Positions 1-64,000 of a stretch of DNA of 64,000 bases are shown here, one piece after another. The notes below the pieces were generated by a model. The model saw only the letters and a list, made by a program, of their open reading frames with translations. It was not told the origin of the DNA and searched no databases. A program made the position numbers and the translations under genes. Position 1 is the stretch's first letter. Each line of letters opens with the position of its first letter. The stretch covers positions 372,001 through 436,000 of the forward strand of contig JAFTXY010000011.1 in assembly GCA_017461425.1 (NCBI GenBank). The letters are read 5' to 3'. The DNA comes from Candidatus Gastranaerophilales bacterium. Lineage in GTDB: Bacteria > Cyanobacteriota > Vampirovibrionia > Gastranaerophilales > Gastranaerophilaceae.

Positions 1-2148
1 AAAGTTTTGCAAGAGTTAACTCCTGCTGAGACTATTTATTGTTTAGTTGAAAAATTAGTTTATTCAAAAACTTTTGTAGTAAATAAATTTATTGAATATA
101 CAAATCCATCAGTTTTATATAGAAAAAATATTAAAAATGCTTCTTGGTTTAAAAAAGAAGGACATAACATAAAACTTTTATCTTTAAGTGCATTAGGAGA
201 TGGTAATTCTCAAGATATGCCAGGGCGTTTTATTGATTGGATTAAATGCTTAATAACATTGCCTGTTGGTAATGAAAAATTAAATATTTTGCCAACAACC
301 TTGTATTTAATTCCTTTTGCAAAACGTGAATTTGATTGTGCATATTTGCCAAAATCATCTGAAGTATCTCCTAAATTACAAGATGATAATTTGATGAAAT
401 TTTTAGGTCTCGATGCTGATAAACAAGTAAAATTATTTATCCAATTGGCACAATTATGTAATCATCCTGTTATATATGATGTTTTACCTCAAACAGCCAG
501 ATTTTCTAAAACTGTTTTAGCAAGACCATATATTGCTCGCTGGATTGATGTAAACGAGTTAATTTCTCAAATAACAGGATATTTAAATGCTTTGTGTGCT
601 CAAATTATGCAAAAAAGAACATACGAGGATAAAGATGTTATCAATACACAAAAACTTTATATCGAAAATTTAAAAGGAAATTATAAAAAATATAATCCAA
701 CAGAGCAAAAAATTGCTGATGAAATTGAAGAAGATATTAAAGAATACAAAATTTTAGTTTCATATAAAATGAGTTTTGTTCAAAAACAAGAAGAACTTGA
801 AAGAAGAGCTCAAGAAATTATTGATAGAGTCGCAAGAAGACATGTTAAATCAGAAAGTGATATCAATAACCAAGATGAAATTACTGCCGAATTAATCAAA
901 GAAGGTTTATGGACAATGCCTGGTGGTGCTTGGTGTAGTGCTGGGGTTCCTGTGTTTGACAAAATGAACAAAGGCAAACAATATCCATTATTTAAACATT
1001 ACAATTATAAAGGAGAGGATGTTTCTCGTTTTGCTAATTTAGATTGCCAAACTCCATATTTCTTCTATCACTTTGAAACAAATAGATATAATGAAGATGT
1101 AATCGATTTTTATGTTGATTATATGGAAAAACTTCAAAAAGAATTTAATTTTGATGGTTTTAGAGTTGATCATATTGATCATATTGTTGATGAGGTTTCT
1201 CAAGACAAAAAAGGACAACCTTTAAGTTATAGAATTCCTGCTAAAGTTTTAGGAAAAGTAAATTCAACAATCAAGAAAAAAATCCCATATTTTGCAACAT
1301 TGGCAGAATATATGCTTTGGGATGGATATTTCAAGGAATATCATAAAGATATGAAATTTGATTTGTTGTGGGGAGATGATATTGTTGCTCAAAGCATTAA
1401 AACTCCAGAGCAAATAATAAATGATAATATTCGTTTATCAACATACAACCAAAAACAAGCTAAAAGTAATCCTTTATCAATCTTAAAAGGATATAATAAC
1501 CAAGATGGCGAGTTTAGAGATATTAACCAATATCCTGGTCAATTAGGAGCGCAAGGTGCATTATTCAAATGGTTTAAAATGAAATTTATTCCTGGCGGAA
1601 AATTTGCGCAACGCCCGACACTATTGGTTGATGGAGATGAAAGCTTTACAAAAATAGGAATTGAAAGAGTTATTTCAAAAGAAACTTCTATGGTTAGAAA
1701 TTATGATTGGAACTTCTTTGAAAAATTTAATGCTCTTGATTATTTTGCACAAAATGACGAACTTTTAAACACTGGTCGTGCGGTATTGCATAATCAAGAA
1801 AATAATGGTTTTGTTTGTTGGGAAGTTGTTCCTGATAGTGCAGATAAATCTAAAAAAACAAAACAGCCTACATATTTAATTGTTGCAAATTATTTTTCTC
1901 CATCTGAGCTTAAAGATGTTCAAGATGAAAAAGGAAAAGTTGAAAAGAAAAACGTTCGAGGAACAATTACTCGAGATAACACAATAAAAATCAAACGAGG
2001 TAAAAAACTTGTTTCTTATTTTGATTTTGAATTGGATGAATTAAATAAATGTATGTTTGTTGAAAAACCATTGGAATCAGAAATTACAAAACAAATTACA
2101 TTCAAAGAACTTCGTCCTGGAGAATTCAAAGTTTATAAAATGATTTAA
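1..2148 (+). CDS. GH13-like alpha-glucan enzyme (5' end cut by window)
   Basis: The frame is open to base 1, so the gene starts upstream; at least 715 codons are visible. Around codon 383 counted from the TTG at base 7 lies GFRVDHIDH, which matches GH13 conserved region II (GFRxDxxxH, carrying the catalytic aspartate). About 50 residues later LAEYMLW offers the general-acid glutamate. The third GH13 region, usually NHD, appears only as DGDES near codon 545, so the active site is not textbook. The last 130 residues look like a beta-rich C-terminal domain. A role in breaking or rearranging alpha-glucans is inferred and fits glgC and the GH57 enzyme in the same window. Substrate cannot be read from the sequence. 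The gene ends in a strong terminator, so it closes a transcription unit. Confidence 0.65.
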   Translation, partial: KVLQELTPAETIYCLVEKLVYSKTFVVNKFIEYTNPSVLYRKNIKNASWFKKEGHNIKLLSLSALGDGNSQDMPGRFIDWIKCLITLPVGNEKLNILPTTLYLIPFAKREFDCAYLPKSSEVSPKLQDDNLMKFLGLDADKQVKLFIQLAQLCNHPVIYDVLPQTARFSKTVLARPYIARWIDVNELISQITGYLNALCAQIMQKRTYEDKDVINTQKLYIENLKGNYKKYNPTEQKIADEIEEDIKEYKILVSYKMSFVQKQEELERRAQEIIDRVARRHVKSESDINNQDEITAELIKEGLWTMPGGAWCSAGVPVFDKMNKGKQYPLFKHYNYKGEDVSRFANLDCQTPYFFYHFETNRYNEDVIDFYVDYMEKLQKEFNFDGFRVDHIDHIVDEVSQDKKGQPLSYRIPAKVLGKVNSTIKKKIPYFATLAEYMLWDGYFKEYHKDMKFDLLWGDDIVAQSIKTPEQIINDNIRLSTYNQKQAKSNPLSILKGYNNQDGEFRDINQYPGQLGAQGALFKWFKMKFIPGGKFAQRPTLLVDGDESFTKIGIERVISKETSMVRNYDWNFFEKFNALDYFAQNDELLNTGRAVLHNQENNGFVCWEVVPDSADKSKKTKQPTYLIVANYFSPSELKDVQDEKGKVEKKNVRGTITRDNTIKIKRGKKLVSYFDFELDELNKCMFVEKPLESEITKQITFKELRPGEFKVYKMI

Positions 2149-2170
2149 AAAAGAGCCTTCGGGCTCTTTT
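2149..2170 (+). terminator. Rho-independent terminator after the GH13-like gene
   Basis: A nine-base stem (AAAAGAGCC pairing with GGCTCTTTT) closes on a UUCG tetraloop, and the descending arm doubles as the T-tract. It begins directly after the TAA stop of the GH13-like gene. Confidence 0.92.
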
Positions 2171-2231
2171 ATTCTATTTGATAATCTAATTGGCAATAGA
2201 AAAATCTACACAACAGAAATATTATTTCTTT

Positions 2232-3236
2232 ATGAAAATTTTATTTTATGATGTTAAAGATTTTGAATTAAATTATTTATTGGAAAGAGTTTCAAATAAA
2301 ATTGAGCCAACTTTTTTAAAAACAACTTTAATCGAGCAAACATATATTGATGAAAAACATTTGGATACAGAAGCAATAAGCTGTTTTGTTAATTCTCAAT
2401 TAAATAAAAAAGTATTATCTAAATTTAAAAAATTAAAATATATTTTTTTAAGGTGTGTTGGATATTCTAATGTTGATTTAGAATATTGTAAGGAAAATGA
2501 TATTAAAATATATAATGCCGCAAATTATGGAAATTCAACAGTTGCCGAGTTTACTTTTGCGCTTGTTCTTTCTATAAGTAAAAAAATAAATCAAGCGCAA
2601 AATTCAATTAAATTTGGTTTAATTGACGCAAATGAATTAATGGGAATAGAATTGTGTTCAAAAACCATTGGAGTGATTGGAGTTGGTGCTATTGGAAGAA
2701 AAGTTGTTAATATAGCACATGGCTTTAATATGAATGTTTTAGCTTATGATATAGAGCAAAAAGGTGCTTATAATTTTGTTTCTTTGGATGAATTATTAGC
2801 TAAATCTGATTTTATTTCAATTAATTGCCCGTTGAATTCTCAAACAAAAGGAATGATAAACAGAAACGCATTTTTAAAAATGAAAAAAGATGCAATTTTA
2901 ATTAATGTTGCAAGGGGTGAAATAGTTGATACAATGGCATTATATTGGGCATTGGTGAATAAAAAAATATATGCTGCAGCGCTTGATGTAGTAGAATGCG
3001 AAGAAATTTTATGTCAAACTTATAAAAAATGTGCAAATAATGATGGGTTAAAATTAATGTGTTTAAAGAAATTTTTCTTTATACAAAAACTTTTACATTT
3101 ACCAAATGTTATAATAACTCCTCATAATGCTTACAATACAAAAGAAGCGCAAATAAGAATTTTAAACACAACATTAGAAAATATAGATTCAATTTTTGAT
3201 AATAAATATGGCACTAAAAATCTAGTTTTGATATAA
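2232..3236 (+). CDS. D-2-hydroxyacid dehydrogenase, D-lactate dehydrogenase-like
   Basis: A protein of 334 residues, the normal size for NAD-dependent D-2-hydroxyacid dehydrogenases that reduce 2-keto acids such as pyruvate to D-lactate. GVIGVGAIGRKV near residue 145 is the Rossmann GxGxxG fingerprint. INVARGEIVD and ITPHNAY carry the family's catalytic arginine and histidine regions. The N-terminal LRCVGYSNVDLEYC block resembles the LdhA subgroup more than the phosphoglycerate dehydrogenase subgroup. I chose the ATG at 2232 over an in-frame TTG at 2190 because MKILFYDVKDFE is the usual family start. There is no Shine-Dalgarno; a TATTAT box ends six bases before the ATG. A fermentative role (pyruvate to D-lactate) is inferred; substrate is uncertain. 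Confidence 0.8.
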   Translation: MKILFYDVKDFELNYLLERVSNKIEPTFLKTTLIEQTYIDEKHLDTEAISCFVNSQLNKKVLSKFKKLKYIFLRCVGYSNVDLEYCKENDIKIYNAANYGNSTVAEFTFALVLSISKKINQAQNSIKFGLIDANELMGIELCSKTIGVIGVGAIGRKVVNIAHGFNMNVLAYDIEQKGAYNFVSLDELLAKSDFISINCPLNSQTKGMINRNAFLKMKKDAILINVARGEIVDTMALYWALVNKKIYAAALDVVECEEILCQTYKKCANNDGLKLMCLKKFFFIQKLLHLPNVIITPHNAYNTKEAQIRILNTTLENIDSIFDNKYGTKNLVLI

Positions 3237-3237
3237 T
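3232..3237 (+). promoter_or_regulatory. Possible extended -10 (TGATATAAT) upstream of deoC
   Basis: TGA-TATAAT overlaps the stop of the preceding dehydrogenase gene and ends nine bases before the deoC ATG, which has no Shine-Dalgarno. Read-through from the upstream gene is an alternative. Confidence 0.4.
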
Positions 3238-3246
3238 AATTTTATT

Positions 3247-3906
3247 ATGAAAACTATAAATAATTATATTGAACACACCATATTAAAGCCTGATGCAACA
3301 GTTTTAGATATCGAAAAATTAGCTCAAGATGCTATAAGATATAATTTTTTTGGCGTATGTGTTAATCCAAATTATATTTCTTTAACAAAAGAATTTTTAA
3401 AAGAGTCTATTGTTAAAGTGGTTACTGTTGTTAATTTTCCATTGGCAAATAATGAAATTAAAATGACACAATATCAAGCAGAATTATCTTTAAAGCTTGG
3501 CGCAGATGAAATTGATACAGTTTTAAATATTTCTGCATTAAAAAATAAAGATTACAAAAAAGTAGTAGATGATATTAAAAAAACAAAAGAAGTTTGTTCA
3601 AATAACAATTTAAAAGTTATTTTAGAGACTGATTTATTAACACTAGATGAAATTGAAATTGCTTCAAACTGCGCTGTTGAAGGTGGGGCTAATTTTGTTA
3701 AAACTTCAACAGGATTTGTTAAAAATGGAGTTGGCGCAACTGTTGAAGCAGTTGAAATTATGCATAAAACAGTTAAAGATTATGGTCTTGAAGTTAAAGC
3801 TTCTGGTGGTATTAAGGACTATCAAAAAGCAAGCGCTTTAATTAAGGCTGGTGCAACAAGGCTTGGAACTTCGTCAGGTGTAGATATAATTTTAGGAGAG
3901 GAATAA
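3247..3906 (+). CDS. deoC: Deoxyribose-phosphate aldolase
   Basis: Cytoplasmic class I aldolase that cleaves 2-deoxyribose-5-phosphate to glyceraldehyde-3-phosphate and acetaldehyde, in deoxynucleoside salvage. At 219 residues it has the family length. FVKTSTGF carries the Schiff-base lysine (K152), and VKASGGIKD carries the second active-site lysine (K184). EIDTVLN and the N-terminal HTILKPDAT block are further DeoC signatures. The stop overlaps the next start in TAATG, so it is translationally coupled to the 65-codon gene that follows. A purine nucleoside phosphorylase for the same salvage route lies at 55346-56158, far away and on the other strand. Confidence 0.95.
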   Translation: MKTINNYIEHTILKPDATVLDIEKLAQDAIRYNFFGVCVNPNYISLTKEFLKESIVKVVTVVNFPLANNEIKMTQYQAELSLKLGADEIDTVLNISALKNKDYKKVVDDIKKTKEVCSNNNLKVILETDLLTLDEIEIASNCAVEGGANFVKTSTGFVKNGVGATVEAVEIMHKTVKDYGLEVKASGGIKDYQKASALIKAGATRLGTSSGVDIILGEE

Positions 3907-4103
3907 TGCCAAAAGAAGAAAATAAAATCACAATTCGTTCAGACAGATCAACAGATTATACATTTATGTATAAAGGCGAAGAAGTAACATTAAAAGCGGG
4001 AAGTGTTGTTTCTGTTGCAGATGGTCTTAAAAATGTAGTATTTCCTACAGTTGCAATGAAAATAATGAACAATTTAATTGTTGTTAAGGAAGATGTTAAA
4101 TAA
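3906..4103 (+). CDS. Small hypothetical protein (65 aa)
   Basis: I do not recognise this family. It is a 65-residue soluble protein with charged N-terminus (MPKEENK) and alternating hydrophobic stretches (VTLKAGSVVSVADG, VFPTVAMKIMNNLIVV) that suggest a small beta-barrel fold. There are no cysteines and no signal peptide. Both ends are coupled through TAATG overlaps: the start with deoC and the stop with the ACT-domain gene. This supports real translation. Its position between deoC and the UPF0237/UPF0210 pair is the only functional clue. Confidence 0.7.
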   Translation: MPKEENKITIRSDRSTDYTFMYKGEEVTLKAGSVVSVADGLKNVVFPTVAMKIMNNLIVVKEDVK

Positions 4104-4390
4104 TGAATGAAGTTGATACAAATCAAATCATAATTACAGTTACGGGCAAAGATAAAGTTGGAATAGTTTCTGCTGTTTCAAATGCTTTGGCTTCAAATAA
4201 AGTTAATATTGAAGATATTAAACAAACAATCATGCAAGACAATTTTGTAATGATTATGCTTTGCAATATTGAAAAAATGGAAGTGTCTTTTAAAGAATTT
4301 AAAGATAATATTTTAAAATTATCACAAGAATTAGGAATGGAAATTTGGGTTCAAAAGAAAGACATTTTTGATAGAATGCATACGATATAG
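4103..4390 (+). CDS. ACT domain protein, UPF0237 family
   Basis: A single ACT-type ligand-binding domain of 95 residues. The IITVTGKDKVGIVSAVSNAL start and the LGMEIWVQKKDIFDRMHTI ending match UPF0237, in which the C-terminal F-x-x-M-H-x-I block is conserved. ACT domains usually bind amino acids and regulate partner enzymes. In many bacteria this family sits immediately before a UPF0210 gene, as here, with only six bases between them. I infer that the two act together. The ligand is unknown. The start overlaps the preceding stop. Confidence 0.88.
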   Translation: MNEVDTNQIIITVTGKDKVGIVSAVSNALASNKVNIEDIKQTIMQDNFVMIMLCNIEKMEVSFKEFKDNILKLSQELGMEIWVQKKDIFDRMHTI

Positions 4391-4396
4391 GTAAAA

Positions 4397-5764
4397 ATGC
4401 TTAATTTTAATCAACAACAAATTATTGAAACAATAAAGATGATTAAAATCCATCATCTTGATATTAGAACAACAACTCTTTCTTTAAGTTTAAGAGATTG
4501 TTGTTCAACTGACACAAAAACAACAGCTAATAAAATTTACGATAAGATTTTAAAATACGCTTCAAATCTTGTTGCTTTTGCTGATGAAATAGAAAACGAA
4601 TATTCTATTCCAATTGTAAATAAAAGAATTGCTCTAACTCCAATATCATTAGTTGCTGAAAGTTGTGAAAATGTTGATTATGTTTATATTGCACAAATGA
4701 TAGATAAAGCTGCAAAAGAAGTTGGAGTGGATTTTGTTGGTGGCTTTTCCGCTTTAGTAGATAAAGGCTTTACGAAGGGCGATTTGAGATTTTTTGAACA
4801 AATACCTGAAGCCTTAGCTTCAACAAATAAACTTTGTTCATCTGTCAATTTAGGCACTTCGAAAGCTGGAGTTAATATGGATGCGGTTTTAAAGACTGCT
4901 GAAGTTATTAAAAAAACAGCCGAATTAACTAAAGACAACGATAGTATCGGTGCTGCAAAATTTGTTTGTTTTTGTAATGCGGTTACAGATAACCCATTTA
5001 TGGCGGGCGCTTTTTGTGGAGTAAATGAAGCAGAATGCGCTTTAAATATTGGTGTCTCTGGTCCTGGTGTTGTATCTAGCGCAATTGAAGAACTAGATAA
5101 AACTGCCGATTTTGGCGAAGTTGCTAATTTAATTAAAAAAATGGCGTTTAAAATTACAACTGCTGGAGAATTAATTGGAAGAAAATTAGCAAAAAAATTA
5201 GATGTTCCTTTTGGTGTAATTGATTTATCTTTGGCACCAACTCCATTAAGGGGTGATAGTGTTGCGGAAATTTTTAAAGCTATGGGATTAGAACAAGCTG
5301 GTGCACATGGAACTACTATGGCACTTGCAATGCTTAATGATGCTGTTAAAAAAGGCGGAATTATGGCGTCAAGTTATGTTGGTGGTTTATCTGGCGCATT
5401 TATTCCAGTTTCAGAAGATGCTGGCATGATAGAGGCTGCTAATCTTGGTTCTTTAACTATTGATAAACTTGAAGCAATGACAAGTGTATGTTCTGTTGGG
5501 CTTGATATGATAGCAATTCCCGGAGATACTCCAAATTCAACAATTGCAGGAATAATCGCAGACGAAATGGCAATTGGTATGATAAACAAAAAAACAACTG
5601 CCGTTAGAATTATTCCTGTTATTGGAAAAACTATCGGTCAAAGCGCAGAATTTGGCGGTTTATTGGGTTCTGCTCCTATAATGAAAGTTAATCCTTATTC
5701 TTCTGAAGTTTTTGTAAATCGTGGTGGAAGAATTCCAGCGCCTTTGCATAGTTTAAATAATTAG
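4397..5764 (+). CDS. UPF0210 (PFL-like, DUF711) family protein
   Basis: This 455-residue protein is full length for UPF0210. The N-terminal [18 protein letters not shown] and the glycine-rich [13 protein letters not shown] and [16 protein letters not shown] blocks are typical. The fold is related to pyruvate-formate-lyase-like enzymes, but no glycyl-radical finger is visible, so formate-lyase activity should not be assumed. It is the last gene of the deoC-UPF0237-UPF0210 run, with AGG five bases before its ATG. Biochemical function of the family is not established; the ACT neighbour suggests an amino-acid or small-ligand controlled activity. Confidence 0.88.
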
Positions 5765-5797
5765 ACTGAAAGCTATAAAACTTAGATAGTAATTTGG

Positions 5798-5803
5798 TAT
5801 AAT
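5798..5803 (+). promoter_or_regulatory. Extended -10 box (TGGTATAAT) giving a predicted leaderless mRNA
   Basis: TGG-TATAAT ends six bases before the ATG of the OppF-like ATPase. With normal spacing, transcription would start at or next to the A of the ATG. No Shine-Dalgarno is present. Confidence 0.6.
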
Positions 5804-5809
5804 TAAAAA

Positions 5810-6595
5810 ATGGAAAATATTTTAATAAGTGTTGAAAATTTAGAAAAAATATATTCTCAAGAAAAGTCTTTTTTAATGCCAAAAAAAGAAGATAATCTTG
5901 TTTTGAAAAATATAAATTTAGAAATAAAAAAAGGTGAGATTGTTTCTTTAGTTGGGGAGTCTGGTTGTGGTAAAACAACATTAGCAAATTGTATTTTAAA
6001 ATTAATCACTCCTGAAAAAGGAAAGATTTTATTTAATGGTCAAAATATATTGGATTTTAATAAAAAAGAAACCTTTGAATATAGAAAAAAAATTCAAATG
6101 ATTTTCCAAAATCCATATTCAAGCTTAAATCCAAAAATGAAAATAAAAGATACCTTAATGGAACCTTTAATAATTCATAAAGAAAAAAATAAGCTTGAGA
6201 GAATTGATGAAATAATTAATCTTGTTGGAATTTCTGAAACCGATTTAAATAAATATCCGCATGAGTTTTCTGGCGGGCAAAGACAAAGAATAGCAATAGC
6301 AAGAGCCTTAATTTTAAAACCAGAATTTATTGTAGCAGATGAGCCGGTTAGTGCTTTAGATGTTAGTATTTGCGCTCAAATAATCAATCTTTTATTAGAA
6401 TTAAGAGAAAAATTAAATCTAACTATTCTTTTTATTTCACATGATTTAAATTTGGTTAGGTATTTAAGCGATAAAATTGCCGTTATGAATAAAGGTGAAA
6501 TTGTTGAACATGGTTTAGTTGAAGATATTTTTTCTAACCCAAAAGATGAATATACAAAATTTTTATTATCTTGTGTAAGAAGTGTAAAAATATAA
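5810..6595 (+). CDS. ABC transporter ATP-binding protein, OppF/DppF type
   Basis: This is a complete ABC ATPase of 261 residues. It has Walker A GESGCGKTT near residue 50, the Q-loop in IFQNPYSSLNP, signature FSGGQRQRIAIARAL, Walker B FIVADEPVSALD and the H-loop in LFISHDL. The IFQNPYSSLNPKM and PVSALDVS wording is that of peptide/nickel importer ATPases (OppF/DppF). No permease, second ATPase or substrate-binding gene is adjacent, so its partners must lie elsewhere. It appears to be transcribed alone from its own promoter. Peptide import is inferred from family resemblance. Confidence 0.85.
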   Translation: MENILISVENLEKIYSQEKSFLMPKKEDNLVLKNINLEIKKGEIVSLVGESGCGKTTLANCILKLITPEKGKILFNGQNILDFNKKETFEYRKKIQMIFQNPYSSLNPKMKIKDTLMEPLIIHKEKNKLERIDEIINLVGISETDLNKYPHEFSGGQRQRIAIARALILKPEFIVADEPVSALDVSICAQIINLLLELREKLNLTILFISHDLNLVRYLSDKIAVMNKGEIVEHGLVEDIFSNPKDEYTKFLLSCVRSVKI

Positions 6596-6649
6596 TATCT
6601 TTATTTGACACGAGTTTATAATAATTTTAAAATATAATTGGGATAGAAT

Positions 6650-8407
6650 ATGACTCAAATTTTGTCAAATGTAAAAGATGTTGATTATGAAAGAATGAAA
6701 GACTTTCTTTTGGAGTCTTTTTTTAGTCATATTTGCGAAGAAAAATTATTAAATCAAAATGAATTAAATAAAATTCATAAGTGCTCTATTGCGATAAAAG
6801 CTTTTGATTTAGTTTCAATTGCAATGTCATATTTAGCGATAAATAACTATCGTCAGGGCGCTAGATATTATCAAACAATTAGCTTATTAAATGATGCAAA
6901 ATATCTTGCTAATTCATCAGAAAGCTTATTAGCTCAGAAAATAAATGTTTTTTCATCTGGTTTGATTGAATATTATGAAAAAAATATAGAAGTTGCCCTG
7001 AATTTAATAAAAGCAAGTTTATATATAAAAATAAACACTGAAAATAAATTCGATGATGCTATTTTAAAGTATAGACACAAAATTGAAAGCGAATTTAAAC
7101 AAAAAATAATCACATCTTCTACTCCATCTTTTATCCCAAATGAAATAAAAGACGATGCCTTATTGGCATTATTGCAAGTTGGAAGAACGATTGCAGTTGA
7201 AACAAATATCGATTCTTTGCTAACTATAATCGCTCAACAAATTCAACAAGCTCTGTCTGCTGATAGATGCACGGTTTTTTTATTGGATGACGAGCATAAT
7301 GAATTATGGAGTAAAGTCGCTCTTGGCCTTGAAATGCAGGAAATAAGATTTGCTGCTAACAAAGGATTGGCTGGTCATGTTGCAATGACAGGTGAAACTA
7401 TTAATATAAAAAATGCCTATGAAAGCGAATATTTTAATAAAGATATAGATTTGCAAACAGGATACACAACAAGAAATATTCTTTGTATGCCAATAAGAAA
7501 TCTATCCCATCAGATTGTTGGTGTGTTTCAAGTTTTAAATAAATTAGATGGAGATTTTACGCAAAAAGATGAAGACTTGTTGATTGCAATCGGCTCTTCT
7601 GCAGGTATTGCATTAGAAAACGCTAATTTATTCAATAAACAAAAAAAATTAATTGAAGAACAAAGAATGTTGTTTTCTTCTTTTATTGATACTTTATCTG
7701 CTTCTATAGATGCTCGTGATAAGATAACTTCTGGTCATTCTAAAAGAGTTACTCAATACGCAGAATTAATATGTGATAAATGTCATTTATCAGATAATGA
7801 AAAAGAAATTATTAAAAATGCATCTTTGTTGCATGATATTGGAAAAATAGGTATCAAAGATTCAGTTTTACAAAAAGAAGGAAAATTAACACCAGAAGAA
7901 TACGAACATATTAAAGAGCACGTTCGTTTTACATATAATATTTTGGGTAAAGTCTTTATATCTAAAAATTTTAAAGATGTTGCAAAAATTGCTGCATCCC
8001 ACCATGAAAGATATGATGGAACAGGTTATCATAAAGGTTTAAAAGGAGATGAAATTCCTTTGGGTGGAAGAATTTTGGCGATTTGTGATGTTTTTGATGC
8101 AATAACATCAAAAAGACACTATCGTGACAAAATGGAAATTAAAGATGCTTTGCAAATTATGATAGATGGTAAAAACAAACATTTTGACGAGAGCATTGTT
8201 AATGCTTTTATGAAAATTTCTTGTGGGGATATTTTAAAAGTGATTTCTGGTCTTGATATTTTTGATTCTGAAGAGGATGAAAATTTATTAAGACAGTTTA
8301 ATTTGGATGAATTATATGCTATCCTGAATAATGAAAGTATTGCCAACAGTAAAACTAATTTTATAGAAATATTCAATAAATACTATCATTATGCACAAAA
8401 GAGTTGA
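6650..8407 (+). CDS. GAF-HD-GYP domain protein, probable cyclic-di-GMP phosphodiesterase
   Basis: This 585-residue soluble protein has an unassigned helical N-terminus (about 1-165), a GAF sensor domain (about 170-325, ending GVFQVLNK) and an HD-GYP domain (about 345-515). The metal-binding HD pair is LLHDIGKIGI (H395, D396). HHERYDGTGYHKG (from H451) is the GYP-loop signature, with His in place of the usual Pro. HD-GYP enzymes hydrolyse cyclic-di-GMP, so a role in switching motility or attachment is plausible in this flagellated cell. No GGDEF gene lies nearby. The secreted TPR gene starts 12 bases downstream and probably shares the transcript. A TATAAT box ends 11 bases before the ATG. Confidence 0.88.
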   Translation: MTQILSNVKDVDYERMKDFLLESFFSHICEEKLLNQNELNKIHKCSIAIKAFDLVSIAMSYLAINNYRQGARYYQTISLLNDAKYLANSSESLLAQKINVFSSGLIEYYEKNIEVALNLIKASLYIKINTENKFDDAILKYRHKIESEFKQKIITSSTPSFIPNEIKDDALLALLQVGRTIAVETNIDSLLTIIAQQIQQALSADRCTVFLLDDEHNELWSKVALGLEMQEIRFAANKGLAGHVAMTGETINIKNAYESEYFNKDIDLQTGYTTRNILCMPIRNLSHQIVGVFQVLNKLDGDFTQKDEDLLIAIGSSAGIALENANLFNKQKKLIEEQRMLFSSFIDTLSASIDARDKITSGHSKRVTQYAELICDKCHLSDNEKEIIKNASLLHDIGKIGIKDSVLQKEGKLTPEEYEHIKEHVRFTYNILGKVFISKNFKDVAKIAASHHERYDGTGYHKGLKGDEIPLGGRILAICDVFDAITSKRHYRDKMEIKDALQIMIDGKNKHFDESIVNAFMKISCGDILKVISGLDIFDSEEDENLLRQFNLDELYAILNNESIANSKTNFIEIFNKYYHYAQKS

Positions 8408-8419
8408 AAGTAGAGGTTA

Positions 8420-10051
8420 ATGAAAAAAATAAGTAAAAATATTTTTTTGTCCTTATTTTTTGCGTTTGTTTCAACAAATTTTGTTGCTGCAAATGAGGGG
8501 AGTTTGTTGTCCCCGGCACCTGTTTTTGAAGTTCAAAATCAACATAAGTCCAATAGTTCAAATTATTTTAATTTAGCAAACATTGTTGATAGTTTTTTAA
8601 ATAATGAAACTCAAACAAGTGATGAAATCGTTGATGACAAATCGAAAATTAGAAAAGAATTTATCTCGATAACATCAAAATTCAATCAAGGTAATGCAAA
8701 AGTTGCTTATGATGAATATGAAAAATTAATTGAAAAAATAGACAATGATACTTCCTTATTGACATTATCTAGAATTTTATATGAAATTGGCTATTTTTCT
8801 TTAGCAAACAAAGCAGTTGAAAAAATTATTTATAAAAACCAGTTTTATGATAATATTTTAGATTTAGAAAAAAGTTATAAACCTAAAGATAATTTATCTA
8901 AAGATGATGAAATTTTTTATGCAAAAATATATAGCAGTATCTATTTTGATAACTCTGCAAGTGAAGCATTAAATGAATTAAGTCAAATTAATACAAAGAA
9001 AAATAAAAGCGATTATCTTCATTTTATGTTAGCTAGAGCAAATTATGAATTAAAACAATATCAATTAGCTTATAATTTGATTAATAAAGCAATCTCTTTT
9101 AATCAAGATAATGTAAATTATCAAATGTTTAAAATAGATACTTTGTTGGCTTTAAAAAAATATAAAGAAGCTTATTCGTTAATTGAAAAATTAGAAAAAA
9201 CAAAATTAACTATTAATTTTGTTTCCGAGCTTGAATTAAAAAAACAAACAGCTTTGGCATCTTTGGTTAAAAATGATAAGGATAAAAAATATCATACAGC
9301 TAATAAAGTTTATTTAGAGGGAAATTTCGAAAAAGCAAAAAAAGATTGTCAAAATATTTTGAATTTTGATAAAGACAATCATAAAATCATTTCTTTATAT
9401 GCAAAAAGCGAACTTGCATCTAAAAATATTGAAAGAGCAAATGTTTATTTTGTTAATGCATATAAAATTGAAAAAAATAATCTTGATACCATAATTGGTC
9501 TAGGCGATATTAGGTATCTTCATGGGGATTATAAAAATTCTGTAAAAATATATAAAAAAGCATATAAAAAAGACAAAAATAATTATGAAACAATTATAAA
9601 ATTGGCTCTTGCGCATAGACAATATGCGAAATATCCAAAAGAATTAAGAAAACTTGAAAATATCATAGATAAAATGCCTAAAAACGAATATTTAGCATAT
9701 TATAAGAGCGCAATTTCTGTTGCACAAAAAAATAACGTATTAAAAGAAGATTATTTAAAAAAAGCATTATCTATAAATCCAATGTATGAAAACGCACTGG
9801 GAGAGCTTGTTGAATTGCATTTGGAAAATAAAAATTACAAAACAGCAAAAGCTTTAATTTATAATGCCGCATTTACTTTGGAGAAAAATTACTATTACTA
9901 TTATTTATGCGGATTGTATAGCCAAGCAATGGGAAAAAGAAAAGATGCAGTGCAATTTTATAAGACATCTTTGAATTTGAATCCGACATTTGAAATAGCA
10001 AATATAAAGCTTTTAAAATTAATACCCGATAGTTTTGACGAGGAAATATAA
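8420..10051 (+). CDS. Secreted tetratricopeptide-repeat protein
   Basis: This 543-residue protein starts with a clear signal peptide (lysines, hydrophobic stretch FLSLFFAFVSTNFVAA, cleavage near ANEG). The rest is dominated by helical TPR-like units, for example the blocks around AYNLINKAISFNQDN, KIYKKAYKKDKNNYETI and AVQFYKTSLNLNPTFEIANIK. TPR proteins act as scaffolds; in the periplasm they often serve pilus, secretion or wall assembly. No catalytic motif is seen. It lies between an HD-GYP gene and comM and is probably co-transcribed with the former. The specific partner is unknown. Confidence 0.8.
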   Translation: MKKISKNIFLSLFFAFVSTNFVAANEGSLLSPAPVFEVQNQHKSNSSNYFNLANIVDSFLNNETQTSDEIVDDKSKIRKEFISITSKFNQGNAKVAYDEYEKLIEKIDNDTSLLTLSRILYEIGYFSLANKAVEKIIYKNQFYDNILDLEKSYKPKDNLSKDDEIFYAKIYSSIYFDNSASEALNELSQINTKKNKSDYLHFMLARANYELKQYQLAYNLINKAISFNQDNVNYQMFKIDTLLALKKYKEAYSLIEKLEKTKLTINFVSELELKKQTALASLVKNDKDKKYHTANKVYLEGNFEKAKKDCQNILNFDKDNHKIISLYAKSELASKNIERANVYFVNAYKIEKNNLDTIIGLGDIRYLHGDYKNSVKIYKKAYKKDKNNYETIIKLALAHRQYAKYPKELRKLENIIDKMPKNEYLAYYKSAISVAQKNNVLKEDYLKKALSINPMYENALGELVELHLENKNYKTAKALIYNAAFTLEKNYYYYYLCGLYSQAMGKRKDAVQFYKTSLNLNPTFEIANIKLLKLIPDSFDEEI

Positions 10052-10052
10052 T

Positions 10053-11573
10053 TTGGTAGTAGCAACTAAAAGTGCAACAGTCATCGGTTTAGATGTTTTT
10101 GAAATAGATGTTGAAATTGATACGGTTAATTCAATTCCGCAAGTTGCTATCATTGGCTTACCTGATACGGCTATATCTGAAGCAAAAGAAAGATTAAGAT
10201 TAGCAATTAAAAATTCATCTTATTCGTTTCCTCAAACAAAAGTTGTTATCAATTTAGCGCCTGCTGACATTAAAAAAGAAGGTTCTTCTTATGATTTAGC
10301 AATGGCTGTTGGAATTTTATTAAAAGAAGGTGTTATAAAAGAATTTGCAAATAAAGAAATAGCTTTCATTGGAGAATTATCTTTAGATGGCTCCTTAAGA
10401 GCTGTTAATGGGGTTTTACCTATTGCTTGTGGCTTAAGTGAATTAGGTATTAAAAAAATAATTCTACCTAATGAAAATCTTGATGAAGCGAGTTTTATTG
10501 ATAACATAGAAGTTTTAGGAGCAGATAATTTATCCCAAGTTGTTGAGTATTTAAATGGAAATTCTGAATTAAAGAAAAAGAAACAAAATATTATTGATTT
10601 CTTAGATGAAAATAAGAATTTTGCAGTAGATTTTTGCCATGTTAAAGGTCAAAATGTTGCCAAAAGAGCATTGGAAATAGCTGCTGCTGGAGCTCATAAT
10701 GTATTAATGTCTGGAAGTCCTGGGTCTGGTAAAACCATGCTTTCAAAGGCATTTATGTCAATTTTGCCTCCTTTAAATAAAGAAGAAGCTATCGAATTAA
10801 CTAAAATATATTCTATTTCTGGTTTATTGGATAGAAAAAACCCCTTAATAACCTCTCGCCCGTTTCGTTCACCTCATCATAGCGCAAGTTCTGTTGGGAT
10901 TATTGGCGGTGGTTCAAATCCAAAGCCTGGAGAGATAACTTTAGCTCATAGAGGGGTTCTATTCTTGGATGAAATGGTTGAATTTCCAAGACAAACACTA
11001 GAAGTTTTAAGACAACCTATTGAAGATAATGTTGTTACTATTTCTCGTGCGCAAGTAAGTATTCAGTATCCTGCTAATTTTATTTTGCTAGGCGCAATGA
11101 ATCCTTGTCCTTGTGGATTTTTAGGCGATTCTAAAAAAACTTGCACATGTTCTCAAGCTTCAATTAATCGATATAGAGCTCGCTTATCAGGACCATTATT
11201 AGATAGAATTGATATACAAATAAAGGTTCAAAGATTAAGTGAAGATGAGTTATTGTCATCAAATAATGAAGCTGAATCTTCATCAGAAATTAGAAAAAGA
11301 GTTATTAAAGCAAGAAAAATTCAAGAAGAAAGATATAAAAACGATGGCATTTTAACAAATGCTGAATTAACTCCAAAGTTAATAAGGAAATATTGTAAAA
11401 TTGATGATTCCACAAAACAATTTTTGAAAAATGCAATCAATCAATTTAATTTATCAGCAAGAAGCTATGATAGATTATTAAAAATTTCAAGAACAATTGC
11501 TGATTTAGAAGATAAAAAAGAAATAGAATTATCTCATATTGCGCAAGCTCTACAATTAAGAAGCTTTACTTAG
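10053..11573 (+). CDS. comM: ComM/YifB-family Mg-chelatase-like AAA+ ATPase
   Basis: This 506-residue protein has the YifB/ComM layout: an N-terminal ChlI-like domain (IGLPDTAISEAKERL, INLAPADIKKEGSSYDLA), a central AAA+ module with Walker A SGSPGSGKTML and Walker B VLFLDEM, FRSPHHSASSVG, and a C-terminal domain with four close cysteines (CPCGFLGDSKKTCTC). In naturally competent bacteria ComM is a DNA helicase that promotes branch migration during transformation. In this organism that is inference. I chose the TTG at 10053 because AGGA lies eight bases upstream and the homologous N-terminus begins there; a TTG 18 bases earlier would overlap the TPR gene. The 3' end overlaps the convergent U32 gene by eight bases. 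Confidence 0.92.
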   Translation: MVVATKSATVIGLDVFEIDVEIDTVNSIPQVAIIGLPDTAISEAKERLRLAIKNSSYSFPQTKVVINLAPADIKKEGSSYDLAMAVGILLKEGVIKEFANKEIAFIGELSLDGSLRAVNGVLPIACGLSELGIKKIILPNENLDEASFIDNIEVLGADNLSQVVEYLNGNSELKKKKQNIIDFLDENKNFAVDFCHVKGQNVAKRALEIAAAGAHNVLMSGSPGSGKTMLSKAFMSILPPLNKEEAIELTKIYSISGLLDRKNPLITSRPFRSPHHSASSVGIIGGGSNPKPGEITLAHRGVLFLDEMVEFPRQTLEVLRQPIEDNVVTISRAQVSIQYPANFILLGAMNPCPCGFLGDSKKTCTCSQASINRYRARLSGPLLDRIDIQIKVQRLSEDELLSSNNEAESSSEIRKRVIKARKIQEERYKNDGILTNAELTPKLIRKYCKIDDSTKQFLKNAINQFNLSARSYDRLLKISRTIADLEDKKEIELSHIAQALQLRSFT

Positions 11574-13353
11574 ATGGCGATAAAATAACCATTTCGCAAT
11601 TTTTGCAATCAAAACAAAGTGGGTATTGAACACCTTTTTCATCTTGTAAAAACAAAGCATCATTTTTATCGCATCCTAAAAATGCTCTTTTCAAGCAATG
11701 TTTTGTGCGCATAAGTTCTTTATTTTCTCTATTTTTAGTACTTTCAAAGCTGTTTTCTATGACTTCGCATCCGCATAATTCATAAAATTCTTTTGCTTTT
11801 TTATTATGTACATTTAAGCGATAATCACCTTGTCTTGTTGGGAATTGAGCTATATCGATAGGTTTTTGTTTTTTTGTTTTGTATTTGGATAATATTTTTT
11901 CGTTTAATGCTTCTAAAATTTCTCGTCTTATTTCATTTAATTTTGAAATTGGTATGAATGGTAAATCTTTTGTTTTAAATTCTATTTTTTCTACAAAATA
12001 AGGAGTGTCTTGAGTTTTAGATATAGATTTTAGAAAATTTTCTTTCATTTTTTCGTTATTTTGAGCCATCTCAAAATCTTTAAATGTATATTCGATTTTA
12101 TTATTTTCAAAATCCTGTACAATGAGCTTATTTTTTTCAACAATAAATTCAATATCTAATTTCCTTACGGTTTTTGAATTTTCAAGAGTTTTGTTGAATT
12201 TTGTGTCTATATTTCTGTATATTTTTTCGCCTTTTTTGAGCTGTAATTTTTTATTTGGATATACTTTAATTCCGTCTTTTGTTTTTTCGATATTATTAAC
12301 TAAACATCCATTCAGTTCATTGTTTAAAATAAAACATAAGCCATCTTGAGAATTTATTTCTTTTTTAGTTTTAATAACAAAGCATTTATCGTTACAAGAA
12401 ATTACTTCTCCAATATATTCCCCAATTGATTTTGGGGTTATGAAATTATAAATGTTATCTTTTTTATTAAATAAATAATCTTCGCAAAAACCCCTGTTGA
12501 ATGTTTTTTCTGGGTTTGGAGTAAAATCTTGTATTATTCTTCCTTTTGATTTTCTTGGGTAATTTTTTAATAGATTATGATAGTATAAAACTGTGTTTTT
12601 AACATAGTTCTCATCTTTTAACCTGCCTTCAATTTTAAAGCTTATTACTCCTGCTTTAATTAATTTATCTAAATGATTTGATAAATTATTATCTTTTAAA
12701 GATAAAAGATAACTATTTTTAGCTAAGTACTCTCCTTTTGAATTAATTAGCGAATATTTTTTTCTGCAAGCTTGTGCGCACTCGCCTCTATTTGCGCTTC
12801 TATTTCCAATAAAACAAGACATATAGCATTGTCCAGAATATGAAACACATAATGCTCCATGGATAAAATGTTCAAGCTCTATTGAGGTGTTTTTTCTTAT
12901 TTTTTCTATTGTTTCAATTGGAAGTTCTCTAGCTAAAATTATTCTTTTTATTCCGATATCTTCAAAGAATTTTGCTTTTTCGATAGTTCTATTATCACAT
13001 TGAGTACTCATATGAAGTACTATAGGAGGTAACTTGTTTTCAAGTGATAAATTTAAAATTCCAAAATCTTGGATGATTATTGCATCTGTTTGAATTTCAT
13101 ATAATTTTTGAATTAATTTTTCACATTCTTTTAATTCATTATCATCTAAAATTGTGTTAATTGTGACATAAACTTTGACATTAAATAAATGAGCATATTT
13201 TATGATTTTTTCTATGTCTTCAATTGAATTATATGCATTTTTTCTTGCGCCAAAATTATTGGCCCCAATATAAATTGCGTCTGCGCCACAGTTAATGGCT
13301 GAAATGGCGCAAGAATAGTTTTGTGCAGGTGATAAAAGTTCTAATTTTTGCAT
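11566..13353 (-). CDS. Peptidase U32 family protein (RlhA/TrhP-like)
   Basis: This 595-residue protein starts MQKLELLSPAQ, a standard U32 start. The U32 signature is present: EHFIHGALCVSYSGQCYMSC, followed by GECAQACRKKY with the conserved cysteines. Members once called collagenases are now known to act in RNA hydroxylation (RlhA on 23S rRNA, TrhP on tRNA). The long C-terminal half resembles the larger RlhA/YhbU-type proteins. The final 60 residues carry extra cysteines (LCFDCKNCE), possibly a metal site. The ATG at 13353 is preferred to an upstream in-frame codon. It has an extended -10 box six bases upstream and no Shine-Dalgarno. RNA modification is the best inference; the exact target is unknown. 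Confidence 0.85.
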   Translation of the reverse strand: MQKLELLSPAQNYSCAISAINCGADAIYIGANNFGARKNAYNSIEDIEKIIKYAHLFNVKVYVTINTILDDNELKECEKLIQKLYEIQTDAIIIQDFGILNLSLENKLPPIVLHMSTQCDNRTIEKAKFFEDIGIKRIILARELPIETIEKIRKNTSIELEHFIHGALCVSYSGQCYMSCFIGNRSANRGECAQACRKKYSLINSKGEYLAKNSYLLSLKDNNLSNHLDKLIKAGVISFKIEGRLKDENYVKNTVLYYHNLLKNYPRKSKGRIIQDFTPNPEKTFNRGFCEDYLFNKKDNIYNFITPKSIGEYIGEVISCNDKCFVIKTKKEINSQDGLCFILNNELNGCLVNNIEKTKDGIKVYPNKKLQLKKGEKIYRNIDTKFNKTLENSKTVRKLDIEFIVEKNKLIVQDFENNKIEYTFKDFEMAQNNEKMKENFLKSISKTQDTPYFVEKIEFKTKDLPFIPISKLNEIRREILEALNEKILSKYKTKKQKPIDIAQFPTRQGDYRLNVHNKKAKEFYELCGCEVIENSFESTKNRENKELMRTKHCLKRAFLGCDKNDALFLQDEKGVQYPLCFDCKNCEMVILSPSK

Positions 13354-13359
13354 AAAATG

Positions 13360-13365
13360 ATTATA
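13360..13365 (-). promoter_or_regulatory. Extended -10 box (TGCTATAAT), predicted leaderless start of the U32 gene
   Basis: On the minus strand TGC-TATAAT is followed by only six bases (CATTTT) before the ATG at 13353. No Shine-Dalgarno is present. The extended TGn element could explain the lack of a clear -35. Confidence 0.65.
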
Positions 13366-13451
13366 GCAAAAATTATTATTCTTTGTATATTTATCCACTT
13401 TCAATATGATAGACAAAAAAAATGGCAAATAGTATATTGTTATTAGGAAAG

Positions 13452-13457
13452 TATACT
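13452..13457 (+). promoter_or_regulatory. Possible -10 box (TATACT) upstream of fliM
   Basis: TATACT ends nine bases before the fliM ATG in the 113-base divergent gap shared with the U32 gene. There is no Shine-Dalgarno. I see no sigma-28 or sigma-54 motif here. Confidence 0.45.
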
Positions 13458-13466
13458 TAACTCAAG

Positions 13467-14444
13467 ATGGAAAATCAGAATTTAAATTTAGACGAAAATA
13501 TTATGGAAGAAGATGCCGAGTTTGCTTTAGAAAACTCGGTTGCTGATGATTTTAAAAGAGGCTGTAAACTTTATAATTTCAGACGTCCAGATAAATTTTC
13601 AAAAGAACATTTAAAAGCCTTACAAGATATTCATAGGGATTTTGTAAGACATTTGGCAACGATTTTAACTGCATATTTGCGCATGGAAGTTGAGATAGAT
13701 GTAATATCTGTTGATCAATTGACTTATGAAGAATATGTATGTTCTATGCCTTCACATGTTCAAAATATGATTTTTAAATTAAATCCATTATCAGGCGAAA
13801 TATCAATGGGAATGAGTCCCGAGGTTTTGGCGGTTGTTCTAGATAGAATGCTTGGTGGTGCTGGAACAATTAATGACCATGGCAAAGAATTAACTCAAAT
13901 TGAAGAGCTTTTAACAATCAAATTTGTTGAAAAAATTATAAAAATATTAGAAGAAGCTTGGGGTACAATTTTGCCTGTTAAATCAGAATTTGTTACTTTA
14001 GCAAATGGTTATCATTCAGTACCTATTACTACAAGTGGTGAAATTGTTACTTTGATTTCATTTGAAGTTAGATTGGGTCAAAAGAATTTTGGTTTAATGA
14101 ATATTTGTTTCCCGTATCCTGTATTGGAAACAGTTTTGCCAAAATTAACTCCTCAATATATTTATCAACATGCAAATGTTGTTGCAAATGAAATAGGAAA
14201 AAATGAAACTTTAGAACGCATTAAATCTGCAGAAATTGAAATGCAAGTTATTTTAGGTATGGCGCAGATTGAAGTAAATGATGTTTTAGATTTAAAAATT
14301 GATGATGTTATAAAATTAGATCAAAAGCTTAACGAAGAATTAGTTGCTTGTATTAATAAAAAAGAAAAATTTTATGTTGCACCTGGAGTGTTACAAAATA
14401 AAATTTGCGTAAAAATAGTTGATCAATATCGTCCAAAGGAGTAG
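13467..14444 (+). CDS. fliM: Flagellar motor switch protein FliM
   Basis: This 325-residue protein is the typical size of FliM, the C-ring component that joins the CheY-binding surface to FliG and FliN. LYNFRRPDKFSKEHLKALQ (about residues 38-56) is the diagnostic FliM block, followed by a CheC-like middle domain (GEISMGMSPEVLAVVLDRMLGG) and a C-terminal SpoA domain (about 250-320). The N-terminal CheY-P docking motif, normally close to LSQxEIDALL, is not recognisable; instead there is an acidic segment. It leads the fliM-fliN-response regulator run, with fliN starting three bases after its stop. Confidence 0.93.
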   Translation: MENQNLNLDENIMEEDAEFALENSVADDFKRGCKLYNFRRPDKFSKEHLKALQDIHRDFVRHLATILTAYLRMEVEIDVISVDQLTYEEYVCSMPSHVQNMIFKLNPLSGEISMGMSPEVLAVVLDRMLGGAGTINDHGKELTQIEELLTIKFVEKIIKILEEAWGTILPVKSEFVTLANGYHSVPITTSGEIVTLISFEVRLGQKNFGLMNICFPYPVLETVLPKLTPQYIYQHANVVANEIGKNETLERIKSAEIEMQVILGMAQIEVNDVLDLKIDDVIKLDQKLNEELVACINKKEKFYVAPGVLQNKICVKIVDQYRPKE

Positions 14445-14447
14445 AAT

Positions 14448-14768
14448 TTGGCAAACGAACCAAAAAATCTTGATATATCTAAATTAGAAAATGTTGAACG
14501 TCCAAAAAGAATTGAAAAATCAAAAACATACAATTTATTATTAGATGTTGAACTAGAATTATCTGCTATTTTGGGCGAAACAGATACTACATTGAAAAAA
14601 GTTTTAGATATTACAAAAGGTTCAATTATCGAATTGGACAATATTACAACAGAACCTATTAAATTATTAGCAAATGGTTGCGAAGTTGCAAGGGGCGAAG
14701 TTGTTATTATCGAAGATAATTTTGGTTTAAGATTAACGAGCATATCTGAAAATAAATTAAAAGAATAA
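14448..14768 (+). CDS. fliN: Flagellar motor switch protein FliN (first copy)
   Basis: This 106-residue protein consists of a short N-terminus and one SpoA domain (about 25-100) with the FliN pattern VLDITKGSIIELD and VARGEVVIIEDNFGLRLTSI. FliN forms the base of the C-ring with FliM. The start is TTG at 14448, supported by AAAGGAG ending six bases upstream. A second FliN-domain gene at 42611-43366 shares the same core with a long acidic extension. Placement directly after fliM supports the assignment. Confidence 0.93.
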   Translation: MANEPKNLDISKLENVERPKRIEKSKTYNLLLDVELELSAILGETDTTLKKVLDITKGSIIELDNITTEPIKLLANGCEVARGEVVIIEDNFGLRLTSISENKLKE

Positions 14769-14776
14769 AGGTAAAA

Positions 14777-15349
14777 ATGAGCGGAAAAACGGCACAAATT
14801 AGCGTAGAAATATTATCTGAAATATTTAAAATGGCAAAAATGGCTGTTCCTGAAGAAATATCAGATGAAAATTTATTAGCAGCGCTATTTGAGATAAAAA
14901 ATAAAGAAGTTTCTATTCCTCCGGCAGAAAGTTTTGACGAAGAGCAACCTTTTATACCATCATCAAATAATATTTTAGTAATTGATGATATTGGGGTTGT
15001 AACATATCAATTAAGAATTTTATTAAGAAATCTTGGCTATAGCGTTTCTATAGCAAAAGATATATTTAGCGGCTTAAATACTTTTGTTAAATCAAATTAT
15101 GCTTTTGTTATCATGGATTTATTTGTTTCAACAGAACAAGAAGGTTTTACATTGTTAAATGAAACAAAGAAAATTATTACAAAAAATAATTTAGATACAA
15201 AAATCATTGTTATTACTGCATCAAATAAAGCTGAAAATAGAGTTAAATGCTTAAATGGCGGGGCAGATATTTTCCTTAAAAAAGATACAGGTTGGCAAGA
15301 TAAATTAATTGAATTGATAGAAAATTTCCGTCCTGATACTTTAGAATAG
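14777..15349 (+). CDS. CheY-like response regulator with N-terminal extension
   Basis: The receiver domain spans about residues 67-190. It has the acidic pair in NILVIDDIG, the phospho-acceptor aspartate at about D114 (VIMDLF), the conserved threonine in VITASN and the lysine in FLKKDTG. About 65 residues precede it (ISVEILSEIFKMAKMAVPEEI and an acidic linker), an unusual addition for a CheY. There is no DNA-binding output domain. Its place eight bases after fliN suggests that it controls or docks on the motor switch, either as a CheY variant or a CheC/FliY-type partner. The specific kinase is not encoded nearby. Confidence 0.85.
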   Translation: MSGKTAQISVEILSEIFKMAKMAVPEEISDENLLAALFEIKNKEVSIPPAESFDEEQPFIPSSNNILVIDDIGVVTYQLRILLRNLGYSVSIAKDIFSGLNTFVKSNYAFVIMDLFVSTEQEGFTLLNETKKIITKNNLDTKIIVITASNKAENRVKCLNGGADIFLKKDTGWQDKLIELIENFRPDTLE

Positions 15350-15421
15350 TTTTATGTAAAGAAATCTATACAAAAATGAAAAATAATTATATCAAAAAAG
15401 GATATAATTATTTTTTAATAC

Positions 15422-15427
15422 TATAAT
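15422..15427 (+). promoter_or_regulatory. -10 box (TATAAT), predicted leaderless start of coaD
   Basis: TATAAT ends seven bases before the coaD ATG. The sequence between them has no Shine-Dalgarno. A second TATAAT lies about 20 bases further upstream. Confidence 0.58.
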
Positions 15428-15434
15428 ATGTAGT

Positions 15435-15935
15435 ATGAGTGATAATAGAGTTACAGATAAGAAAATAGCAGTTTATCCTGGCAGTTTTGATCCAATAACA
15501 AATGGACATTTAGATGTTTTAGAAAGAGCAAGCAGAATGTTTGATTCTGTTGTTATTGCTGTTTTAAAAAATCCTGCTAAAAAGTCTTTTTTATCTGTTG
15601 AGGATAGAGTTTCTTTAATAAAAGAAGCCATCAAAAATATGAGTAATGTTTCAGTTGATAGTTTTGATGGACTTACTGTTGAATACGCTAAAAAAATAGG
15701 TGCAAAGTTTTTAATTAGAGGATTAAGAACAATATCTGATTTTGAATATGAAGTTCAACTTTGTCAAACAAATCAGGTTATTGCTCCTGAAATTGATACG
15801 GTATTTTTGCCTACAAGACCTGAGCACAACTATATTTCATCAAGTATAGTTAGGGAATTGGCAAATCATAAAACAGATACATCAAAATTTGTTCCAAAAA
15901 ATGTTGTAGAGTATTTACAAAATAATCAAAAATAA
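15435..15935 (+). CDS. coaD: Phosphopantetheine adenylyltransferase
   Basis: This nucleotidyltransferase makes dephospho-CoA from 4'-phosphopantetheine and ATP, the penultimate step of CoA synthesis. The 166 residues match the family. AVYPGSFDPITNGHLDVL holds the (T/H)xGH nucleotide-binding motif, LIRGLRTISDFEYE is the phosphopantetheine-binding block, and YISSSIVRELA is the conserved ISSSxVRE motif. It is followed 51 bases later by a coiled-coil protein gene in the same direction. Confidence 0.97.
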   Translation: MSDNRVTDKKIAVYPGSFDPITNGHLDVLERASRMFDSVVIAVLKNPAKKSFLSVEDRVSLIKEAIKNMSNVSVDSFDGLTVEYAKKIGAKFLIRGLRTISDFEYEVQLCQTNQVIAPEIDTVFLPTRPEHNYISSSIVRELANHKTDTSKFVPKNVVEYLQNNQK

Positions 15936-15986
15936 TAAAGTGTGGTAAAATATTAACAAGATAATAATGAAAGGCAATAGATAAAA

Positions 15987-16544
15987 ATGGTGGAAACAGA
16001 AGCTAAATTATTCGATTTAATTGATGAATTAACAGCATTAACTGACGATGCTATTCCAATTTTTCCTGGTCGAATTGTTGTTAATCAAAGAGAATTAATC
16101 AGAATAGTTAATTCTTTTCCAAATGCTATTTCTGATGAAATCAATGATGCCAGAGTTATTTTGAAAAAGAAAGATGAAATTTTACAAGAAGCAAAACTTA
16201 GAGCAGAACGCATTATTCAAGATGCTGAAAATGAAAGATATAAGCTTCTTAATGAATCAAGTTTAAATAAAGCAATGGAAGAGCATGCCGAAAAATTCAG
16301 ACAAACTGTTTTTGAAGAATGCCAACAAATTAAAATGGCTGCTTTTAACGAAGCTCAAGAACTTAGATTAAGTGCTAAAAATGATGCAATAAGAATGAAA
16401 GAAGAATCACAAGCATACGCTCAACAGCTTTTAAATAACTTGCAACAAGATTTAGATAACTTATATCAAGTTGTTTTGAATGGTCAACAAAGACTTCAAG
16501 AAATGAAAACAACTGATTATATGCAACATATGGGAAATGAATAA
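15987..16544 (+). CDS. Coiled-coil protein of unknown function
   Basis: I do not recognise a named family. The 185 residues have a short globular start (PIFPGRIVVNQRELIRIVN) and then a nearly unbroken helical, charged region (about 50-175) rich in Ala, Glu and Gln, with heptad-like spacing. It resembles the stalk-like helices of ATP-synthase B subunits and FliH but lacks a membrane segment. Similar short coiled-coil proteins follow coaD in some Firmicutes, so the pairing may be old. A weak AAAGG lies about 12 bases before the ATG. Confidence 0.72.
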   Translation: MVETEAKLFDLIDELTALTDDAIPIFPGRIVVNQRELIRIVNSFPNAISDEINDARVILKKKDEILQEAKLRAERIIQDAENERYKLLNESSLNKAMEEHAEKFRQTVFEECQQIKMAAFNEAQELRLSAKNDAIRMKEESQAYAQQLLNNLQQDLDNLYQVVLNGQQRLQEMKTTDYMQHMGNE

Positions 16545-16550
16545 AGATAT

Positions 16551-16706
16551 TTATTTCATTATTTCAGGATGATTTGAATTAGATAAGATTATTTCCTGAT
16601 ATTCATTTTTATTATAATCTATCCCCCAATTCTTTGGATTGAGGGATTTATATTTTGGTTTCTTTTTCTTTTTTGGTGACGGTTTTATATTTTTATTTTC
16701 TTCCAT
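16551..16706 (-). CDS. Small lysine-rich protein (51 aa), coupled to the AMIN gene
   Basis: A 51-codon frame begins with an ATG that overlaps the TAA of the upstream AMIN-domain gene (TAATG), the same coupling used by other genes in this window. The product is very basic near the start (PKKKKKPKYK) and contains LNPKNWGIDYNKNEYQEIIL, which looks structured. It ends seven bases from the convergent coiled-coil gene, so it exactly fills the gap. Support is the start/stop coupling, the gap fit and a protein-like composition. A chance frame in AT-rich DNA is possible. Confidence 0.5.
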   Translation of the reverse strand: MEENKNIKPSPKKKKKPKYKSLNPKNWGIDYNKNEYQEIILSNSNHPEIMK

Positions 16707-18310
16707 TACATAACCACTTCAAGATTCATAGAACTTTTTGTAACTCTTGTTAAAAGTCTTGTATTGCCAATTTTGACGATAAAATTAGCGCCTCTATCAT
16801 CTTTTTCTGATAGTCTGAATTTTATGTCATAGTTTTCAAGTTTTGGTTGTTTGAAATTATATAATGGGAATACATCATCAAAAATATAGCCCATAAAATT
16901 AATATTGTTATTGTATGAAACGCACATAAAACCACGCTCTGGTGCTATTTCAACACTAGATAATACAATAGGTTCTGAAGCAACTTCTTCTTTTGGCTGT
17001 TGCTTAAGAGCAATTGGAGCTTGTTCTTGAATCGGTTCTTGTGGTTGATAGTTATCTTCAATAGCATTAACTGTAATTAAGCTATCTTCTTTAAGAATTT
17101 TTTGTATAATGTCATAGTCGTTTCTAGGTTTTTGTGCTTTTATAGATTGTTTATCTTTATATCTTTCAACTTTTGCCTTATCATAGTTATTTTTTAAATC
17201 AGGGTCATAACTTGATAATTCATATTTTTTCTTAGTAGCAGATGAAGCAGGATTGTAAAAGCCAGTTTGTTTGATGTTTTTATCGAAAATAAAATATTGA
17301 CCTTTTTCTTCTTTTTTATTTTCATCTTTAGCGACAAGACCATCTTGCTTATCTAGTTTTTCCATTAAATCGGCTTTGCTTTTTAATTTTGTTTGATTTG
17401 GTTTTTTATTTAATACAAATAGCATTATAAAGAAACTTATTAAACCTGCGATAAACATCAAAATAGCATCTTTTAATGTTAAACCATATTCAGATAATTT
17501 ATCTGATAACGATTCAGAAAATGCATTTGCTTTAGATTTAAATGATTTTTTTTCGCTGCTATTTGCAATTTCTTCAATTTCTTTTAAATCATCACTTTTT
17601 AAAAATTCTTCAAATTTATCTTCTTGAATCTTAGGTTCTTCTGTTGTTTTTTCGATATTTTCTTTTGGGGTATTTTGTTCTACTTCATTATTTTCTGAAG
17701 TTGGATAATTTTGAACGATTGAAGATAAATCAGGTTTGTTTGTGGCAACTTTTGCTGCTTTTTTAACTATTAATTTTTCGTTATATTTCTTCTCTAATCT
17801 TTTTTCTTGCGAAACCAAATTTTTTTTTTGAACTTGTTTTTCTTCTTTTATTTGTTGTTTAGTTTCTTTTGTTTCAAGCGCAACTTTATCTTCTGTTGTT
17901 GCGGTCTTTGCGTCAGCTATACTTTTTATATTTACATTAAAGTTAATCGGCTTTGTAGTGTTGATGTTTATTTTAGTATAGCCATTATTTAATTTATCCA
18001 TGCCTGCATATTGATAAGAATCTGTTGAAATTGTTCTTATGTCGTTTGAATTTGCAAGAGTTTTTGTAGAAATATCTTTTGTTTCAGGAAGTAAAATATA
18101 ATAATTTAAATCACTTTTTTTGATTACTTTAATTGGCTCCCTGAATTTGTTTTGTGTGTGAAGATTGACACTATAAGCGTTATCGCTTGTTTTTATTAGT
18201 TCAATTTTTGAGAGAGAATTTTTATATTCAGAATCAAGCCCTAAGGCGATATTCGATAAAAGTAGTAATGTTAAAACACTATTTAATTTTTTATTAAAAA
18301 CTCTGCTCAC
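16706..18310 (-). CDS. AMIN-like domain single-pass membrane protein
   Basis: This 534-residue protein has an N-terminal signal sequence (LNSVLTLLLLSNIALG). Residues about 33-130 form a beta-rich region resembling the AMIN domain of the amidase gene at 20107-22125 (compare TISTDSYQYAGMDKLNNGYTKININTTKPINF with the VRVVFNTTDENTLVNF region of the amidase). A Lys/Glu-rich linker follows, then a membrane helix (about 279-301, DAILMFIAGLISFFIMLFVL) and a cytoplasmic-looking C-terminal region with a beta-rich final domain. AMIN domains target wall or secretin complexes, so an envelope-assembly role is inferred. The start is GTG with AAGGAT upstream. A 51-codon frame is coupled to its stop. Confidence 0.65.
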   Translation of the reverse strand: MSRVFNKKLNSVLTLLLLSNIALGLDSEYKNSLSKIELIKTSDNAYSVNLHTQNKFREPIKVIKKSDLNYYILLPETKDISTKTLANSNDIRTISTDSYQYAGMDKLNNGYTKININTTKPINFNVNIKSIADAKTATTEDKVALETKETKQQIKEEKQVQKKNLVSQEKRLEKKYNEKLIVKKAAKVATNKPDLSSIVQNYPTSENNEVEQNTPKENIEKTTEEPKIQEDKFEEFLKSDDLKEIEEIANSSEKKSFKSKANAFSESLSDKLSEYGLTLKDAILMFIAGLISFFIMLFVLNKKPNQTKLKSKADLMEKLDKQDGLVAKDENKKEEKGQYFIFDKNIKQTGFYNPASSATKKKYELSSYDPDLKNNYDKAKVERYKDKQSIKAQKPRNDYDIIQKILKEDSLITVNAIEDNYQPQEPIQEQAPIALKQQPKEEVASEPIVLSSVEIAPERGFMCVSYNNNINFMGYIFDDVFPLYNFKQPKLENYDIKFRLSEKDDRGANFIVKIGNTRLLTRVTKSSMNLEVVM

Positions 18311-18401
18311 TTTACTATCCTTATTGTATAAAATTGTTCTTTTTTATTATAATCATATTATAGTATAAATATTTTTTATTGTAAAAACATTGGAATAAAT
18401 A

Positions 18402-19322
18402 GTGAAAAAAGTTAATAAAACTGAAAAAGAAAATAATTTTAAATCAGGTTTTACAACATTAGTTGCAAGACCAAACGTTGGTAAATCAACTCTTTTGAAT
18501 AAAATATTGGGGCAAAAAATTGCCATTGCAACTCCATTAAGACAAACAACTAGAAAAAATTTAAAAGGAATTTATACAGATTCTGAAGCTCAAGTAGTTA
18601 TAGTTGATACTCCTGGAGTTCATAAACCAATTAATGAATTAGGAAAATATTTGTCTGCTCAATCAAAAGATGCTCTTTTAGATTCTGATTTAATTTTATT
18701 TATGGTTGATGCAACAGAGCCTTGTGGCTTGGGTGATAAATGGATTTATGAAAATTATTTAAAAGATATTGATACTCCAATTTTGCTTGTTTTAAATAAA
18801 GTTGATTTAATAAAAAATCTTGAACAAAGAGAATTGAATTTATTTTCTTATAAAAAAATGTTTGAAAAAAATGTTGATTCTATTAAAATTAGCGCAAAAA
18901 CTGGAAGAAATGTTGATGATTTAATTAAAAAAATTAAAGAATATATGCCTTTTGGTGAAATGATTTATGATGAAGATTTAGTAACAGATATAAATCTTCG
19001 AGAAATAGCTTGTGAAATTATTAGAGAAAAAATAATTTTAAATACAAAAGATGAAGTTCCGCATAGTGTTGCTGTTGTTATTGATAGCTATAAAGAGGAA
19101 GAGAACATAGATAAAATCAGCGCAAAAATAATTGTTAATAACGAGAGTCAAAAAGGAATTATTATTGGAAAACAAGGCGCTATGTTGAAAAAAATTGGGA
19201 CAAGTGCACGATTAGAGTTAGAAAAAATTACAGAGAAAAAAGTTTTTCTTGAATTGTTTGTAAAAGTTCAAAAAAATTGGTTAAAAGATAAAAATGCTAT
19301 TAAAGAGCTCGGTTTTAATTAA
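18402..19322 (+). CDS. era: GTPase Era
   Basis: This 306-residue protein is full-length Era, a GTPase that binds the 3' end of 16S rRNA during 30S assembly. The G-domain (about 14-185) shows the G2 region PLRQTTR, G3 VDTPG and G4 NKVD. The KH RNA-binding domain follows (about 215-300; IIIGKQGAMLKKIG is the GxxG loop). The G1 motif reads ARPNVGKST rather than the usual GRPNVGKST, so the first P-loop glycine is alanine. The start is GTG at 18402. The stop shares TTAA with the convergent murI gene. Confidence 0.95.
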   Translation: MKKVNKTEKENNFKSGFTTLVARPNVGKSTLLNKILGQKIAIATPLRQTTRKNLKGIYTDSEAQVVIVDTPGVHKPINELGKYLSAQSKDALLDSDLILFMVDATEPCGLGDKWIYENYLKDIDTPILLVLNKVDLIKNLEQRELNLFSYKKMFEKNVDSIKISAKTGRNVDDLIKKIKEYMPFGEMIYDEDLVTDINLREIACEIIREKIILNTKDEVPHSVAVVIDSYKEEENIDKISAKIIVNNESQKGIIIGKQGAMLKKIGTSARLELEKITEKKVFLELFVKVQKNWLKDKNAIKELGFN

Positions 19323-20107
19323 AGTTCAACAAGCTGTGCTTCTTTGACATCAAAAAAAGTTTTAGCACTTAGGATAAATTCATTTGGATTTTTTGAAACA
19401 AAAAATTGAATTGTTCCTTTTGTGTTGCTTGTGTTTTTAGGTAAGCTATTTTTTACAATTTGTGCTAAGCATAATGCAGGATTAAAGTATTCTACATTTA
19501 AAATATTTTTGAATATTTCTTCTAAATATGGATAATGAGTGCATCCAAGAACAATTCTTTTGGCATTATTATTTTTTGCGATATCCAATTTGGATTTAAT
19601 TAATTCAATTGATTGTTTATCGTTATATAATCTATTTTCAACAATTTCGACAAAACCAGTGCAATCAATTCCTAAGACATTTATTTTTGAATTAATTTTA
19701 TGTATTTCTTCGTTGTATTTTTTTGAATTAATTGTTGCTTTTGTAGCAAGAATTGCAATTGTTTCGTTATCTTTTAAATTTTCAATAGATGTTTTTGCAA
19801 CACTTTGTATTAAGGGAAAAATTTTTATTTTATCTTTAAAATAATTTTTTAATTCGTCATATGCAACTGCGGATGTTGTATTGCAAGCAAAAACTGCATG
19901 CTTTACATTTTTTGAAATAAAAAATTCAAGGATTTTTTTGGTGTAATTAAAAATTTCCTGTGGAGTTTTAGTTCCATATGGAACATTTTTTGTATCTCCG
20001 AAAAATAAATAATTTTTTTCAGGCATTAATTTAACAAGTTGAGATAATACGCTTAACCCCCCAACTCCACTATCCAAGACTCCTATATAATTTTCATTAT
20101 TTGTCAT
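19319..20107 (-). CDS. murI: Glutamate racemase
   Basis: This enzyme converts L-glutamate to D-glutamate for peptidoglycan. The 262 residues are normal length. GVLDSGVGGLSVLSQL is the substrate-loop signature, FACNTTSA holds the first catalytic cysteine and VLGCTHYPYLEEI the second. It starts at the last base of the amidase gene upstream, so both are probably co-transcribed as a wall-metabolism pair. The 3' end shares TTAA with era. Confidence 0.96.
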   Translation of the reverse strand: MTNNENYIGVLDSGVGGLSVLSQLVKLMPEKNYLFFGDTKNVPYGTKTPQEIFNYTKKILEFFISKNVKHAVFACNTTSAVAYDELKNYFKDKIKIFPLIQSVAKTSIENLKDNETIAILATKATINSKKYNEEIHKINSKINVLGIDCTGFVEIVENRLYNDKQSIELIKSKLDIAKNNNAKRIVLGCTHYPYLEEIFKNILNVEYFNPALCLAQIVKNSLPKNTSNTKGTIQFFVSKNPNEFILSAKTFFDVKEAQLVEL

Positions 20108-22125
20108 TATTTTTTTAAATACTCCAAAATACCTTTGGCAATTGCTGTTGCAATTTCTTCTTGTCTGTCTTCTTTTATTAACTTAGCTCTTTCTTCAAGA
20201 TTTGAAATGAAACCTATTTCAATTAAAACACTTGGAGCTTCTGTATGATTTATAACATAAAAACGAGATTTAATCACACCTCTATCGATTGTTTCCCATT
20301 TTCTTAGATTTTTATTGCTTGCAAAATTTTCATGAATTACTTGGGCTAATCGATAGCTGTCATCTTTAAAATAATGCGTTTCAAGACCGTAAGAATCTTC
20401 TTTTACGGTTGAATTTGTATGAATACTTACATATATGTCAGGGCTCAATTCGTTAGAGTAGTTTACTCTTTCTTCCAGACTTAAAGTAGTATCTTTTTTT
20501 CTTGTCATATAAACATGGACATCTTTTTTCTCAAGTTTTTCTTTGACAAGTTTTGCAACTTCAATATTGATTGTTTTTTCATAATATCCGCCACCAATGG
20601 CGCCACTATCAATACCTCCATGCCCAGGGTCTATTACGACTTTTTTCATAGAGCTTATTTTTGCGTCTTCTTTTTTTCTTTTTGGTTTTTCGATTTTTTC
20701 GTTTTTATTATCTTCGCTTTTTGGAATATATATTACATTTATATTTTCAGATATTTTTTCTTTTGGTTTTTCTTCTTTTTTATCTGCAACTTTTATTTCT
20801 TCTGGCGGAGTTTGTGGAGTTATTTCGATAACATTTTCATTTTGTTGTTCTTGAGGTTTTTCTTTAAAGCACAATTTAATTGATTTTGCATTGGATTCAA
20901 CATTTGCATATGAAAAATTTATTGTATCCATAGGGATGATAAATCTTGTTTTATCGCTTGAAATTTTTAATGCTTGAATTTTTAAATCTGTTGTTGCAAG
21001 CATTTGATTAAATAAAAGTTCATTATAATCGCCCAAATTATTAACATCTAGATAGAAATTGTTATTTAATTCAAACACATCATAAGTAACTGATTTACTA
21101 AAGTTAACCTCGAAAACTCGATAATTAGTTGAAGTTTTTACAGATTTATATGAATTAACATTTGCAGTATCTGATGAAAAAATGGTGTTAATTATATAGC
21201 CTCTATGTGATATAAATAAACTTTGTCCATCTGGCGAAATAACAAAACGATAATCTCTCAGAGTATCTCCTTGAAGAGTCAGTCTGATTTTTCTTGCGTT
21301 TAGTTTATTTATTGTTAATAATGCTTGAATATCTTTTTGTGAACTTGGAATTTGATACGTTTTGTTTTCAAGTTTAGAATTCATTGATGCATTATCTAAA
21401 ACAATTGTTGCTTTTGTATTTTCTGGATTATAGCTAGCTCTTTGAAGAGAAATTGAACCTAGTCCTCTTAAAATTAAACCATCTGAATTTTGGCTAATTT
21501 GGCTTAAATAGTATTTTGTTTGAAATTTAGGTATTAAATTGATTACTTCTTCATTTGTATTATAACTTAGGGTTGATGATGTATTTTGAAGATAATTTGT
21601 TTTATCCATGTCTCCTGATGGAGTGTAGAATTTATATTGAATTGAATTGTCAATTATTTGATTTTTATATTTAACAATAATATCGCTTCCGTTTGTGTAG
21701 GTTTTAAAATTTACTAGAGTGTTTTCATCTGTTGTATTGAAAACAACTCTTACGATATTAGGATTAACAGAAAATTGTGACATTTGAATTGTCTGAATGC
21801 TGGATGAATTTTGCAATTTATAAATTCTTGATGGATTAATCAAAATTGCATTTGGAATATCGACAACGTATCTTGATGGCGAAGTCATTTTAAATGCTGT
21901 TGTTTTTGTAATTAAATTGATGGTGTTTTCATTTTGAGTCGGAATTGGCACATATGAATTTTGTTGAATGGAATTATTAATATTTCCAATTCCCCTTATT
22001 AAAACCATTCTGTCTGAACTATCAATTACAAGGTCTTTTATCTTGTAAGTTTCAGCACAAAATGCGTTTTGAACAAAAAACGTCAGACAAAAAATTATAG
22101 CCAGTGTTATTCTTAATAAAAACAA
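20107..22125 (-). CDS. AMIN-domain N-acetylmuramoyl-L-alanine amidase
   Basis: This zinc amidase cleaves the bond between MurNAc and L-Ala in peptidoglycan, typically to separate daughter cells. The 672 residues comprise a signal peptide (ITLAIIFCLTFFVQNAFCA), two or more AMIN-type beta domains (about 25-150 and 210-420), a Lys/Glu/Pro linker, and an Amidase_3 domain from about 490. The zinc ligands are visible: H502 in DPGHGG, the glutamate in YYEKTIN, and the histidine in VSIHTNS. The catalytic glutamate is in LIEIGFISN. The start is TTG at 22125 with GAGGA six bases upstream. The AMIN plus Amidase_3 layout is the AmiC type widespread in Cyanobacteria. Confidence 0.93.
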   Translation of the reverse strand: MFLLRITLAIIFCLTFFVQNAFCAETYKIKDLVIDSSDRMVLIRGIGNINNSIQQNSYVPIPTQNENTINLITKTTAFKMTSPSRYVVDIPNAILINPSRIYKLQNSSSIQTIQMSQFSVNPNIVRVVFNTTDENTLVNFKTYTNGSDIIVKYKNQIIDNSIQYKFYTPSGDMDKTNYLQNTSSTLSYNTNEEVINLIPKFQTKYYLSQISQNSDGLILRGLGSISLQRASYNPENTKATIVLDNASMNSKLENKTYQIPSSQKDIQALLTINKLNARKIRLTLQGDTLRDYRFVISPDGQSLFISHRGYIINTIFSSDTANVNSYKSVKTSTNYRVFEVNFSKSVTYDVFELNNNFYLDVNNLGDYNELLFNQMLATTDLKIQALKISSDKTRFIIPMDTINFSYANVESNAKSIKLCFKEKPQEQQNENVIEITPQTPPEEIKVADKKEEKPKEKISENINVIYIPKSEDNKNEKIEKPKRKKEDAKISSMKKVVIDPGHGGIDSGAIGGGYYEKTINIEVAKLVKEKLEKKDVHVYMTRKKDTTLSLEERVNYSNELSPDIYVSIHTNSTVKEDSYGLETHYFKDDSYRLAQVIHENFASNKNLRKWETIDRGVIKSRFYVINHTEAPSVLIEIGFISNLEERAKLIKEDRQEEIATAIAKGILEYLKK

Positions 22126-22204
22126 TTGTTTTCCTCTATCATAATTGTAGCATTAACTTGATATTATTAACTAAACTATTTTATTGAATTTTTAGGGTAA
22201 TTAA

Positions 22205-22210
22205 TATAGT
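22205..22210 (+). promoter_or_regulatory. Possible -10 box (TATAGT) upstream of the sugar permease genes
   Basis: TATAGT ends eight bases before the ATG. There is no Shine-Dalgarno close to the start. It is part of the recurring short-spacing pattern described in the findings. Confidence 0.42.
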
Positions 22211-22218
22211 ATTTATTT

Positions 22219-23088
22219 ATGGATTCAAAGAAGAGTTTATGCGCATATCTTTTTTTGTTACCTGCGGGGATAGTTTTAACTATATTCTTTTTTATTCCGT
22301 TTTTTCAAACCATACATTTAAGCTTCTTTGATTATTCGCATGATGTCTATGTGCCTGAATTTGTTGGTTTTTCAAATTATATTGCTCTTGTAAAATCTCC
22401 ATTATTTATAAAAACTATTTTGAATACATTTTATTTTTTAATTTTGTGTGTGCCGTTTTTGGTTATTTTTCCGTTATTTTTAGCAATTTTAATTAATCAA
22501 AATATAAAATTTAAAAACACATATAAAATTCTTATTTATTTGCCTGTTGTTATTTCAATTGTTGTTGTGGCAATAGCTTTTAAATGGTTATATGCGCCAA
22601 ATGGTTTGTTGAATTTCTTTTTAGAAAAGTTAAATATATCTCAAATCGGTTGGCTTTCTGATCCAAAAGTTTCAATGATTTCTGTTGCTTTGGTAACCAT
22701 ATTTAAAGGTGTTGGATACTATATGATGATATATCTATCAGCTTTAATGGGCGTACCAAAAGAATTATATGAAGCAGCAGAAGTTGATGGTGCTGTTGGA
22801 TTTAAAAAGCATATGCTCGTAACTATTCCGCATATTATGCCAATGATTGCTTTGGTTAGTACAATAAGTTCGATTTCAGCATTGAAAGTTTTTGTTGAAA
22901 TTTATGTTATGACAAGAGGGGGTCCTTTGGATTCAACAAAAACTATAGTTTACTATATTTATGAAAAAGCTTTTGAAAATCTTGATATGGGAATAGCATC
23001 TGCAGGTGCTGTAATATTATTGTTTATTGTAATGGGATTTTCAATTTTGAATATTTTTGTTTTTGAAAGGGATAAATATAAAGTATGA
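22219..23088 (+). CDS. Sugar ABC transporter permease, MalF/UgpA type
   Basis: This 289-residue inner-membrane protein has about six hydrophobic helices, starting with LFLLPAGIVLTIFFFIPFF. Its cytoplasmic EAA loop is recognisable as EAAEVDGAVGFKKHMLVTIPHIMP. That is the form used by carbohydrate (CUT1) importers such as UgpA and LacF. It forms a heterodimer with the permease encoded immediately downstream, whose start overlaps its stop by four bases. Neither a binding protein nor an ATPase gene is adjacent, so the transporter is incomplete here. The sugar cannot be read, though the glgC neighbour hints at carbohydrate. Confidence 0.9.
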   Translation: MDSKKSLCAYLFLLPAGIVLTIFFFIPFFQTIHLSFFDYSHDVYVPEFVGFSNYIALVKSPLFIKTILNTFYFLILCVPFLVIFPLFLAILINQNIKFKNTYKILIYLPVVISIVVVAIAFKWLYAPNGLLNFFLEKLNISQIGWLSDPKVSMISVALVTIFKGVGYYMMIYLSALMGVPKELYEAAEVDGAVGFKKHMLVTIPHIMPMIALVSTISSISALKVFVEIYVMTRGGPLDSTKTIVYYIYEKAFENLDMGIASAGAVILLFIVMGFSILNIFVFERDKYKV

Positions 23089-23927
23089 AATTAAAACCTA
23101 AAAATATTTTAATTCATTCAATTTTAATTTTGATTTGTATTTTATCTTTAATACCTTTCTTGTGGCTTTTATCAACTGCCTTAAAAGGACAAAATGAAAA
23201 TATCTTTGCTTATCCTCCCGTATTTATTCCGCAAGATTTTACTTTGGATAATTTTAAAGAGGTTTTAAGATTAGTTCCTATTGTAAAATATGTTATAAAT
23301 AGTTTCATTGTTGCATCCATTACAGTCGTTTTAAATGTTATTTTATCGGCATTAGCTGCATATCCATTAGCAAGGATGGATTTCAAAGGAAAAAAAGTTG
23401 CATTTTTTGCAATTCTAGCAACAATTATGGTTCCATTTCAAACAATCATGCTTCCTGTTTATATAATTACTTTAAAATTAAACATGGTTGATTCTTATTC
23501 AACTTTAATGGGATATGTTGGTTTGATTATGCCATTTGCCGTTAATGCATTTGGAATATTTTTGATGCGACAAGCATTTTTAGCTATTCCTAAAGAAATG
23601 GAAGAAAGCGCAGTTATTGATGGATGTAATTCTGTGCAAATTTTCTTTAAGATACTTTTGCCTATGGTAAAACCAACAATAGCCTTGCTTGCAATATTTA
23701 CATTTATTGGCTCTTGGGGTGAATTTTTATGGCCAAGCATTGTTTTAACAAATGAAAAATTATTTACTTTGCCAGTAGGTATAAACAATTTATCGAGCGC
23801 TTTTAGTGCAAATTACAGACTTGTTGCAGCAGGTTCGATTGTTTCTATAATACCAATAGTTGTATTTTTCTTAGCATTACAAAAATATTTTATTGCAGGT
23901 TCAAATGACGGAGCTGTAAAAGGTTAA
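23085..23927 (+). CDS. Sugar ABC transporter permease, MalG/UgpE type
   Basis: This 280-residue inner-membrane protein has six predicted helices and the EAA motif EESAVIDGCNSVQIFFKILLPM. The start LIPFLWLLSTALKG is typical of the MalG/UgpE half. It is translated in coupling with the upstream permease (four-base overlap). Its 3' end shares TTAA with the convergent glgC gene. Family knowledge says the pair forms one carbohydrate channel energised by an MsmX-like shared ATPase; no such gene is in this window. Confidence 0.9.
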   Translation: MKLKPKNILIHSILILICILSLIPFLWLLSTALKGQNENIFAYPPVFIPQDFTLDNFKEVLRLVPIVKYVINSFIVASITVVLNVILSALAAYPLARMDFKGKKVAFFAILATIMVPFQTIMLPVYIITLKLNMVDSYSTLMGYVGLIMPFAVNAFGIFLMRQAFLAIPKEMEESAVIDGCNSVQIFFKILLPMVKPTIALLAIFTFIGSWGEFLWPSIVLTNEKLFTLPVGINNLSSAFSANYRLVAAGSIVSIIPIVVFFLALQKYFIAGSNDGAVKG

Positions 23928-25162
23928 TCAACTATTGCGCCTTTTGGAACAACTGTTATGCCGCCACTTGAAACATAGAAGCCTCTTTTTAAATCTTCTT
24001 CTTTGTTAAAGCCAATTTCTGTGTATGGCGGAATAGTAACATTTTTATCGATAATTGCACGATTAATTTGAGAGTGTCTACCTATAGATACATTTTCCAT
24101 TAAAATTGAATCACAAACACTTGAATAGCTGTTAATTCTAACTTTTGGTGATAAAACGCAGCCTGAAATCATACCGCCTGAGATGATACAACCTTCTGAA
24201 ACTAATGAGTTCTTAGCTAAGCCCACACGTTCATCTTCATCCCAAATGAATTTTGCAGGAGGGTAGTTGTAATTATATGTTCTTAATGGCCAATCTGGTG
24301 AATATAGGTTTAATTCTGGAGCATAAGCTAATAAATCCATATTTGCTTGCCAATATGAATCAACATTTCCAACATCTTTCCAATAGCCACGTTCTGTATC
24401 CGTCATTCCTGCAAAATGATTTGTAGAGAAATTATAGATATAAACTTTTGAGCCATTATTTAACATATTTGGAATAATATTTTTTCCAAAATCATGTGAT
24501 GAATTTTCATCTTGTGCGTCTTCTTTTAATTCTTTTACAAGTTTATCTGGTTCAAATATATAATTTCCCATTGAAACAAGACATTTTGTTGGATCGCCTG
24601 GGATATGTTTTGGAGTATGTTGTGGTTTTTCAATAAAGCCTGTTAATCTCCAATCATTATCAACTTCAATAACACCATATTCACTAGCTAATTCAATTGG
24701 AATTGCAATAGCAGAAATTGTTAAATCTGCTTGTTTTTCGATATGATAATTAAGCATTTGACGAATATCCATTTTATAAATATGATCTCCGCCAAAAACG
24801 CAAATATGTGAAAAACTTTCATCTGTTATTTGATTTATGTTTTGATATATGGCATCAGCAGTACCTTTATACCAGTTTCCATCAGTTCTCATTTGAGCAG
24901 GAACTAAATCAACGTATTGGTCAATTGAAGAACATAAATTCCAGCCTCTTGAAATATGTTTATTTAAAGAATCTGATTTATATTGAGTCAGAACTTTAAT
25001 TTTGTGAAAACCAGAATTAACAAAGTTATTTAAAACGAAATCTATAATTCTATATCTTCCGCCAAATGGCACTGCGGGTTTTGCTCTATCTCTTGTTAAA
25101 GGGAATAGCCTTTTTCCTTGCCCGCCTGCAAGAACCATTGCTAAAACTTTGTTATGATACAT
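23924..25162 (-). CDS. glgC: Glucose-1-phosphate adenylyltransferase
   Basis: This enzyme makes ADP-glucose from glucose-1-phosphate and ATP, the committed step of glycogen synthesis. The 412 residues start with the nucleotidyltransferase signature MVLAGGQGKRLFPLT, followed by RAKPAVPFGGRYRIIDF. The N-terminal catalytic domain (about 1-280) leads to a left-handed beta-helix of hexapeptide repeats (from about 300: SEGCIISGG, SVSIGRHSQINRA-like turns). GGTGAG-like AGGTGAG lies a few bases before its ATG, so it has a normal ribosome-binding site. Together with the GH57 and GH13-like enzymes it supports a glycogen cycle. Effector binding cannot be judged. Confidence 0.95.
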   Translation of the reverse strand: MYHNKVLAMVLAGGQGKRLFPLTRDRAKPAVPFGGRYRIIDFVLNNFVNSGFHKIKVLTQYKSDSLNKHISRGWNLCSSIDQYVDLVPAQMRTDGNWYKGTADAIYQNINQITDESFSHICVFGGDHIYKMDIRQMLNYHIEKQADLTISAIAIPIELASEYGVIEVDNDWRLTGFIEKPQHTPKHIPGDPTKCLVSMGNYIFEPDKLVKELKEDAQDENSSHDFGKNIIPNMLNNGSKVYIYNFSTNHFAGMTDTERGYWKDVGNVDSYWQANMDLLAYAPELNLYSPDWPLRTYNYNYPPAKFIWDEDERVGLAKNSLVSEGCIISGGMISGCVLSPKVRINSYSSVCDSILMENVSIGRHSQINRAIIDKNVTIPPYTEIGFNKEEDLKRGFYVSSGGITVVPKGAIVD

Positions 25163-25335
25163 ATCTCACCTATTTTCTATTCTTTTATTTTACTTTTTTT
25201 GATAACCAAAAACAATAATTCAAATATATGTATTTTCTTATGCTTATTGATTAGTTAAGTATTGTAAAAAAGCTTATCGATATGAGCTAAAAAAATTTAT
25301 CAAGAGTTTTGTATAAAAAAACTTTGAGGATAATA

Positions 25336-28300
25336 ATGAGAATTAATGCTATCACCGGTTCGATTACAAATCAAAAAATAAATTATAAATATCAAAATCC
25401 AATTTCATTTACATCAGATAAAAATTCATCTTTTTTTGAAAAAGCAGTTGCTCTAAAGCCTAAATTTATACTTCCAAAACATCAAAAAAGATATATGGAT
25501 ATTCAAAGAGATATAACGCCTCGCACGAAAGAACAAATCAAAATGGCAGAGGATTTTGCAAGAAAATATCCTATCTATAAAAATGAAAAATCAAAATCAG
25601 GAATTATTACAGCACAGCATTTTTATCTTGCATTTTTAACTCAGCTTTATGAATTTTCAAAAGGAGTTCAAGATGGTTCTGTATCTTATGAAACAGAAGT
25701 TAGATATGTTTCTCCTTCGACAATGAGTTTAGGAATTTCACCAGATATGTGGAAAAAACCGCATGTTGAAAAACCTCAAAAAGTTTTAAAAGAGGAAATA
25801 GATTCCGTAACTAAGCAATTAGAAGAAAAATCTAAAAAAGGCGGATTTGTTTCATCGCTAGAAGCAGATGAGGATTTTGTGCAAGATATAATTACTGTTT
25901 TAAATGAAGATGTTGATTCAGAACAAGTAAAATCTGGCAAATCAAATCTTACAGATGCAACAGTTTTTAGAGCAATGGTCTTGTCAAGCAATAGGGAAAA
26001 CGTTAAGCAGGTTGTAAGTTTTTATCATAGATTAGCAATGGCCATGACTCAAATAAGCGGTAAAAATGAACAAGTAAATTTACCATTTTATGATGATGTT
26101 GCAAGAAAAGTGTATAAAAATCTTGATAGAAATTATAATGTTGTCGTTACTCATGAAACAACTGATAAAGAATCCCCAAGTCATTTAATAAATAGTCTAG
26201 TGAGTGTTTTTGAACAAGAAGATTTTTCTGGTTTTAAAAATATCAGACCCGAAAACACCAAATTAAAGATTTTTAACGATAAAATTGATTTCGTTAATAT
26301 GAAAGAAGAAATCAATGAATTAGAAAAAGATAAAGACACCAATTACATCATAGTCGTATCAGATTTACATGAGATGTTTAAAAGATCAGTTCTTAAATAT
26401 TCAGAAGCTGGACATCCGATGTATGATATAGAATTAATGAATAATGTGTTTGCAAGCAAAGCGCAAAACGTAAAAATGGTTCTTCTGGTTGGAAAAGATA
26501 ATTATTATAAACTTACATCTGCGGCGCTTGTTGCAGAAGTTTTACAAGATTTTCAAAATATTCAAATTCCACTGATGGATTCAAAAACTACAAAGCAACA
26601 ATTATTCCATTCAAAAACCTATGTGGAAGAACAAATTGGAATGAAAATAGATGACGAAGCTATAAATTCTGCTGTTGAACTTTTTGCTTCAGATAAAGAT
26701 TCAAAATATGATAAAACAATCAGATATTTAAAGAAAGTTGCTTCTTATTTTATCGAAGAAGAAAAACTAACAAAAGCGCATATTGAAGCTTATTGGGAAA
26801 GTTTACAAAAGCAAGATACAAATGTCTCAAATGGACCATATGATATTATTTTTGATACCAAAATGACTCTTGATGATATTATTGGCTCTCCAATGACTAA
26901 AAAACAAGCAGAACTTGTTGTATATGAAATAAAAAATAATCCTCAAACAAAAGGTTATATTTTATACAATGCACAAGGTTATGGTGGAGGTAGAACAAAT
27001 TGTGCAAAAGTAATAGCAGGTGAAGCTAAAATTCCTATGGTGTGTATAAATGCTGCTGATTTTGCCATAAGAGATTTAGATACCGTTGGTACAAATCCAA
27101 TGGAAGCAATAGATGTAAAAATTAAAAAATTGGTTGATACAATTAAAACGCAAGCCAAAGCAAATTCTAATAAAACGGCAATGCTTTATATTCAAAATTT
27201 TGATAATTTTGCATCAAATCCTTTGTATGGAATTTCATCAATTTATGAGCAACAAGCATTTTCAAAATTAGTTAAAGAAATGAAAAAATCAAGAGAAGAT
27301 AATTCATATAATATTATCGTTATGGGTTCTTCTGATATGCCTGAAACAATTAATGAAAATGTTTTAAGACCAGGTTTATTTATGGATGATTTAATAATTT
27401 ATCCTCCTGCAGGTGTTAATAATGTTATGGAGATTGCTAAAAAGCATATTGCAAAAAAAGGCTATAAATTATCTGGGCAAACCGAAGATGAAAATAATAA
27501 AATTTTAAAACATTTTGCAAATGTTATTATGGGTTCTGGGTATGTTGATATTGTGGATTTATTAGACAGAGCTAACTTATTAGCAAAAAAAGCAAATAAA
27601 AATGCTATTTCAATTGCAGAAATTAATGAAGCATATTTGATTAAAACTGCAGGCATGCCAGCAGAGTATGAAATGTCTGAAAGAGAAAAAGGATTAACAA
27701 TTCGTCATGAAGGCGGACATGCTCTCAACTTGCAATTTATGTACAATTTATTTAAAGAAGAAGGCGATTCAATAAGAATTCCTGATTCTATTGCAAACAT
27801 TGCGCTTGACCCAAGAGGGGATTATTTGGGTTGTGTTTATCATAATACATCTGAAGAAAACACTACAACAATGAATCTTGAAACAGTATTTTCAAATATA
27901 GTTTGTAGTTTTGGTGGAAATTCGGCAGAAGAGCTTTTCTATGGAATGGAAGGTTCGTATGGAATTTCTCAGGACTTAGAAAATGCTAATTATATGGCAA
28001 AAATTGCTGTTTTGCGTATGGGTTTAGGAACAAGAATGGATTATTTTATACCTGATTTTGATGAAAATGGTAATCCTATCTTAACTGCTGCAGACGAAGA
28101 AAATTATGAAAATGATGTAAAATCGTTTATATACAATGCCAAATATTTATCAGATGAAATCGTTGATTGTTATAGTGAATTTTTGAATGAATTTGCTAAA
28201 AAATATATTAATGATTTTGGTACTGGAAATTGTATTATAACAGGTTCTGATTTTGCAAAAATGCTTGCTGACTGGGAAGAAAGGCAATCTCAAGAAACAA

Positions 28301-28404
28301 AAGACAATATTGCTAAATTAAAACAAACCGCAAAAGCAATTATTGCTGCTCAAAAAGAGGGCGAAAAATATAATTGCGAACAAGATAATGAAACTAAAGT
28401 ATAA
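25336..28404 (+). CDS. Chimeric Clp-like/FtsH-like protein: degenerate AAA domains with intact M41 zinc protease
   Basis: This 1022-residue protein has no signal peptide or membrane helix. Residues about 60-250 resemble the helical Clp N-domain region. Residues about 265-485 follow a ClpA/B NBD1 layout, but the P-loop position reads THETTDKESP (272-281) and Walker B reads VVSDLH (near 342). Residues about 520-735 follow an FtsH AAA layout: AQGYGGGRTN (546-555) replaces the Walker A, LYIQNFDN (617-624) replaces hhhhDE, and VLRPGLF keeps only the first SRH arginine. The C-terminal M41 domain is intact: HEGGH (791-795) and the third zinc ligand D880 in GISQDLENAN. I chose ATG 25336, with GAGGA five bases upstream, over TTG 25309. 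It is likely an ATP-independent or partner-dependent metalloprotease. Confidence 0.8.
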   Translation: MRINAITGSITNQKINYKYQNPISFTSDKNSSFFEKAVALKPKFILPKHQKRYMDIQRDITPRTKEQIKMAEDFARKYPIYKNEKSKSGIITAQHFYLAFLTQLYEFSKGVQDGSVSYETEVRYVSPSTMSLGISPDMWKKPHVEKPQKVLKEEIDSVTKQLEEKSKKGGFVSSLEADEDFVQDIITVLNEDVDSEQVKSGKSNLTDATVFRAMVLSSNRENVKQVVSFYHRLAMAMTQISGKNEQVNLPFYDDVARKVYKNLDRNYNVVVTHETTDKESPSHLINSLVSVFEQEDFSGFKNIRPENTKLKIFNDKIDFVNMKEEINELEKDKDTNYIIVVSDLHEMFKRSVLKYSEAGHPMYDIELMNNVFASKAQNVKMVLLVGKDNYYKLTSAALVAEVLQDFQNIQIPLMDSKTTKQQLFHSKTYVEEQIGMKIDDEAINSAVELFASDKDSKYDKTIRYLKKVASYFIEEEKLTKAHIEAYWESLQKQDTNVSNGPYDIIFDTKMTLDDIIGSPMTKKQAELVVYEIKNNPQTKGYILYNAQGYGGGRTNCAKVIAGEAKIPMVCINAADFAIRDLDTVGTNPMEAIDVKIKKLVDTIKTQAKANSNKTAMLYIQNFDNFASNPLYGISSIYEQQAFSKLVKEMKKSREDNSYNIIVMGSSDMPETINENVLRPGLFMDDLIIYPPAGVNNVMEIAKKHIAKKGYKLSGQTEDENNKILKHFANVIMGSGYVDIVDLLDRANLLAKKANKNAISIAEINEAYLIKTAGMPAEYEMSEREKGLTIRHEGGHALNLQFMYNLFKEEGDSIRIPDSIANIALDPRGDYLGCVYHNTSEENTTTMNLETVFSNIVCSFGGNSAEELFYGMEGSYGISQDLENANYMAKIAVLRMGLGTRMDYFIPDFDENGNPILTAADEENYENDVKSFIYNAKYLSDEIVDCYSEFLNEFAKKYINDFGTGNCIITGSDFAKMLADWEERQSQETKDNIAKLKQTAKAIIAAQKEGEKYNCEQDNETKV

Positions 28405-28457
28405 AGCTTTTCATTGTATTGATTTTGTACTACAATCAAAGAGGGTAAAGGAGTAAT

Positions 28458-29192
28458 ATGACATCAACAATAGCTTTGATTGGAAAATCTGGAAGTGGCA
28501 AAACAACAATAGCAAAAGCTTTTTTGAATTTAATAAAAAAGAATTTTCCAAATTCTTCAATTCTTTTAGTGGATAATGATTTAAGTTTAGAATTGTCTGA
28601 AAGTTTTGGCATTAAAACAAGAAATACAATATACGGAATAAAATCAGGAAAACATGAATATAAAACAGGAATTCCTGAGGGAATGTCTAAACAAGAATTT
28701 ATTGAATGGGCATTGGAGGATATTATTGTTGAAATAGATGATAATGTAGATATGATTGCATCTTGGTTTGTAACTCCAAAAGATTGTAAATGTATTTCAA
28801 CAAATTTAATGAGGGAATCGTTATCAAAATTAATAGATAGATATGATTTTGTTATTTTTGATTGTGAATTTGATTTAAAATATCTAAATTTATTGGTGGA
28901 TTATCCAATAAATGAGGCTATTATTGTTTCTCCTTGTAATGAATCTGAGATAGTTTTATCTTCAAAAATTGCAGATTTTTCTAAAAAATATGCAACCGAA
29001 GGGCAATTAAGAATACTTTTAAATAAAGTTAAAAAAGAAAAAATGAGTTCCGTAATGGATTTATTAAATACTTTGGAATTAGATTTATTGGGTATGATAG
29101 ATGAATATGATGAAATAGATTATGACGTAATCGCTAATAAATTAGAAGCATTATATCCAAGAATGAATTTGCCACAGATAGAAATGAATTGA
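28458..29192 (+). CDS. CooC/MinD-like P-loop ATPase
   Basis: This 244-residue SIMIBI-class NTPase starts with IALIGKSGSGKTTIAKAFL, a P-loop related to the deviant Walker A of CooC, ArsA and MinD but with SGSGKTT rather than KGGVGKTT. FVIFDCEFDLKYLN occupies the position of the switch II aspartate. IIVSPCNESEI and LRILLNKVKKEKM match the rest of the fold. CooC proteins load nickel into CO dehydrogenase. No such enzyme is in this window, so the client is unknown. AAAGGAG lies four bases before the ATG. The next gene, folD, begins 12 bases downstream, suggesting one transcript. Confidence 0.72.
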   Translation: MTSTIALIGKSGSGKTTIAKAFLNLIKKNFPNSSILLVDNDLSLELSESFGIKTRNTIYGIKSGKHEYKTGIPEGMSKQEFIEWALEDIIVEIDDNVDMIASWFVTPKDCKCISTNLMRESLSKLIDRYDFVIFDCEFDLKYLNLLVDYPINEAIIVSPCNESEIVLSSKIADFSKKYATEGQLRILLNKVKKEKMSSVMDLLNTLELDLLGMIDEYDEIDYDVIANKLEALYPRMNLPQIEMN

Positions 29193-29204
29193 TGGAGTTA
29201 ATTG

Positions 29205-30047
29205 ATGGCTAAAATTATAGATGGAAAAAAAATAGCAAGAGATATTTTATTAGATTTGAAAAGCAAGGTTGATAAGTGTGATAAAAAACCTGGACTTGCT
29301 GTAATTTTAGCCAGCGATGATGATTCAAGCAAGTTGTATGTTGAATCAAAAGAAAAAAAATCTTTAGCTTTGGGATATAAATCTTGCATATACAGATTTG
29401 ATAAAAGTATCACGCAAGGAAAATTAATTCAATTAATCCACGAACTAAATGCAGATAAAGGAACAAATGCAATTTTAGTACAGTTGCCACTATACAAGCA
29501 TCTTGATGCGCAACAAATTTTAGAATTAATTGATCCAAGAAAAGATGTTGATGGTTTTCATCCTATCAACGTTGGGAAAGTTAGTTGCGGATTAAAGCCA
29601 TATGCGTATTGTTGCACTCCTAAAGGGATTGTAAAATTGCTAAAAGCATACAATATTTCCCTGGCTGGTAAAAATGTTGTTGTAATTGGAAGATCTAATA
29701 TTGTAGGTAAACCTGTTGCAATGCTTTTATCAAATGAAAATGCAACTGTAACATTAGCACATTCTAAGACTAAAAATCTAAAATCTATAACAAAAGAAAT
29801 GGATATAATAATTAGTGCCACTGGACAATCAAAACTAATCAAAGCAGATATGGTTAAAAAAGGTGCTGTTGTAATTGATGTCGGTATTACAAGGCATTAT
29901 AATGGAACATTGTCTGGTGATGTTGATTTTGAAAAAGTTAAGGAAGTTGCAGGATATATTACTCCGGTACCTGGTGGAGTTGGTCCTATGACAATCGCCT
30001 CTTTAATGGAAAATACTTATGAATTATTTTTGGAGCAAAATAAATAG
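29205..30047 (+). CDS. folD: Bifunctional methylenetetrahydrofolate dehydrogenase/cyclohydrolase
   Basis: This enzyme interconverts 5,10-methylene-THF and 10-formyl-THF with NADP. The 280-residue protein contains YVESKEKK (catalytic lysine region), DGFHPINVG, CTPKGIVKLLK, VVIGRSNIVGKPVAMLL (the Rossmann signature) and PVPGGVGPMTIASLM at the end, all diagnostic of FolD. I start at ATG 29205 rather than the TTG three bases earlier; GGAG lies upstream. Its stop overlaps the alr GTG start. With gcvT and gcvH downstream, the operon gathers methylene-THF producing and using enzymes. Confidence 0.97.
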   Translation: MAKIIDGKKIARDILLDLKSKVDKCDKKPGLAVILASDDDSSKLYVESKEKKSLALGYKSCIYRFDKSITQGKLIQLIHELNADKGTNAILVQLPLYKHLDAQQILELIDPRKDVDGFHPINVGKVSCGLKPYAYCCTPKGIVKLLKAYNISLAGKNVVVIGRSNIVGKPVAMLLSNENATVTLAHSKTKNLKSITKEMDIIISATGQSKLIKADMVKKGAVVIDVGITRHYNGTLSGDVDFEKVKEVAGYITPVPGGVGPMTIASLMENTYELFLEQNK

Positions 30048-31207
30048 TGCAAAATTTTCGAGGAACATTTGTTAATAAAAATCGAGATGCGTGGGTTGAA
30101 ATAAATCTTGCGAATTTAGAGAATAATGTTTTAGAAATAAAAAAATATTTAAATGAAAATTGTATAGGCGAGAATAATCCCCCGAAATTATTTGCCGTTG
30201 TAAAAGCTGATGGATACGGACATGGTTCTTTAATGTGTGCTCCAACATTATCTGCTTGCGGAGTTGATTGTTTTGGGGTTGCAAGTATTGACGAAGGGAT
30301 TGAATTAAGGGAACATAAAATCACATCTCCGATTTTGGTTCTTGGTGCAAGTCCTCTTTGGGCATTTGAGAATGCAATAAAATATGATATAGCTATTTCT
30401 ATTTTTGATTATGAACATTTAGAGATGATAGAACAGCTATATAGAAGATTAAACAAAAAAATAAAAGCACATATTAAAATTGATACTGGCATGAATAGAA
30501 TTGGTATAAATTCTGGTTGCGCAAGTGCTTTTATTAAAAAAGTATTAGAAATGGAATGCATTGATTTAAAAGGCATTTTCACGCATTTTGCAGATGTTGA
30601 AAATAAAGAAATATTTAATAGACAAATAAATGAATTTAAAAATGTTGTTGATGAGTTTAGAGATGAATTCAAAAAAAGAGATGTTAAAATTCATTGTCTA
30701 AATTCTGCTGGAATATTCATCCATAGCGATTTTTCATATGATATGGTTCGTATGGGGATAATTATGTGGGGTTTAACTCCATTTGAAAACAACAATTCAA
30801 TAATGGAAAAAATGCTTCCTGTTATGGGATTAAAAGCAAGAATTACGAATATCCATACTTTAAAAAAAGGTGATGGAATTAGCTATGGACATACATTTGT
30901 TGCGCAAAAAGATTTGAAGGTTGCTACTATTCCAATTGGATATGCTGATGGAGTTGATAGAAAATTATCGGGTAAAATAAGTGCATATTTAAACGGAAAG
31001 GAAATAAGACAAATCGGCAGAATTACAATGGATCAAATTATGTTTGATGTAAGTGATGTTGAATGTTCCAAGGGTGATATTATTATTCTTTTGGGTGAAG
31101 AAAATAAAATAGATACAATTGATACTTGGGCAAAAAAATTAGATACAATAAATTATGAATTAACTTGCAGGCTAAAAATGCGATTATCAAGAATTTATGT
31201 TAGATAA
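30047..31207 (+). CDS. alr: Alanine racemase
   Basis: This PLP enzyme makes D-alanine for peptidoglycan. The 386 residues include the PLP lysine in FAVVKADGYGHGS (K53), IDTGMNRIG, and the second catalytic residue in GISYGHTF (tyrosine). The C-terminal beta domain has PIGYADG and RITMDQ. An N-terminal stretch of about 15 residues before the core makes it slightly long. It starts with GTG overlapping the folD stop and is followed by gcvT after 10 bases. Confidence 0.96.
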   Translation: MQNFRGTFVNKNRDAWVEINLANLENNVLEIKKYLNENCIGENNPPKLFAVVKADGYGHGSLMCAPTLSACGVDCFGVASIDEGIELREHKITSPILVLGASPLWAFENAIKYDIAISIFDYEHLEMIEQLYRRLNKKIKAHIKIDTGMNRIGINSGCASAFIKKVLEMECIDLKGIFTHFADVENKEIFNRQINEFKNVVDEFRDEFKKRDVKIHCLNSAGIFIHSDFSYDMVRMGIIMWGLTPFENNNSIMEKMLPVMGLKARITNIHTLKKGDGISYGHTFVAQKDLKVATIPIGYADGVDRKLSGKISAYLNGKEIRQIGRITMDQIMFDVSDVECSKGDIIILLGEENKIDTIDTWAKKLDTINYELTCRLKMRLSRIYVR

Positions 31208-31217
31208 AGGGGTTGAA

Positions 31218-32387
31218 ATGTTGGTTACGGAAGATAAAAAAACAAGTTTGTATGATGAGCATTTAAAATTGAATGCAAAAATTGTTCCTTTTGGCGGTTG
31301 GGCTATGCCTGTGCAATATGAAGGTATAATCAAAGAACATAATGCAACGAGGGAATCTGCTGGGCTTTTTGATGTTTCTCATATGGGCGAAGTTTTTATA
31401 AAAGGTTCTCAAAGTGTTGAATATTTAGAATCTATTGTTCCACAAAATTTAAAAACCCTTGAAAAAGGTAAAGCAATATATTGTCAATTGCCAAATAAAA
31501 ATGGCGGCTTGATTGATGATTTAATTATATATAATGTAAAAGGTATAATTGATGATATTGATTATTTAATTGTTATTAATGCATCAAGAATTGATGTTGA
31601 TGTGCCATTTATGCAAGAAATGGCAAAAGGTTTTGATGTTGAAGTTATAAATAAGAGTGATGATTTTTCAATGCTTGCACTTCAAGGTCCTAATGCGAAA
31701 TATATAATCGAAAAAATGGGTATTGAATTAGATAATCAACCTAAATTTTTCACTATTATTTCAACAAAATTAGAAAATTATCCTGTTTATTTAACAAGAA
31801 CAGGCTATACTGGCGAAGATGGTTTTGAAATAATTTTTGAGCATAAATATGCTTCTTTAATATGGAATAAAATTCTATCATTTAAAGCTGATTTTGGGGT
31901 TGTTCCTGTTGGTTTGGGTGCTAGAGATACATTAAGATTGGAAGCAGGTTTGCCTTTATATGGACATGAATTAAACGAGAACACTACCCCAATAGAATCT
32001 TCTTTGGGCTTTTTCGTACCAAAAGAAAAAGAAGCTGATTATAACGGCAAAAAGATGATAATAGGACAAAAATTAAAAAATATTCCTTTAAGAAAAAAAC
32101 TTTTTGCTTTTATTATGGAAGATAGGCAAATTGCAAGAGCGGATTATGAAGTTTATATTGATGGAATTAAATGCGGTTATGTAACCTCTGGAGCGCCAAG
32201 TCCAACTTTGGGAAAAAATATTGGTTTTTGTATGATTGAATTTGATAGTTTAAGCGAGCAAACTTGCACAAAACTTAACAATATTCAAGAAAGTCTTGGC
32301 ATGAACATACAAATTATGGTAAGAAATAAGTTATATAATGCAAAAATTGTAAAAAAACCATTTGTACAAAAAAATTATGAAAAATAG
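31218..32387 (+). CDS. gcvT: Glycine cleavage system T protein (aminomethyltransferase)
   Basis: This protein transfers the aminomethyl unit carried by GcvH to tetrahydrofolate, releasing ammonia and forming methylene-THF. The 389 residues contain FGGWAMPVQYEGI, GLFDVSHMGEV, TRTGYTGEDGFEI and GARDTLRLEAGLPLYGHEL, all GcvT hallmarks. I place the start at ATG 31218 because AAAGGGG ends five bases upstream; an ATG at 31197 would overlap alr by 11 bases. gcvH follows after nine bases. Confidence 0.97.
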   Translation: MLVTEDKKTSLYDEHLKLNAKIVPFGGWAMPVQYEGIIKEHNATRESAGLFDVSHMGEVFIKGSQSVEYLESIVPQNLKTLEKGKAIYCQLPNKNGGLIDDLIIYNVKGIIDDIDYLIVINASRIDVDVPFMQEMAKGFDVEVINKSDDFSMLALQGPNAKYIIEKMGIELDNQPKFFTIISTKLENYPVYLTRTGYTGEDGFEIIFEHKYASLIWNKILSFKADFGVVPVGLGARDTLRLEAGLPLYGHELNENTTPIESSLGFFVPKEKEADYNGKKMIIGQKLKNIPLRKKLFAFIMEDRQIARADYEVYIDGIKCGYVTSGAPSPTLGKNIGFCMIEFDSLSEQTCTKLNNIQESLGMNIQIMVRNKLYNAKIVKKPFVQKNYEK

Positions 32388-32396
32388 GAGATAAAA

Positions 32397-32774
32397 ATGA
32401 ATATACCTGATGGAATTTTATGTTCTAAAACACATGAATGGGTATCAGAAGAACAAGATATAGCTGTCATTGGTTTAACTGATTGGGCGGTTGAGCAACT
32501 CGGAGATGTTGTTTTTATTGAATTACCTGAAGTGGGTTCTGAGTTTTCAAAAGATGAAGTTTTTGCAACTATTGAATCAGTTAAAGCAGCAAGTGAAATT
32601 TATATGCCAGTTTCAGGCGAAATATTAGAAGTGAACGAAGAATTAATCAACTCTCCTGAATTAATAAATGAAGATGCTTTTGGCGCTTGGCTTGTAAAAA
32701 TTAAACCAAGCAATTTCCAAGAGGATGCGCAAGGATTGTTAGAGTATAACGATTATAAAGAAGAAGTACAATAA
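32397..32774 (+). CDS. gcvH: Glycine cleavage system H protein
   Basis: This is the small lipoyl-carrier protein of the glycine cleavage complex, 125 residues. TIESVKAASEIYMPVSGE contains the lysine that receives lipoate (K63). The conserved HEWV start and the GAWLVKIKP ending are also present. A good AGGAG lies before the ATG, and gcvPA follows after 12 bases. Confidence 0.98.
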   Translation: MNIPDGILCSKTHEWVSEEQDIAVIGLTDWAVEQLGDVVFIELPEVGSEFSKDEVFATIESVKAASEIYMPVSGEILEVNEELINSPELINEDAFGAWLVKIKPSNFQEDAQGLLEYNDYKEEVQ

Positions 32775-32786
32775 CAAGGGGCGAGG

Positions 32787-34052
32787 ATGTATAATTTTGA
32801 AGCTTTAAATGAAAGCGATAGATTGAATATGCTTTCATCTGTTGGTATTAAAACTATGGATGAAATTTTTGATATTATTCCAAGTGAAGCCAAGATGAAA
32901 GAATTAAATTTAGATGATGGCGCTGATGAAATATTGGCTCAAAAAAATCTGAAAAATATATCTAAAATGAACAATGTTCAATATTTAAATTTTTTAGGTT
33001 TGGGTTCAAGAAATAGATATGTTCCATCTTTGATTAATGACATTGCTTCAAGATTTGAGTTTTTATCCTGTTATACGCCATATCAAGCGGAAATTTCTCA
33101 AGGTTCATTGAGATCAATGTATGAATTTCAATCTGCAATTTGCACTATAGTAAATCAAGATGTTTCAAATGCTTCTGTATATGATGGTGCAAGCGCTTGT
33201 GCTGAAGCTATTTTAATGGCAGTTAGGTTGTCAAAGAAAAACAAAGTTTTTATATATGATGATATAAACCCAAATTATTTAGAAGTTATTAAAACATACC
33301 TTTGGGCAAACGATATTGAAATTATTATTGGTAAAGAAACTAATGATTTAGAATTGGCTGCTCAATTATATCAAACACCAAATAAATATGGTGAATTAAT
33401 TGATATGCCACAGAAAAATGCCAAAGAATTAATTATTTCTTGTGTTGATTTGTTTGCTTTAGCTATGTATGAGCCGCCAGCATCAGATATCACTGTTGGT
33501 GATATTCAATCTTTTGGAATTGGAATGAATTTTGGTGGCGCATATGGTGGTTTTGTTGCATGCCGTGATGCATATAAAAGACAATTGCCAGGAAGAATTT
33601 CAGGAAAAACTGTCGATAAAAACGGAAAAGAAGCATATTGTTTGACATTGCAAGCACGTGAACAACATATTAGGCGTGAAAAAGCAACATCTAATATCTG
33701 TTCTAATCAAGCTCTTGTTGCATTTTGTGCTAATTTATATATTAGAAAATTGGGAAAAACTGGTTTCAAAAATATAGCAAAAAAATCTTATGAAAACGCC
33801 CATTTATTAGCCAAAAAGCTTCAAGAATGCGGTTTTGAGATAAAGAATAAAGAGTTTTTTGATGAATTTACGCTTGATGTTGGAAATAGCGAAAAATTTT
33901 TAGAATTTATGAAAGAAAAAAATATATTAGCAGGTGTCATGCTTGATAAGAATAATATATTAGTTAGCGTTACCGAATTAAATGATATTGATGAGATTAA
34001 TCAATACGTAGATGCTGCTTGTAATTTATCCTTAGCAAAACTTGCAATATAG
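32787..34052 (+). CDS. gcvPA: Glycine dehydrogenase (decarboxylating) subunit 1
   Basis: This is the N-terminal half of the split P protein (421 residues; family usually about 440). YTPYQAEISQGSLRSMYEFQ, DGASACAEAILMA and TSNICSNQAL are GcvPA blocks. In the split system the PLP lysine is carried by GcvPB. No gcvPB follows here: the next gene is an unrelated cysteine-rich small protein under its own promoter. The enzyme therefore needs a gcvPB from elsewhere in the genome to work. Confidence 0.95.
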   Translation: MYNFEALNESDRLNMLSSVGIKTMDEIFDIIPSEAKMKELNLDDGADEILAQKNLKNISKMNNVQYLNFLGLGSRNRYVPSLINDIASRFEFLSCYTPYQAEISQGSLRSMYEFQSAICTIVNQDVSNASVYDGASACAEAILMAVRLSKKNKVFIYDDINPNYLEVIKTYLWANDIEIIIGKETNDLELAAQLYQTPNKYGELIDMPQKNAKELIISCVDLFALAMYEPPASDITVGDIQSFGIGMNFGGAYGGFVACRDAYKRQLPGRISGKTVDKNGKEAYCLTLQAREQHIRREKATSNICSNQALVAFCANLYIRKLGKTGFKNIAKKSYENAHLLAKKLQECGFEIKNKEFFDEFTLDVGNSEKFLEFMKEKNILAGVMLDKNNILVSVTELNDIDEINQYVDAACNLSLAKLAI

Positions 34053-34066
34053 CATATGTTAAATCG

Positions 34067-34072
34067 TATAAT
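34067..34072 (+). promoter_or_regulatory. Probable -10 box for the cysteine-rich small gene
   Basis: TATAAT lies 50 bases before the ATG at 34123. TTGCAA (34042-34047) is 19 bases upstream, a somewhat long spacer. This leaves a leader of about 40 bases ending in a strong Shine-Dalgarno, unlike the short-spaced promoters elsewhere. Confidence 0.5.
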
Positions 34073-34122
34073 GTTTATTTTGGACTTTTAATTTAGCATT
34101 AAATTGTTAAAAGGAGGTCTTT

Positions 34123-34386
34123 ATGTGTAAAACTTACGATGCAATTTACGAATTATCAAATCATGTGGAATCAGATATTTTGATTTGTTCTGTCGGACAT
34201 TCAAAAATCGAGGGACATTTGTATAAATGTTGTGATGAATTTGGTAATGAAAAATGTTATGAAGGTATAATTACTCTAAAAGATGCGATTGCAAATTGTT
34301 GTCATAACGAACAAAAAGAATATAAATGGCTTAATATTCCATCAAAACAAATCGAAATGTTCGCATTTAAATGTTGCGAGAAATAA
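34123..34386 (+). CDS. Cysteine-rich small protein (87 aa)
   Basis: I do not recognise the family. It has nine cysteines in 87 residues (2, 22, 36, 37, 45, 59, 60, 84, 85), including three adjacent Cys-Cys pairs (KCCDE, NCCHN, KCCEK), plus several histidines. There is no signal peptide, so the cysteines are probably cytoplasmic and may bind metal or an iron-sulfur cluster. AAGGAGGT at 34111-34118, four bases before the ATG, is among the best ribosome-binding sites in the window. The gene also has its own promoter and terminator, so it looks like a well-expressed single-gene unit. Confidence 0.82.
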   Translation: MCKTYDAIYELSNHVESDILICSVGHSKIEGHLYKCCDEFGNEKCYEGIITLKDAIANCCHNEQKEYKWLNIPSKQIEMFAFKCCEK

Positions 34387-34399
34387 AATATTGTTTGTA

Positions 34400-34449
34400 A
34401 AAAAATAACCTTGGATAGATTTATTTAATTCGTTCCAAGGTTATTTTTT
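34400..34449. terminator. Bidirectional terminator
   Basis: A perfect 16-base inverted repeat (AAAAAATAACCTTGGA at 34400-34415, complement at 34434-34449) with an 18-base loop ends in T-runs on both strands. It sits between the converging cysteine-rich gene and the Thr/Pro-repeat gene and should stop both. Confidence 0.9.
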
Positions 34450-34459
34450 ATTCTATTTA

Positions 34460-36541
34460 TTAGTAATTATTTTCACCACCTAAATCAGGATCGCTAGGTA
34501 ATTCAGGACAATATGTTCCTGTTGGAGCTGGTGTTGGGGTTGGTGTTGGGGTTGGTGCTATATCACCACCATTATCATCATTGTTATCATCATTATTATT
34601 ATCATCATCTTCTTCACCTAAATCAGGATTGCTAGGTAATTCAGGACAATATGTTGGAGTTGGTGATGGTGTTGGAGTTGGTGTAGCTGTTGGCGTTGGT
34701 GTTGGTGTTGAACCAAAACCGCCTTCGCTGCCTTCTACATTCTCTGGTTCATTTGTTCCCTCTGCAGATGGTACTGGACTAGGTGATGGAGATGCTGTTG
34801 GAGTTGGTGATGGAGATGCTGTTGGAGTTGGTGATGGAGATGCTGTTGGAGTTGGTGATGGAGATGCTGTTGGAGTTGGTGATGGAGATGCCGTTGGAGT
34901 TGGTGATGGAGATGCCGTTGGAGTTGGTGATGGAGATGCTGTTGGAGTTGCAGTCGGAGTTGCAGTCGGAGTTGCAGTCGGAGTTGCAGTCGGAGTTGCA
35001 GTCGGAGTTGCAGTCGGAGTTGCTGTTGGTGTAGCAGTTGGAGTTGCAGTTGGAGTTGCAGTTGGAGTTGCAGTTGGTGTAGCAGTTGGAGATGGAGATG
35101 GAGTAGCAGTATTTTTAGGAGCTACAGGTCCATCGATATGTGCATAAACCAACGGTTGTAAATTGATTTTTACTTCATTGCTATTTCTGTAATAGTTGTC
35201 GAATGAAATAAATAAATCATCATCTTTAATTTTGCTTGTACCAAACGCATCTGATAATGCTGTATTGTTGTCTATGATTTGAGCAAAAGCACTTCTTGCT
35301 AATGCGCCATAAACGTTTTTATCTTGATAATATGCATCTTTAAGAGTTACTCCATTTGGTAATGTATAAGCATCAAGAATTTGTATTGGAGTTGTAGCGC
35401 TACCATTGTAATATCTTAAATCAGCAGTTGCTCTGTCTGGTGTTACATAGCTAAATGTTGCTTCTTTATCATTTTTTCTTGTTAACCAATATTTTACATC
35501 GCTAGCAGAAATTTGTCCGTTTCTTGCTATAACGGAAACTGGAATTCTTGGGCAAGCAATTTCTAAATAACCGTTGTCATTTGCAAAATCTACTGCCATT
35601 TGAGTTGCTTCTGATTCGCTTCCGTTTTGGAAAACTTCTTCGTTTGGCTCATAAATTGCAACAGCATGCCAGATTGCATCTCCTGCGTAGCAATCCATTG
35701 TTTTTAAGCCGTATGTTTGTGCTAATTTTGAATTTATCAATTTTGTAAGCTCTGCATCAGATTTGACTCCTGAAAGTTCTTCAGGTGTGATTGATAAATA
35801 TGATACATTTTGTTCATCCGCATTTTTAGGCATAAATTCTAAAGAAGCAACAAATGTAGTGTTTCTGTTTCTACCTGTTTCTACCATAGGAGTGATTTCA
35901 GGTAAAAATACTGTTTGGTTTCCTGCTGTAGTGTAATCTGTAGCTAATATTAATTGTGGGTCCATATTTGCTACATCGCCTTGTGTGTAGTCAACTTCGC
36001 CTTGAGTTACAAAAGAAACCATCCAAGGATTTGCTTTAGCAATTGCATATGCAGCAAGACTTCTTTCTTCTATTTCGGATTCAGGAATTCCATACACAGA
36101 TGTGATTACATCATTTAAATTTCCATATTCATTATCTGCAAATGGATTGCTTGATAATGTTGTAAAATCAACAGATGGAGTAATGACTCTTGCTTGATAA
36201 TTTCCTGTCATATCAAATGTAATAGATGGAGCATCATAAATTTGAGCTAATTGCGCTTCGTTTTCTTCGTTTAATGCTTGAATTTGTGCGGTTCCTAAAT
36301 TTGTAAAATCTTCAACAGCTTTACCTGTTTTTGTTGTTTGCGCACTTGCACTACCTGATAAATTAGCTAACGCCATTACAAGGGCTGTAACCATAGAGGC
36401 TGTTTTTTGGGTTTTTGATCTGTCTTGTGAACCAAAACTTACACTGTCAGCCATATTGCTGAATAATGGTCTTGAAGCAGTAATATTTTTTCTAATGTTT
36501 AGGGCATTTGCTTTTGACATTTGAATTTTGTTTATATTCAT
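34460..36541 (-). CDS. Thr/Pro/Ser-repeat surface-like protein with duplicated C-terminal cysteine motif
   Basis: I do not recognise the globular part. The protein has 693 residues. A polar N-terminus of about 45 residues (ending SVSFGSQDR) precedes a hydrophobic stretch ([18 protein letters not shown]) that looks like a displaced signal peptide with an AxA site near residue 68. A unique domain runs to about residue 465. Then come about 12 TATP units and seven TASPSPTP-like units, typical of extended, often glycosylated linkers. The motif TYCPELPS(N/D)PDLG occurs twice near the C-terminus, once before an Asp/Asn-rich stretch and once at the very end. The ATG has TAGGAG eight bases upstream. 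A cell-surface or envelope role is inferred. Confidence 0.75.
34780..35100. repeat. Coding tandem repeats (24-base and 12-base units)
   Basis: On the plus strand, about seven units of a 24-base repeat (gagttggtgatggagatgct plus gttg) run to 34944. About 12 units of a 12-base repeat (gagttgcagtcg and variants) follow at 34945-35088. Both keep the reading frame of the minus-strand gene and encode TASPSPTP and TATP. Near-identical adjacent units suggest recent slippage and likely length variation between strains. Confidence 0.9.
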
Positions 36542-36663
36542 TGATGATGACTCCTATCATTTTTTCTAGATGCTCATAAAAATGCTATAAATATATTATA
36601 TTGCTTTATAATTATGGATGAGAGTTAAATTTTTACAATTTGTAATATTTTTTAGAAAATTAT

Positions 36664-36686
36664 ACGTTGCCTTTTTGGGGCAACGT
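36664..36686 (-). terminator. Terminator after tRNA-Gly
   Basis: The eight-base stem ACGTTGCC/GGCAACGT with a seven-base loop lies about 20 bases beyond the 3' end of the tRNA on the minus strand. The T-tract (ATAATTTT) is imperfect. Confidence 0.65.
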
Positions 36687-36708
36687 CTTAATTTACTTAT
36701 TTATATAA

Positions 36709-36784
36709 TGGAGCGGAAGACGGGGCTCGAACCCGCAACATCCTGCTTGGAAGGCAGGTACTCTACCAATTGAGTTACTTCCGC
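36709..36784 (-). tRNA. tRNA-Gly (anticodon UCC)
   Basis: The minus strand folds as a full cloverleaf. The acceptor stem is GCGGAAG/CTTCCGC, the anticodon stem CCTGC/GCAGG with loop CTTCCAA gives anticodon TCC, and the T-loop is TTCGAGC. The discriminator is U, as expected for tRNA-Gly, and the 3' CCA is encoded in the DNA. It reads GGA codons, which fit this AT-rich genome. Confidence 0.97.
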
Positions 36785-36836
36785 AACAATTTTATTTAAT
36801 ACTAAACATAAATTATTTGCAATAGATAATAGTAAA

Positions 36837-38429
36837 TTAATTTAACTCAAGAGTTAATGTTATATCAACTGGTCTTGAAATTATTCCATGGCTTGGGGGT
36901 TTCATATATGTTAAGGTGTCTGTAACAACTTTTTGAACTGACGCATCTATTGATGGCGAACCAGATGAGGCAACCATTTTTATTGTATCAACATCTCCAT
37001 TTGAGGCAATTCTAATATCTACTTTTACAATTTTATTTGTAGGAATGTCATTGACTAATAATAAATCGTTTTGAAGATTTAATTTAACATTTTTTCCGAT
37101 AAGTTGTAAAAATTTTGTATAGCTTCCTTTTTTAACTAAACTCTCTGGGGCTTCCCAAGAAATTTTTGTAATGCTTGGAGAATATGTTGGTTTAGTAGAA
37201 ATTGGCTGTTTTATTGTAAAATTATCAATTGCATTTTCTTTTGAAGAAATTAATTTTGCTTCTCCTTCGCTAAAATCAAAATCTTCTTGATATTCAAATG
37301 GATCTTCAAAGTTTGCGATTTCATTATTTTGCTCAATAACATCATTGCTTCCTTTGATTGAAATTAACGCAAAGCTTCCCAAGATGAAAATAATTGCAAT
37401 TGCAATAAATAATATACGCCTATTTTTTGCATTAGCGATTGTTTTGATTTGAGACATTTCAACTTTTGGCATTTCATCAAAAATTGCATCAATTACTCTT
37501 TTGCTCATTTGTTTTTTGTCAGTTTTATCCATAATATCAAACATTTGAACAGTTTTTGATTTTTGGGGAGCATCTTCTTCTTGATTAATTTCTGAAAATT
37601 CTTCTTGGTTTTCTTTGAAATCTTGTTCTTCTCGAATTTTCACGTTGTCTAAGCCTTCTTCAAAGCTTACATATCCTTTGTTGCTTTCGAGTATGGCATT
37701 TGCTGATGTAGAAGTTTTTTCTTCATTTCTTCTTATTAATTCAGGATAAAAACGAATATTGTTTGCAAGTTTTTCAAATTCTATTGTGTCAATAAATCTT
37801 GCTCTGCAAGAATCGCAATTCATTAGATGTTGAATTAATTGTCTTTTATAAACTGATGATAAATCATTGTCTATGAATTTTAAAAATAATCCAAGACAAT
37901 CGACATGTTTACCTAGAAGGGTTTTTGTTGCTATTGAATGTCTTGTGAGGTTTTGAAATCTTCCAATATCAATAATCATATCCAAAGTTGGATAATAATA
38001 TTTAGAATCATGTGAACAAGAAGTAATTTTGCTTCCCTCGATAAAACCTATCATTTTAGCTTCTTTGATTTTGGAACCAATTTGAACAATAAAATAAAAA
38101 TGTGGCAATATGTCCATATCTACATGGATTTTTGGGATTTTAACAGTTTTTTCTTTATATAAAGTGATAACATCGATTCTATAATTGCCGTGGTAGATGT
38201 CTGTAATTTTGAATTCTTCAAATAATAATGGAATTTTGTATACACTTCTTTTTGTATCGATTCTAACTTTTTTTGCATGCAAATAGCTGATAGCACAAGT
38301 TATTCCTAGCATATCAAGCATGCCTCTTTTTCTTGTTTGTGCATCAGATAATGAACTGGCCAATAGCTTTGATGCGTGGGCTTGGTCGTCGTTAATTTCT
38401 ATAATATCTACATCCAGCATTGTATTCAA
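36837..38429 (-). CDS. Membrane protein with HxxxCxxC zinc-finger-like motif and TonB-C-like domain
   Basis: I do not recognise a named family. The 530 residues comprise an N-terminal cytoplasmic domain (about 1-185), HLMNCDSCRARF with H201, C205 and C208 in the HxxxCxxC pattern of zinc-binding anti-sigma factors, an acidic linker, one membrane helix (about 336-357, ILFIAIAIIFILGSFALISI) and a C-terminal domain (about 435-530) resembling TonB C-terminal domains (VDIRIASNGDVDTIKMVASSG, ending VDITLTLELN). The layout suggests signal or force transfer across the inner membrane. The start is probably TTG 38429 (AAGGGG ten bases upstream); ATG 38420 is the alternative. No sigma factor gene is adjacent. 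Confidence 0.6.
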   Translation of the reverse strand: MNTMLDVDIIEINDDQAHASKLLASSLSDAQTRKRGMLDMLGITCAISYLHAKKVRIDTKRSVYKIPLLFEEFKITDIYHGNYRIDVITLYKEKTVKIPKIHVDMDILPHFYFIVQIGSKIKEAKMIGFIEGSKITSCSHDSKYYYPTLDMIIDIGRFQNLTRHSIATKTLLGKHVDCLGLFLKFIDNDLSSVYKRQLIQHLMNCDSCRARFIDTIEFEKLANNIRFYPELIRRNEEKTSTSANAILESNKGYVSFEEGLDNVKIREEQDFKENQEEFSEINQEEDAPQKSKTVQMFDIMDKTDKKQMSKRVIDAIFDEMPKVEMSQIKTIANAKNRRILFIAIAIIFILGSFALISIKGSNDVIEQNNEIANFEDPFEYQEDFDFSEGEAKLISSKENAIDNFTIKQPISTKPTYSPSITKISWEAPESLVKKGSYTKFLQLIGKNVKLNLQNDLLLVNDIPTNKIVKVDIRIASNGDVDTIKMVASSGSPSIDASVQKVVTDTLTYMKPPSHGIISRPVDITLTLELN

Positions 38430-38578
38430 TTGTTAGAATCCCCTTAATAATAATTTGACACATACAAAAATATTTTTCAAAAAAAACTTATGTATTTTAT
38501 CAAATTTGTTGCATTTTCTTAATAAAAAAATAAAATTCTTTGTTTAGTTTTGGTTTTTTTATACTACAATTTTGTATT

Positions 38579-40636
38579 ATGAAGAAAGATTTTTTATTAG
38601 AAGTATTGGTTCAAGAGCTTCCATACAAATTTATTCCAAGTGCAATTTCGCAACTAAAAAGCTCATTTGAAAAATTATTTACAGAAAATGGTTTAATATC
38701 TGGAGATATTAATGTTTATGCGACGCCAAGACGTCTTACTGTTTTGATAAATGATGTTTCATTATCTCAAGAAACAGTTATTAAGGATGTTAAAGGTCCT
38801 ATTTTAAACATTGCAAAAAATGAAAATGGCGAATATACTCCTGCTGCAATTGGTTTTGCAAAGAAAAATGGAGTAGAATTATCTGCTTTATATGAAAAAG
38901 ATAATTATATTTGGGCGAAAATTGAAATAAAAGGCAAAAGTGCAGCTGAAGTTATAAAAGAAAATATTGAAACTTTGATTTTGAAACTTCAAGGCTCGCA
39001 TTTTATGCGCTGGAAATATAACAGTGAAAAATTTTCAAGACCAATTGAAAACATCGTTGCATTATTAGGGGAAGAAATTGTTGATTTAATAATACTAGAT
39101 AAAAAAGCAACAAATAAAACACAAGGTCATAGATATTCTAAAAATAGGGAAATAATAATTGATTCTCCGTCTAATTATGTTGAGCTTTTAAGAAAAGCAA
39201 ATGTAATAGTAAAACAAGATGAAAGAAAACAATTGATTATTGATTTAGCTAAAAAATGCGCTAATGAAAACAATCTTCAAATAAAATTTGATAACATGGA
39301 AGAACTTTTAGAAGAAGTTACTTTTATTACAGAATGGCCTGTTGCCGTAATGTGTGATTTTGATGAAAAATATTTACAAGTTCCATCAATTGTTACAACA
39401 ACGGTTATGACGCAACACCAAAGATATTTCCCACTTTGGAATTTAGATGGCAAATTATCAAACCACTTTATAACAATGGCAAATTATGTTGGTGATGAAT
39501 TTGCAAATATTAAAGCAGGAAACCAAAGAGTAATATGTGCTAGATTAGAAGATGGTGTCTTTTTCTATCAAGAAGATACAAAAACAAAATTAATCGATAA
39601 ACTTGATAATCTTAAAGGTATGACATTCCAAAAAGGTTTAGGAAGTTTATATGACAAAACTCAACGTATGATTAATTTATCTTCTAAATTGGCTGATATT
39701 TTAAATGTTTCAAATAAGGAAGATGTTTTAAGATGTGCCACACTATCAAAATGTGATTTATCAACAAAACTTGTATTTGAATTTACTGAATTACAAGGTT
39801 TTATTGGCGAGAATTATGCGTCATTAGATGGCGAAAAAGATAATGTTGCAAAAGGAATCTGTGAACACTATTTCCCATTGGGTGCAAATGGCGAATTGCC
39901 AAGTGAAAAAATTGGACAAATTGTTTCCATAGCAGATAAAATTGATACAATTTGCGCTTTATTTATTTCAACTCAAGGAGATAAAAAGAAAAAACGTCCT
40001 ACGGGTTCAAATGATCCATTAGGCGCAAGACGTGCCGCTATCGGTATATTGAGAACAATTTTGGAAAATAATTTAAATATAAATCTAAAAGAATTTATTC
40101 AATATTCTCTTGAATTATTGTCAAAAGAATTTTCTATAGAATTAGAAACAACAATATACAAAGAATTAGAGGAATTTTTCGTATCAAGATTATTATTTAT
40201 GTATGAAAAAGAATTTTCTTCAAACATACTAGCTTCCGTTGCTGAGTTTAATCCGTTAGAAAATTTATCTGAATTTATTAACAGAGCAAAAATTTTATCA
40301 AAATACATCAACGATAAAGAATTTTTATTAATAAAAGAAAATGCTACAAGAGTTTCTAGATTATTAAAAGAAAAAGTTGATGTACAAATTGATGAAACCC
40401 TTTTTGTATTGGAAGAAGAAAAGAAACTTTATGAAGCAATTGTTGCACATAATTTTGATGTTAATGATTTAGATGGATATATTAATTCTTTGAATTCATT
40501 AATAAATCCTATTATACAGTTCTTTGATAAAGTTTTGGTTATGGACAAAGATGAAAAAATCAAAAACAATAGATTGAAACTTTTAAGACTATTAAAAGAA
40601 AAATTCTCTTGTGTGTGCGATTTTGAAAAATTATAA
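38579..40636 (+). CDS. glyS: Glycyl-tRNA synthetase beta subunit
   Basis: This is the tRNA-binding subunit of the alpha2-beta2 bacterial glycyl-tRNA synthetase. The 685 residues match the family. DFLLEVLVQELPYKFIPSAI is the standard GlyS start, with later signatures HRYFPLW, LGSLYDKTQRM and GSNDPLGARRAAIGILRTI; the C-terminus is the anticodon-binding helical domain. The ATG at 38579 is chosen because the conserved N-terminus begins there; an upstream in-frame codon adds unrelated hydrophobic residues. TATACT at 38560-38565 may be its -10. The alpha subunit gene glyQ, often adjacent, is absent here. The GT2 gene follows with a one-base overlap. Confidence 0.96.
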   Translation: MKKDFLLEVLVQELPYKFIPSAISQLKSSFEKLFTENGLISGDINVYATPRRLTVLINDVSLSQETVIKDVKGPILNIAKNENGEYTPAAIGFAKKNGVELSALYEKDNYIWAKIEIKGKSAAEVIKENIETLILKLQGSHFMRWKYNSEKFSRPIENIVALLGEEIVDLIILDKKATNKTQGHRYSKNREIIIDSPSNYVELLRKANVIVKQDERKQLIIDLAKKCANENNLQIKFDNMEELLEEVTFITEWPVAVMCDFDEKYLQVPSIVTTTVMTQHQRYFPLWNLDGKLSNHFITMANYVGDEFANIKAGNQRVICARLEDGVFFYQEDTKTKLIDKLDNLKGMTFQKGLGSLYDKTQRMINLSSKLADILNVSNKEDVLRCATLSKCDLSTKLVFEFTELQGFIGENYASLDGEKDNVAKGICEHYFPLGANGELPSEKIGQIVSIADKIDTICALFISTQGDKKKKRPTGSNDPLGARRAAIGILRTILENNLNINLKEFIQYSLELLSKEFSIELETTIYKELEEFFVSRLLFMYEKEFSSNILASVAEFNPLENLSEFINRAKILSKYINDKEFLLIKENATRVSRLLKEKVDVQIDETLFVLEEEKKLYEAIVAHNFDVNDLDGYINSLNSLINPIIQFFDKVLVMDKDEKIKNNRLKLLRLLKEKFSCVCDFEKL

Positions 40637-41421
40637 TGACAAATCAAGAACAAAATTATAAAATTACAGCAATAATTAAAACTTGCAATTGCGAAGATAC
40701 CCTTTGTGATGCATTGGAATCATTAAGAGATTTGGATGAAATTATTATAATTGACGAACATTCAAATGATGACACTGTTGAAATTGCAAAAGAGTATAAA
40801 GCAAAAGTTATTTATGCTGATAAAAATGATTTATCAATTGCTATAAATCAAGCGATAAATGAAGCTCAAGGTGAATGGATTTTTGTTGTAGAACAAGATG
40901 AAATAATTCCGCAGAGATTGATTTTAGATTTGCATAATTATGTTGAAAATCCTAAAAAAAACAGATATTGTGTTTCATTAGCACAAAAGGTTTTTTATTT
41001 AAATAAAGAAATAAAAGCTGCTAGAAGCAAAAATAATCTTAGATTTTTTAAAAAAGGATATGCTGAATTTAAAAATGATAATTCATTTGAATTGAAAATC
41101 AAGCAAGGAAAATTATTTAAATTAAACAAAAAATATAAAAAACAAAACCTATGCTTACTGAAATATATTAAAAAGGATATGGTTAGAATTTTTGAAGATA
41201 TTTTTGAGTTAAACAGAAACAAAATTAAAACTTCAAAAAACAAAAAAGCTTCAGTTGTATTTAAGCCATGTTTAAAATTTGTTAAATGGTTTATATTTAA
41301 AAGAGCTTTCTTGGATGGGAAATATGGTTTTATATATTCTAAAATTAAATATTTTGAGGAGTTTACTTTTCAAAATATGATTTTAGAAAAAATAATTAAA
41401 GGGAAAGAAAATGATTTTTGA
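40636..41421 (+). CDS. Family 2 glycosyltransferase, WaaE/KdtX-like
   Basis: This 261-residue enzyme begins with a GT-A core: ITAIIKTCNCEDTLCDALESL, then IIIIDEHSNDDTVEIAK (nucleotide-sugar aspartate) and WIFVVEQDE in the place of the DxD metal motif. This short form resembles enzymes that add glucose or heptose to lipopolysaccharide core. A more basic, lysine-rich C-terminus could bind membrane. It overlaps the glyS stop and the next gene's start. The sugar and acceptor are not readable. Confidence 0.83.
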   Translation: MTNQEQNYKITAIIKTCNCEDTLCDALESLRDLDEIIIIDEHSNDDTVEIAKEYKAKVIYADKNDLSIAINQAINEAQGEWIFVVEQDEIIPQRLILDLHNYVENPKKNRYCVSLAQKVFYLNKEIKAARSKNNLRFFKKGYAEFKNDNSFELKIKQGKLFKLNKKYKKQNLCLLKYIKKDMVRIFEDIFELNRNKIKTSKNKKASVVFKPCLKFVKWFIFKRAFLDGKYGFIYSKIKYFEEFTFQNMILEKIIKGKENDF

Positions 41422-41869
41422 TAATTTAAATAATGCAAAGCAATATTATTTATTAGGCGAAAAAATTCAAAAAGGCTTTGAGTTTCTTTTGAATAGTGAT
41501 TTAAAAAATCTTGAAGACGGTAAATATCAGATACAAGATGATGTCATATATGCAAATATCCAAACTATAAAAACTAAACCAAAAGAAGAAAAAAAATGGG
41601 AAGTTCATAGAAAATATATTGATATTCAATATATTATAAAAGGTTATGAATGCATGGGTTATGGTTTGTTGGATGATTTTTCAGAAGTTGTTGAAAAATA
41701 TGATAATGATAAAGATGTCGAATTTTTGCAAGGTGATAAATATAATTTTGTAAATGTCCAAGAGGGAGAATTTACAATTTTTTATCCAAATGATGTCCAT
41801 GCTCCAATGCTTGCTGTTGACGAAATGCAAGAAGTTAAAAAAGTTATTGTTAAAATAGCTATTGATTAA
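41411..41869 (+). CDS. YhcH/YjgK/YiaL family protein (DUF386)
   Basis: This 152-residue single-domain protein is a cupin-like beta-barrel family linked to sugar metabolism (relatives: EbgC, YhcH with sialic-acid use). The markers EVHRKYIDIQYIIKG and FTIFYPNDVHAPML are present, with the histidines and acidic residues expected to bind metal. Its start overlaps the glycosyltransferase by 11 bases, so the two are co-transcribed. The exact substrate is unknown. Confidence 0.88.
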   Translation: MIFDNLNNAKQYYLLGEKIQKGFEFLLNSDLKNLEDGKYQIQDDVIYANIQTIKTKPKEEKKWEVHRKYIDIQYIIKGYECMGYGLLDDFSEVVEKYDNDKDVEFLQGDKYNFVNVQEGEFTIFYPNDVHAPMLAVDEMQEVKKVIVKIAID

Positions 41870-41909
41870 TGCTTTATATGTTTACAATTTGATATATTTT
41901 TTTATTTAT

Positions 41910-41915
41910 TATAAT
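41910..41915 (+). promoter_or_regulatory. -10 box (TATAAT), predicted leaderless start of the NrtR-like gene
   Basis: TATAAT ends eight bases before the ATG. TTGATA (41889-41894) could be the -35 with a short 15-base spacer. No Shine-Dalgarno is seen. Confidence 0.55.
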
Positions 41916-41923
41916 ATTAGTAT

Positions 41924-42610
41924 ATGAGAACGTTTGCGGAAACAAAAACACATGAGGTTACAGTCGATGTTGTTATTTTAACTATTGTTGATAACAAATT
42001 GAAAGTACTTTTGGTTAAACGTGTTAATGAACCATTTAGAGGAAAATGGTCTATTCCTGGTGGATTTATTCGTTTATCAGAAAATATCGATGATGCGGCA
42101 TTGAGAGTTTTGAAAGAAAAAACAACTGTATCAAATATCTATCTTGAACAATTATATACATTTGGTGATCCATTAAGATATCCAAATGCTCGTGTCATAA
42201 CTTGTGCTTATTTTGCTTTATTAAGAGCTGAAGATATTAAACTTGATGTTAAAAATACAGAAGGTGTTGCAGATGTTCAATGGCATGAAGTTGAAAAATT
42301 GCCACCTTTAGCATTTGACCACAAAGAAATTATTGAATATTCACTAAAACGTACTCGTGAGCGTTTGGAATTATGTCCAATTGCATTCCAGTTATTACCT
42401 AAAAAATTCACATTGACTGAATTGCAAAAATCTTACGAATTAATATTGAAAAAAACTTTAGATAAACGTAATTTTAGAAAGAAAATGTTATCTTCAAACA
42501 TTTTGGTTGAAACAAATGAATATACAAAATCTGTTTCAAAACGTCCAGCTGCTTTGTATTCTTTTGATAACATTACATTAAATTCTAAAAGAGGTCATTT
42601 CTTCTCTTAA
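41924..42610 (+). CDS. NrtR-like Nudix-winged helix transcriptional regulator
   Basis: The 228 residues comprise a Nudix fold (about 12-145) and a C-terminal winged helix (about 155-228, FTLTELQKSYELILKKTLDKRNFRKKML). The Nudix box reads GGFIRLSENIDDAALRVLKEKT: the glycine and first glutamate are kept, but the REUxEE core is broken (RVLKEK), so hydrolase activity is unlikely. That is the known state of NrtR repressors, which bind ADP-ribose and control NAD metabolism. No NAD biosynthesis gene is adjacent, so the regulon here is unknown. The stop abuts the convergent fliN-like gene. Confidence 0.85.
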   Translation: MRTFAETKTHEVTVDVVILTIVDNKLKVLLVKRVNEPFRGKWSIPGGFIRLSENIDDAALRVLKEKTTVSNIYLEQLYTFGDPLRYPNARVITCAYFALLRAEDIKLDVKNTEGVADVQWHEVEKLPPLAFDHKEIIEYSLKRTRERLELCPIAFQLLPKKFTLTELQKSYELILKKTLDKRNFRKKMLSSNILVETNEYTKSVSKRPAALYSFDNITLNSKRGHFFS

Positions 42611-43366
42611 TTAGTAATTTTGGTTTGGATTAGCCAAATTTGTCGAAGTAACTCTTACGCCAAATTTATCTTCAATTACTATGACTTCGCCTTTTGCAAC
42701 AAGTTTTTCATTTGCATAAATTTCAACTTGTTCACCCGCAATTTTATCAAGCTCGACGATAGAACCCTTTTCCATTTCCATTACTTCTTTGATTGAAGAT
42801 TTTGTTCTTCCTAATTCTACGCTGACATGCAATGTAATATCTTGCATAATATCAAGATTTTTTTTGATAGAACATACTGGAGGAGTGTTTTCAAATTCTT
42901 GAAATTTAACAGGTCTAACTGTTACCATTTTTTCGATTGGTTCTTCAAATTCTTCATTATCAGAAATTAATGGTGCAATGTTTTTTATTTGCTTTTCTTG
43001 AGCTATATTTTCTTTAATTTCTTCTTGTTGAAACTCTTCTTTTATTTTGTTTTCTTCAATTATCTCTTCTTTAGAAAAATCATTTTCTATATTATTTTCA
43101 ATATTTTGAGATTCTAATTCTTCTTCAGTAGGTAATTCGCTTGGTTTTTCTAATTCATCGATATTTTCTTCAATGTTATTATTGTTTTCTTTGATATTAT
43201 CATTTTCTTTAGCATTTAAAACGCTATCTATCTCATCTTCATTTGCATTTTCTTCAAAAAGCGAACTTTCCATAGATTGCATGTTTTGTGCTAAGATTTC
43301 TTGATTTTCAATATCATTAAAATCTTCAGCAGAAAAATCTTGTGAATTTATTTCTTTATCTTCCAT
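42611..43366 (-). CDS. FliN/SpoA-domain flagellar switch protein (second copy) with long acidic N-terminus
   Basis: This 251-residue protein ends in a FliN-type SpoA domain (about 168-245: LGRTKSSIKEVMEMEKGSIVELD and VIVIEDKFGVRVTS), very similar to the fliN core at 14448-14768. The first 150 residues are strongly Glu/Asp/Asn rich and probably disordered. The start is ATG 43366 with GAGAT upstream, 12 bases after fliL, so the two form an operon. It is probably an extra C-ring component or a FliY-type FliN. The acidic tail may set binding to a response regulator. Confidence 0.85.
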   Translation of the reverse strand: MEDKEINSQDFSAEDFNDIENQEILAQNMQSMESSLFEENANEDEIDSVLNAKENDNIKENNNNIEENIDELEKPSELPTEEELESQNIENNIENDFSKEEIIEENKIKEEFQQEEIKENIAQEKQIKNIAPLISDNEEFEEPIEKMVTVRPVKFQEFENTPPVCSIKKNLDIMQDITLHVSVELGRTKSSIKEVMEMEKGSIVELDKIAGEQVEIYANEKLVAKGEVIVIEDKFGVRVTSTNLANPNQNY

Positions 43367-43378
43367 CTTGTTATCTCA

Positions 43379-43999
43379 TTATTGGATTATGAATTGACCA
43401 AAGCTAACTCTCATAACTTCTCTTTGACCTTCAAAGATGCCGTTTACCATTTCTAGAATTTCTTCTTTTGCAATTTCTTTTCCGGTTGGAGTTGATAATT
43501 CGTCAGAAGTTTTATTAGATAAAACAGAGATAATAGCATCTCTTATTGCAGGTTTGTATCTTTCCATTTCGGCTATAATTGCTGCATTTGGATCAACAGG
43601 TTCAGCAGCACCGTGACCATGTCCTCCTGATTTTGGAGCTGGCGCATTAGCGGCGTCAATTTCTGCTTGAGTTTTAGAAAGTTCCATTGCAATGCCGACT
43701 TTTAAGTATCTTCTATGTGCAACGTCTGCTAAATTTAAAATAAAATCTCCTAAATCAAGCAATATGCCCTCTTGTTTCATTTCTTCTTCGCCATCTTCAA
43801 GCTGTTCTTGTTCATCCATTGGCGCCAATCTTTCAATTTTTTTAGTGAAAGAAGAATCCAAAAGAACATACATTATAATTAACGAAATAATGATAATAAC
43901 TATCATTACTGCGTTATTGATTATCATCATCATACTTGGGCTTAGTTCTACGCTTTGTTTCTTATTTGGTTTATCGTTATCTTCAACAGGTTTTGCCAT
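43379..43999 (-). CDS. fliL: Flagellar basal body protein FliL
   Basis: FliL surrounds the stator in the inner membrane. The 206 residues contain one membrane helix (about 29-48, NNAVMIVIIIISLIIMYVLL) and a periplasmic domain with GDFILNLADVAHRRYLKVGIAMEL and the C-terminal VMRVSFGQFIIQ, all FliL marks. A Gly/His/Ala-rich loop (PKSGGHGHGAAEP) is inserted in the periplasmic domain. GGAGGAT lies right before the ATG. It is followed by a fliN paralogue and preceded by a secreted protein gene. Confidence 0.92.
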   Translation of the reverse strand: MAKPVEDNDKPNKKQSVELSPSMMMIINNAVMIVIIIISLIIMYVLLDSSFTKKIERLAPMDEQEQLEDGEEEMKQEGILLDLGDFILNLADVAHRRYLKVGIAMELSKTQAEIDAANAPAPKSGGHGHGAAEPVDPNAAIIAEMERYKPAIRDAIISVLSNKTSDELSTPTGKEIAKEEILEMVNGIFEGQREVMRVSFGQFIIQ

Positions 44000-44052
44000 T
44001 ATATCCTCCGTATTTTTCTTTATTATACTTTATTTTTGCTTTCAGGTAAAAT

Positions 44053-45021
44053 TTATAACCATTGTTCTTTAGATTTTCTTTTGAATATTTTGTTAATAAA
44101 ACCCTTAAAGCCTTTTTGAGTTGCATTTGATGCTTTTACAATACCTTTTTTAGTTGTTTTTGCAAGTTCTACAACATTATCTTTTGTATTATTTGTAAAT
44201 TCTATAATATTTTCTTTTGTGTCTTCTTTTAATTTTTCAGTGTCCCATTTTTGTCTTTCAATTTCAGACAGTTCTTTTTTAACACCGATATTATGTCTAT
44301 CTTTTGCGTATTGTTTTAAATTTTCTCTAGTAATATATGTTGCTGGTTCAACAAAATTAGGATTTAACATTTTCATTTTGACATTGTATGCAATATCAGG
44401 GCTTATATATTTAGAATATTCTTTTAATCGAAGCATTCCTTCGTAATTGTTTGAAATTGTTGTATCGAGGTTTTTCATTTTATTGTTGCGAATATTTTTA
44501 GCATAAATGCTTTCCCATAGCATGGTTTCATTTTTTATATCTACAAAACCAACATAAACACTAACTCTATGGGTTGGATTTACTACATCCATCCCAGGAA
44601 CATTCATTATATTCCATGCGGTATTTTTTAAGAAATCTCTTTGAACATCCATTCCCATTGTTACGATGATAAGCTTATTTGCTCCAATATTTTTGCCTAT
44701 TTTTTTAAGCAAATTATATTCAAGATTGTATCCTTGTTGTAATCCTTGTAATGCTTGTAGGTCATTTTGTTTTATGCCTGCTTTTTTTAGAGCATTTTGT
44801 GTTTCATCAATGCTTACAACCGAAATATTTTTCTTTAGCAATTGCCCTCTTATATCTTGGGCAAAAAATTCAGGGGTTCTAAAATATGCATTATAATAGT
44901 GCACTGGAGTTAAAAGCGTATCTGTAATTATGCCTACTTTTTCGCTTGCTAAACAAAAATTGCAAAAAGTAAAAAGAAAGCTAAAAACTAAATATAACTT
45001 TATTACTAATCCCCTCATCAT
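44053..45021 (-). CDS. Secreted protein of unknown function upstream of fliL (LpoB/FlgO-like fold suspected)
   Basis: The 322 residues start with a signal peptide (MMRGLVIKLYLVFSFLFTFCNFCLA). Then comes an alpha/beta domain (about 25-180) containing GANKLIIVTMGMDV and VSVYVGFVDIKNETMLWESIYA. That pattern resembles the periplasmic nucleotide-free fold of LpoB, CsgG and FlgO/FlgT-like proteins. The C-terminus is a charged, helix-prone tail (about 230-322). I prefer the ATG pair at 45021/45018 over an upstream in-frame codon. It ends 53 bases before fliL, so it may act in the flagellar envelope passage. This is inference only. Confidence 0.6.
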   Translation of the reverse strand: MMRGLVIKLYLVFSFLFTFCNFCLASEKVGIITDTLLTPVHYYNAYFRTPEFFAQDIRGQLLKKNISVVSIDETQNALKKAGIKQNDLQALQGLQQGYNLEYNLLKKIGKNIGANKLIIVTMGMDVQRDFLKNTAWNIMNVPGMDVVNPTHRVSVYVGFVDIKNETMLWESIYAKNIRNNKMKNLDTTISNNYEGMLRLKEYSKYISPDIAYNVKMKMLNPNFVEPATYITRENLKQYAKDRHNIGVKKELSEIERQKWDTEKLKEDTKENIIEFTNNTKDNVVELAKTTKKGIVKASNATQKGFKGFINKIFKRKSKEQWL

Positions 45022-45034
45022 AACAATAAAATTA

Positions 45035-45075
45035 TCGACTATATAACATGTAATTAAAATCATATATTTAGTCGA
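45035..45075. promoter_or_regulatory. Candidate operator in the divergent flagellar intergenic region
   Basis: TCGACTATATA (45035-45045) and TATTTAGTCGA (45065-45075) form an imperfect 11-base inverted repeat. A further GTCGA occurs at 45122-45126. They lie in the 141-base gap between the secreted-protein/fliL operon and the fliJ operon. No regulator gene is adjacent. Confidence 0.35.
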
Positions 45076-45162
45076 TTTTTTTGACTTTATTAAAATTTTT
45101 ATTAAATTAACAAATAATTAAGTCGAAAACTGATTTGAGAAAGTATATTTTGCGGACTTATT

Positions 45163-45651
45163 ATGCCTTTTTCGTATAGATTACAAAAAATTCTTGAAAT
45201 CAGAATAAGAAAAAAAGAACTTCAGCTTCAGGAAGTAATCAAAGCGCAAGAAGAAGTTAACAGAATTGAACTTTTGATAATAAAAAATCGTCAAGAAATT
45301 GAAAATTTGACACAACAAATGCGAAAAGCAGATCCAATGATGTATGAACAATATGATAAATTTATCAAACATCTTTGGGAAGAAGATGAAAAGCTTCAAC
45401 AAGAAAAACAGTTAGCTCTTGAAAAATTAGAAAAAGAAAAAGAATTATTAAAATTACGAGAACAAGAGGTGAATGTTTTAGAAAAACACAAAGAACACAA
45501 AGAAGAAGACTACATAAAAGAACAAAAAGCTAGAGAATTAAAAGAATTAAACGAAATAGGTTCTCAAAAGTTCTTTGTCAAATCAAGAGAAAAAAAAGAA
45601 GAAGATGAATACGAAGAATATTTGGAAAATATAGCAAACAATGGAAATTAA
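45163..45651 (+). CDS. fliJ: FliJ-like flagellar export protein
   Basis: A 162-residue, almost wholly helical protein with heptad periodicity and a start (PFSYRLQKILEIRIRKKELQLQE) matching FliJ, the coiled-coil stalk of the flagellar export ATPase. The rest is a long coiled coil rich in Glu and Lys. The next two genes encode a FliK-like protein and an FlgG-like rod/hook protein, supporting the assignment. TATATT lies 13 bases before the ATG; there is no Shine-Dalgarno. Coiled-coil similarity alone would be weak, so context matters. Confidence 0.78.
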   Translation: MPFSYRLQKILEIRIRKKELQLQEVIKAQEEVNRIELLIIKNRQEIENLTQQMRKADPMMYEQYDKFIKHLWEEDEKLQQEKQLALEKLEKEKELLKLREQEVNVLEKHKEHKEEDYIKEQKARELKELNEIGSQKFFVKSREKKEEDEYEEYLENIANNGN

Positions 45652-46291
45652 CACTTTAACAAAACAAGAATACAACGAAGATATCGTAAACACTCAATTA
45701 AGAGAAATCTTTGAGCCTGGGAAATATATTGCTCCAAAGCAAAACGATTATTTTAATGGGATTAAAACCCATCTTCAAGAAATAATAGAAAATATAATTT
45801 CTCCCAAAGAAATATCTTTTGAACAACAGCTTAATGATAAATTTTTAGAATTAGATTTTGGTTCTGAATTTAATATTGATGCGACAAAAATTGGCGTTCA
45901 GGATGCTGTGTTTTTTGTGAATATTCTAAATCAAGAAAATTTATTGAATTATACAGTTCAAGATGATTCTTTAAACATAACAACATTTGATAATAAAAAA
46001 ATTAATGCAACTAATTCGTTATTGAATATGTTAAAAACGTCATTTGACACAAAAAAACCAATAAGATTGGATTTTGATAATGATGTGACTGTTATTTTAA
46101 GACTTGATAAAGAAGGTAAAATCCAAGCTCACTTTATCCCTGGAACATCGGAAGTTGAAGCTTATTTGAAAAATAATATTTCTTGTTTAAAACAAGCTTT
46201 TGATGAAGAAGAAATTAATTATTCGCATTTAGGTTATTCGAAACATAAAGAAAATAATGAAAATAAAAATAAAAAAAGGAGTAAAAAATAA
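45641..46291 (+). CDS. FliK-like C-terminal domain protein (putative hook-length control)
   Basis: The 216-residue protein overlaps fliJ by 11 bases, and its stop overlaps the FlgG-like start. Residues about 135-205 (PIRLDFDNDVTVILRLDKEGKI, then AHFIPGTSEVEAYLKNNI and CLKQAFDEEEI) follow the pattern of the FliK C-terminal domain, which switches export specificity when the hook is complete. The N-terminus is only about 130 residues, whereas typical FliK has 200-400 of ruler region. It ends in a Lys/Asn-rich tail. Assignment rests on the C-terminal pattern plus location. Confidence 0.55.
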   Translation: MEINTLTKQEYNEDIVNTQLREIFEPGKYIAPKQNDYFNGIKTHLQEIIENIISPKEISFEQQLNDKFLELDFGSEFNIDATKIGVQDAVFFVNILNQENLLNYTVQDDSLNITTFDNKKINATNSLLNMLKTSFDTKKPIRLDFDNDVTVILRLDKEGKIQAHFIPGTSEVEAYLKNNISCLKQAFDEEEINYSHLGYSKHKENNENKNKKRSKK

Positions 46292-47124
46292 TGAGAGATT
46301 CCTATATTAATGCAATGAATATTCAAAAAACGACGGTTCATTGGATGAATGCGATATCTGAAAACCTCGTTAATTTGTATACTCCTGGTTATCGTGAAAA
46401 TCAGGTGACATTTAAAACATATTTAGACGCTGCAGTACCTGATACAGTTTTAAAAAATACTGGACAAGGTAAAGCTATTCCTGGTACATCTACAGAAAAC
46501 GTATATCTTGAAGGTAATGGATTTTTTGTTTTGAGAAACGAAGAAGGTAGAATTGCCTATACTCGCCTTGGCGAATTTAAATTTGATGGAGAAGGTGTTT
46601 ATAAAGCTGCAGATGGTTCTAAAGTCCAAGGTTATATTTTGAATGATAAAGGTGAAATAATGTCTGGTACTAAAACTTTATCAGGAGAAGCTTTAGAAGA
46701 ATCTATTGCACAAGGCGGTGCGCTTGCGGTTCCAACAACAGAAATCAAATTATGGATTGATCCGGATAATGGTAAATATCTTGGAAAATATGATGAGTAT
46801 GAAATAAAAGGTGACGGAATTTTATACGGAAAAGCAAATAATGGCAAAGATACAACACCGTTATATAAACTTGCTTTAATGAATTTTCATAACCCTCAAG
46901 AGCTTTTTGAATATAAACAAGGTCAATATTTGGAAACTGAATATTCAGGAAAACCGGTAATTGGAAAAGGTGAAGTAAGAAGCGGTTTGATTGAATTGTC
47001 TAATATTGATTTCAAAGCTAATGCAACTTATTGGCAAGAAGCTCAAACTCAACTTGATTTATCAGGAAAAATCATGTCTACTTATAAACAACTTTTACAA
47101 TCTGCAATGGAATTATTAAGTTAA
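46291..47124 (+). CDS. Flagellar hook/rod protein, FlgG/FlgF/FlgE family
   Basis: The 277 residues show the family N-terminus (MRDSYINAMNIQKTTVHWMNAISENLVNLYTPGYRENQV, an altered version of the NxANxxTPGY rod motif), the FFVLRNEEGRIAYTRLGEF block, and a C-terminal helix (about 240-277) that packs with the N-terminus. FlgF, FlgG and hook FlgE share this design; the length is nearest FlgF/FlgG. SxNLxNxxTPGY is partly eroded (SENLVNLYTPGY). It follows the FliK-like gene in the same operon, and a secreted protein follows after three bases. Confidence 0.88.
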   Translation: MRDSYINAMNIQKTTVHWMNAISENLVNLYTPGYRENQVTFKTYLDAAVPDTVLKNTGQGKAIPGTSTENVYLEGNGFFVLRNEEGRIAYTRLGEFKFDGEGVYKAADGSKVQGYILNDKGEIMSGTKTLSGEALEESIAQGGALAVPTTEIKLWIDPDNGKYLGKYDEYEIKGDGILYGKANNGKDTTPLYKLALMNFHNPQELFEYKQGQYLETEYSGKPVIGKGEVRSGLIELSNIDFKANATYWQEAQTQLDLSGKIMSTYKQLLQSAMELLS

Positions 47125-47127
47125 TTT

Positions 47128-47877
47128 ATGAAAAAATTTTTTATCTCTCTCAATTTAATATTATTAGCTCACTTCTTCACAATAAATTCTGCTTATTGTG
47201 AAGAAGATTTTTTCTCGAATTCAAAATTTGAAAAATCAAAAGCAGTTAATAGCAAAGATTCAATAAAAGATAAAATAAATATTTTTTCTAAATTTAAAAA
47301 AGATTCTAATAAAGAAGATGGAGAAATAAAAGGATATTATGGTACCCTGCCTAATATTTCAAGAGATTTTGCATATAAAAACCAATCTAGCTCTACAACA
47401 AATGAAATAAATGCAAAAATTCCAACTGATGAAGAATTACAAAATACTGAATTAAAATCAGCTCCGTATGATGACGCTTTATTTTTAGATGTTATTGTTA
47501 AAAAAGAAAAAGCATCAAATTATGTTAATGATATTCAAAAAACAAAATTTGCATTAAATAATCTGAAAAAATGTATTGAAGAACAAGGTGATATACAAAG
47601 ATTTAACGGTTGTGTTAATGTTATAGATTTGTTGGTTCAAAATTTAAAAAATAAATACCAAGATAAATCTGAGGCATATAAAGAAAGTTATGCAGATATT
47701 TTGAATACAAATTATTATGCTAAAATTCTTGGAAATTTAATGTATGATGCAAATTATTATTCAAGATATGTTCCAACTTCTCAAGGTAAATACAGTAAGG
47801 AAAACATACAAAAAGAACAACAGGCTTTGCTTGTTAGAATTAATAAAACTATATTTTTGATTAATAACGAATCTTAA
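47128..47877 (+). CDS. Secreted protein of unknown function at the end of the fliJ operon
   Basis: The 249 residues start with a signal peptide (FFISLNLILLAHFFTINSAYC, cleavage before EEDFF). The mature part is Lys/Asn-rich, largely helical from about residue 125 (VNDIQKTKFALNNLKKCIEEQ), with two cysteines. I see no catalytic motif and no known family. It follows the FlgG-like gene by three bases and is likely co-transcribed, so a flagellar periplasmic role is possible. The stop shares TTAA with the convergent prepilin gene. Confidence 0.7.
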   Translation: MKKFFISLNLILLAHFFTINSAYCEEDFFSNSKFEKSKAVNSKDSIKDKINIFSKFKKDSNKEDGEIKGYYGTLPNISRDFAYKNQSSSTTNEINAKIPTDEELQNTELKSAPYDDALFLDVIVKKEKASNYVNDIQKTKFALNNLKKCIEEQGDIQRFNGCVNVIDLLVQNLKNKYQDKSEAYKESYADILNTNYYAKILGNLMYDANYYSRYVPTSQGKYSKENIQKEQQALLVRINKTIFLINNES

Positions 47878-48470
47878 TAAACTAATCCATTTTCATCAAG
47901 TCCAAAAACATAGACATCTCTTCCTATTGCATTTGGACCATTATTACCATCAGCATCTATGTAAAATGTTCCCCAGCATTTACCTTTTCCTGCAGTATTG
48001 CTTGTTTCTGATGGTATTCTGTATGCTGGACAGTCAATTATTGTTCCGGATGTTTTAAATCCAATATATGCACCATTTGGAAGTTTTGCGCCTTTTATGC
48101 TTGTATCAGAACAATATCCGCTATTGTCGCAAAAATTTATTATAGATTTTTCGTATTTAATATATTTTCCATACAAATTTACAACATCATTAACGGTTGC
48201 ATTTGCACTACCTGTTGAGTTTAGAATAACATATTCCCAAGCGCCTAAAGAATTTACTATGAAACTCCTTGTCGGAACACTAGTTTGTTCTTGTTCTCTG
48301 ATTTGTTGTGATGCGGCTTGAAAGTTTGCCATTATTTTTCTTGCCATGCCTATGTATGATTTTTCCTTGTAATCGCCAAGTTTTAAATTGCTCATAATTA
48401 CTGCGGCAATTAAGCCTACTACAACCAAACAAATTATTACTTCCGCTAATGTAAAACCTTTTTTATTCAT
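47874..48470 (-). CDS. Type IV pilin-like (prepilin) protein
   Basis: The 198-residue protein has a class III signal: MNKKG / FTLAEVIICLVVVGLIAAVI, with cleavage after Gly and glutamate at mature position 5. The hydrophobic helix is followed by a globular domain with four cysteines (FCDNSGYC, IDCPAY, GKCWG). ADGNNGPN and the C-terminal FGLDENGLVY resemble GspG-type pseudopilin loops. It would form part of a type IV pilus or type II secretion-like fibre. No assembly genes (pilB, pilC, pilQ) are in the window. Confidence 0.9.
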   Translation of the reverse strand: MNKKGFTLAEVIICLVVVGLIAAVIMSNLKLGDYKEKSYIGMARKIMANFQAASQQIREQEQTSVPTRSFIVNSLGAWEYVILNSTGSANATVNDVVNLYGKYIKYEKSIINFCDNSGYCSDTSIKGAKLPNGAYIGFKTSGTIIDCPAYRIPSETSNTAGKGKCWGTFYIDADGNNGPNAIGRDVYVFGLDENGLVY

Positions 48471-48888
48471 TTACTTCCCTTTTGCAATTTAAATTTAAAT
48501 CTTTTATTATGTCTAATATTTTTACAAGTATTTTTCTTGCTATTTCTGCATATAATATTTTTTTAATTGTTTTGTAATTTATTGATTTCAATCCTTTTGA
48601 GAGATTTAATGATTTTAAAAATAGAATTATTTGAATTGTATTTAGTGTGTATCTTAAAATTTTTCTTATTAAAATAAATTTTCTATTAGAAAAAATAGAA
48701 ATAACCTTATTAATTTTTTTGATTGTATCTCTTATGATTTTGTTTACTTCAAGGACTCTTTCTCCTAGAATTATTAGATTTTGATTATATGCGATAACTT
48801 TTTTTTCAATTTTTATTAATTGCACAACACAAATTGCGCTTAATATAATTTCAAGAAATATTAACAATATAAAAACAAAATCTAGCAT
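48463..48888 (-). CDS. Small membrane-anchored protein of unknown function
   Basis: The 141 residues have an N-terminal membrane helix (MLDFVFILLIFLEIILSAICVVQLI) and a basic helical region with two more hydrophobic patches (ILRYTLNTIQIILFLKSL, ILYAEIARKILVKILDII). It overlaps the prepilin gene by eight bases and precedes it on the transcript, which suggests a link to the pilin. I know no matching family. A TATAAT box lies six bases before its ATG. Confidence 0.68.
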   Translation of the reverse strand: MLDFVFILLIFLEIILSAICVVQLIKIEKKVIAYNQNLIILGERVLEVNKIIRDTIKKINKVISIFSNRKFILIRKILRYTLNTIQIILFLKSLNLSKGLKSINYKTIKKILYAEIARKILVKILDIIKDLNLNCKREVNE

Positions 48889-48894
48889 TAGTGT

Positions 48895-48900
48895 ATTATA
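48895..48900 (-). promoter_or_regulatory. -10 box (TATAAT), predicted leaderless start of the prepilin operon
   Basis: On the minus strand TATAAT is followed by six bases (ACACTA) before the ATG at 48888. No Shine-Dalgarno is present. Confidence 0.62.
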
Positions 48901-48953
48901 ATATATGTAGGTTAAAAACTCTATACATAAACTAAATTATTTTAAGGTTAAAA

Positions 48954-50327
48954 ATGAATTTTAAAACGTCTATCATCTGGTCAGGTAAATTATATAGATT
49001 ACTCGAAAAGTTTAACTTAGAGGATACTTTTGCGCTAGATACTTTTATTGACAATAATTATCCTCAATTTTTATCAAAGCTTCAAACGTATTCAAGAGAA
49101 GCAAAAATTGCAATCTGTGCCACAAACGGCAAAAAAACAACACTAGATATGTTTAACCAGATTTTAGCTTTGGCTGGTAAAACTATGATAACCAACGTTG
49201 AAAGAAATGCAAAAAGATATCCTGTTTTTACTTCGATTGTTCTTAATTTGGCAAATGGTATAGATTTAATTACTTCTGATTGCAAAAAAGATTATTATAC
49301 AATGGCAATAAATGAATATGAATTAAGTGCCTATTTTAATTCTATGAAGTTTGATTATTTGCTTTTGCATAACTTGTTTATTGATCATAGAGAATATTCA
49401 ACCCTAGAAGAGAAAAAAAGAAAAATTCAAGATGCAATTATGTTGAATTCAAAATTGAATTTGGTTATAAATGCTGATGACCCTCTTTTTTATGATATTG
49501 ATGAAATAAAAAATGATACTATTTTGAATAAAAAAAGAACTAAAATATACTATGGTTTCAATAAAATTGAATTTTGTGACGATAATAATGATTTAATTCA
49601 AAAAAATGATGTAACAAAATGTCCAAGTTGCGGTTGTTCTTTGGATTATAGAAAAAGATTTTATTCTCATTTAGGTCATTATGATTGCGAATGTGGTTTT
49701 AGAAGACCAAGATTAGATATTAGTGCTGATGCAAGAGTATTTAGTGATTATACTTTTTTAACAGTTTACTGGGCGGATAAAAAATATGTATTTAAACTTC
49801 CTTTGGGTGGCGTTTATAATGCGTATAATGCGCTTGGCGCAATTGCTTTAGCTATCACTATGCAAATCGATAGAAAAACAATAGCGGCTGCTTTAGAAAA
49901 ATATATGTACTTACAGGCTCGTGACGAGGTTGTAGAATTAAAAAATAAAAATATTAAGGTTAAAGTTATAAAAAATCCAACTTCATTATCTGAAGCTATT
50001 CGAGAATTATATGGCTCAAAAAATACAAAAGTTGTCTTTTGTTTGAATGACGAAATAGATGATGGCGTTGATACGAGCTGGATATGGGATGCTAATTTTA
50101 CAGCTTTAAAAGGTTTTGAAAATAAAATTTATGTCTGTGCAAATAGATTTGATGATATGGCTCTAAGAATTAAATATAGTGGAGTTAACCCTTGTTTAAT
50201 GATTATGGATTCAAATGTAAAAAGCACTGTTGAATGCTGTTTTTATGATTTAGAGTCAAATGAAAATATGCTAGTTTTAACAACTCCATCGTTGGTTGAT
50301 GAGGTATATTCTGCTATTAAAAGATAA
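48954..50327 (+). CDS. murT: MurT-like Mur ligase with zinc ribbon, altered P-loop
   Basis: The 457 residues follow MurT: a Mur ligase central domain, a Cys4 zinc ribbon inserted at about 223-247 (CPSC and CEC pairs) and a C-terminal DUF1727-like domain. In Firmicutes MurT pairs with the glutaminase GatD to amidate D-glutamate in lipid II. The P-loop reads ATNGKKTT (56-63), with lysine replacing the usual threonine after GK, while NADDPLF is kept. No gatD lies in the window. AAGG lies about eight bases before the ATG. It could be an active MurT with odd P-loop or a repurposed homologue. Confidence 0.8.
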   Translation: MNFKTSIIWSGKLYRLLEKFNLEDTFALDTFIDNNYPQFLSKLQTYSREAKIAICATNGKKTTLDMFNQILALAGKTMITNVERNAKRYPVFTSIVLNLANGIDLITSDCKKDYYTMAINEYELSAYFNSMKFDYLLLHNLFIDHREYSTLEEKKRKIQDAIMLNSKLNLVINADDPLFYDIDEIKNDTILNKKRTKIYYGFNKIEFCDDNNDLIQKNDVTKCPSCGCSLDYRKRFYSHLGHYDCECGFRRPRLDISADARVFSDYTFLTVYWADKKYVFKLPLGGVYNAYNALGAIALAITMQIDRKTIAAALEKYMYLQARDEVVELKNKNIKVKVIKNPTSLSEAIRELYGSKNTKVVFCLNDEIDDGVDTSWIWDANFTALKGFENKIYVCANRFDDMALRIKYSGVNPCLMIMDSNVKSTVECCFYDLESNENMLVLTTPSLVDEVYSAIKR

Positions 50328-50429
50328 GTATATATAAAATTTACATTCTGTTATAAATAATTGTAGTTGATGTATATTTAAGGTATTTTTAGCATGAGTA
50401 TAGAAAGTTTTTATAGGTAAATTTTATTT

Positions 50430-51542
50430 ATGTATGACAATGAGTTTTTTGTAGTAGACATGGCGTCTTGCTCATCCACCGGTGAAATTATAAACAGTCT
50501 TTCTTTAGCTCTTGAAACATTAAATCATTCGGGCAAAAGAATTGTTTTAAAATTAAACGAAAGTTATTTAAATCAATCTCAATTATTGAGTATTCAATCT
50601 TTAATAACAAGCTATGGATGCACTTTAGATACCATAGAAACAATTAACCCTGAAACAGCGGCAGTTGCTGAAGGTATGAATATTTTGGTTCAAAAACCAA
50701 TCGAAAAAAGAGTAGAACCTAAAGAGGAAAATCAGGAAAATAAAAAAGGAGAATTTGAGCCTTTTAGTATCAATGTTGAAAATAAACACGATATTATTGC
50801 GCTGAAAGATGTTAATGGTTTGCATTTTGAAGCAGATTTAGATGCTATTCAAAAACAACAAGATAGTATTAACATTTCTTCTGATTTAAAACAAGCTGGA
50901 ATTCCATCCAGAAGCGATTTTAATGAAATTGAAGAGCATATTTCTTCTCAATATACAAAACCAGAAGAAATTATAACCAAGGTTGAAGAATTCGCTAAAA
51001 TTACTTCACCTCAATTAAATATTGAATCAAGTATAAATGAAAATGAAAACATTGAAGATTTTGGAAATGTAGAAAAAAATTCTATCGGCGTATATAAAAA
51101 AGCATACGATGAAACACAAATAGAAGCAGATCAATGGGAAGAAGTGGATTTTTATGAAACACCTACATTTGACCCTGTTGTTTCTGATTCTAAAAATACA
51201 ACTTACGTTAATCAAACACTTCGTTCAGGTCAAATACTTGAATCAGAAGGAAATGTTGTTATCATAGGGGATTGCCATCCTGGAAGCGAAATAAGAGCAA
51301 TAGGCGACATTACTGTTTGGGGAGTTTTATCAGGAATTGCCCACGCAGGTTGCAAAGGTAATATTAATGCTAAAGTTAGAGCTCTTAAACTTAATGCAGT
51401 TCAATTAAGAATAGGAAATTGCTATTCAAGACGTCCTGATGGTTCAAATATACCTTATATTATTAGGTCATCTATATTTACACCGGAAGAAGCACGTGTT
51501 GTAGATGGCGAAATTATGTTGTTTAAGATTAATCAAAACTAA
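50430..51542 (+). CDS. minC: Septum site-determining protein MinC
   Basis: This is the FtsZ inhibitor of the Min system. Of 370 residues, only the last 115 or so (about 260-370) are strongly conserved: LRSGQILESEGNVVIIGD, ITVWGVLSGIAHAGCKGN and LNAVQLRIG form the MinC beta-helix that dimerises and binds MinD. The N-terminal domain (about 1-90) is weakly conserved, and a long acidic, low-complexity linker of about 150 residues separates them. It is longer than typical MinC (220-270). minD begins 12 bases after its stop. Confidence 0.94.
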   Translation: MYDNEFFVVDMASCSSTGEIINSLSLALETLNHSGKRIVLKLNESYLNQSQLLSIQSLITSYGCTLDTIETINPETAAVAEGMNILVQKPIEKRVEPKEENQENKKGEFEPFSINVENKHDIIALKDVNGLHFEADLDAIQKQQDSINISSDLKQAGIPSRSDFNEIEEHISSQYTKPEEIITKVEEFAKITSPQLNIESSINENENIEDFGNVEKNSIGVYKKAYDETQIEADQWEEVDFYETPTFDPVVSDSKNTTYVNQTLRSGQILESEGNVVIIGDCHPGSEIRAIGDITVWGVLSGIAHAGCKGNINAKVRALKLNAVQLRIGNCYSRRPDGSNIPYIIRSSIFTPEEARVVDGEIMLFKINQN

Positions 51543-51554
51543 AGGAGCGAATAA

Positions 51555-52358
51555 ATGGCAGGTTCTGTAATTGTAATTACATCAGGAAAAGGTGGAGTAG
51601 GAAAAACCACTACATCTGCTAATATTGGTACAGCTTTAGCTCATATGGGAAATAAAGTTGTTCTGATTGATACAGATATCGGATTAAGAAATTTAGATTT
51701 ACTATTAGGTCTAGAAAATCGTATTGTTTATACGATTGTTGACGTTGTTGAAGAACGTTGCAAATTAAAACAAGCGCTTGTTAAAGATAAGAAAAATCCA
51801 AACTTATGCTTATTAGCAGCTGCTCAAACACGTGATAAATCAGCAGTGGATGCCGATCAATTAAAAGACATATGTGAAAAATTGAAAAAAGATTTTGATT
51901 ACGTTTTAGTTGACTGTCCTGCTGGTATTGAACAAGGTTTCCAAAATGCTGTAGCTGGCGCAAATGAAGCAATTGTTGTTACAACTCCAGAAATGAGCGC
52001 TATTAGGGATGCTGATAGAATTATTGGTTTATTAGAATCAAAAGAAGGTGTTGAAAAATATCGCTTATTGGTAAACCGTGTACGTCCAAAATTGGAAAAA
52101 GAAAATGCAATTATGGGTGTAGATGATGTTGTTGAGATATTATCTTGCGATTTAATTGGATTTGTTCCTGAAGATACAAATATTATTACTTCAACAAACA
52201 AGGGCGAACCTGTAGTTAATGATGAAAAATCATTAGCAGGTCAAGCTTATATCAATATTGCAAAAAGAATAATGGGCGAAGAAGTTCCATTTTTAGATAT
52301 TGATACTCCTGTTGGAATAATTGAAAAGATTAAAAACTTCTTTATGAAGAAAGCGTAG
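51555..52358 (+). CDS. minD: Septum site-determining protein MinD
   Basis: This ATPase recruits MinC to the membrane and is driven off by MinE. The 267 residues show the deviant Walker A GKGGVGKTT, VLIDTDIGLRNLD, YVLVDCPAGIEQGF and a C-terminal amphipathic membrane-targeting helix (IIEKIKNFFMKKA). AAAGGAG precedes the ATG. It lies between minC and minE, with nine bases to minE. Confidence 0.98.
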   Translation: MAGSVIVITSGKGGVGKTTTSANIGTALAHMGNKVVLIDTDIGLRNLDLLLGLENRIVYTIVDVVEERCKLKQALVKDKKNPNLCLLAAAQTRDKSAVDADQLKDICEKLKKDFDYVLVDCPAGIEQGFQNAVAGANEAIVVTTPEMSAIRDADRIIGLLESKEGVEKYRLLVNRVRPKLEKENAIMGVDDVVEILSCDLIGFVPEDTNIITSTNKGEPVVNDEKSLAGQAYINIAKRIMGEEVPFLDIDTPVGIIEKIKNFFMKKA

Positions 52359-52366
52359 GGGCGAGA

Positions 52367-52885
52367 ATGAAAGATATTTTTTCAGATTTATATGATAGAG
52401 TCTTGAGCTTTTTCACAACTCAAACTCATGACGATACAAAAGTAATTGCAAAGAGCCGTTTAAGAACAGTTTTGATGCAAGATAGAGTTGGTTTTTCGGA
52501 ACGTGCTATGCAAATGCTGAAAGATGATATGATTGATTCAATTTCAAAATACTTAGAAATTGATGTAGATTCTTTTGATTTAAGTATTGATGCAAATGAA
52601 AATGCAACAATTTTAAATTTAAGCATTCCTGTTTTACGTCCTAAAACCGATGAAGAAATTGATGAAGCACTATCTTTACAAGAAAAAGTGAAAATTGAAA
52701 AAACTCAAGAAATTGTTGGCGAATTAAAAGAACTTGTTAAAGAAAAAGCCCAAGAACTAGCTGAACAATTAAATGAAGAAGAACAAGAAGAATCTGTTGA
52801 TGATGAAGAAACGGCAACAGAGAAAGAAATAGAAGAAGAAAAAGACCAAGAAGAAGATGAGGCTGAAGAAGAAAAAGAATCATAA
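52367..52885 (+). CDS. minE: Cell division topological specificity factor MinE with acidic C-terminal extension
   Basis: MinE stimulates MinD ATPase and gives the Min system its pole-to-pole oscillation. Residues 1-90 hold the MinE pattern: an amphipathic start (MKDIFSDLYDRVLSFF), then AKSRLRTVLMQDRV (MinD-binding helix) and a C-terminal beta domain ending LNLSIPVLRP. The usual protein stops at 80-95 residues. Here about 75 more residues follow, first helical (EKVKIEKTQEIVGELKELVKEK) and then almost purely Glu/Asp. The tail's function is unknown. Confidence 0.9.
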   Translation: MKDIFSDLYDRVLSFFTTQTHDDTKVIAKSRLRTVLMQDRVGFSERAMQMLKDDMIDSISKYLEIDVDSFDLSIDANENATILNLSIPVLRPKTDEEIDEALSLQEKVKIEKTQEIVGELKELVKEKAQELAEQLNEEEQEESVDDEETATEKEIEEEKDQEEDEAEEEKES

Positions 52886-52963
52886 TTTAGCCATGACTTG
52901 AAATTAAGTTTTGTTTAAAATATGATTAAAATTAGCTCATCACAATAACAAAAGGAGAAACCA

Positions 52964-53452
52964 ATGCAGGTTATATTAAAAAAAGATGTTCAAAATATAG
53001 GTGAAGTAGGCGATTTAGTTAACGTTAAAGATGGTTATGCTAGAAACTACTTAATTCCTAACTCTTTAGCTGAAGTTGCAACACCTGGTGCTTTAGCTCA
53101 AAGAGAAAGAAATATTGCAAGAATTAAAGCAAAAGCTGAAAAATTACACCAAGAAGCATTAAGTGCAAAAGAAGAAATTGAAAAAATCGGTACTATTGCA
53201 TTGAGTGCTAAAGCTGGTGAATCTGGTAAATTATTTGGTACAATCACAACTAAAAAATTATCAGAAGAATTATTAGCAAAATGCGGTATGGAAATTGACA
53301 AAAAAGCCATTATTCTTGATAGCCCAATCAACCATATCGGTAACTTCACAATGACAATTAAACTTTCTTCAAAAGTTAAAGCTCAATTAAATATTGAAGT
53401 ATCTGCTTCCGAAACAATTAAAGAAGTATACGAAGAAGAAACAGCTGAATAA
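52964..53452 (+). CDS. rplI: 50S ribosomal protein bL9
   Basis: The 162-residue protein has the complete bL9 signature in the N-terminal domain (MQVILKKDVQNIGEVGDLVNVKDGYARNYLIP) and a long connecting helix. The C-terminal domain carries GKLFGTITTKKL. AAAGGAG precedes the ATG at good spacing. It is followed by a strong palindromic terminator. Confidence 0.98.
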   Translation: MQVILKKDVQNIGEVGDLVNVKDGYARNYLIPNSLAEVATPGALAQRERNIARIKAKAEKLHQEALSAKEEIEKIGTIALSAKAGESGKLFGTITTKKLSEELLAKCGMEIDKKAIILDSPINHIGNFTMTIKLSSKVKAQLNIEVSASETIKEVYEEETAE

Positions 53453-53473
53453 GCATAAATTAAATATATTTAG

Positions 53474-53505
53474 AAAAACTCTACAGAAATTTCTGTAGAG
53501 TTTTT
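53474..53505. terminator. Bidirectional terminator after rplI
   Basis: A perfect 16-base inverted repeat with no loop in the DNA (AAAAACTCTACAGAAA and its complement) is flanked by A and T runs. It ends the rplI unit, and the final bases overlap the stop of the convergent DUF2207 gene, so it can serve both. Confidence 0.93.
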
Positions 53506-55213
53506 ACTTTTTATTATTTGGGTTTTTATTAGATGCTTCTTCTATTTTTCCAATAGTGTAATAATATTCTGGTGTAATCTTGCTGAGCTTATGTGTAAGT
53601 AGTAAAATTTTTTCTGTTAAAATTCCGTCAATTCCTAATGCATGTGCATAAGGTGTAATTTCATTAATATAGTTAGGGTTTTGATTTATTAAAATTTCAA
53701 GTTTGCGTTTTTCTGCAGTTTCAATAAATTTTTTAAATCCTAAAATTTCACCTAAAATTTTTCTTCCAACCAAATTTTTTCTTGGCATGTTTACTGTTAA
53801 AACAATCGAACAAGCTAAACAGATAAATGAAATAAACGAAGAATCTGTAAAATAGGTAGCCAAATCAAAATTAACAAGCGCATGAGATAAAAGTATAATG
53901 CCGGGCAACCAAAGTATGGTGATAATTATTTTCATAGCAATATTTTCATATTTTGAAAATACGATAACCCATAGAGCAAATAGAGGTACAAATGTGCAAA
54001 AAGAAATATATGTAGCCATAAATAATGTCATAAGAGAAACAAGAGAATTAACACCTAAAGAACGTATAAGAATTATAAAATTGAAAATTGTAAAAATTGA
54101 TGGAGCTAAATAATTTGTAAAAGAAATTGAATTTTTATAATATATTTTTTTTCTTAAATTATTTAATGATCTCATAAAATCTATAAATTCAATTTCATCA
54201 GATAAAGTATATTTAAGAGCATATACAGAAGCGCGAGTATATTTGAATATTCTATCATATAATTTTTTTGTTATTGGGTCTTTTTCATTATATTCTTTTA
54301 TTTTTTCTAAATACAGGCCTCCTTTTGTTATTTTTATATAACCTTTGCTTGCAAAGTATAAAATTAAACTACTTAAATAATTAAAAGTGTCCCCATTATA
54401 AATTGCGGCAACCTGTGCACTATTTAATCCTCTTGGTGGTTTTGTTGTGACAACTGGGATTATTGGTTCATCTTTTCCATAGAAAAACCATAAAATAAAG
54501 ACAATAAGTGTTGAAAAAATAGAAAAATACATACAATTATCAAGCTCTATAGCTCTAAATTTTATGATAAAATAATTATCCGGAAGCGGAATTCTGATTT
54601 CAAATATCCCGCGTGGAGGTAATTTAGCAAGAGTATGTCCTGTTATGGTATAGCCATCCGATGAGAAGATAATATTATTTTTATAATTTGATTTATTATA
54701 TTTAACAAAAGAAAAGTCAATTAAATTGGAATCAATTTTTTTTGGCATCTTTATTTTAAAATCAATATTATAAATCGGAACATTCCATGTTGTACCGATT
54801 AAACTTAAATAAAATTCATTTTGTTTTATAGTATTATTATTTGGAATGTAATCATATTCAAAATAATAATTGCTATTGCCACCATCTAAATTGGAATAAC
54901 CAATTATAAATTCAATTGAGTTGCCTTTTCTTTCTTCTGAGACAAGATTCTTTGTTTTAAAGTTTCTTACTTTTGCGCTATAAGTATAATTCTTTCCATT
55001 CTTTTTTTGTACAATAAATTTTGTTGGTATTGTTTTTTGAATTTCTTTGGGGTAATGGGTAAAATGTACCTTGATTTTTTCTTTGATATGATAGATATTG
55101 TCTTTTGATACAGTGACGTCTACGTCATAATTTTCAATATAAAAATCATTAGCATAACTTGGAAAAATTAAAAATAAAGCTACTATAAAAACAAAAATTA
55201 TTTTTTTTATCAT
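53504..55213 (-). CDS. DUF2207 domain membrane protein
   Basis: The 569 residues comprise a signal peptide (FVFIVALFLIFPSYA), an extracytoplasmic beta-rich domain (about 20-215, with FYIENYDVDVTVSKDN, the DUF2207 start), a helix near 230 (YFSIFSTLIVFILWFFYG) and more membrane helices at about 360-475. The central RGLNSAQVAAIYNG motif and the RKILGEILGFKKFIETAEKRKL block are typical of the family. No enzymatic role is established. It is transcribed alone. Confidence 0.87.
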   Translation of the reverse strand: MIKKIIFVFIVALFLIFPSYANDFYIENYDVDVTVSKDNIYHIKEKIKVHFTHYPKEIQKTIPTKFIVQKKNGKNYTYSAKVRNFKTKNLVSEERKGNSIEFIIGYSNLDGGNSNYYFEYDYIPNNNTIKQNEFYLSLIGTTWNVPIYNIDFKIKMPKKIDSNLIDFSFVKYNKSNYKNNIIFSSDGYTITGHTLAKLPPRGIFEIRIPLPDNYFIIKFRAIELDNCMYFSIFSTLIVFILWFFYGKDEPIIPVVTTKPPRGLNSAQVAAIYNGDTFNYLSSLILYFASKGYIKITKGGLYLEKIKEYNEKDPITKKLYDRIFKYTRASVYALKYTLSDEIEFIDFMRSLNNLRKKIYYKNSISFTNYLAPSIFTIFNFIILIRSLGVNSLVSLMTLFMATYISFCTFVPLFALWVIVFSKYENIAMKIIITILWLPGIILLSHALVNFDLATYFTDSSFISFICLACSIVLTVNMPRKNLVGRKILGEILGFKKFIETAEKRKLEILINQNPNYINEITPYAHALGIDGILTEKILLLTHKLSKITPEYYYTIGKIEEASNKNPNNKK

Positions 55214-55257
55214 AATTCAATCTTTACTTTTTTCTTAATGACTTCAATACTAATCTC

Positions 55258-55295
55258 TTTTGCTATTTATTATAGAATTATAACAAATAGCAAAA
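55258..55295. repeat. Intergenic inverted repeat (TTTTGCTATTT)
   Basis: Eleven-base arms TTTTGCTATTT and AAATAGCAAAA surround a 16-base loop in the 132-base gap between the purine nucleoside phosphorylase and DUF2207 genes. It could be a weak terminator for the former or an operator for the latter; the loop contains TATAAT-like sequence on the minus strand. Confidence 0.45.
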
Positions 55296-55345
55296 AGTAT
55301 TTTTTAAAAAAGTAAAAAATTTCATACGATAGTTTTATTTGATAA

Positions 55346-56158
55346 TTAATCAATTTTTTCAATAATTGTTTTAATTAAATTAGACAAATTAATGCCTGAA
55401 ATTTTTCCAATTTCCAAAACTTCATCGTGTGATAGCTTGTTTTCGCCAACCCCTGTTGCCAAATTAGTTACAACGCTAAAACCTATTGTTTTCATTTTTA
55501 AGTAACTAGCAACAATTGCTTCTGGAGCAGAGCTCATTCCAACAACATCAGCGCCAAGCAATCGATATGCTCTAACTTCTGCTTTTGTTTCGTAGCTTGG
55601 TCCTGTTGTGGCTAAATAAACACCTTCTTTTAAATTGATATTTAATTCTTTTGCGCAATTTTTTGCAATATCTTGAAGTTTTATAGTATAAACTTCGCTC
55701 ATATCAGGAAATCTTTCACCTAAAGTGTCGTCATTTTTTCCAATTAAAGGATTATCACCCATAAAATTAATATGGTCGTTTATAAGCATAATGTCACCTA
55801 CATTTAAATCTTTATGTAAGCCACCCGCTGCATTTGTTATAAATAATGTATTAACACCTAGTTTTTTAAAGATTTTTATTGGATATGTTGCAGTTTGCAT
55901 TGAATTGCCTTCGTAATAATGAAAACGCCCTTGCATAACTACGCATTTTTTACCATTGATTTCGCAGAATAATAATTCGCCTTTGTGTCCTAAAACGCTA
56001 GATGAACCAAAATGTGGAATTTCATTGTATTTAATGCTAATTCCGTTTAAATTATCACAAAAACAACCTAAGCCCGAACCTAGTATTATTGCTATTTCGG
56101 GCTTAAAGTTATTTGTTTTAAAATTTAGATAATCAAGTGTTTCTTTGATTTTTTCCAT
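55346..56158 (-). CDS. punA: Purine nucleoside phosphorylase (PunA/Pnp type)
   Basis: This trimeric PNP cleaves inosine and guanosine with phosphate. The 270 residues fit the family. AIILGSGLGCF starts the phosphate loop, QGRFHYYEGN and FITNAAGGL are conserved, and GPSYETKAEVRAYRLLGADVVGMSSAPEA is the diagnostic substrate region. It lies 15 bases after the omega-like rpoZ gene on the same strand, so they are probably co-transcribed. It could feed DeoC through deoxyribose-1-phosphate. Confidence 0.95.
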   Translation of the reverse strand: MEKIKETLDYLNFKTNNFKPEIAIILGSGLGCFCDNLNGISIKYNEIPHFGSSSVLGHKGELLFCEINGKKCVVMQGRFHYYEGNSMQTATYPIKIFKKLGVNTLFITNAAGGLHKDLNVGDIMLINDHINFMGDNPLIGKNDDTLGERFPDMSEVYTIKLQDIAKNCAKELNINLKEGVYLATTGPSYETKAEVRAYRLLGADVVGMSSAPEAIVASYLKMKTIGFSVVTNLATGVGENKLSHDEVLEIGKISGINLSNLIKTIIEKID

Positions 56159-56173
56159 AAAATCTAATGTTAA

Positions 56174-56419
56174 TTAACCTACCAAACCATCATCATCTGA
56201 TTCAGATGCTTTAACCATGATTGCATGTTGAACAGGTTTTTCTTTTTTAACATTAGAATCAAATTGAATATCAACATCATAACCAAAATCATCTCTTGGT
56301 TTTTTCATTTGAGATTCATCAACTAATTTTTTTGCTAATTCAATTAATTCATATACTAATTGATATCTGTTTGGCGCTTTTTCGTTTAAGTCCCAAGCGG
56401 TTTTAGTAATTTGACTCAT
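56174..56419 (-). CDS. rpoZ: Probable RNA polymerase omega subunit
   Basis: The 81-residue protein has APNRYQLVYELIELAKKLVDE, matching the NRYxLVxxxxxRAxxL core of omega, followed by an acidic spacer and KPVQHAIMVKA, like the KPVxxAI strand after it. The family is short and variable, so the match is moderate. Omega helps fold the beta' subunit. AGGAG lies upstream of the ATG. It precedes punA on one transcript. Confidence 0.6.
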   Translation of the reverse strand: MSQITKTAWDLNEKAPNRYQLVYELIELAKKLVDESQMKKPRDDFGYDVDIQFDSNVKKEKPVQHAIMVKASESDDDGLVG

Positions 56420-56473
56420 AATTATCTCCTATAATATTAATCTTACAATGAGATAATCTAATATGCAAGGGGT

Positions 56474-57028
56474 CTAATAATCATATTTATAATACAGATT
56501 ATCGGCTGATTTTCTGTATTGTTCGTATAGTTCAGGATTCATTAATCTTAAAAATCCATCTATTAACCCAACATTATCTCTTTGTCTTAATTGGATTGAA
56601 TCATTTTTAATTCTTTTTGCCATTTTTCTTGAACTAAACGCAGGGGGAAGTGCTGTTCCTTGCAACATTGTATTAGATGAAGCTAATTTTAGTGTTTTTA
56701 TTCTATCTGTTTGGGGGCTAAATTCCCAAGTTCTTCCTAATAATTCATATTCTAGATTTTTCAATCTTTCTTTGTCGGTTAATTCGGAATAAACTCTTGG
56801 AAAGTGTCTTTTTTCCATAATTTCTATAGCTTTTAAATCTTTTGAATTAAATGAAACTGGATATGGAGAAACAGGTTTTGCGTTTATTATATCTTCTTTT
56901 GTGATTGTTATGGTCTGTGTTTTAGCGAAACAATAGTTTGCAAGTTGCAAAAAAACACAATAAAAAATAATTGTAAAAAATATACTATATATAAATTCGG
57001 CTTTTATAATTTTTTTAAATTTTTTCAT
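56474..57028 (-). CDS. Secreted or membrane-anchored protein of unknown function
   Basis: The 184 residues start with a basic segment, a hydrophobic helix (SIFFTIIFYCVFLQLANYCFA) and a possible signal-peptidase site at AKT. The mature part contains LTDKERLKNLEYELLGRTWEFSPQTDRIKTLK, a pattern in which paired Arg-Leu/Leu-Glu helices flank a small turn. The final part is Arg/Asn rich. I cannot assign it. GGAAAAA lies before the ATG. Confidence 0.65.
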   Translation of the reverse strand: MKKFKKIIKAEFIYSIFFTIIFYCVFLQLANYCFAKTQTITITKEDIINAKPVSPYPVSFNSKDLKAIEIMEKRHFPRVYSELTDKERLKNLEYELLGRTWEFSPQTDRIKTLKLASSNTMLQGTALPPAFSSRKMAKRIKNDSIQLRQRDNVGLIDGFLRLMNPELYEQYRKSADNLYYKYDY

Positions 57029-57221
57029 AATTTTTCCAATTTATTTAAGAATAAATTGGTTTCTAGCCTTTGTAATTGGACTAAAGTTTAAGGATTAAGT
57101 GTAATATTAACTTTTGTAAAAAAATAATAAAAAATACACTTATTTTCTAAAGAAATAGTGAAACATGGTCGTTTCTTTGGACTATATGATACAGGATAAT
57201 GATTAAACAATACGGTGTGAC

Positions 57222-57788
57222 GTGAAAAGATTATTAATAGCAATTTTTATATTTTGTTCTTTATTCTTGGGTTCTCAAGAGGCATTTGCGCTTGATTATT
57301 CAAAAATTTCAACAAATACAAAAATTACAAAAGCTCTAGATAGCTTATATTCAATCAATAGAAGAGATGTAATCGCAATTTTATATGGCAGAAACGCTAC
57401 AAAAAAACCAATAAGAGTTATGTTTAGAGATCTATCTGTTTATGGTTTTTCTGATTGCGAAGCTTTAACAGTTAAAACAAAAAGTAATGGGCTAGTTATA
57501 TATATAAGCAATGAACACAGAGGTGCAAGTCCTGAATGTATAGCTTGTTTGATTGCACATGAATCACAACATCATACATTTACAAATTCTAAAGCAGAAG
57601 AATTAAGAGCTTGGATTTCAGAATCACAAGCTTGGAATGAATTCACAAAAAGAAATAAAGCATTAGCAATGTCAAATGAGCCATTAGCAAAAAGAGAAAA
57701 TTATATTGCTAATTTAAGAGCTAAAAGCGGCGTTCAAGGTGTTCAAAAATTAATTGCTAACAATCCAGTTTATGCAGGTTTAAATTAA
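57222..57788 (+). CDS. Small secreted HExxH protein, putative metallopeptidase
   Basis: The 188 residues start with a signal peptide (LLIAIFIFCSLFLGSQEAFA). IACLIAHESQHHTFTN (about 107-122) contains HESQH, an HExxH zinc motif in a helix, followed by KAEELRAWISESQAW, where a downstream glutamate could be a third ligand (gluzincin style). Two cysteines (SDCEAL, PECIAC) may form a disulfide. The size and motif resemble small predicted periplasmic peptidases, but I do not recognise a named family. The start is GTG. Its stop shares TTAA with the convergent S4 gene. Confidence 0.7.
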   Translation: MKRLLIAIFIFCSLFLGSQEAFALDYSKISTNTKITKALDSLYSINRRDVIAILYGRNATKKPIRVMFRDLSVYGFSDCEALTVKTKSNGLVIYISNEHRGASPECIACLIAHESQHHTFTNSKAEELRAWISESQAWNEFTKRNKALAMSNEPLAKRENYIANLRAKSGVQGVQKLIANNPVYAGLN

Positions 57789-58033
57789 TCGATAATTTCT
57801 TCATATAAGCTTGGAGCTTCGTTTATAGATACATTTCCATTAGGCACAACTAAAACTTTGTATGATTTAGTTGCATTTTTGTATTCGATAGAAATAATAT
57901 CCCCAACCTTTAATTGCTTGGCTGGTTTGGCTGGATTATTGTTAACAAATACTCTTGCACTATCACAAACATCATTTGCAACGGTTCTTCTTTTTATTAA
58001 TCTTGAAACTTTTAAAAATTTATCTAAACGCAT
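57785..58033 (-). CDS. S4 RNA-binding domain protein, RqcP (YabO)-like
   Basis: The 82 residues are an S4 domain with MRLDKFLKVSRLIKRRTVAND, the strongly conserved RqcP start, and VFVNNNPAKPAKQLKVGDIISIEY. In Bacillus RqcP works with RqcH in ribosome quality control on stalled 50S peptidyl-tRNA complexes; the related Hsp15 has the same fold. No rqcH lies here. It overlaps the PfkB kinase gene by ten bases and is coupled to it. Confidence 0.87.
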   Translation of the reverse strand: MRLDKFLKVSRLIKRRTVANDVCDSARVFVNNNPAKPAKQLKVGDIISIEYKNATKSYKVLVVPNGNVSINEAPSLYEEIID

Positions 58034-59073
58034 ATTGTTTTAACCTTGAAATCAGGTGTTTCTTTTAATTTATTTTCAATTTCATCAAAGGTTAAAAAGC
58101 CTTCTTGTGCGCCAAAATATGTGCAAACAGAAGCTGAATTAACTGAAGCATATTTAAGAGCTTTTTCAATATCCCAGTTATATTTATCAATTGTTGCACA
58201 GAAAGTTGATGCAAAAGCATCTCCTGCGCCAAGTGTTGATGTAACAACGGCAGGGTAAATAGGGCAAATATAAACTTTTTTGCCATCATAACAATAAACA
58301 CCGTTTTTGCCATCTGTTATTACAACAAGAGCATCAGTCCCGTTTTTAAGTGATTTAAGCATATCGACAACATCTGGGTGAATTGCTTCTTTTGAATATT
58401 TTTCTTCTTTTGTATCAGGTCTTACCTGGATATTTGTAACCAAGCTTGCTTCTTCTTTATTCATAACAACAATTTGTGCTGTAGTTAAAATTTTTGAAAA
58501 ATATTTTGCACCTTTTTTAAGAGCTGTTGTACCAGCATTAATTGCAAGATTAATTTTATTTTCTTCGCAGAATTTTGCAATTTTATCTAAAATTTTATTG
58601 CTATTTCCTGACAATGGTGAAACATATACCCAGCGAGAATTTTTAATGGCTTCAAAATTTACTTCTTTTTCGCTTACATGAGCGTTAGCTCCTCTGTGTG
58701 CTAAAACAGTTCTATCTCCTTGGAAGCTAACTAAAACAATTGAAAAGCCTGTCAAATGTTTGTCAGAATCGATAATGTTCATAATATCAATTCCTGATTT
58801 TGCAAGTTTTAATTTTATTATGCTGTTTAATTCGTCATTGCCTAATTTAATTATTGTTGAGGTTTTGCAACCCAAATTTGCAAAATTTGTTGCTGTATTA
58901 ACAGCTCCACCGCCAAGATTTTTTGAAAAATCGGCAATTTCTGTTTTTGCTCCGTATGGAAAAGACATAAATTCGCTTTTTTTGGAAATTTGACTAACTG
59001 CAACAATGCTTGCAACGTCTGATTGAATAAAAACATCTTGTGTGGCTGAACCAATTGTTATGAAATCGTACAT
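58024..59073 (-). CDS. PfkB family carbohydrate/nucleoside kinase
   Basis: The 349 residues follow the ribokinase fold. The N-terminal ITIGSATQDVF and NLGGGAVNTATNFANLG (substrate glycine motif) are followed by TSTLGAGDAFASTFCA near the C-terminus, where GAGD is the anion hole and catalytic base. Substrate (adenosine, ribose, fructose or another sugar) cannot be fixed from sequence. AAAGGAGT precedes the ATG. It forms a coupled pair with the S4 gene. recF starts divergently only 39 bases away. Confidence 0.88.
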   Translation of the reverse strand: MYDFITIGSATQDVFIQSDVASIVAVSQISKKSEFMSFPYGAKTEIADFSKNLGGGAVNTATNFANLGCKTSTIIKLGNDELNSIIKLKLAKSGIDIMNIIDSDKHLTGFSIVLVSFQGDRTVLAHRGANAHVSEKEVNFEAIKNSRWVYVSPLSGNSNKILDKIAKFCEENKINLAINAGTTALKKGAKYFSKILTTAQIVVMNKEEASLVTNIQVRPDTKEEKYSKEAIHPDVVDMLKSLKNGTDALVVITDGKNGVYCYDGKKVYICPIYPAVVTSTLGAGDAFASTFCATIDKYNWDIEKALKYASVNSASVCTYFGAQEGFLTFDEIENKLKETPDFKVKTICV

Positions 59074-59112
59074 AATTTTACTCCTTTAATGTTTCTATTA
59101 TACAATATAATT

Positions 59113-60207
59113 ATGAAATTAAGAAAATTGGTTTTGAAAAATTATAGAAATTATGAAGATTTTGAATATGATTTTTCAAAAAACAAAACTTTAATAATCG
59201 GAAAAAATGCACAAGGCAAAACAAATATTCTTGAGGCTATTCATTATCTTTGTACATTAGATTCAAATCGAATTAAAAAAGATTCTGAATTAATTATGTT
59301 TAATAAAGAGTTTGCAAACATTAAAGCTAATGTTGAAAAGATTGACACAGATTTAGAATTGGAAGTGCTTTTAAATCCTCCTAAAAATAAAATATTAAAA
59401 GTAAATGGTATTAAAAAAACTAAATCAAGAGATTTTTTAAGGGTTTTATCAAGTGTTAATTTTTCAAGTTCCGACCTTTTGCTTTTAAGAGGTGAGCCCC
59501 AAAATAGAAGAAAATGGCTTGATATGGCAATATTTCAAGTTTATCCATTGTATGATGAAAAATTGTCAAAATTTAATAAAATAAGACTTCAAAAAGCAAA
59601 TTATCTTTCTCAAGGGATTATAAATAATGATATGCTTGATGTTTTCAATCAGCAATTATCAATAGCAAGTGCTAATGTGGTTTATTTGAGAATGAAGTAT
59701 TTAATGGAATTAGAGCGAGTTGCAAAAATGAAACATAGTGCAATGGCGCAAAATGAAGAATTGAAAATCAAATATCAAACAATAACGGATGAATTTTTGC
59801 CTGTTAAAGAATTGAGCGAATTAATATATCAAAAATTAATTGAAATAAAAGATGATGAAATGCGCCGTCAACAATGTTTAATAGGGGCTCATAGAGATGA
59901 TATAGATTTTTACATTAATGATATTGATTCTAAAAAATTTGCTTCTCAAGGACAGCAAAGAACTATTGTTTTGGCATTAAAACTTGCTGAATTACAAATA
60001 ATTAAAGATAAAATTAAACAAACACCATTATTGTTATTAGATGATGTTTTAGCAGAATTGGATAACTTAAGACAAAATTATTTATTAAATGCAATTGAAG
60101 ATGATATCCAAATGGTTATAACAAGTGTTGATACGTTAGCTTTTGAAGAGAAATTTCTTAAAAATGTTGATATTATTAAGATTTCGCAAGGAAAAATTGT
60201 TGAATAG
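59113..60207 (+). CDS. recF: DNA replication and repair protein RecF
   Basis: RecF loads RecA at single-strand gaps. The 364 residues contain Walker A in IIGKNAQGKTNILEAIHYL, VNFSSSDLLLLRGEPQNRRKWLD, the signature FASQGQQRTIVLALKLAEL and Walker B LLLLDDVLAELD. The start is ATG 59113, at the conserved MKLRKLVLKNYRNY; earlier in-frame residues are not conserved. TATAAT nearly touches the ATG, and TATACA (59099-59104) is better spaced, ending eight bases before it. No dnaA, dnaN or gyrB is adjacent, so this is not a classic origin cluster. Confidence 0.96.
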   Translation: MKLRKLVLKNYRNYEDFEYDFSKNKTLIIGKNAQGKTNILEAIHYLCTLDSNRIKKDSELIMFNKEFANIKANVEKIDTDLELEVLLNPPKNKILKVNGIKKTKSRDFLRVLSSVNFSSSDLLLLRGEPQNRRKWLDMAIFQVYPLYDEKLSKFNKIRLQKANYLSQGIINNDMLDVFNQQLSIASANVVYLRMKYLMELERVAKMKHSAMAQNEELKIKYQTITDEFLPVKELSELIYQKLIEIKDDEMRRQQCLIGAHRDDIDFYINDIDSKKFASQGQQRTIVLALKLAELQIIKDKIKQTPLLLLDDVLAELDNLRQNYLLNAIEDDIQMVITSVDTLAFEEKFLKNVDIIKISQGKIVE

Positions 60208-60240
60208 CTATTAAAATTTGCGTGCTATTAAAATAAAAGT

Positions 60241-60246
60241 TATAAT
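60241..60246 (+). promoter_or_regulatory. -10 box (TATAAT), predicted leaderless start of the GH57 gene
   Basis: TATAAT ends six bases before the ATG of the GH57 gene, and no Shine-Dalgarno is present. A clear -35 is not visible. Confidence 0.58.
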
Positions 60247-60252
60247 CTATTT

Positions 60253-62475
60253 ATGAAACAAATAAATCTAGCTTTTATTTGGCATTTTCATCAGCCAAGC
60301 TATCAAAAAGAACAAAATAGCGATTTTTTACTCCCTTGGGTTAGACTTCATGCGTCCAAGGATTATCTTGATATGCTTAAAAAAATTGATAACTATCCAG
60401 GATTAAAATTAAATTTTAATTTTTCTCCAGTACTTTTAGCTTCTTTGCAAAATTATGCTAATGGCGCAATGGATAAACATTTAAAAATATTATTAAAACC
60501 TGAAGAAGAAATTACAGATGACGATAAAATATTTATTTTAAATAATTATTTTGATTTAAATTATAAAAATATGGTTTTAAATAGACCATATTTTACCGAG
60601 CTTTATAATAAAAGAGCAAGTTTAAATGAATTAAATATAGATGATTTTACTATTCAAGAATATTGCGATATTATGGCAAATTTCACTATTTCTTGGGTGG
60701 ATAAAACTTTTGTGTATGAATATCCCGAATTAAAATATTTGCTTGGAAAAGAAAGAAATTATACATTTGGGGATAGAAAAAATATTTATGAAATTCAATT
60801 GGATATTATAAAAAGAATTTTAGTTGAATACAAAAAATATCAAGATGAAAATAAAGTTGAAGTATCTACAAGCCCATATTATCATCCAATTTTGCCTTTA
60901 TTGATTGATTTTAAAAACAAAGAAATAAAAGACTTTGAAAATTTGCCACAAAATTTTAGCATTGTTGATGATGCTAAATTGCAAATAGAATTAGCAATTC
61001 AAAAATACAATGAAATTTTTGGAAAAAAACCAAAAGGTATGTGGCTATCAGAACAATGTGTATGTCAAAATAGTCTTGAGCTGTTATCTCAGCAAGGTAT
61101 AAAATGGAGTGTTTTAGATGAAGGAATTTTATCTAAAACAATTAAAAAAGAATTTATAAGAGATTTTGAAGGAAATCTTGAAAATCCTTTTGAACTTGAT
61201 ATTCCATATAAAACAAAAAGTAAAAATTCGATTAATCTTTTATTTGCAGATTCCTTATTTGCAAATTTATTAAATTTTGGATATGGAAATTATGATTCAA
61301 AATTGGCAGCAAATGATTTATATGACAAAATAAAAGTTATTCAATCAAAACTACAAAATTCTCCAAATGATAATCATATTATAACCATAGCGCTTGATGG
61401 GGAAAATTGTTGGGAAACATATCAAAATGATGGAAACGATTTTCTTGATTGTTTGTATGAATTAATTAATAGTGATGAATCAATTAAAACAGTTTGTATT
61501 GCTGATTATATGGAAAATAATCGAGCACAAAATTTAGATAATTTAAAATCAGGCTCATGGATTAATAGAAATTTTGATTTATGGATTGGAGAAGCTACAA
61601 AAAATGTTGCTTGGCTGTATTTATCAAGCGTTATAGCTGATTTTGAAAAATTTAAAAAGGAAAATAACAGTAAAGAATTTTTTGAAAAAATCCAAGAGGC
61701 GAAAAAAGAGTTATTAATTGCACAAGGTTCTGATTGGTATTGGTGGTATGGTGAGCCAAATACATCTAAAAATGATGAAATATTTGATTATCTTTTTAGA
61801 AATCATTTGATGAATGTGTATAAAATTTTAGAACTTGAAGTACCGCAATATTTGGAACATCCATTATCTGATAATGCAACTAGACCATTAAGAAATCCTG
61901 TTGGAAAAATTTATCCAACTTTATGTTGCGATATTGATGATAATAATGATGAATGGAAAAATGCTGGATGTATTTTTGTTCCAGATGGACCAACATCAAA
62001 TGTTTCAAGATTGATTAAAAATATTCATTTTGGAAATGATGAAAAAAATATTTATTTTAGATTTGAAATAAATAAAAATTCAATCAAAATGGCAAATGAT
62101 AATATCGAAAATCAAATTGCAATTTATTTTGCAGATGAAACAAATTCTTATTATTCTCCAATAAGATTTGTTAATAAAAACGAAAATATATATCCAATAA
62201 TTAAAAACCGTTTCACAAGAGAAGTGCGTTTTGTGTTTGATAATAAAAAAGTTTCAAGACTATTTTTTAATAAAGCTTGCTCATATGGCTTATGGGCGCA
62301 AACTAAGCTTAAAGGCTCAGAAATTGCATATAATGGAATTATCGAGATGAAAATTTCACTTGAAGATTTAAAACTTCAAAGAAACAATATTTCATTCTGC
62401 ATAATTGATGCAACAAATGAATTAATAAATGAAGTTTATCCACAAGATGTTTTGATTAATTTAAATATTGATTAA
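60253..62475 (+). CDS. GH57 family glycoside hydrolase (alpha-glucan enzyme)
   Basis: The 740 residues have an N-terminal GH57 catalytic domain (about 1-450). IWHFHQPSYQ is conserved region I, GMWLSEQCVC carries the nucleophile (E267) and ALDGENCWE the general acid (D382). A helical segment (about 450-550, GSDWYWWYGEP) and a C-terminal beta domain (about 560-740) follow. The family includes amylopullulanases, 4-alpha-glucanotransferases and branching enzymes; the layout is nearest amylase/amylopullulanase-like members. It could trim or mobilise glycogen made through GlgC. No signal peptide, so it is cytoplasmic. The stop shares TTAA with the convergent kinase gene. Confidence 0.87.
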   Translation: MKQINLAFIWHFHQPSYQKEQNSDFLLPWVRLHASKDYLDMLKKIDNYPGLKLNFNFSPVLLASLQNYANGAMDKHLKILLKPEEEITDDDKIFILNNYFDLNYKNMVLNRPYFTELYNKRASLNELNIDDFTIQEYCDIMANFTISWVDKTFVYEYPELKYLLGKERNYTFGDRKNIYEIQLDIIKRILVEYKKYQDENKVEVSTSPYYHPILPLLIDFKNKEIKDFENLPQNFSIVDDAKLQIELAIQKYNEIFGKKPKGMWLSEQCVCQNSLELLSQQGIKWSVLDEGILSKTIKKEFIRDFEGNLENPFELDIPYKTKSKNSINLLFADSLFANLLNFGYGNYDSKLAANDLYDKIKVIQSKLQNSPNDNHIITIALDGENCWETYQNDGNDFLDCLYELINSDESIKTVCIADYMENNRAQNLDNLKSGSWINRNFDLWIGEATKNVAWLYLSSVIADFEKFKKENNSKEFFEKIQEAKKELLIAQGSDWYWWYGEPNTSKNDEIFDYLFRNHLMNVYKILELEVPQYLEHPLSDNATRPLRNPVGKIYPTLCCDIDDNNDEWKNAGCIFVPDGPTSNVSRLIKNIHFGNDEKNIYFRFEINKNSIKMANDNIENQIAIYFADETNSYYSPIRFVNKNENIYPIIKNRFTREVRFVFDNKKVSRLFFNKACSYGLWAQTKLKGSEIAYNGIIEMKISLEDLKLQRNNISFCIIDATNELINEVYPQDVLINLNID

Positions 62476-64000
62476 TTATCTCTAACTTCAAAAGTTATTT
62501 CCCAATCATCAATATTAGATGCTTGTTGGCTTTGTGCTATTGTTATTGTGTTTTGTTTTATGGGGTTTGAATCTTTGATTTCTTTTTTATTGTATTCTTC
62601 AAAAACAAGAGTAGAGTGTTCTAATTCTTCTTGTATTTCTTCTTTTTGACTAATATAATTTGCATCAAATTCGGCTTTTTTTGTATAATCGTCTATTTTT
62701 TCAATTTTGCATTCATTATATTTTTCAGGATTTTGTGAAGCTAACGAATTTTCAATTGTAGCTTTTTCTTTTACATCTTCTTTTTCTAATGGAAGCCAGA
62801 AACCAAAAGTTGAGCCTTCGTTTTCTTTAGATTTAACAAAAACTTTTCCTTGATGATGATCTTCGATAGCGACTTTTACAAGATGCAAACCAAGACCAGT
62901 ACCCTTAATAGTGTGAACTTGATTTTCTATTCTGTAAAATCTTTCAAAAATCATTTTTTGATGTTCAGGAGAAATTCCCATACCATTATCTTCAACACTT
63001 ACTTCAAGGTATTCTGGGTCACGAGCAATTTCTGCTCTTATTTTAATTCTTGAATCTTTTGGAGAATATTTAATTGCATTTGTAATTAAATTACTGATAA
63101 CTCTTTCTATACTTTGAGTGTTGTACGAAATATAAGGAAGTTCTTCCTCTTTTATAACTGTAATTGAAATATTTTTTTCATCAGCTAAAACTTTATGGCT
63201 TTGAGCAATTTTATCTATTGTGTTTGCAATGTTTTGTTTTTCTTTTTCAAGCTTTTGATCTGATTCTAAACGTGAAAAATCTAAAATATCATTAACCATT
63301 TTGTTTAATCTGATTACTTCTTCGTTTATAGTTCCTATGAATTCTTTTTGTTCTTCAAAATTAAATTCTTCACCATAATTATATAAAGTATCTGCATATG
63401 AACTTAAAATAGTAACAGGAGTTCTTAATTCATGTGAAACATTGGAAATAAAATCATCTTTTAATCTGTCTACTTCTGCTTCTTTTGTAATATCGATTAA
63501 AACAATGATATATCCTAAATAATCATGCATTTTTGAATACATTGGAGAAATAATAGATTTGATTATTCTTTTATCGATATTGATATTAAATTCTAATGGT
63601 TTTTTCTCAATTATGTCTAATGGCGTATTTTTAAATATTGCGATTTTGTCTTTGAAACATAATTCGCCAGTCGAGTCGCAATATTCTTGAATAGATGTGT
63701 TCAAAATATCATGTTCTGAGCCATTTAATATTTTTTGTGCTGCAGAATTTAGCATAGAAATATTGTCATAATTATCACAAACAACAACTCCATTTGCGAT
63801 ACTCATCAATACAGATTCTAATTTATTGCGCTCAAGAGTTAATTGATCAATATTCTGTTCTTCATAGTTATGAAGCTTTTTAGACATTTCATTAAATGCA
63901 TCAAAAAGTTCTTTAATTTCGCCTGACGCTTGATTATAGTCTAATACTGTTCCAAATTTTCCCTGTTCAATTTCTTTAACACCATGGTGTAATAAATTTA
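62472..64000 (-). CDS. HAMP-PAS sensor histidine kinase (5' end cut by window)
   Basis: The frame stays open beyond an internal ATG at 63887 to the window edge. The extra 37 codons (starting NLLHHGVKEIEQGKF, then KELFDAFNEMSKKL) look like the second half of a HAMP domain, so the true start is upstream. Numbered from the internal ATG, a PAS domain (about 20-125) precedes the dimerisation helix with H152 in FISNVSHELRTPV. The ATPase domain follows: LITNAIKYSP, VEDNGMGISPEH and GTGLGLHLV. About 95 acidic residues follow the kinase core. The layout resembles PhoR, WalK and cyanobacterial NblS kinases. Its partner regulator is outside the window. Confidence 0.9.
   Translation of the reverse strand, partial: NLLHHGVKEIEQGKFGTVLDYNQASGEIKELFDAFNEMSKKLHNYEEQNIDQLTLERNKLESVLMSIANGVVVCDNYDNISMLNSAAQKILNGSEHDILNTSIQEYCDSTGELCFKDKIAIFKNTPLDIIEKKPLEFNINIDKRIIKSIISPMYSKMHDYLGYIIVLIDITKEAEVDRLKDDFISNVSHELRTPVTILSSYADTLYNYGEEFNFEEQKEFIGTINEEVIRLNKMVNDILDFSRLESDQKLEKEKQNIANTIDKIAQSHKVLADEKNISITVIKEEELPYISYNTQSIERVISNLITNAIKYSPKDSRIKIRAEIARDPEYLEVSVEDNGMGISPEHQKMIFERFYRIENQVHTIKGTGLGLHLVKVAIEDHHQGKVFVKSKENEGSTFGFWLPLEKEDVKEKATIENSLASQNPEKYNECKIEKIDDYTKKAEFDANYISQKEEIQEELEHSTLVFEEYNKKEIKDSNPIKQNTITIAQSQQASNIDDWEITFEVRDN

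Follow-up and report, generated by a model that had tools for sequence, protein, structure and literature searches.

A soluble pseudo-AAA metalloprotease of Gastranaerophilales with a Clp-like half, an FtsH-like half and a conserved zinc site

A gene of a Candidatus Gastranaerophilales bacterium encodes a 1022-aa protein that is best named a pseudo-AAA metalloprotease. The protein derives from a fusion of the N-domain and first AAA domain (D1) of a Clp protein with FtsH. The ATP sites of both AAA domains are lost and the zinc site of the M41 protease domain is retained in all 38 orthologues that were aligned. The gene lies on the + strand of the window, the whole stretch of 64,000 nucleotides that was analyzed, with its ATG at position 25336 and its stop codon ending at 28404; a TTG start 27 bases upstream of this ATG is also possible. 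An earlier note on this DNA had quoted a set of motifs from the translated frame, and all of them are present: THETTDKESP (from residue 272), VVSDLH (340), AQGYGGGRTN (546), LYIQNFDN (617), HEGGH (791) and Asp880. The features of the gene are as follows.

25336 to 28404, + strand: whole coding sequence, 1022 aa, soluble, without any hydrophobic stretch resembling the membrane helices of FtsH
25336 to 25509, + strand: leader, residues 1-58, variable and of low complexity; many orthologues begin with M[KRI][IV]N/E.. and have an F-x-G/A motif near the end of the leader
25510 to 26010, + strand: Clp N-domain-like segment, residues 59-225, with an IxxxHxYLAxL pattern and an hhalign match
26011 to 26835, + strand: ClpB/ClpC D1-like AAA domain without Walker motifs, residues 226-500, from profile comparisons and AAA_lid_9 matches
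26149 to 26178, + strand: D1 Walker A place, THETTDKESP, residues 272-281, without a P-loop; no N-terminal half contains GxxxxGK[ST] (0/38 orthologues)
26353 to 26370, + strand: D1 Walker B place, VVSDLH, residues 340-345, from sequence and hhalign
26641 to 26745, + strand: D1 lid with Clp-type PDKAIDL-like motif, residues 436-470; YDKTIRYL in the window protein, YPDKAIxLL in many orthologues
26851 to 27435, + strand: FtsH-like AAA large domain with degenerate ATP site, residues 506-700, from Pfam, family profile and AlphaFold2 model
26971 to 27000, + strand: degenerate Walker A, AQGYGGGRTN, residues 546-555; Gly550, Gly552 and Arg553 (replacing Lys) invariant
27184 to 27207, + strand: degenerate Walker B, LYIQNFDN, residues 617-624, the catalytic Glu mostly replaced by Asn
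27319 to 27399, + strand: second region of homology, residues 662-688; of the two FtsH finger arginines, RPGLF has one and lacks the other, and the RPxRF pair is in no orthologue
27436 to 27669, + strand: lid of the FtsH-like AAA domain, residues 701-778, from sequence and AlphaFold2 model
27670 to 28050, + strand: M41 zinc-protease domain, residues 779-905, from Pfam and AlphaFold2 model
27706 to 27720, + strand: HEGGH with zinc ligands His791 and His795 and catalytic Glu792, 38/38 orthologues
27973 to 27975, + strand: Asp880, third zinc ligand, 38/38 orthologues
28051 to 28401, + strand: C-terminal extension, residues 906-1022, IxDxYxxFxxEF...F...LxxW, common to the soluble relatives of the order

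A leader similar to that of the window protein (approximately M[KRQ]I[SN]..., a polar stretch and S/T/N-F-[KTQ]-G) precedes both the pseudo-AAA family and unrelated proteins of the window genome (25336-25509 of the window; L134:6656-8074, L137:15799-16284, L138:7179-9770, L143:9772-13719 and L152:3097-3501). The count of a bare FxG, 23 of 382, was only slightly above the 3-5% found in protein bodies. The recurring leader may be a sorting signal or may be due to chance.

The relationship of the C-terminal half to FtsH is evident from profile searches. Pfam recognized an AAA domain (residues 550-682, 8e-10) and a Peptidase_M41 domain (780-930, 4e-12) in the window protein, and a family profile of 19 orthologues matched solved FtsH structures at E 9e-39 (profile positions 505-956, AAA plus M41). 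The NCBIfam FtsH model TIGR01241 matched the window protein at 1e-26 with 93.6 bits, which is below its curated cut-off of 600. An AlphaFold2 model of residues 500-1022 reached a pLDDT of 77 and a pTM of 0.66; the underlying alignment consisted of L002 plus five FtsH sequences taken from viral contigs, and these genuine FtsH sequences bias the model towards an FtsH-like fold. With VIA-align the model matched apo-FtsH (3kds) with a Z of 23.8, its AAA part matched the FtsH ATPase domain of T. thermophilus with a Z of 19.2 (4.4 Å over 235 residues), and the best Foldseek matches were complexes of FtsH, AFG3L2 and FtsHi. The model thus has a predicted AAA fold in the FtsH-like domain despite the missing ATP motifs, and a predicted intact M41 fold.

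Of the defining features of FtsH, the window protein has the AAA fold adjoining M41, as found by profile and model, and the HExxH motif and Asp ligand of M41. The remaining ones are missing. Neither Walker A (GxxxxGK[T/S]) nor Walker B (hhhhDE) occurs in any of the 38 aligned orthologues, both finger arginines of the second region of homology are found together in no orthologue, and an FVG-type pore loop is absent from the FtsH-like AAA domain of the family. Hydropathy analysis showed no N-terminal membrane helix in the window protein, the maximum Kyte-Doolittle-19 value being 1.16 as compared to 2.7-3.2 for canonical FtsH proteins of the same order. The protein had been described as soluble in the earlier note, and the lack of an FtsH-like hydrophobic stretch agrees with this.

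To compare the N-terminal half with Clp proteins, hhalign was run with the N-terminal halves of the pseudo-AAA family and its type II relatives (see below) as query and the order's own ClpB and ClpC as target. The match had a probability of 97.3% (E 1.7e-11, score 92) and was collinear over 356 columns, spanning the Clp N-domain and D1 up to the PDKAI lid motif. Thirty column-shuffled controls scored at most 18.5 and reversed family sequences 18-21. A D1 profile without any Clp sequence, used in a whole-genome search, found Clp-sized frames (mostly 810-890 aa, best 4e-11) in about 100 genomes beyond the family, and it found the window genome's own ClpC locus (G000:C1:9368-9805) at 3e-8. The Pfam Clp lid model AAA_lid_9 reached five of 19 family members (best 6e-4). 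The AlphaFold2 model of D1 was low in confidence (pLDDT 58) and its structural matches to Clp involve some circularity, Clp sequences having been part of its alignment. The Clp assignment is therefore based on hhalign and the Clp-free D1 profile, and the D1 model is not relied on.

Homology to the N-domain and D1 of Hsp100 proteins (ClpA/B/C) was thus found. The Walker motifs expected in D1 are missing in the 38 orthologues, and there is no second Clp AAA domain (D2), the second AAA domain being FtsH-like. The window protein should be classed neither as FtsH nor as Clp, since each has defining features that the protein was found to lack. The chimera of Clp D1, FtsH AAA and M41 that had been proposed from the sequence is supported by the profiles, the structure model and the family comparison, and the analysis adds a Clp N-domain-like segment at the N-terminus. 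Structure prediction, which had been suggested as a check, gave an FtsH-like AAA fold in the model of residues 500-1022, and gave a poor model for D1.

The loss of ATP motifs is a property of the whole family. The FtsH-like Walker A reads G-x-G-R, with R for K, in all 38 distinct orthologues, and the loop preceding it varies in length. At the position of the Walker B Glu there is Asn in 36 orthologues, Lys in one, His in one and Glu in none; the Walker B Asp is present in a single orthologue out of 38. A P-loop in the Clp half was found in none of the 38. No variation occurs at the zinc-site residues H791, E792, H795 and D880 or at R827, the PRG arginine (38/38). The earlier note had proposed that both ATP sites are lost and the zinc site is kept, and that homologues be compared for this; the comparison confirmed that the Walker positions are always degenerate next to invariant zinc-site residues. 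Substitutions private to one strain would have spoken against the proposal, and the Walker loss is common to all 38 aligned orthologues.

Sequence conservation is not restricted to the protease domain. Columns with at least 95% identity number 27 of 190 in the dead FtsH-like AAA domain and 24 of 125 in M41, in a count that included one genome twice. Whole-gene dN/dS values (Nei-Gojobori) were 0.05-0.19 in seven computable close pairs, with two further pairs being saturated. For the dead FtsH-like AAA domain the values were 0.01-0.10 in the same seven pairs, in most of them the lowest of the domains, and the domain is therefore kept for something. All domains of the family are under purifying selection. 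With dN/dS far below 1, the family represents the maintained evolution of a pseudo-enzyme, not decay. Degenerate motifs at both ATP sites could also be found in a decaying or misread FtsH, either a pseudogene or an active ATPase with unusual motifs; we consider this very improbable in view of full-length frames in more than 100 genomes, strong purifying selection and the same substitutions in all orthologues. A pseudogene or a strain-private mutation is ruled out by these observations.

Gastranaerophilales (Vampirovibrionia) are non-photosynthetic gut relatives of Cyanobacteria, and the host bacteria are little studied and probably live in the gut. Of 383 genomes sampled within the order, 117 had an orthologue; the count takes matches with an E of 1e-100 or lower, omits the G037 type II protein and includes a few frames cut by contig ends. 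Many genera of a single large family are represented, and another family contributes two genomes. Outside the order, a phylum sample of 292 genomes with 2-3 candidates scored per genome gave no orthologue at E <= 1e-60. In a class sample searched with the type II profile (2-3 candidates scored per genome), FtsH-type proteins were the only ones found outside the order among the matches listed.

The genome context was examined for clues to origin and function. A virus-borne gene was rejected: no relative of the family was found in viral contigs, and in phage records the AAA-M41 half had only weak matches of an FtsH- or AAA-like kind. Clustering of the neighbors at 41 loci showed that, besides the gene itself, no protein family is common to more than six loci. 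In the window, the neighbors are glgC- and folD-like genes (by eye) and genes for a CbiA/ParA-like ATPase, alanine racemase and GcvT (Pfam). An operon with a substrate was rejected since there are no conserved neighbors and those in the window suggest no joint pathway. PADLOC gave a weak mad3 match alone (6e-4), which was read as a shared AAA fold, and a defense system was dismissed as well. The small CbiA/ParA-like ATPase lies at 28458-29192, 54 bases downstream of the gene (Pfam AAA_31, 1e-8), and is not a conserved neighbor elsewhere.

In the window assembly (1.45 Mb, 77.7% complete) the frame 25336-28404 was the sole M41 gene found. The missing canonical FtsH is probably due to an assembly gap, since a canonical FtsH-sized match is present in nearly all relatives searched and the assembly has this level of completeness. 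In the genus of the window, with nearly all candidates scored, no further AAA-M41 protein was found besides membrane FtsH.

The same order harbors other soluble proteins related to the C-terminal half. Type I proteins (725-770 aa; L128:5305-7506, L129:3985-6162, L130:4660-6900 and L131:5940-8249) lack the Clp half and the membrane helix, have intact AAA and M41 motifs and carry the same C-terminal extension; they form a second unusual soluble FtsH branch. Type II proteins (830-900 aa; L123, L125, L126 and L132) combine a dead Clp D1 with an intact FtsH-like AAA domain and the same extension. The C-terminal extension is thus common to both types and the window family, type II also sharing the dead Clp D1, whereas both types differ from the family in that the FtsH-like Walker A and B motifs are intact.

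A half-decayed group (L124:2212-4914, L127:4313-6955 and L026) has kept GSGK and has DD or ND at Walker B; the catalytic Glu, the finger pair and the pore loop are lost. In the tree this group is sister to the pseudo-AAA family, with a support of 1.0 for the joint clade and 0.74 for family monophyly. Since there are apparent intermediates within one order, the order of loss can be read by comparing relatives. The simplest reading of these sequences is a stepwise loss in which the ATP site of Clp D1 would have gone first, followed by the pore loop, fingers and Walker B of the FtsH-like domain, with the Walker A lysine last. In one genome (G046), a half-decayed copy occurs beside a type II copy that is live (L125).

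On balance, we lean towards a soluble M41 metalloprotease in which both AAA layers are purely structural and which forms rings and acts without ATP on unfolded or special substrates. The protomers would assemble into a ring via the M41 and FtsH-like AAA domains, and the protease domain of FtsH is known to form hexamers by itself (PMC9020784). The dead FtsH-like AAA ring would then be a static gate or scaffold, and the Clp N/D1 part would form a layer for docking or for selecting substrates. Entry of unfolded chains, flexible tails or one dedicated substrate would involve no ATP-driven pulling, and cutting would take place at the zinc site. The loss of the pore loop fits a lack of threading, beyond a merely slow ATPase. 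The nearest working model and a measured precedent is LonC, a hexameric, ATPase-dead protease whose AAA-like module is non-functional and which needs no ATP to degrade unfolded proteins (PMC3391209).

The main rival is that the window protein is a subunit of mixed rings with canonical membrane FtsH or live soluble relatives, adding protease sites or an adaptor layer to partners that thread with ATP. Heteromeric rings are common in the FtsH family (PMC8197885, PMC9020784), the M41 domain, which is involved in partner choice, is well conserved, and among the relatives searched canonical FtsH usually co-occurs with the gene. The arrangement would resemble that of FtsHi subunits with the roles reversed. 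It is nevertheless unlikely: the window protein has no membrane anchor and about 30% identity to canonical FtsH over the shared part, the finger pair and pore loop needed by neighboring subunits are gone, and many gene-bearing genomes lack live soluble relatives. Since the search of the window's genus, with nearly all candidates scored, found no other AAA-M41 protein besides membrane-bound FtsH, there is no close soluble partner to power the window protein. For this reason, of the two roles raised in the earlier note, a cutter that does not unfold is favored over a partner of another AAA protein.

The altered P-loop might also bind a nucleotide or other ligand without hydrolysis and act as an on/off sensor for the protease, which would be compatible with the ATP-independent protease outlined above. 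In AAA proteins, tight ATP binding would normally be abolished by Arg for Lys when the Walker B acids are also lost and the loop is variable. The same changes in the window family, including a loop of variable length, argue against tight ATP binding here, and we regard a sensor as improbable even though Gly550, Gly552 and Arg553 are invariant in 38/38 orthologues and dN/dS is lowest in the FtsH-like AAA domain for most pairs. The LonC hexamer binds six nucleotides yet has no ATPase activity (PMC3391209), and by analogy the invariant GxGR may still bind a ligand, perhaps a nucleotide. A more speculative proposal, which we put forward tentatively, is an M41 ring that is capped by a pair of dead AAA rings, each of a different AAA family, and works free of ATP, with the rebuilt GxGR pocket as a new ligand or protein site that opens the gate; this would be a new branch of self-compartmentalizing proteases.

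FtsH is a textbook motor-dependent protease. The present family suggests a protease cut loose from its motor by evolution: in more than 100 genomes the motor is off and the blade is kept, with both under selection. It thereby offers a natural test of the roles of AAA domains besides burning ATP. The earlier note was not aware of any described family with such a domain order, and no description of the family or its domain order was found in the open literature, subscription journals being mostly outside this search.

The window protein shares with FtsH the homologous AAA and M41 domains, the HExxH and Asp ligands and, by prediction, the fold, but it lacks the membrane helices, Walker A and B, the finger pair and the FVG-type pore loop, and has an added Clp N/D1 half and C-terminal extension. 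With ClpA, ClpB and ClpC (Hsp100) it shares the collinear N-domain and D1 homology including the PDKAI lid motif, whereas the Walker motifs and D2 are missing and the protease is fused rather than docking on ClpP. The chloroplast FtsHi pseudo-proteases and Ycf2 are likewise FtsH relatives with one of two activities lost. FtsHi proteins keep the AAA domain and lose the zinc site, which makes them a mirror image of the window family, where the reverse is found (PMC8197885). The likeness to LonC, an analogy and not membership, lies in an AAA-derived module without ATP motifs that is joined to an intact protease domain; the protease of LonC is of the Lon Ser/Lys type instead of an M41 zinc protease, and LonC has no Clp half. 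In effect, the window protein would be to FtsH what LonC is to Lon.
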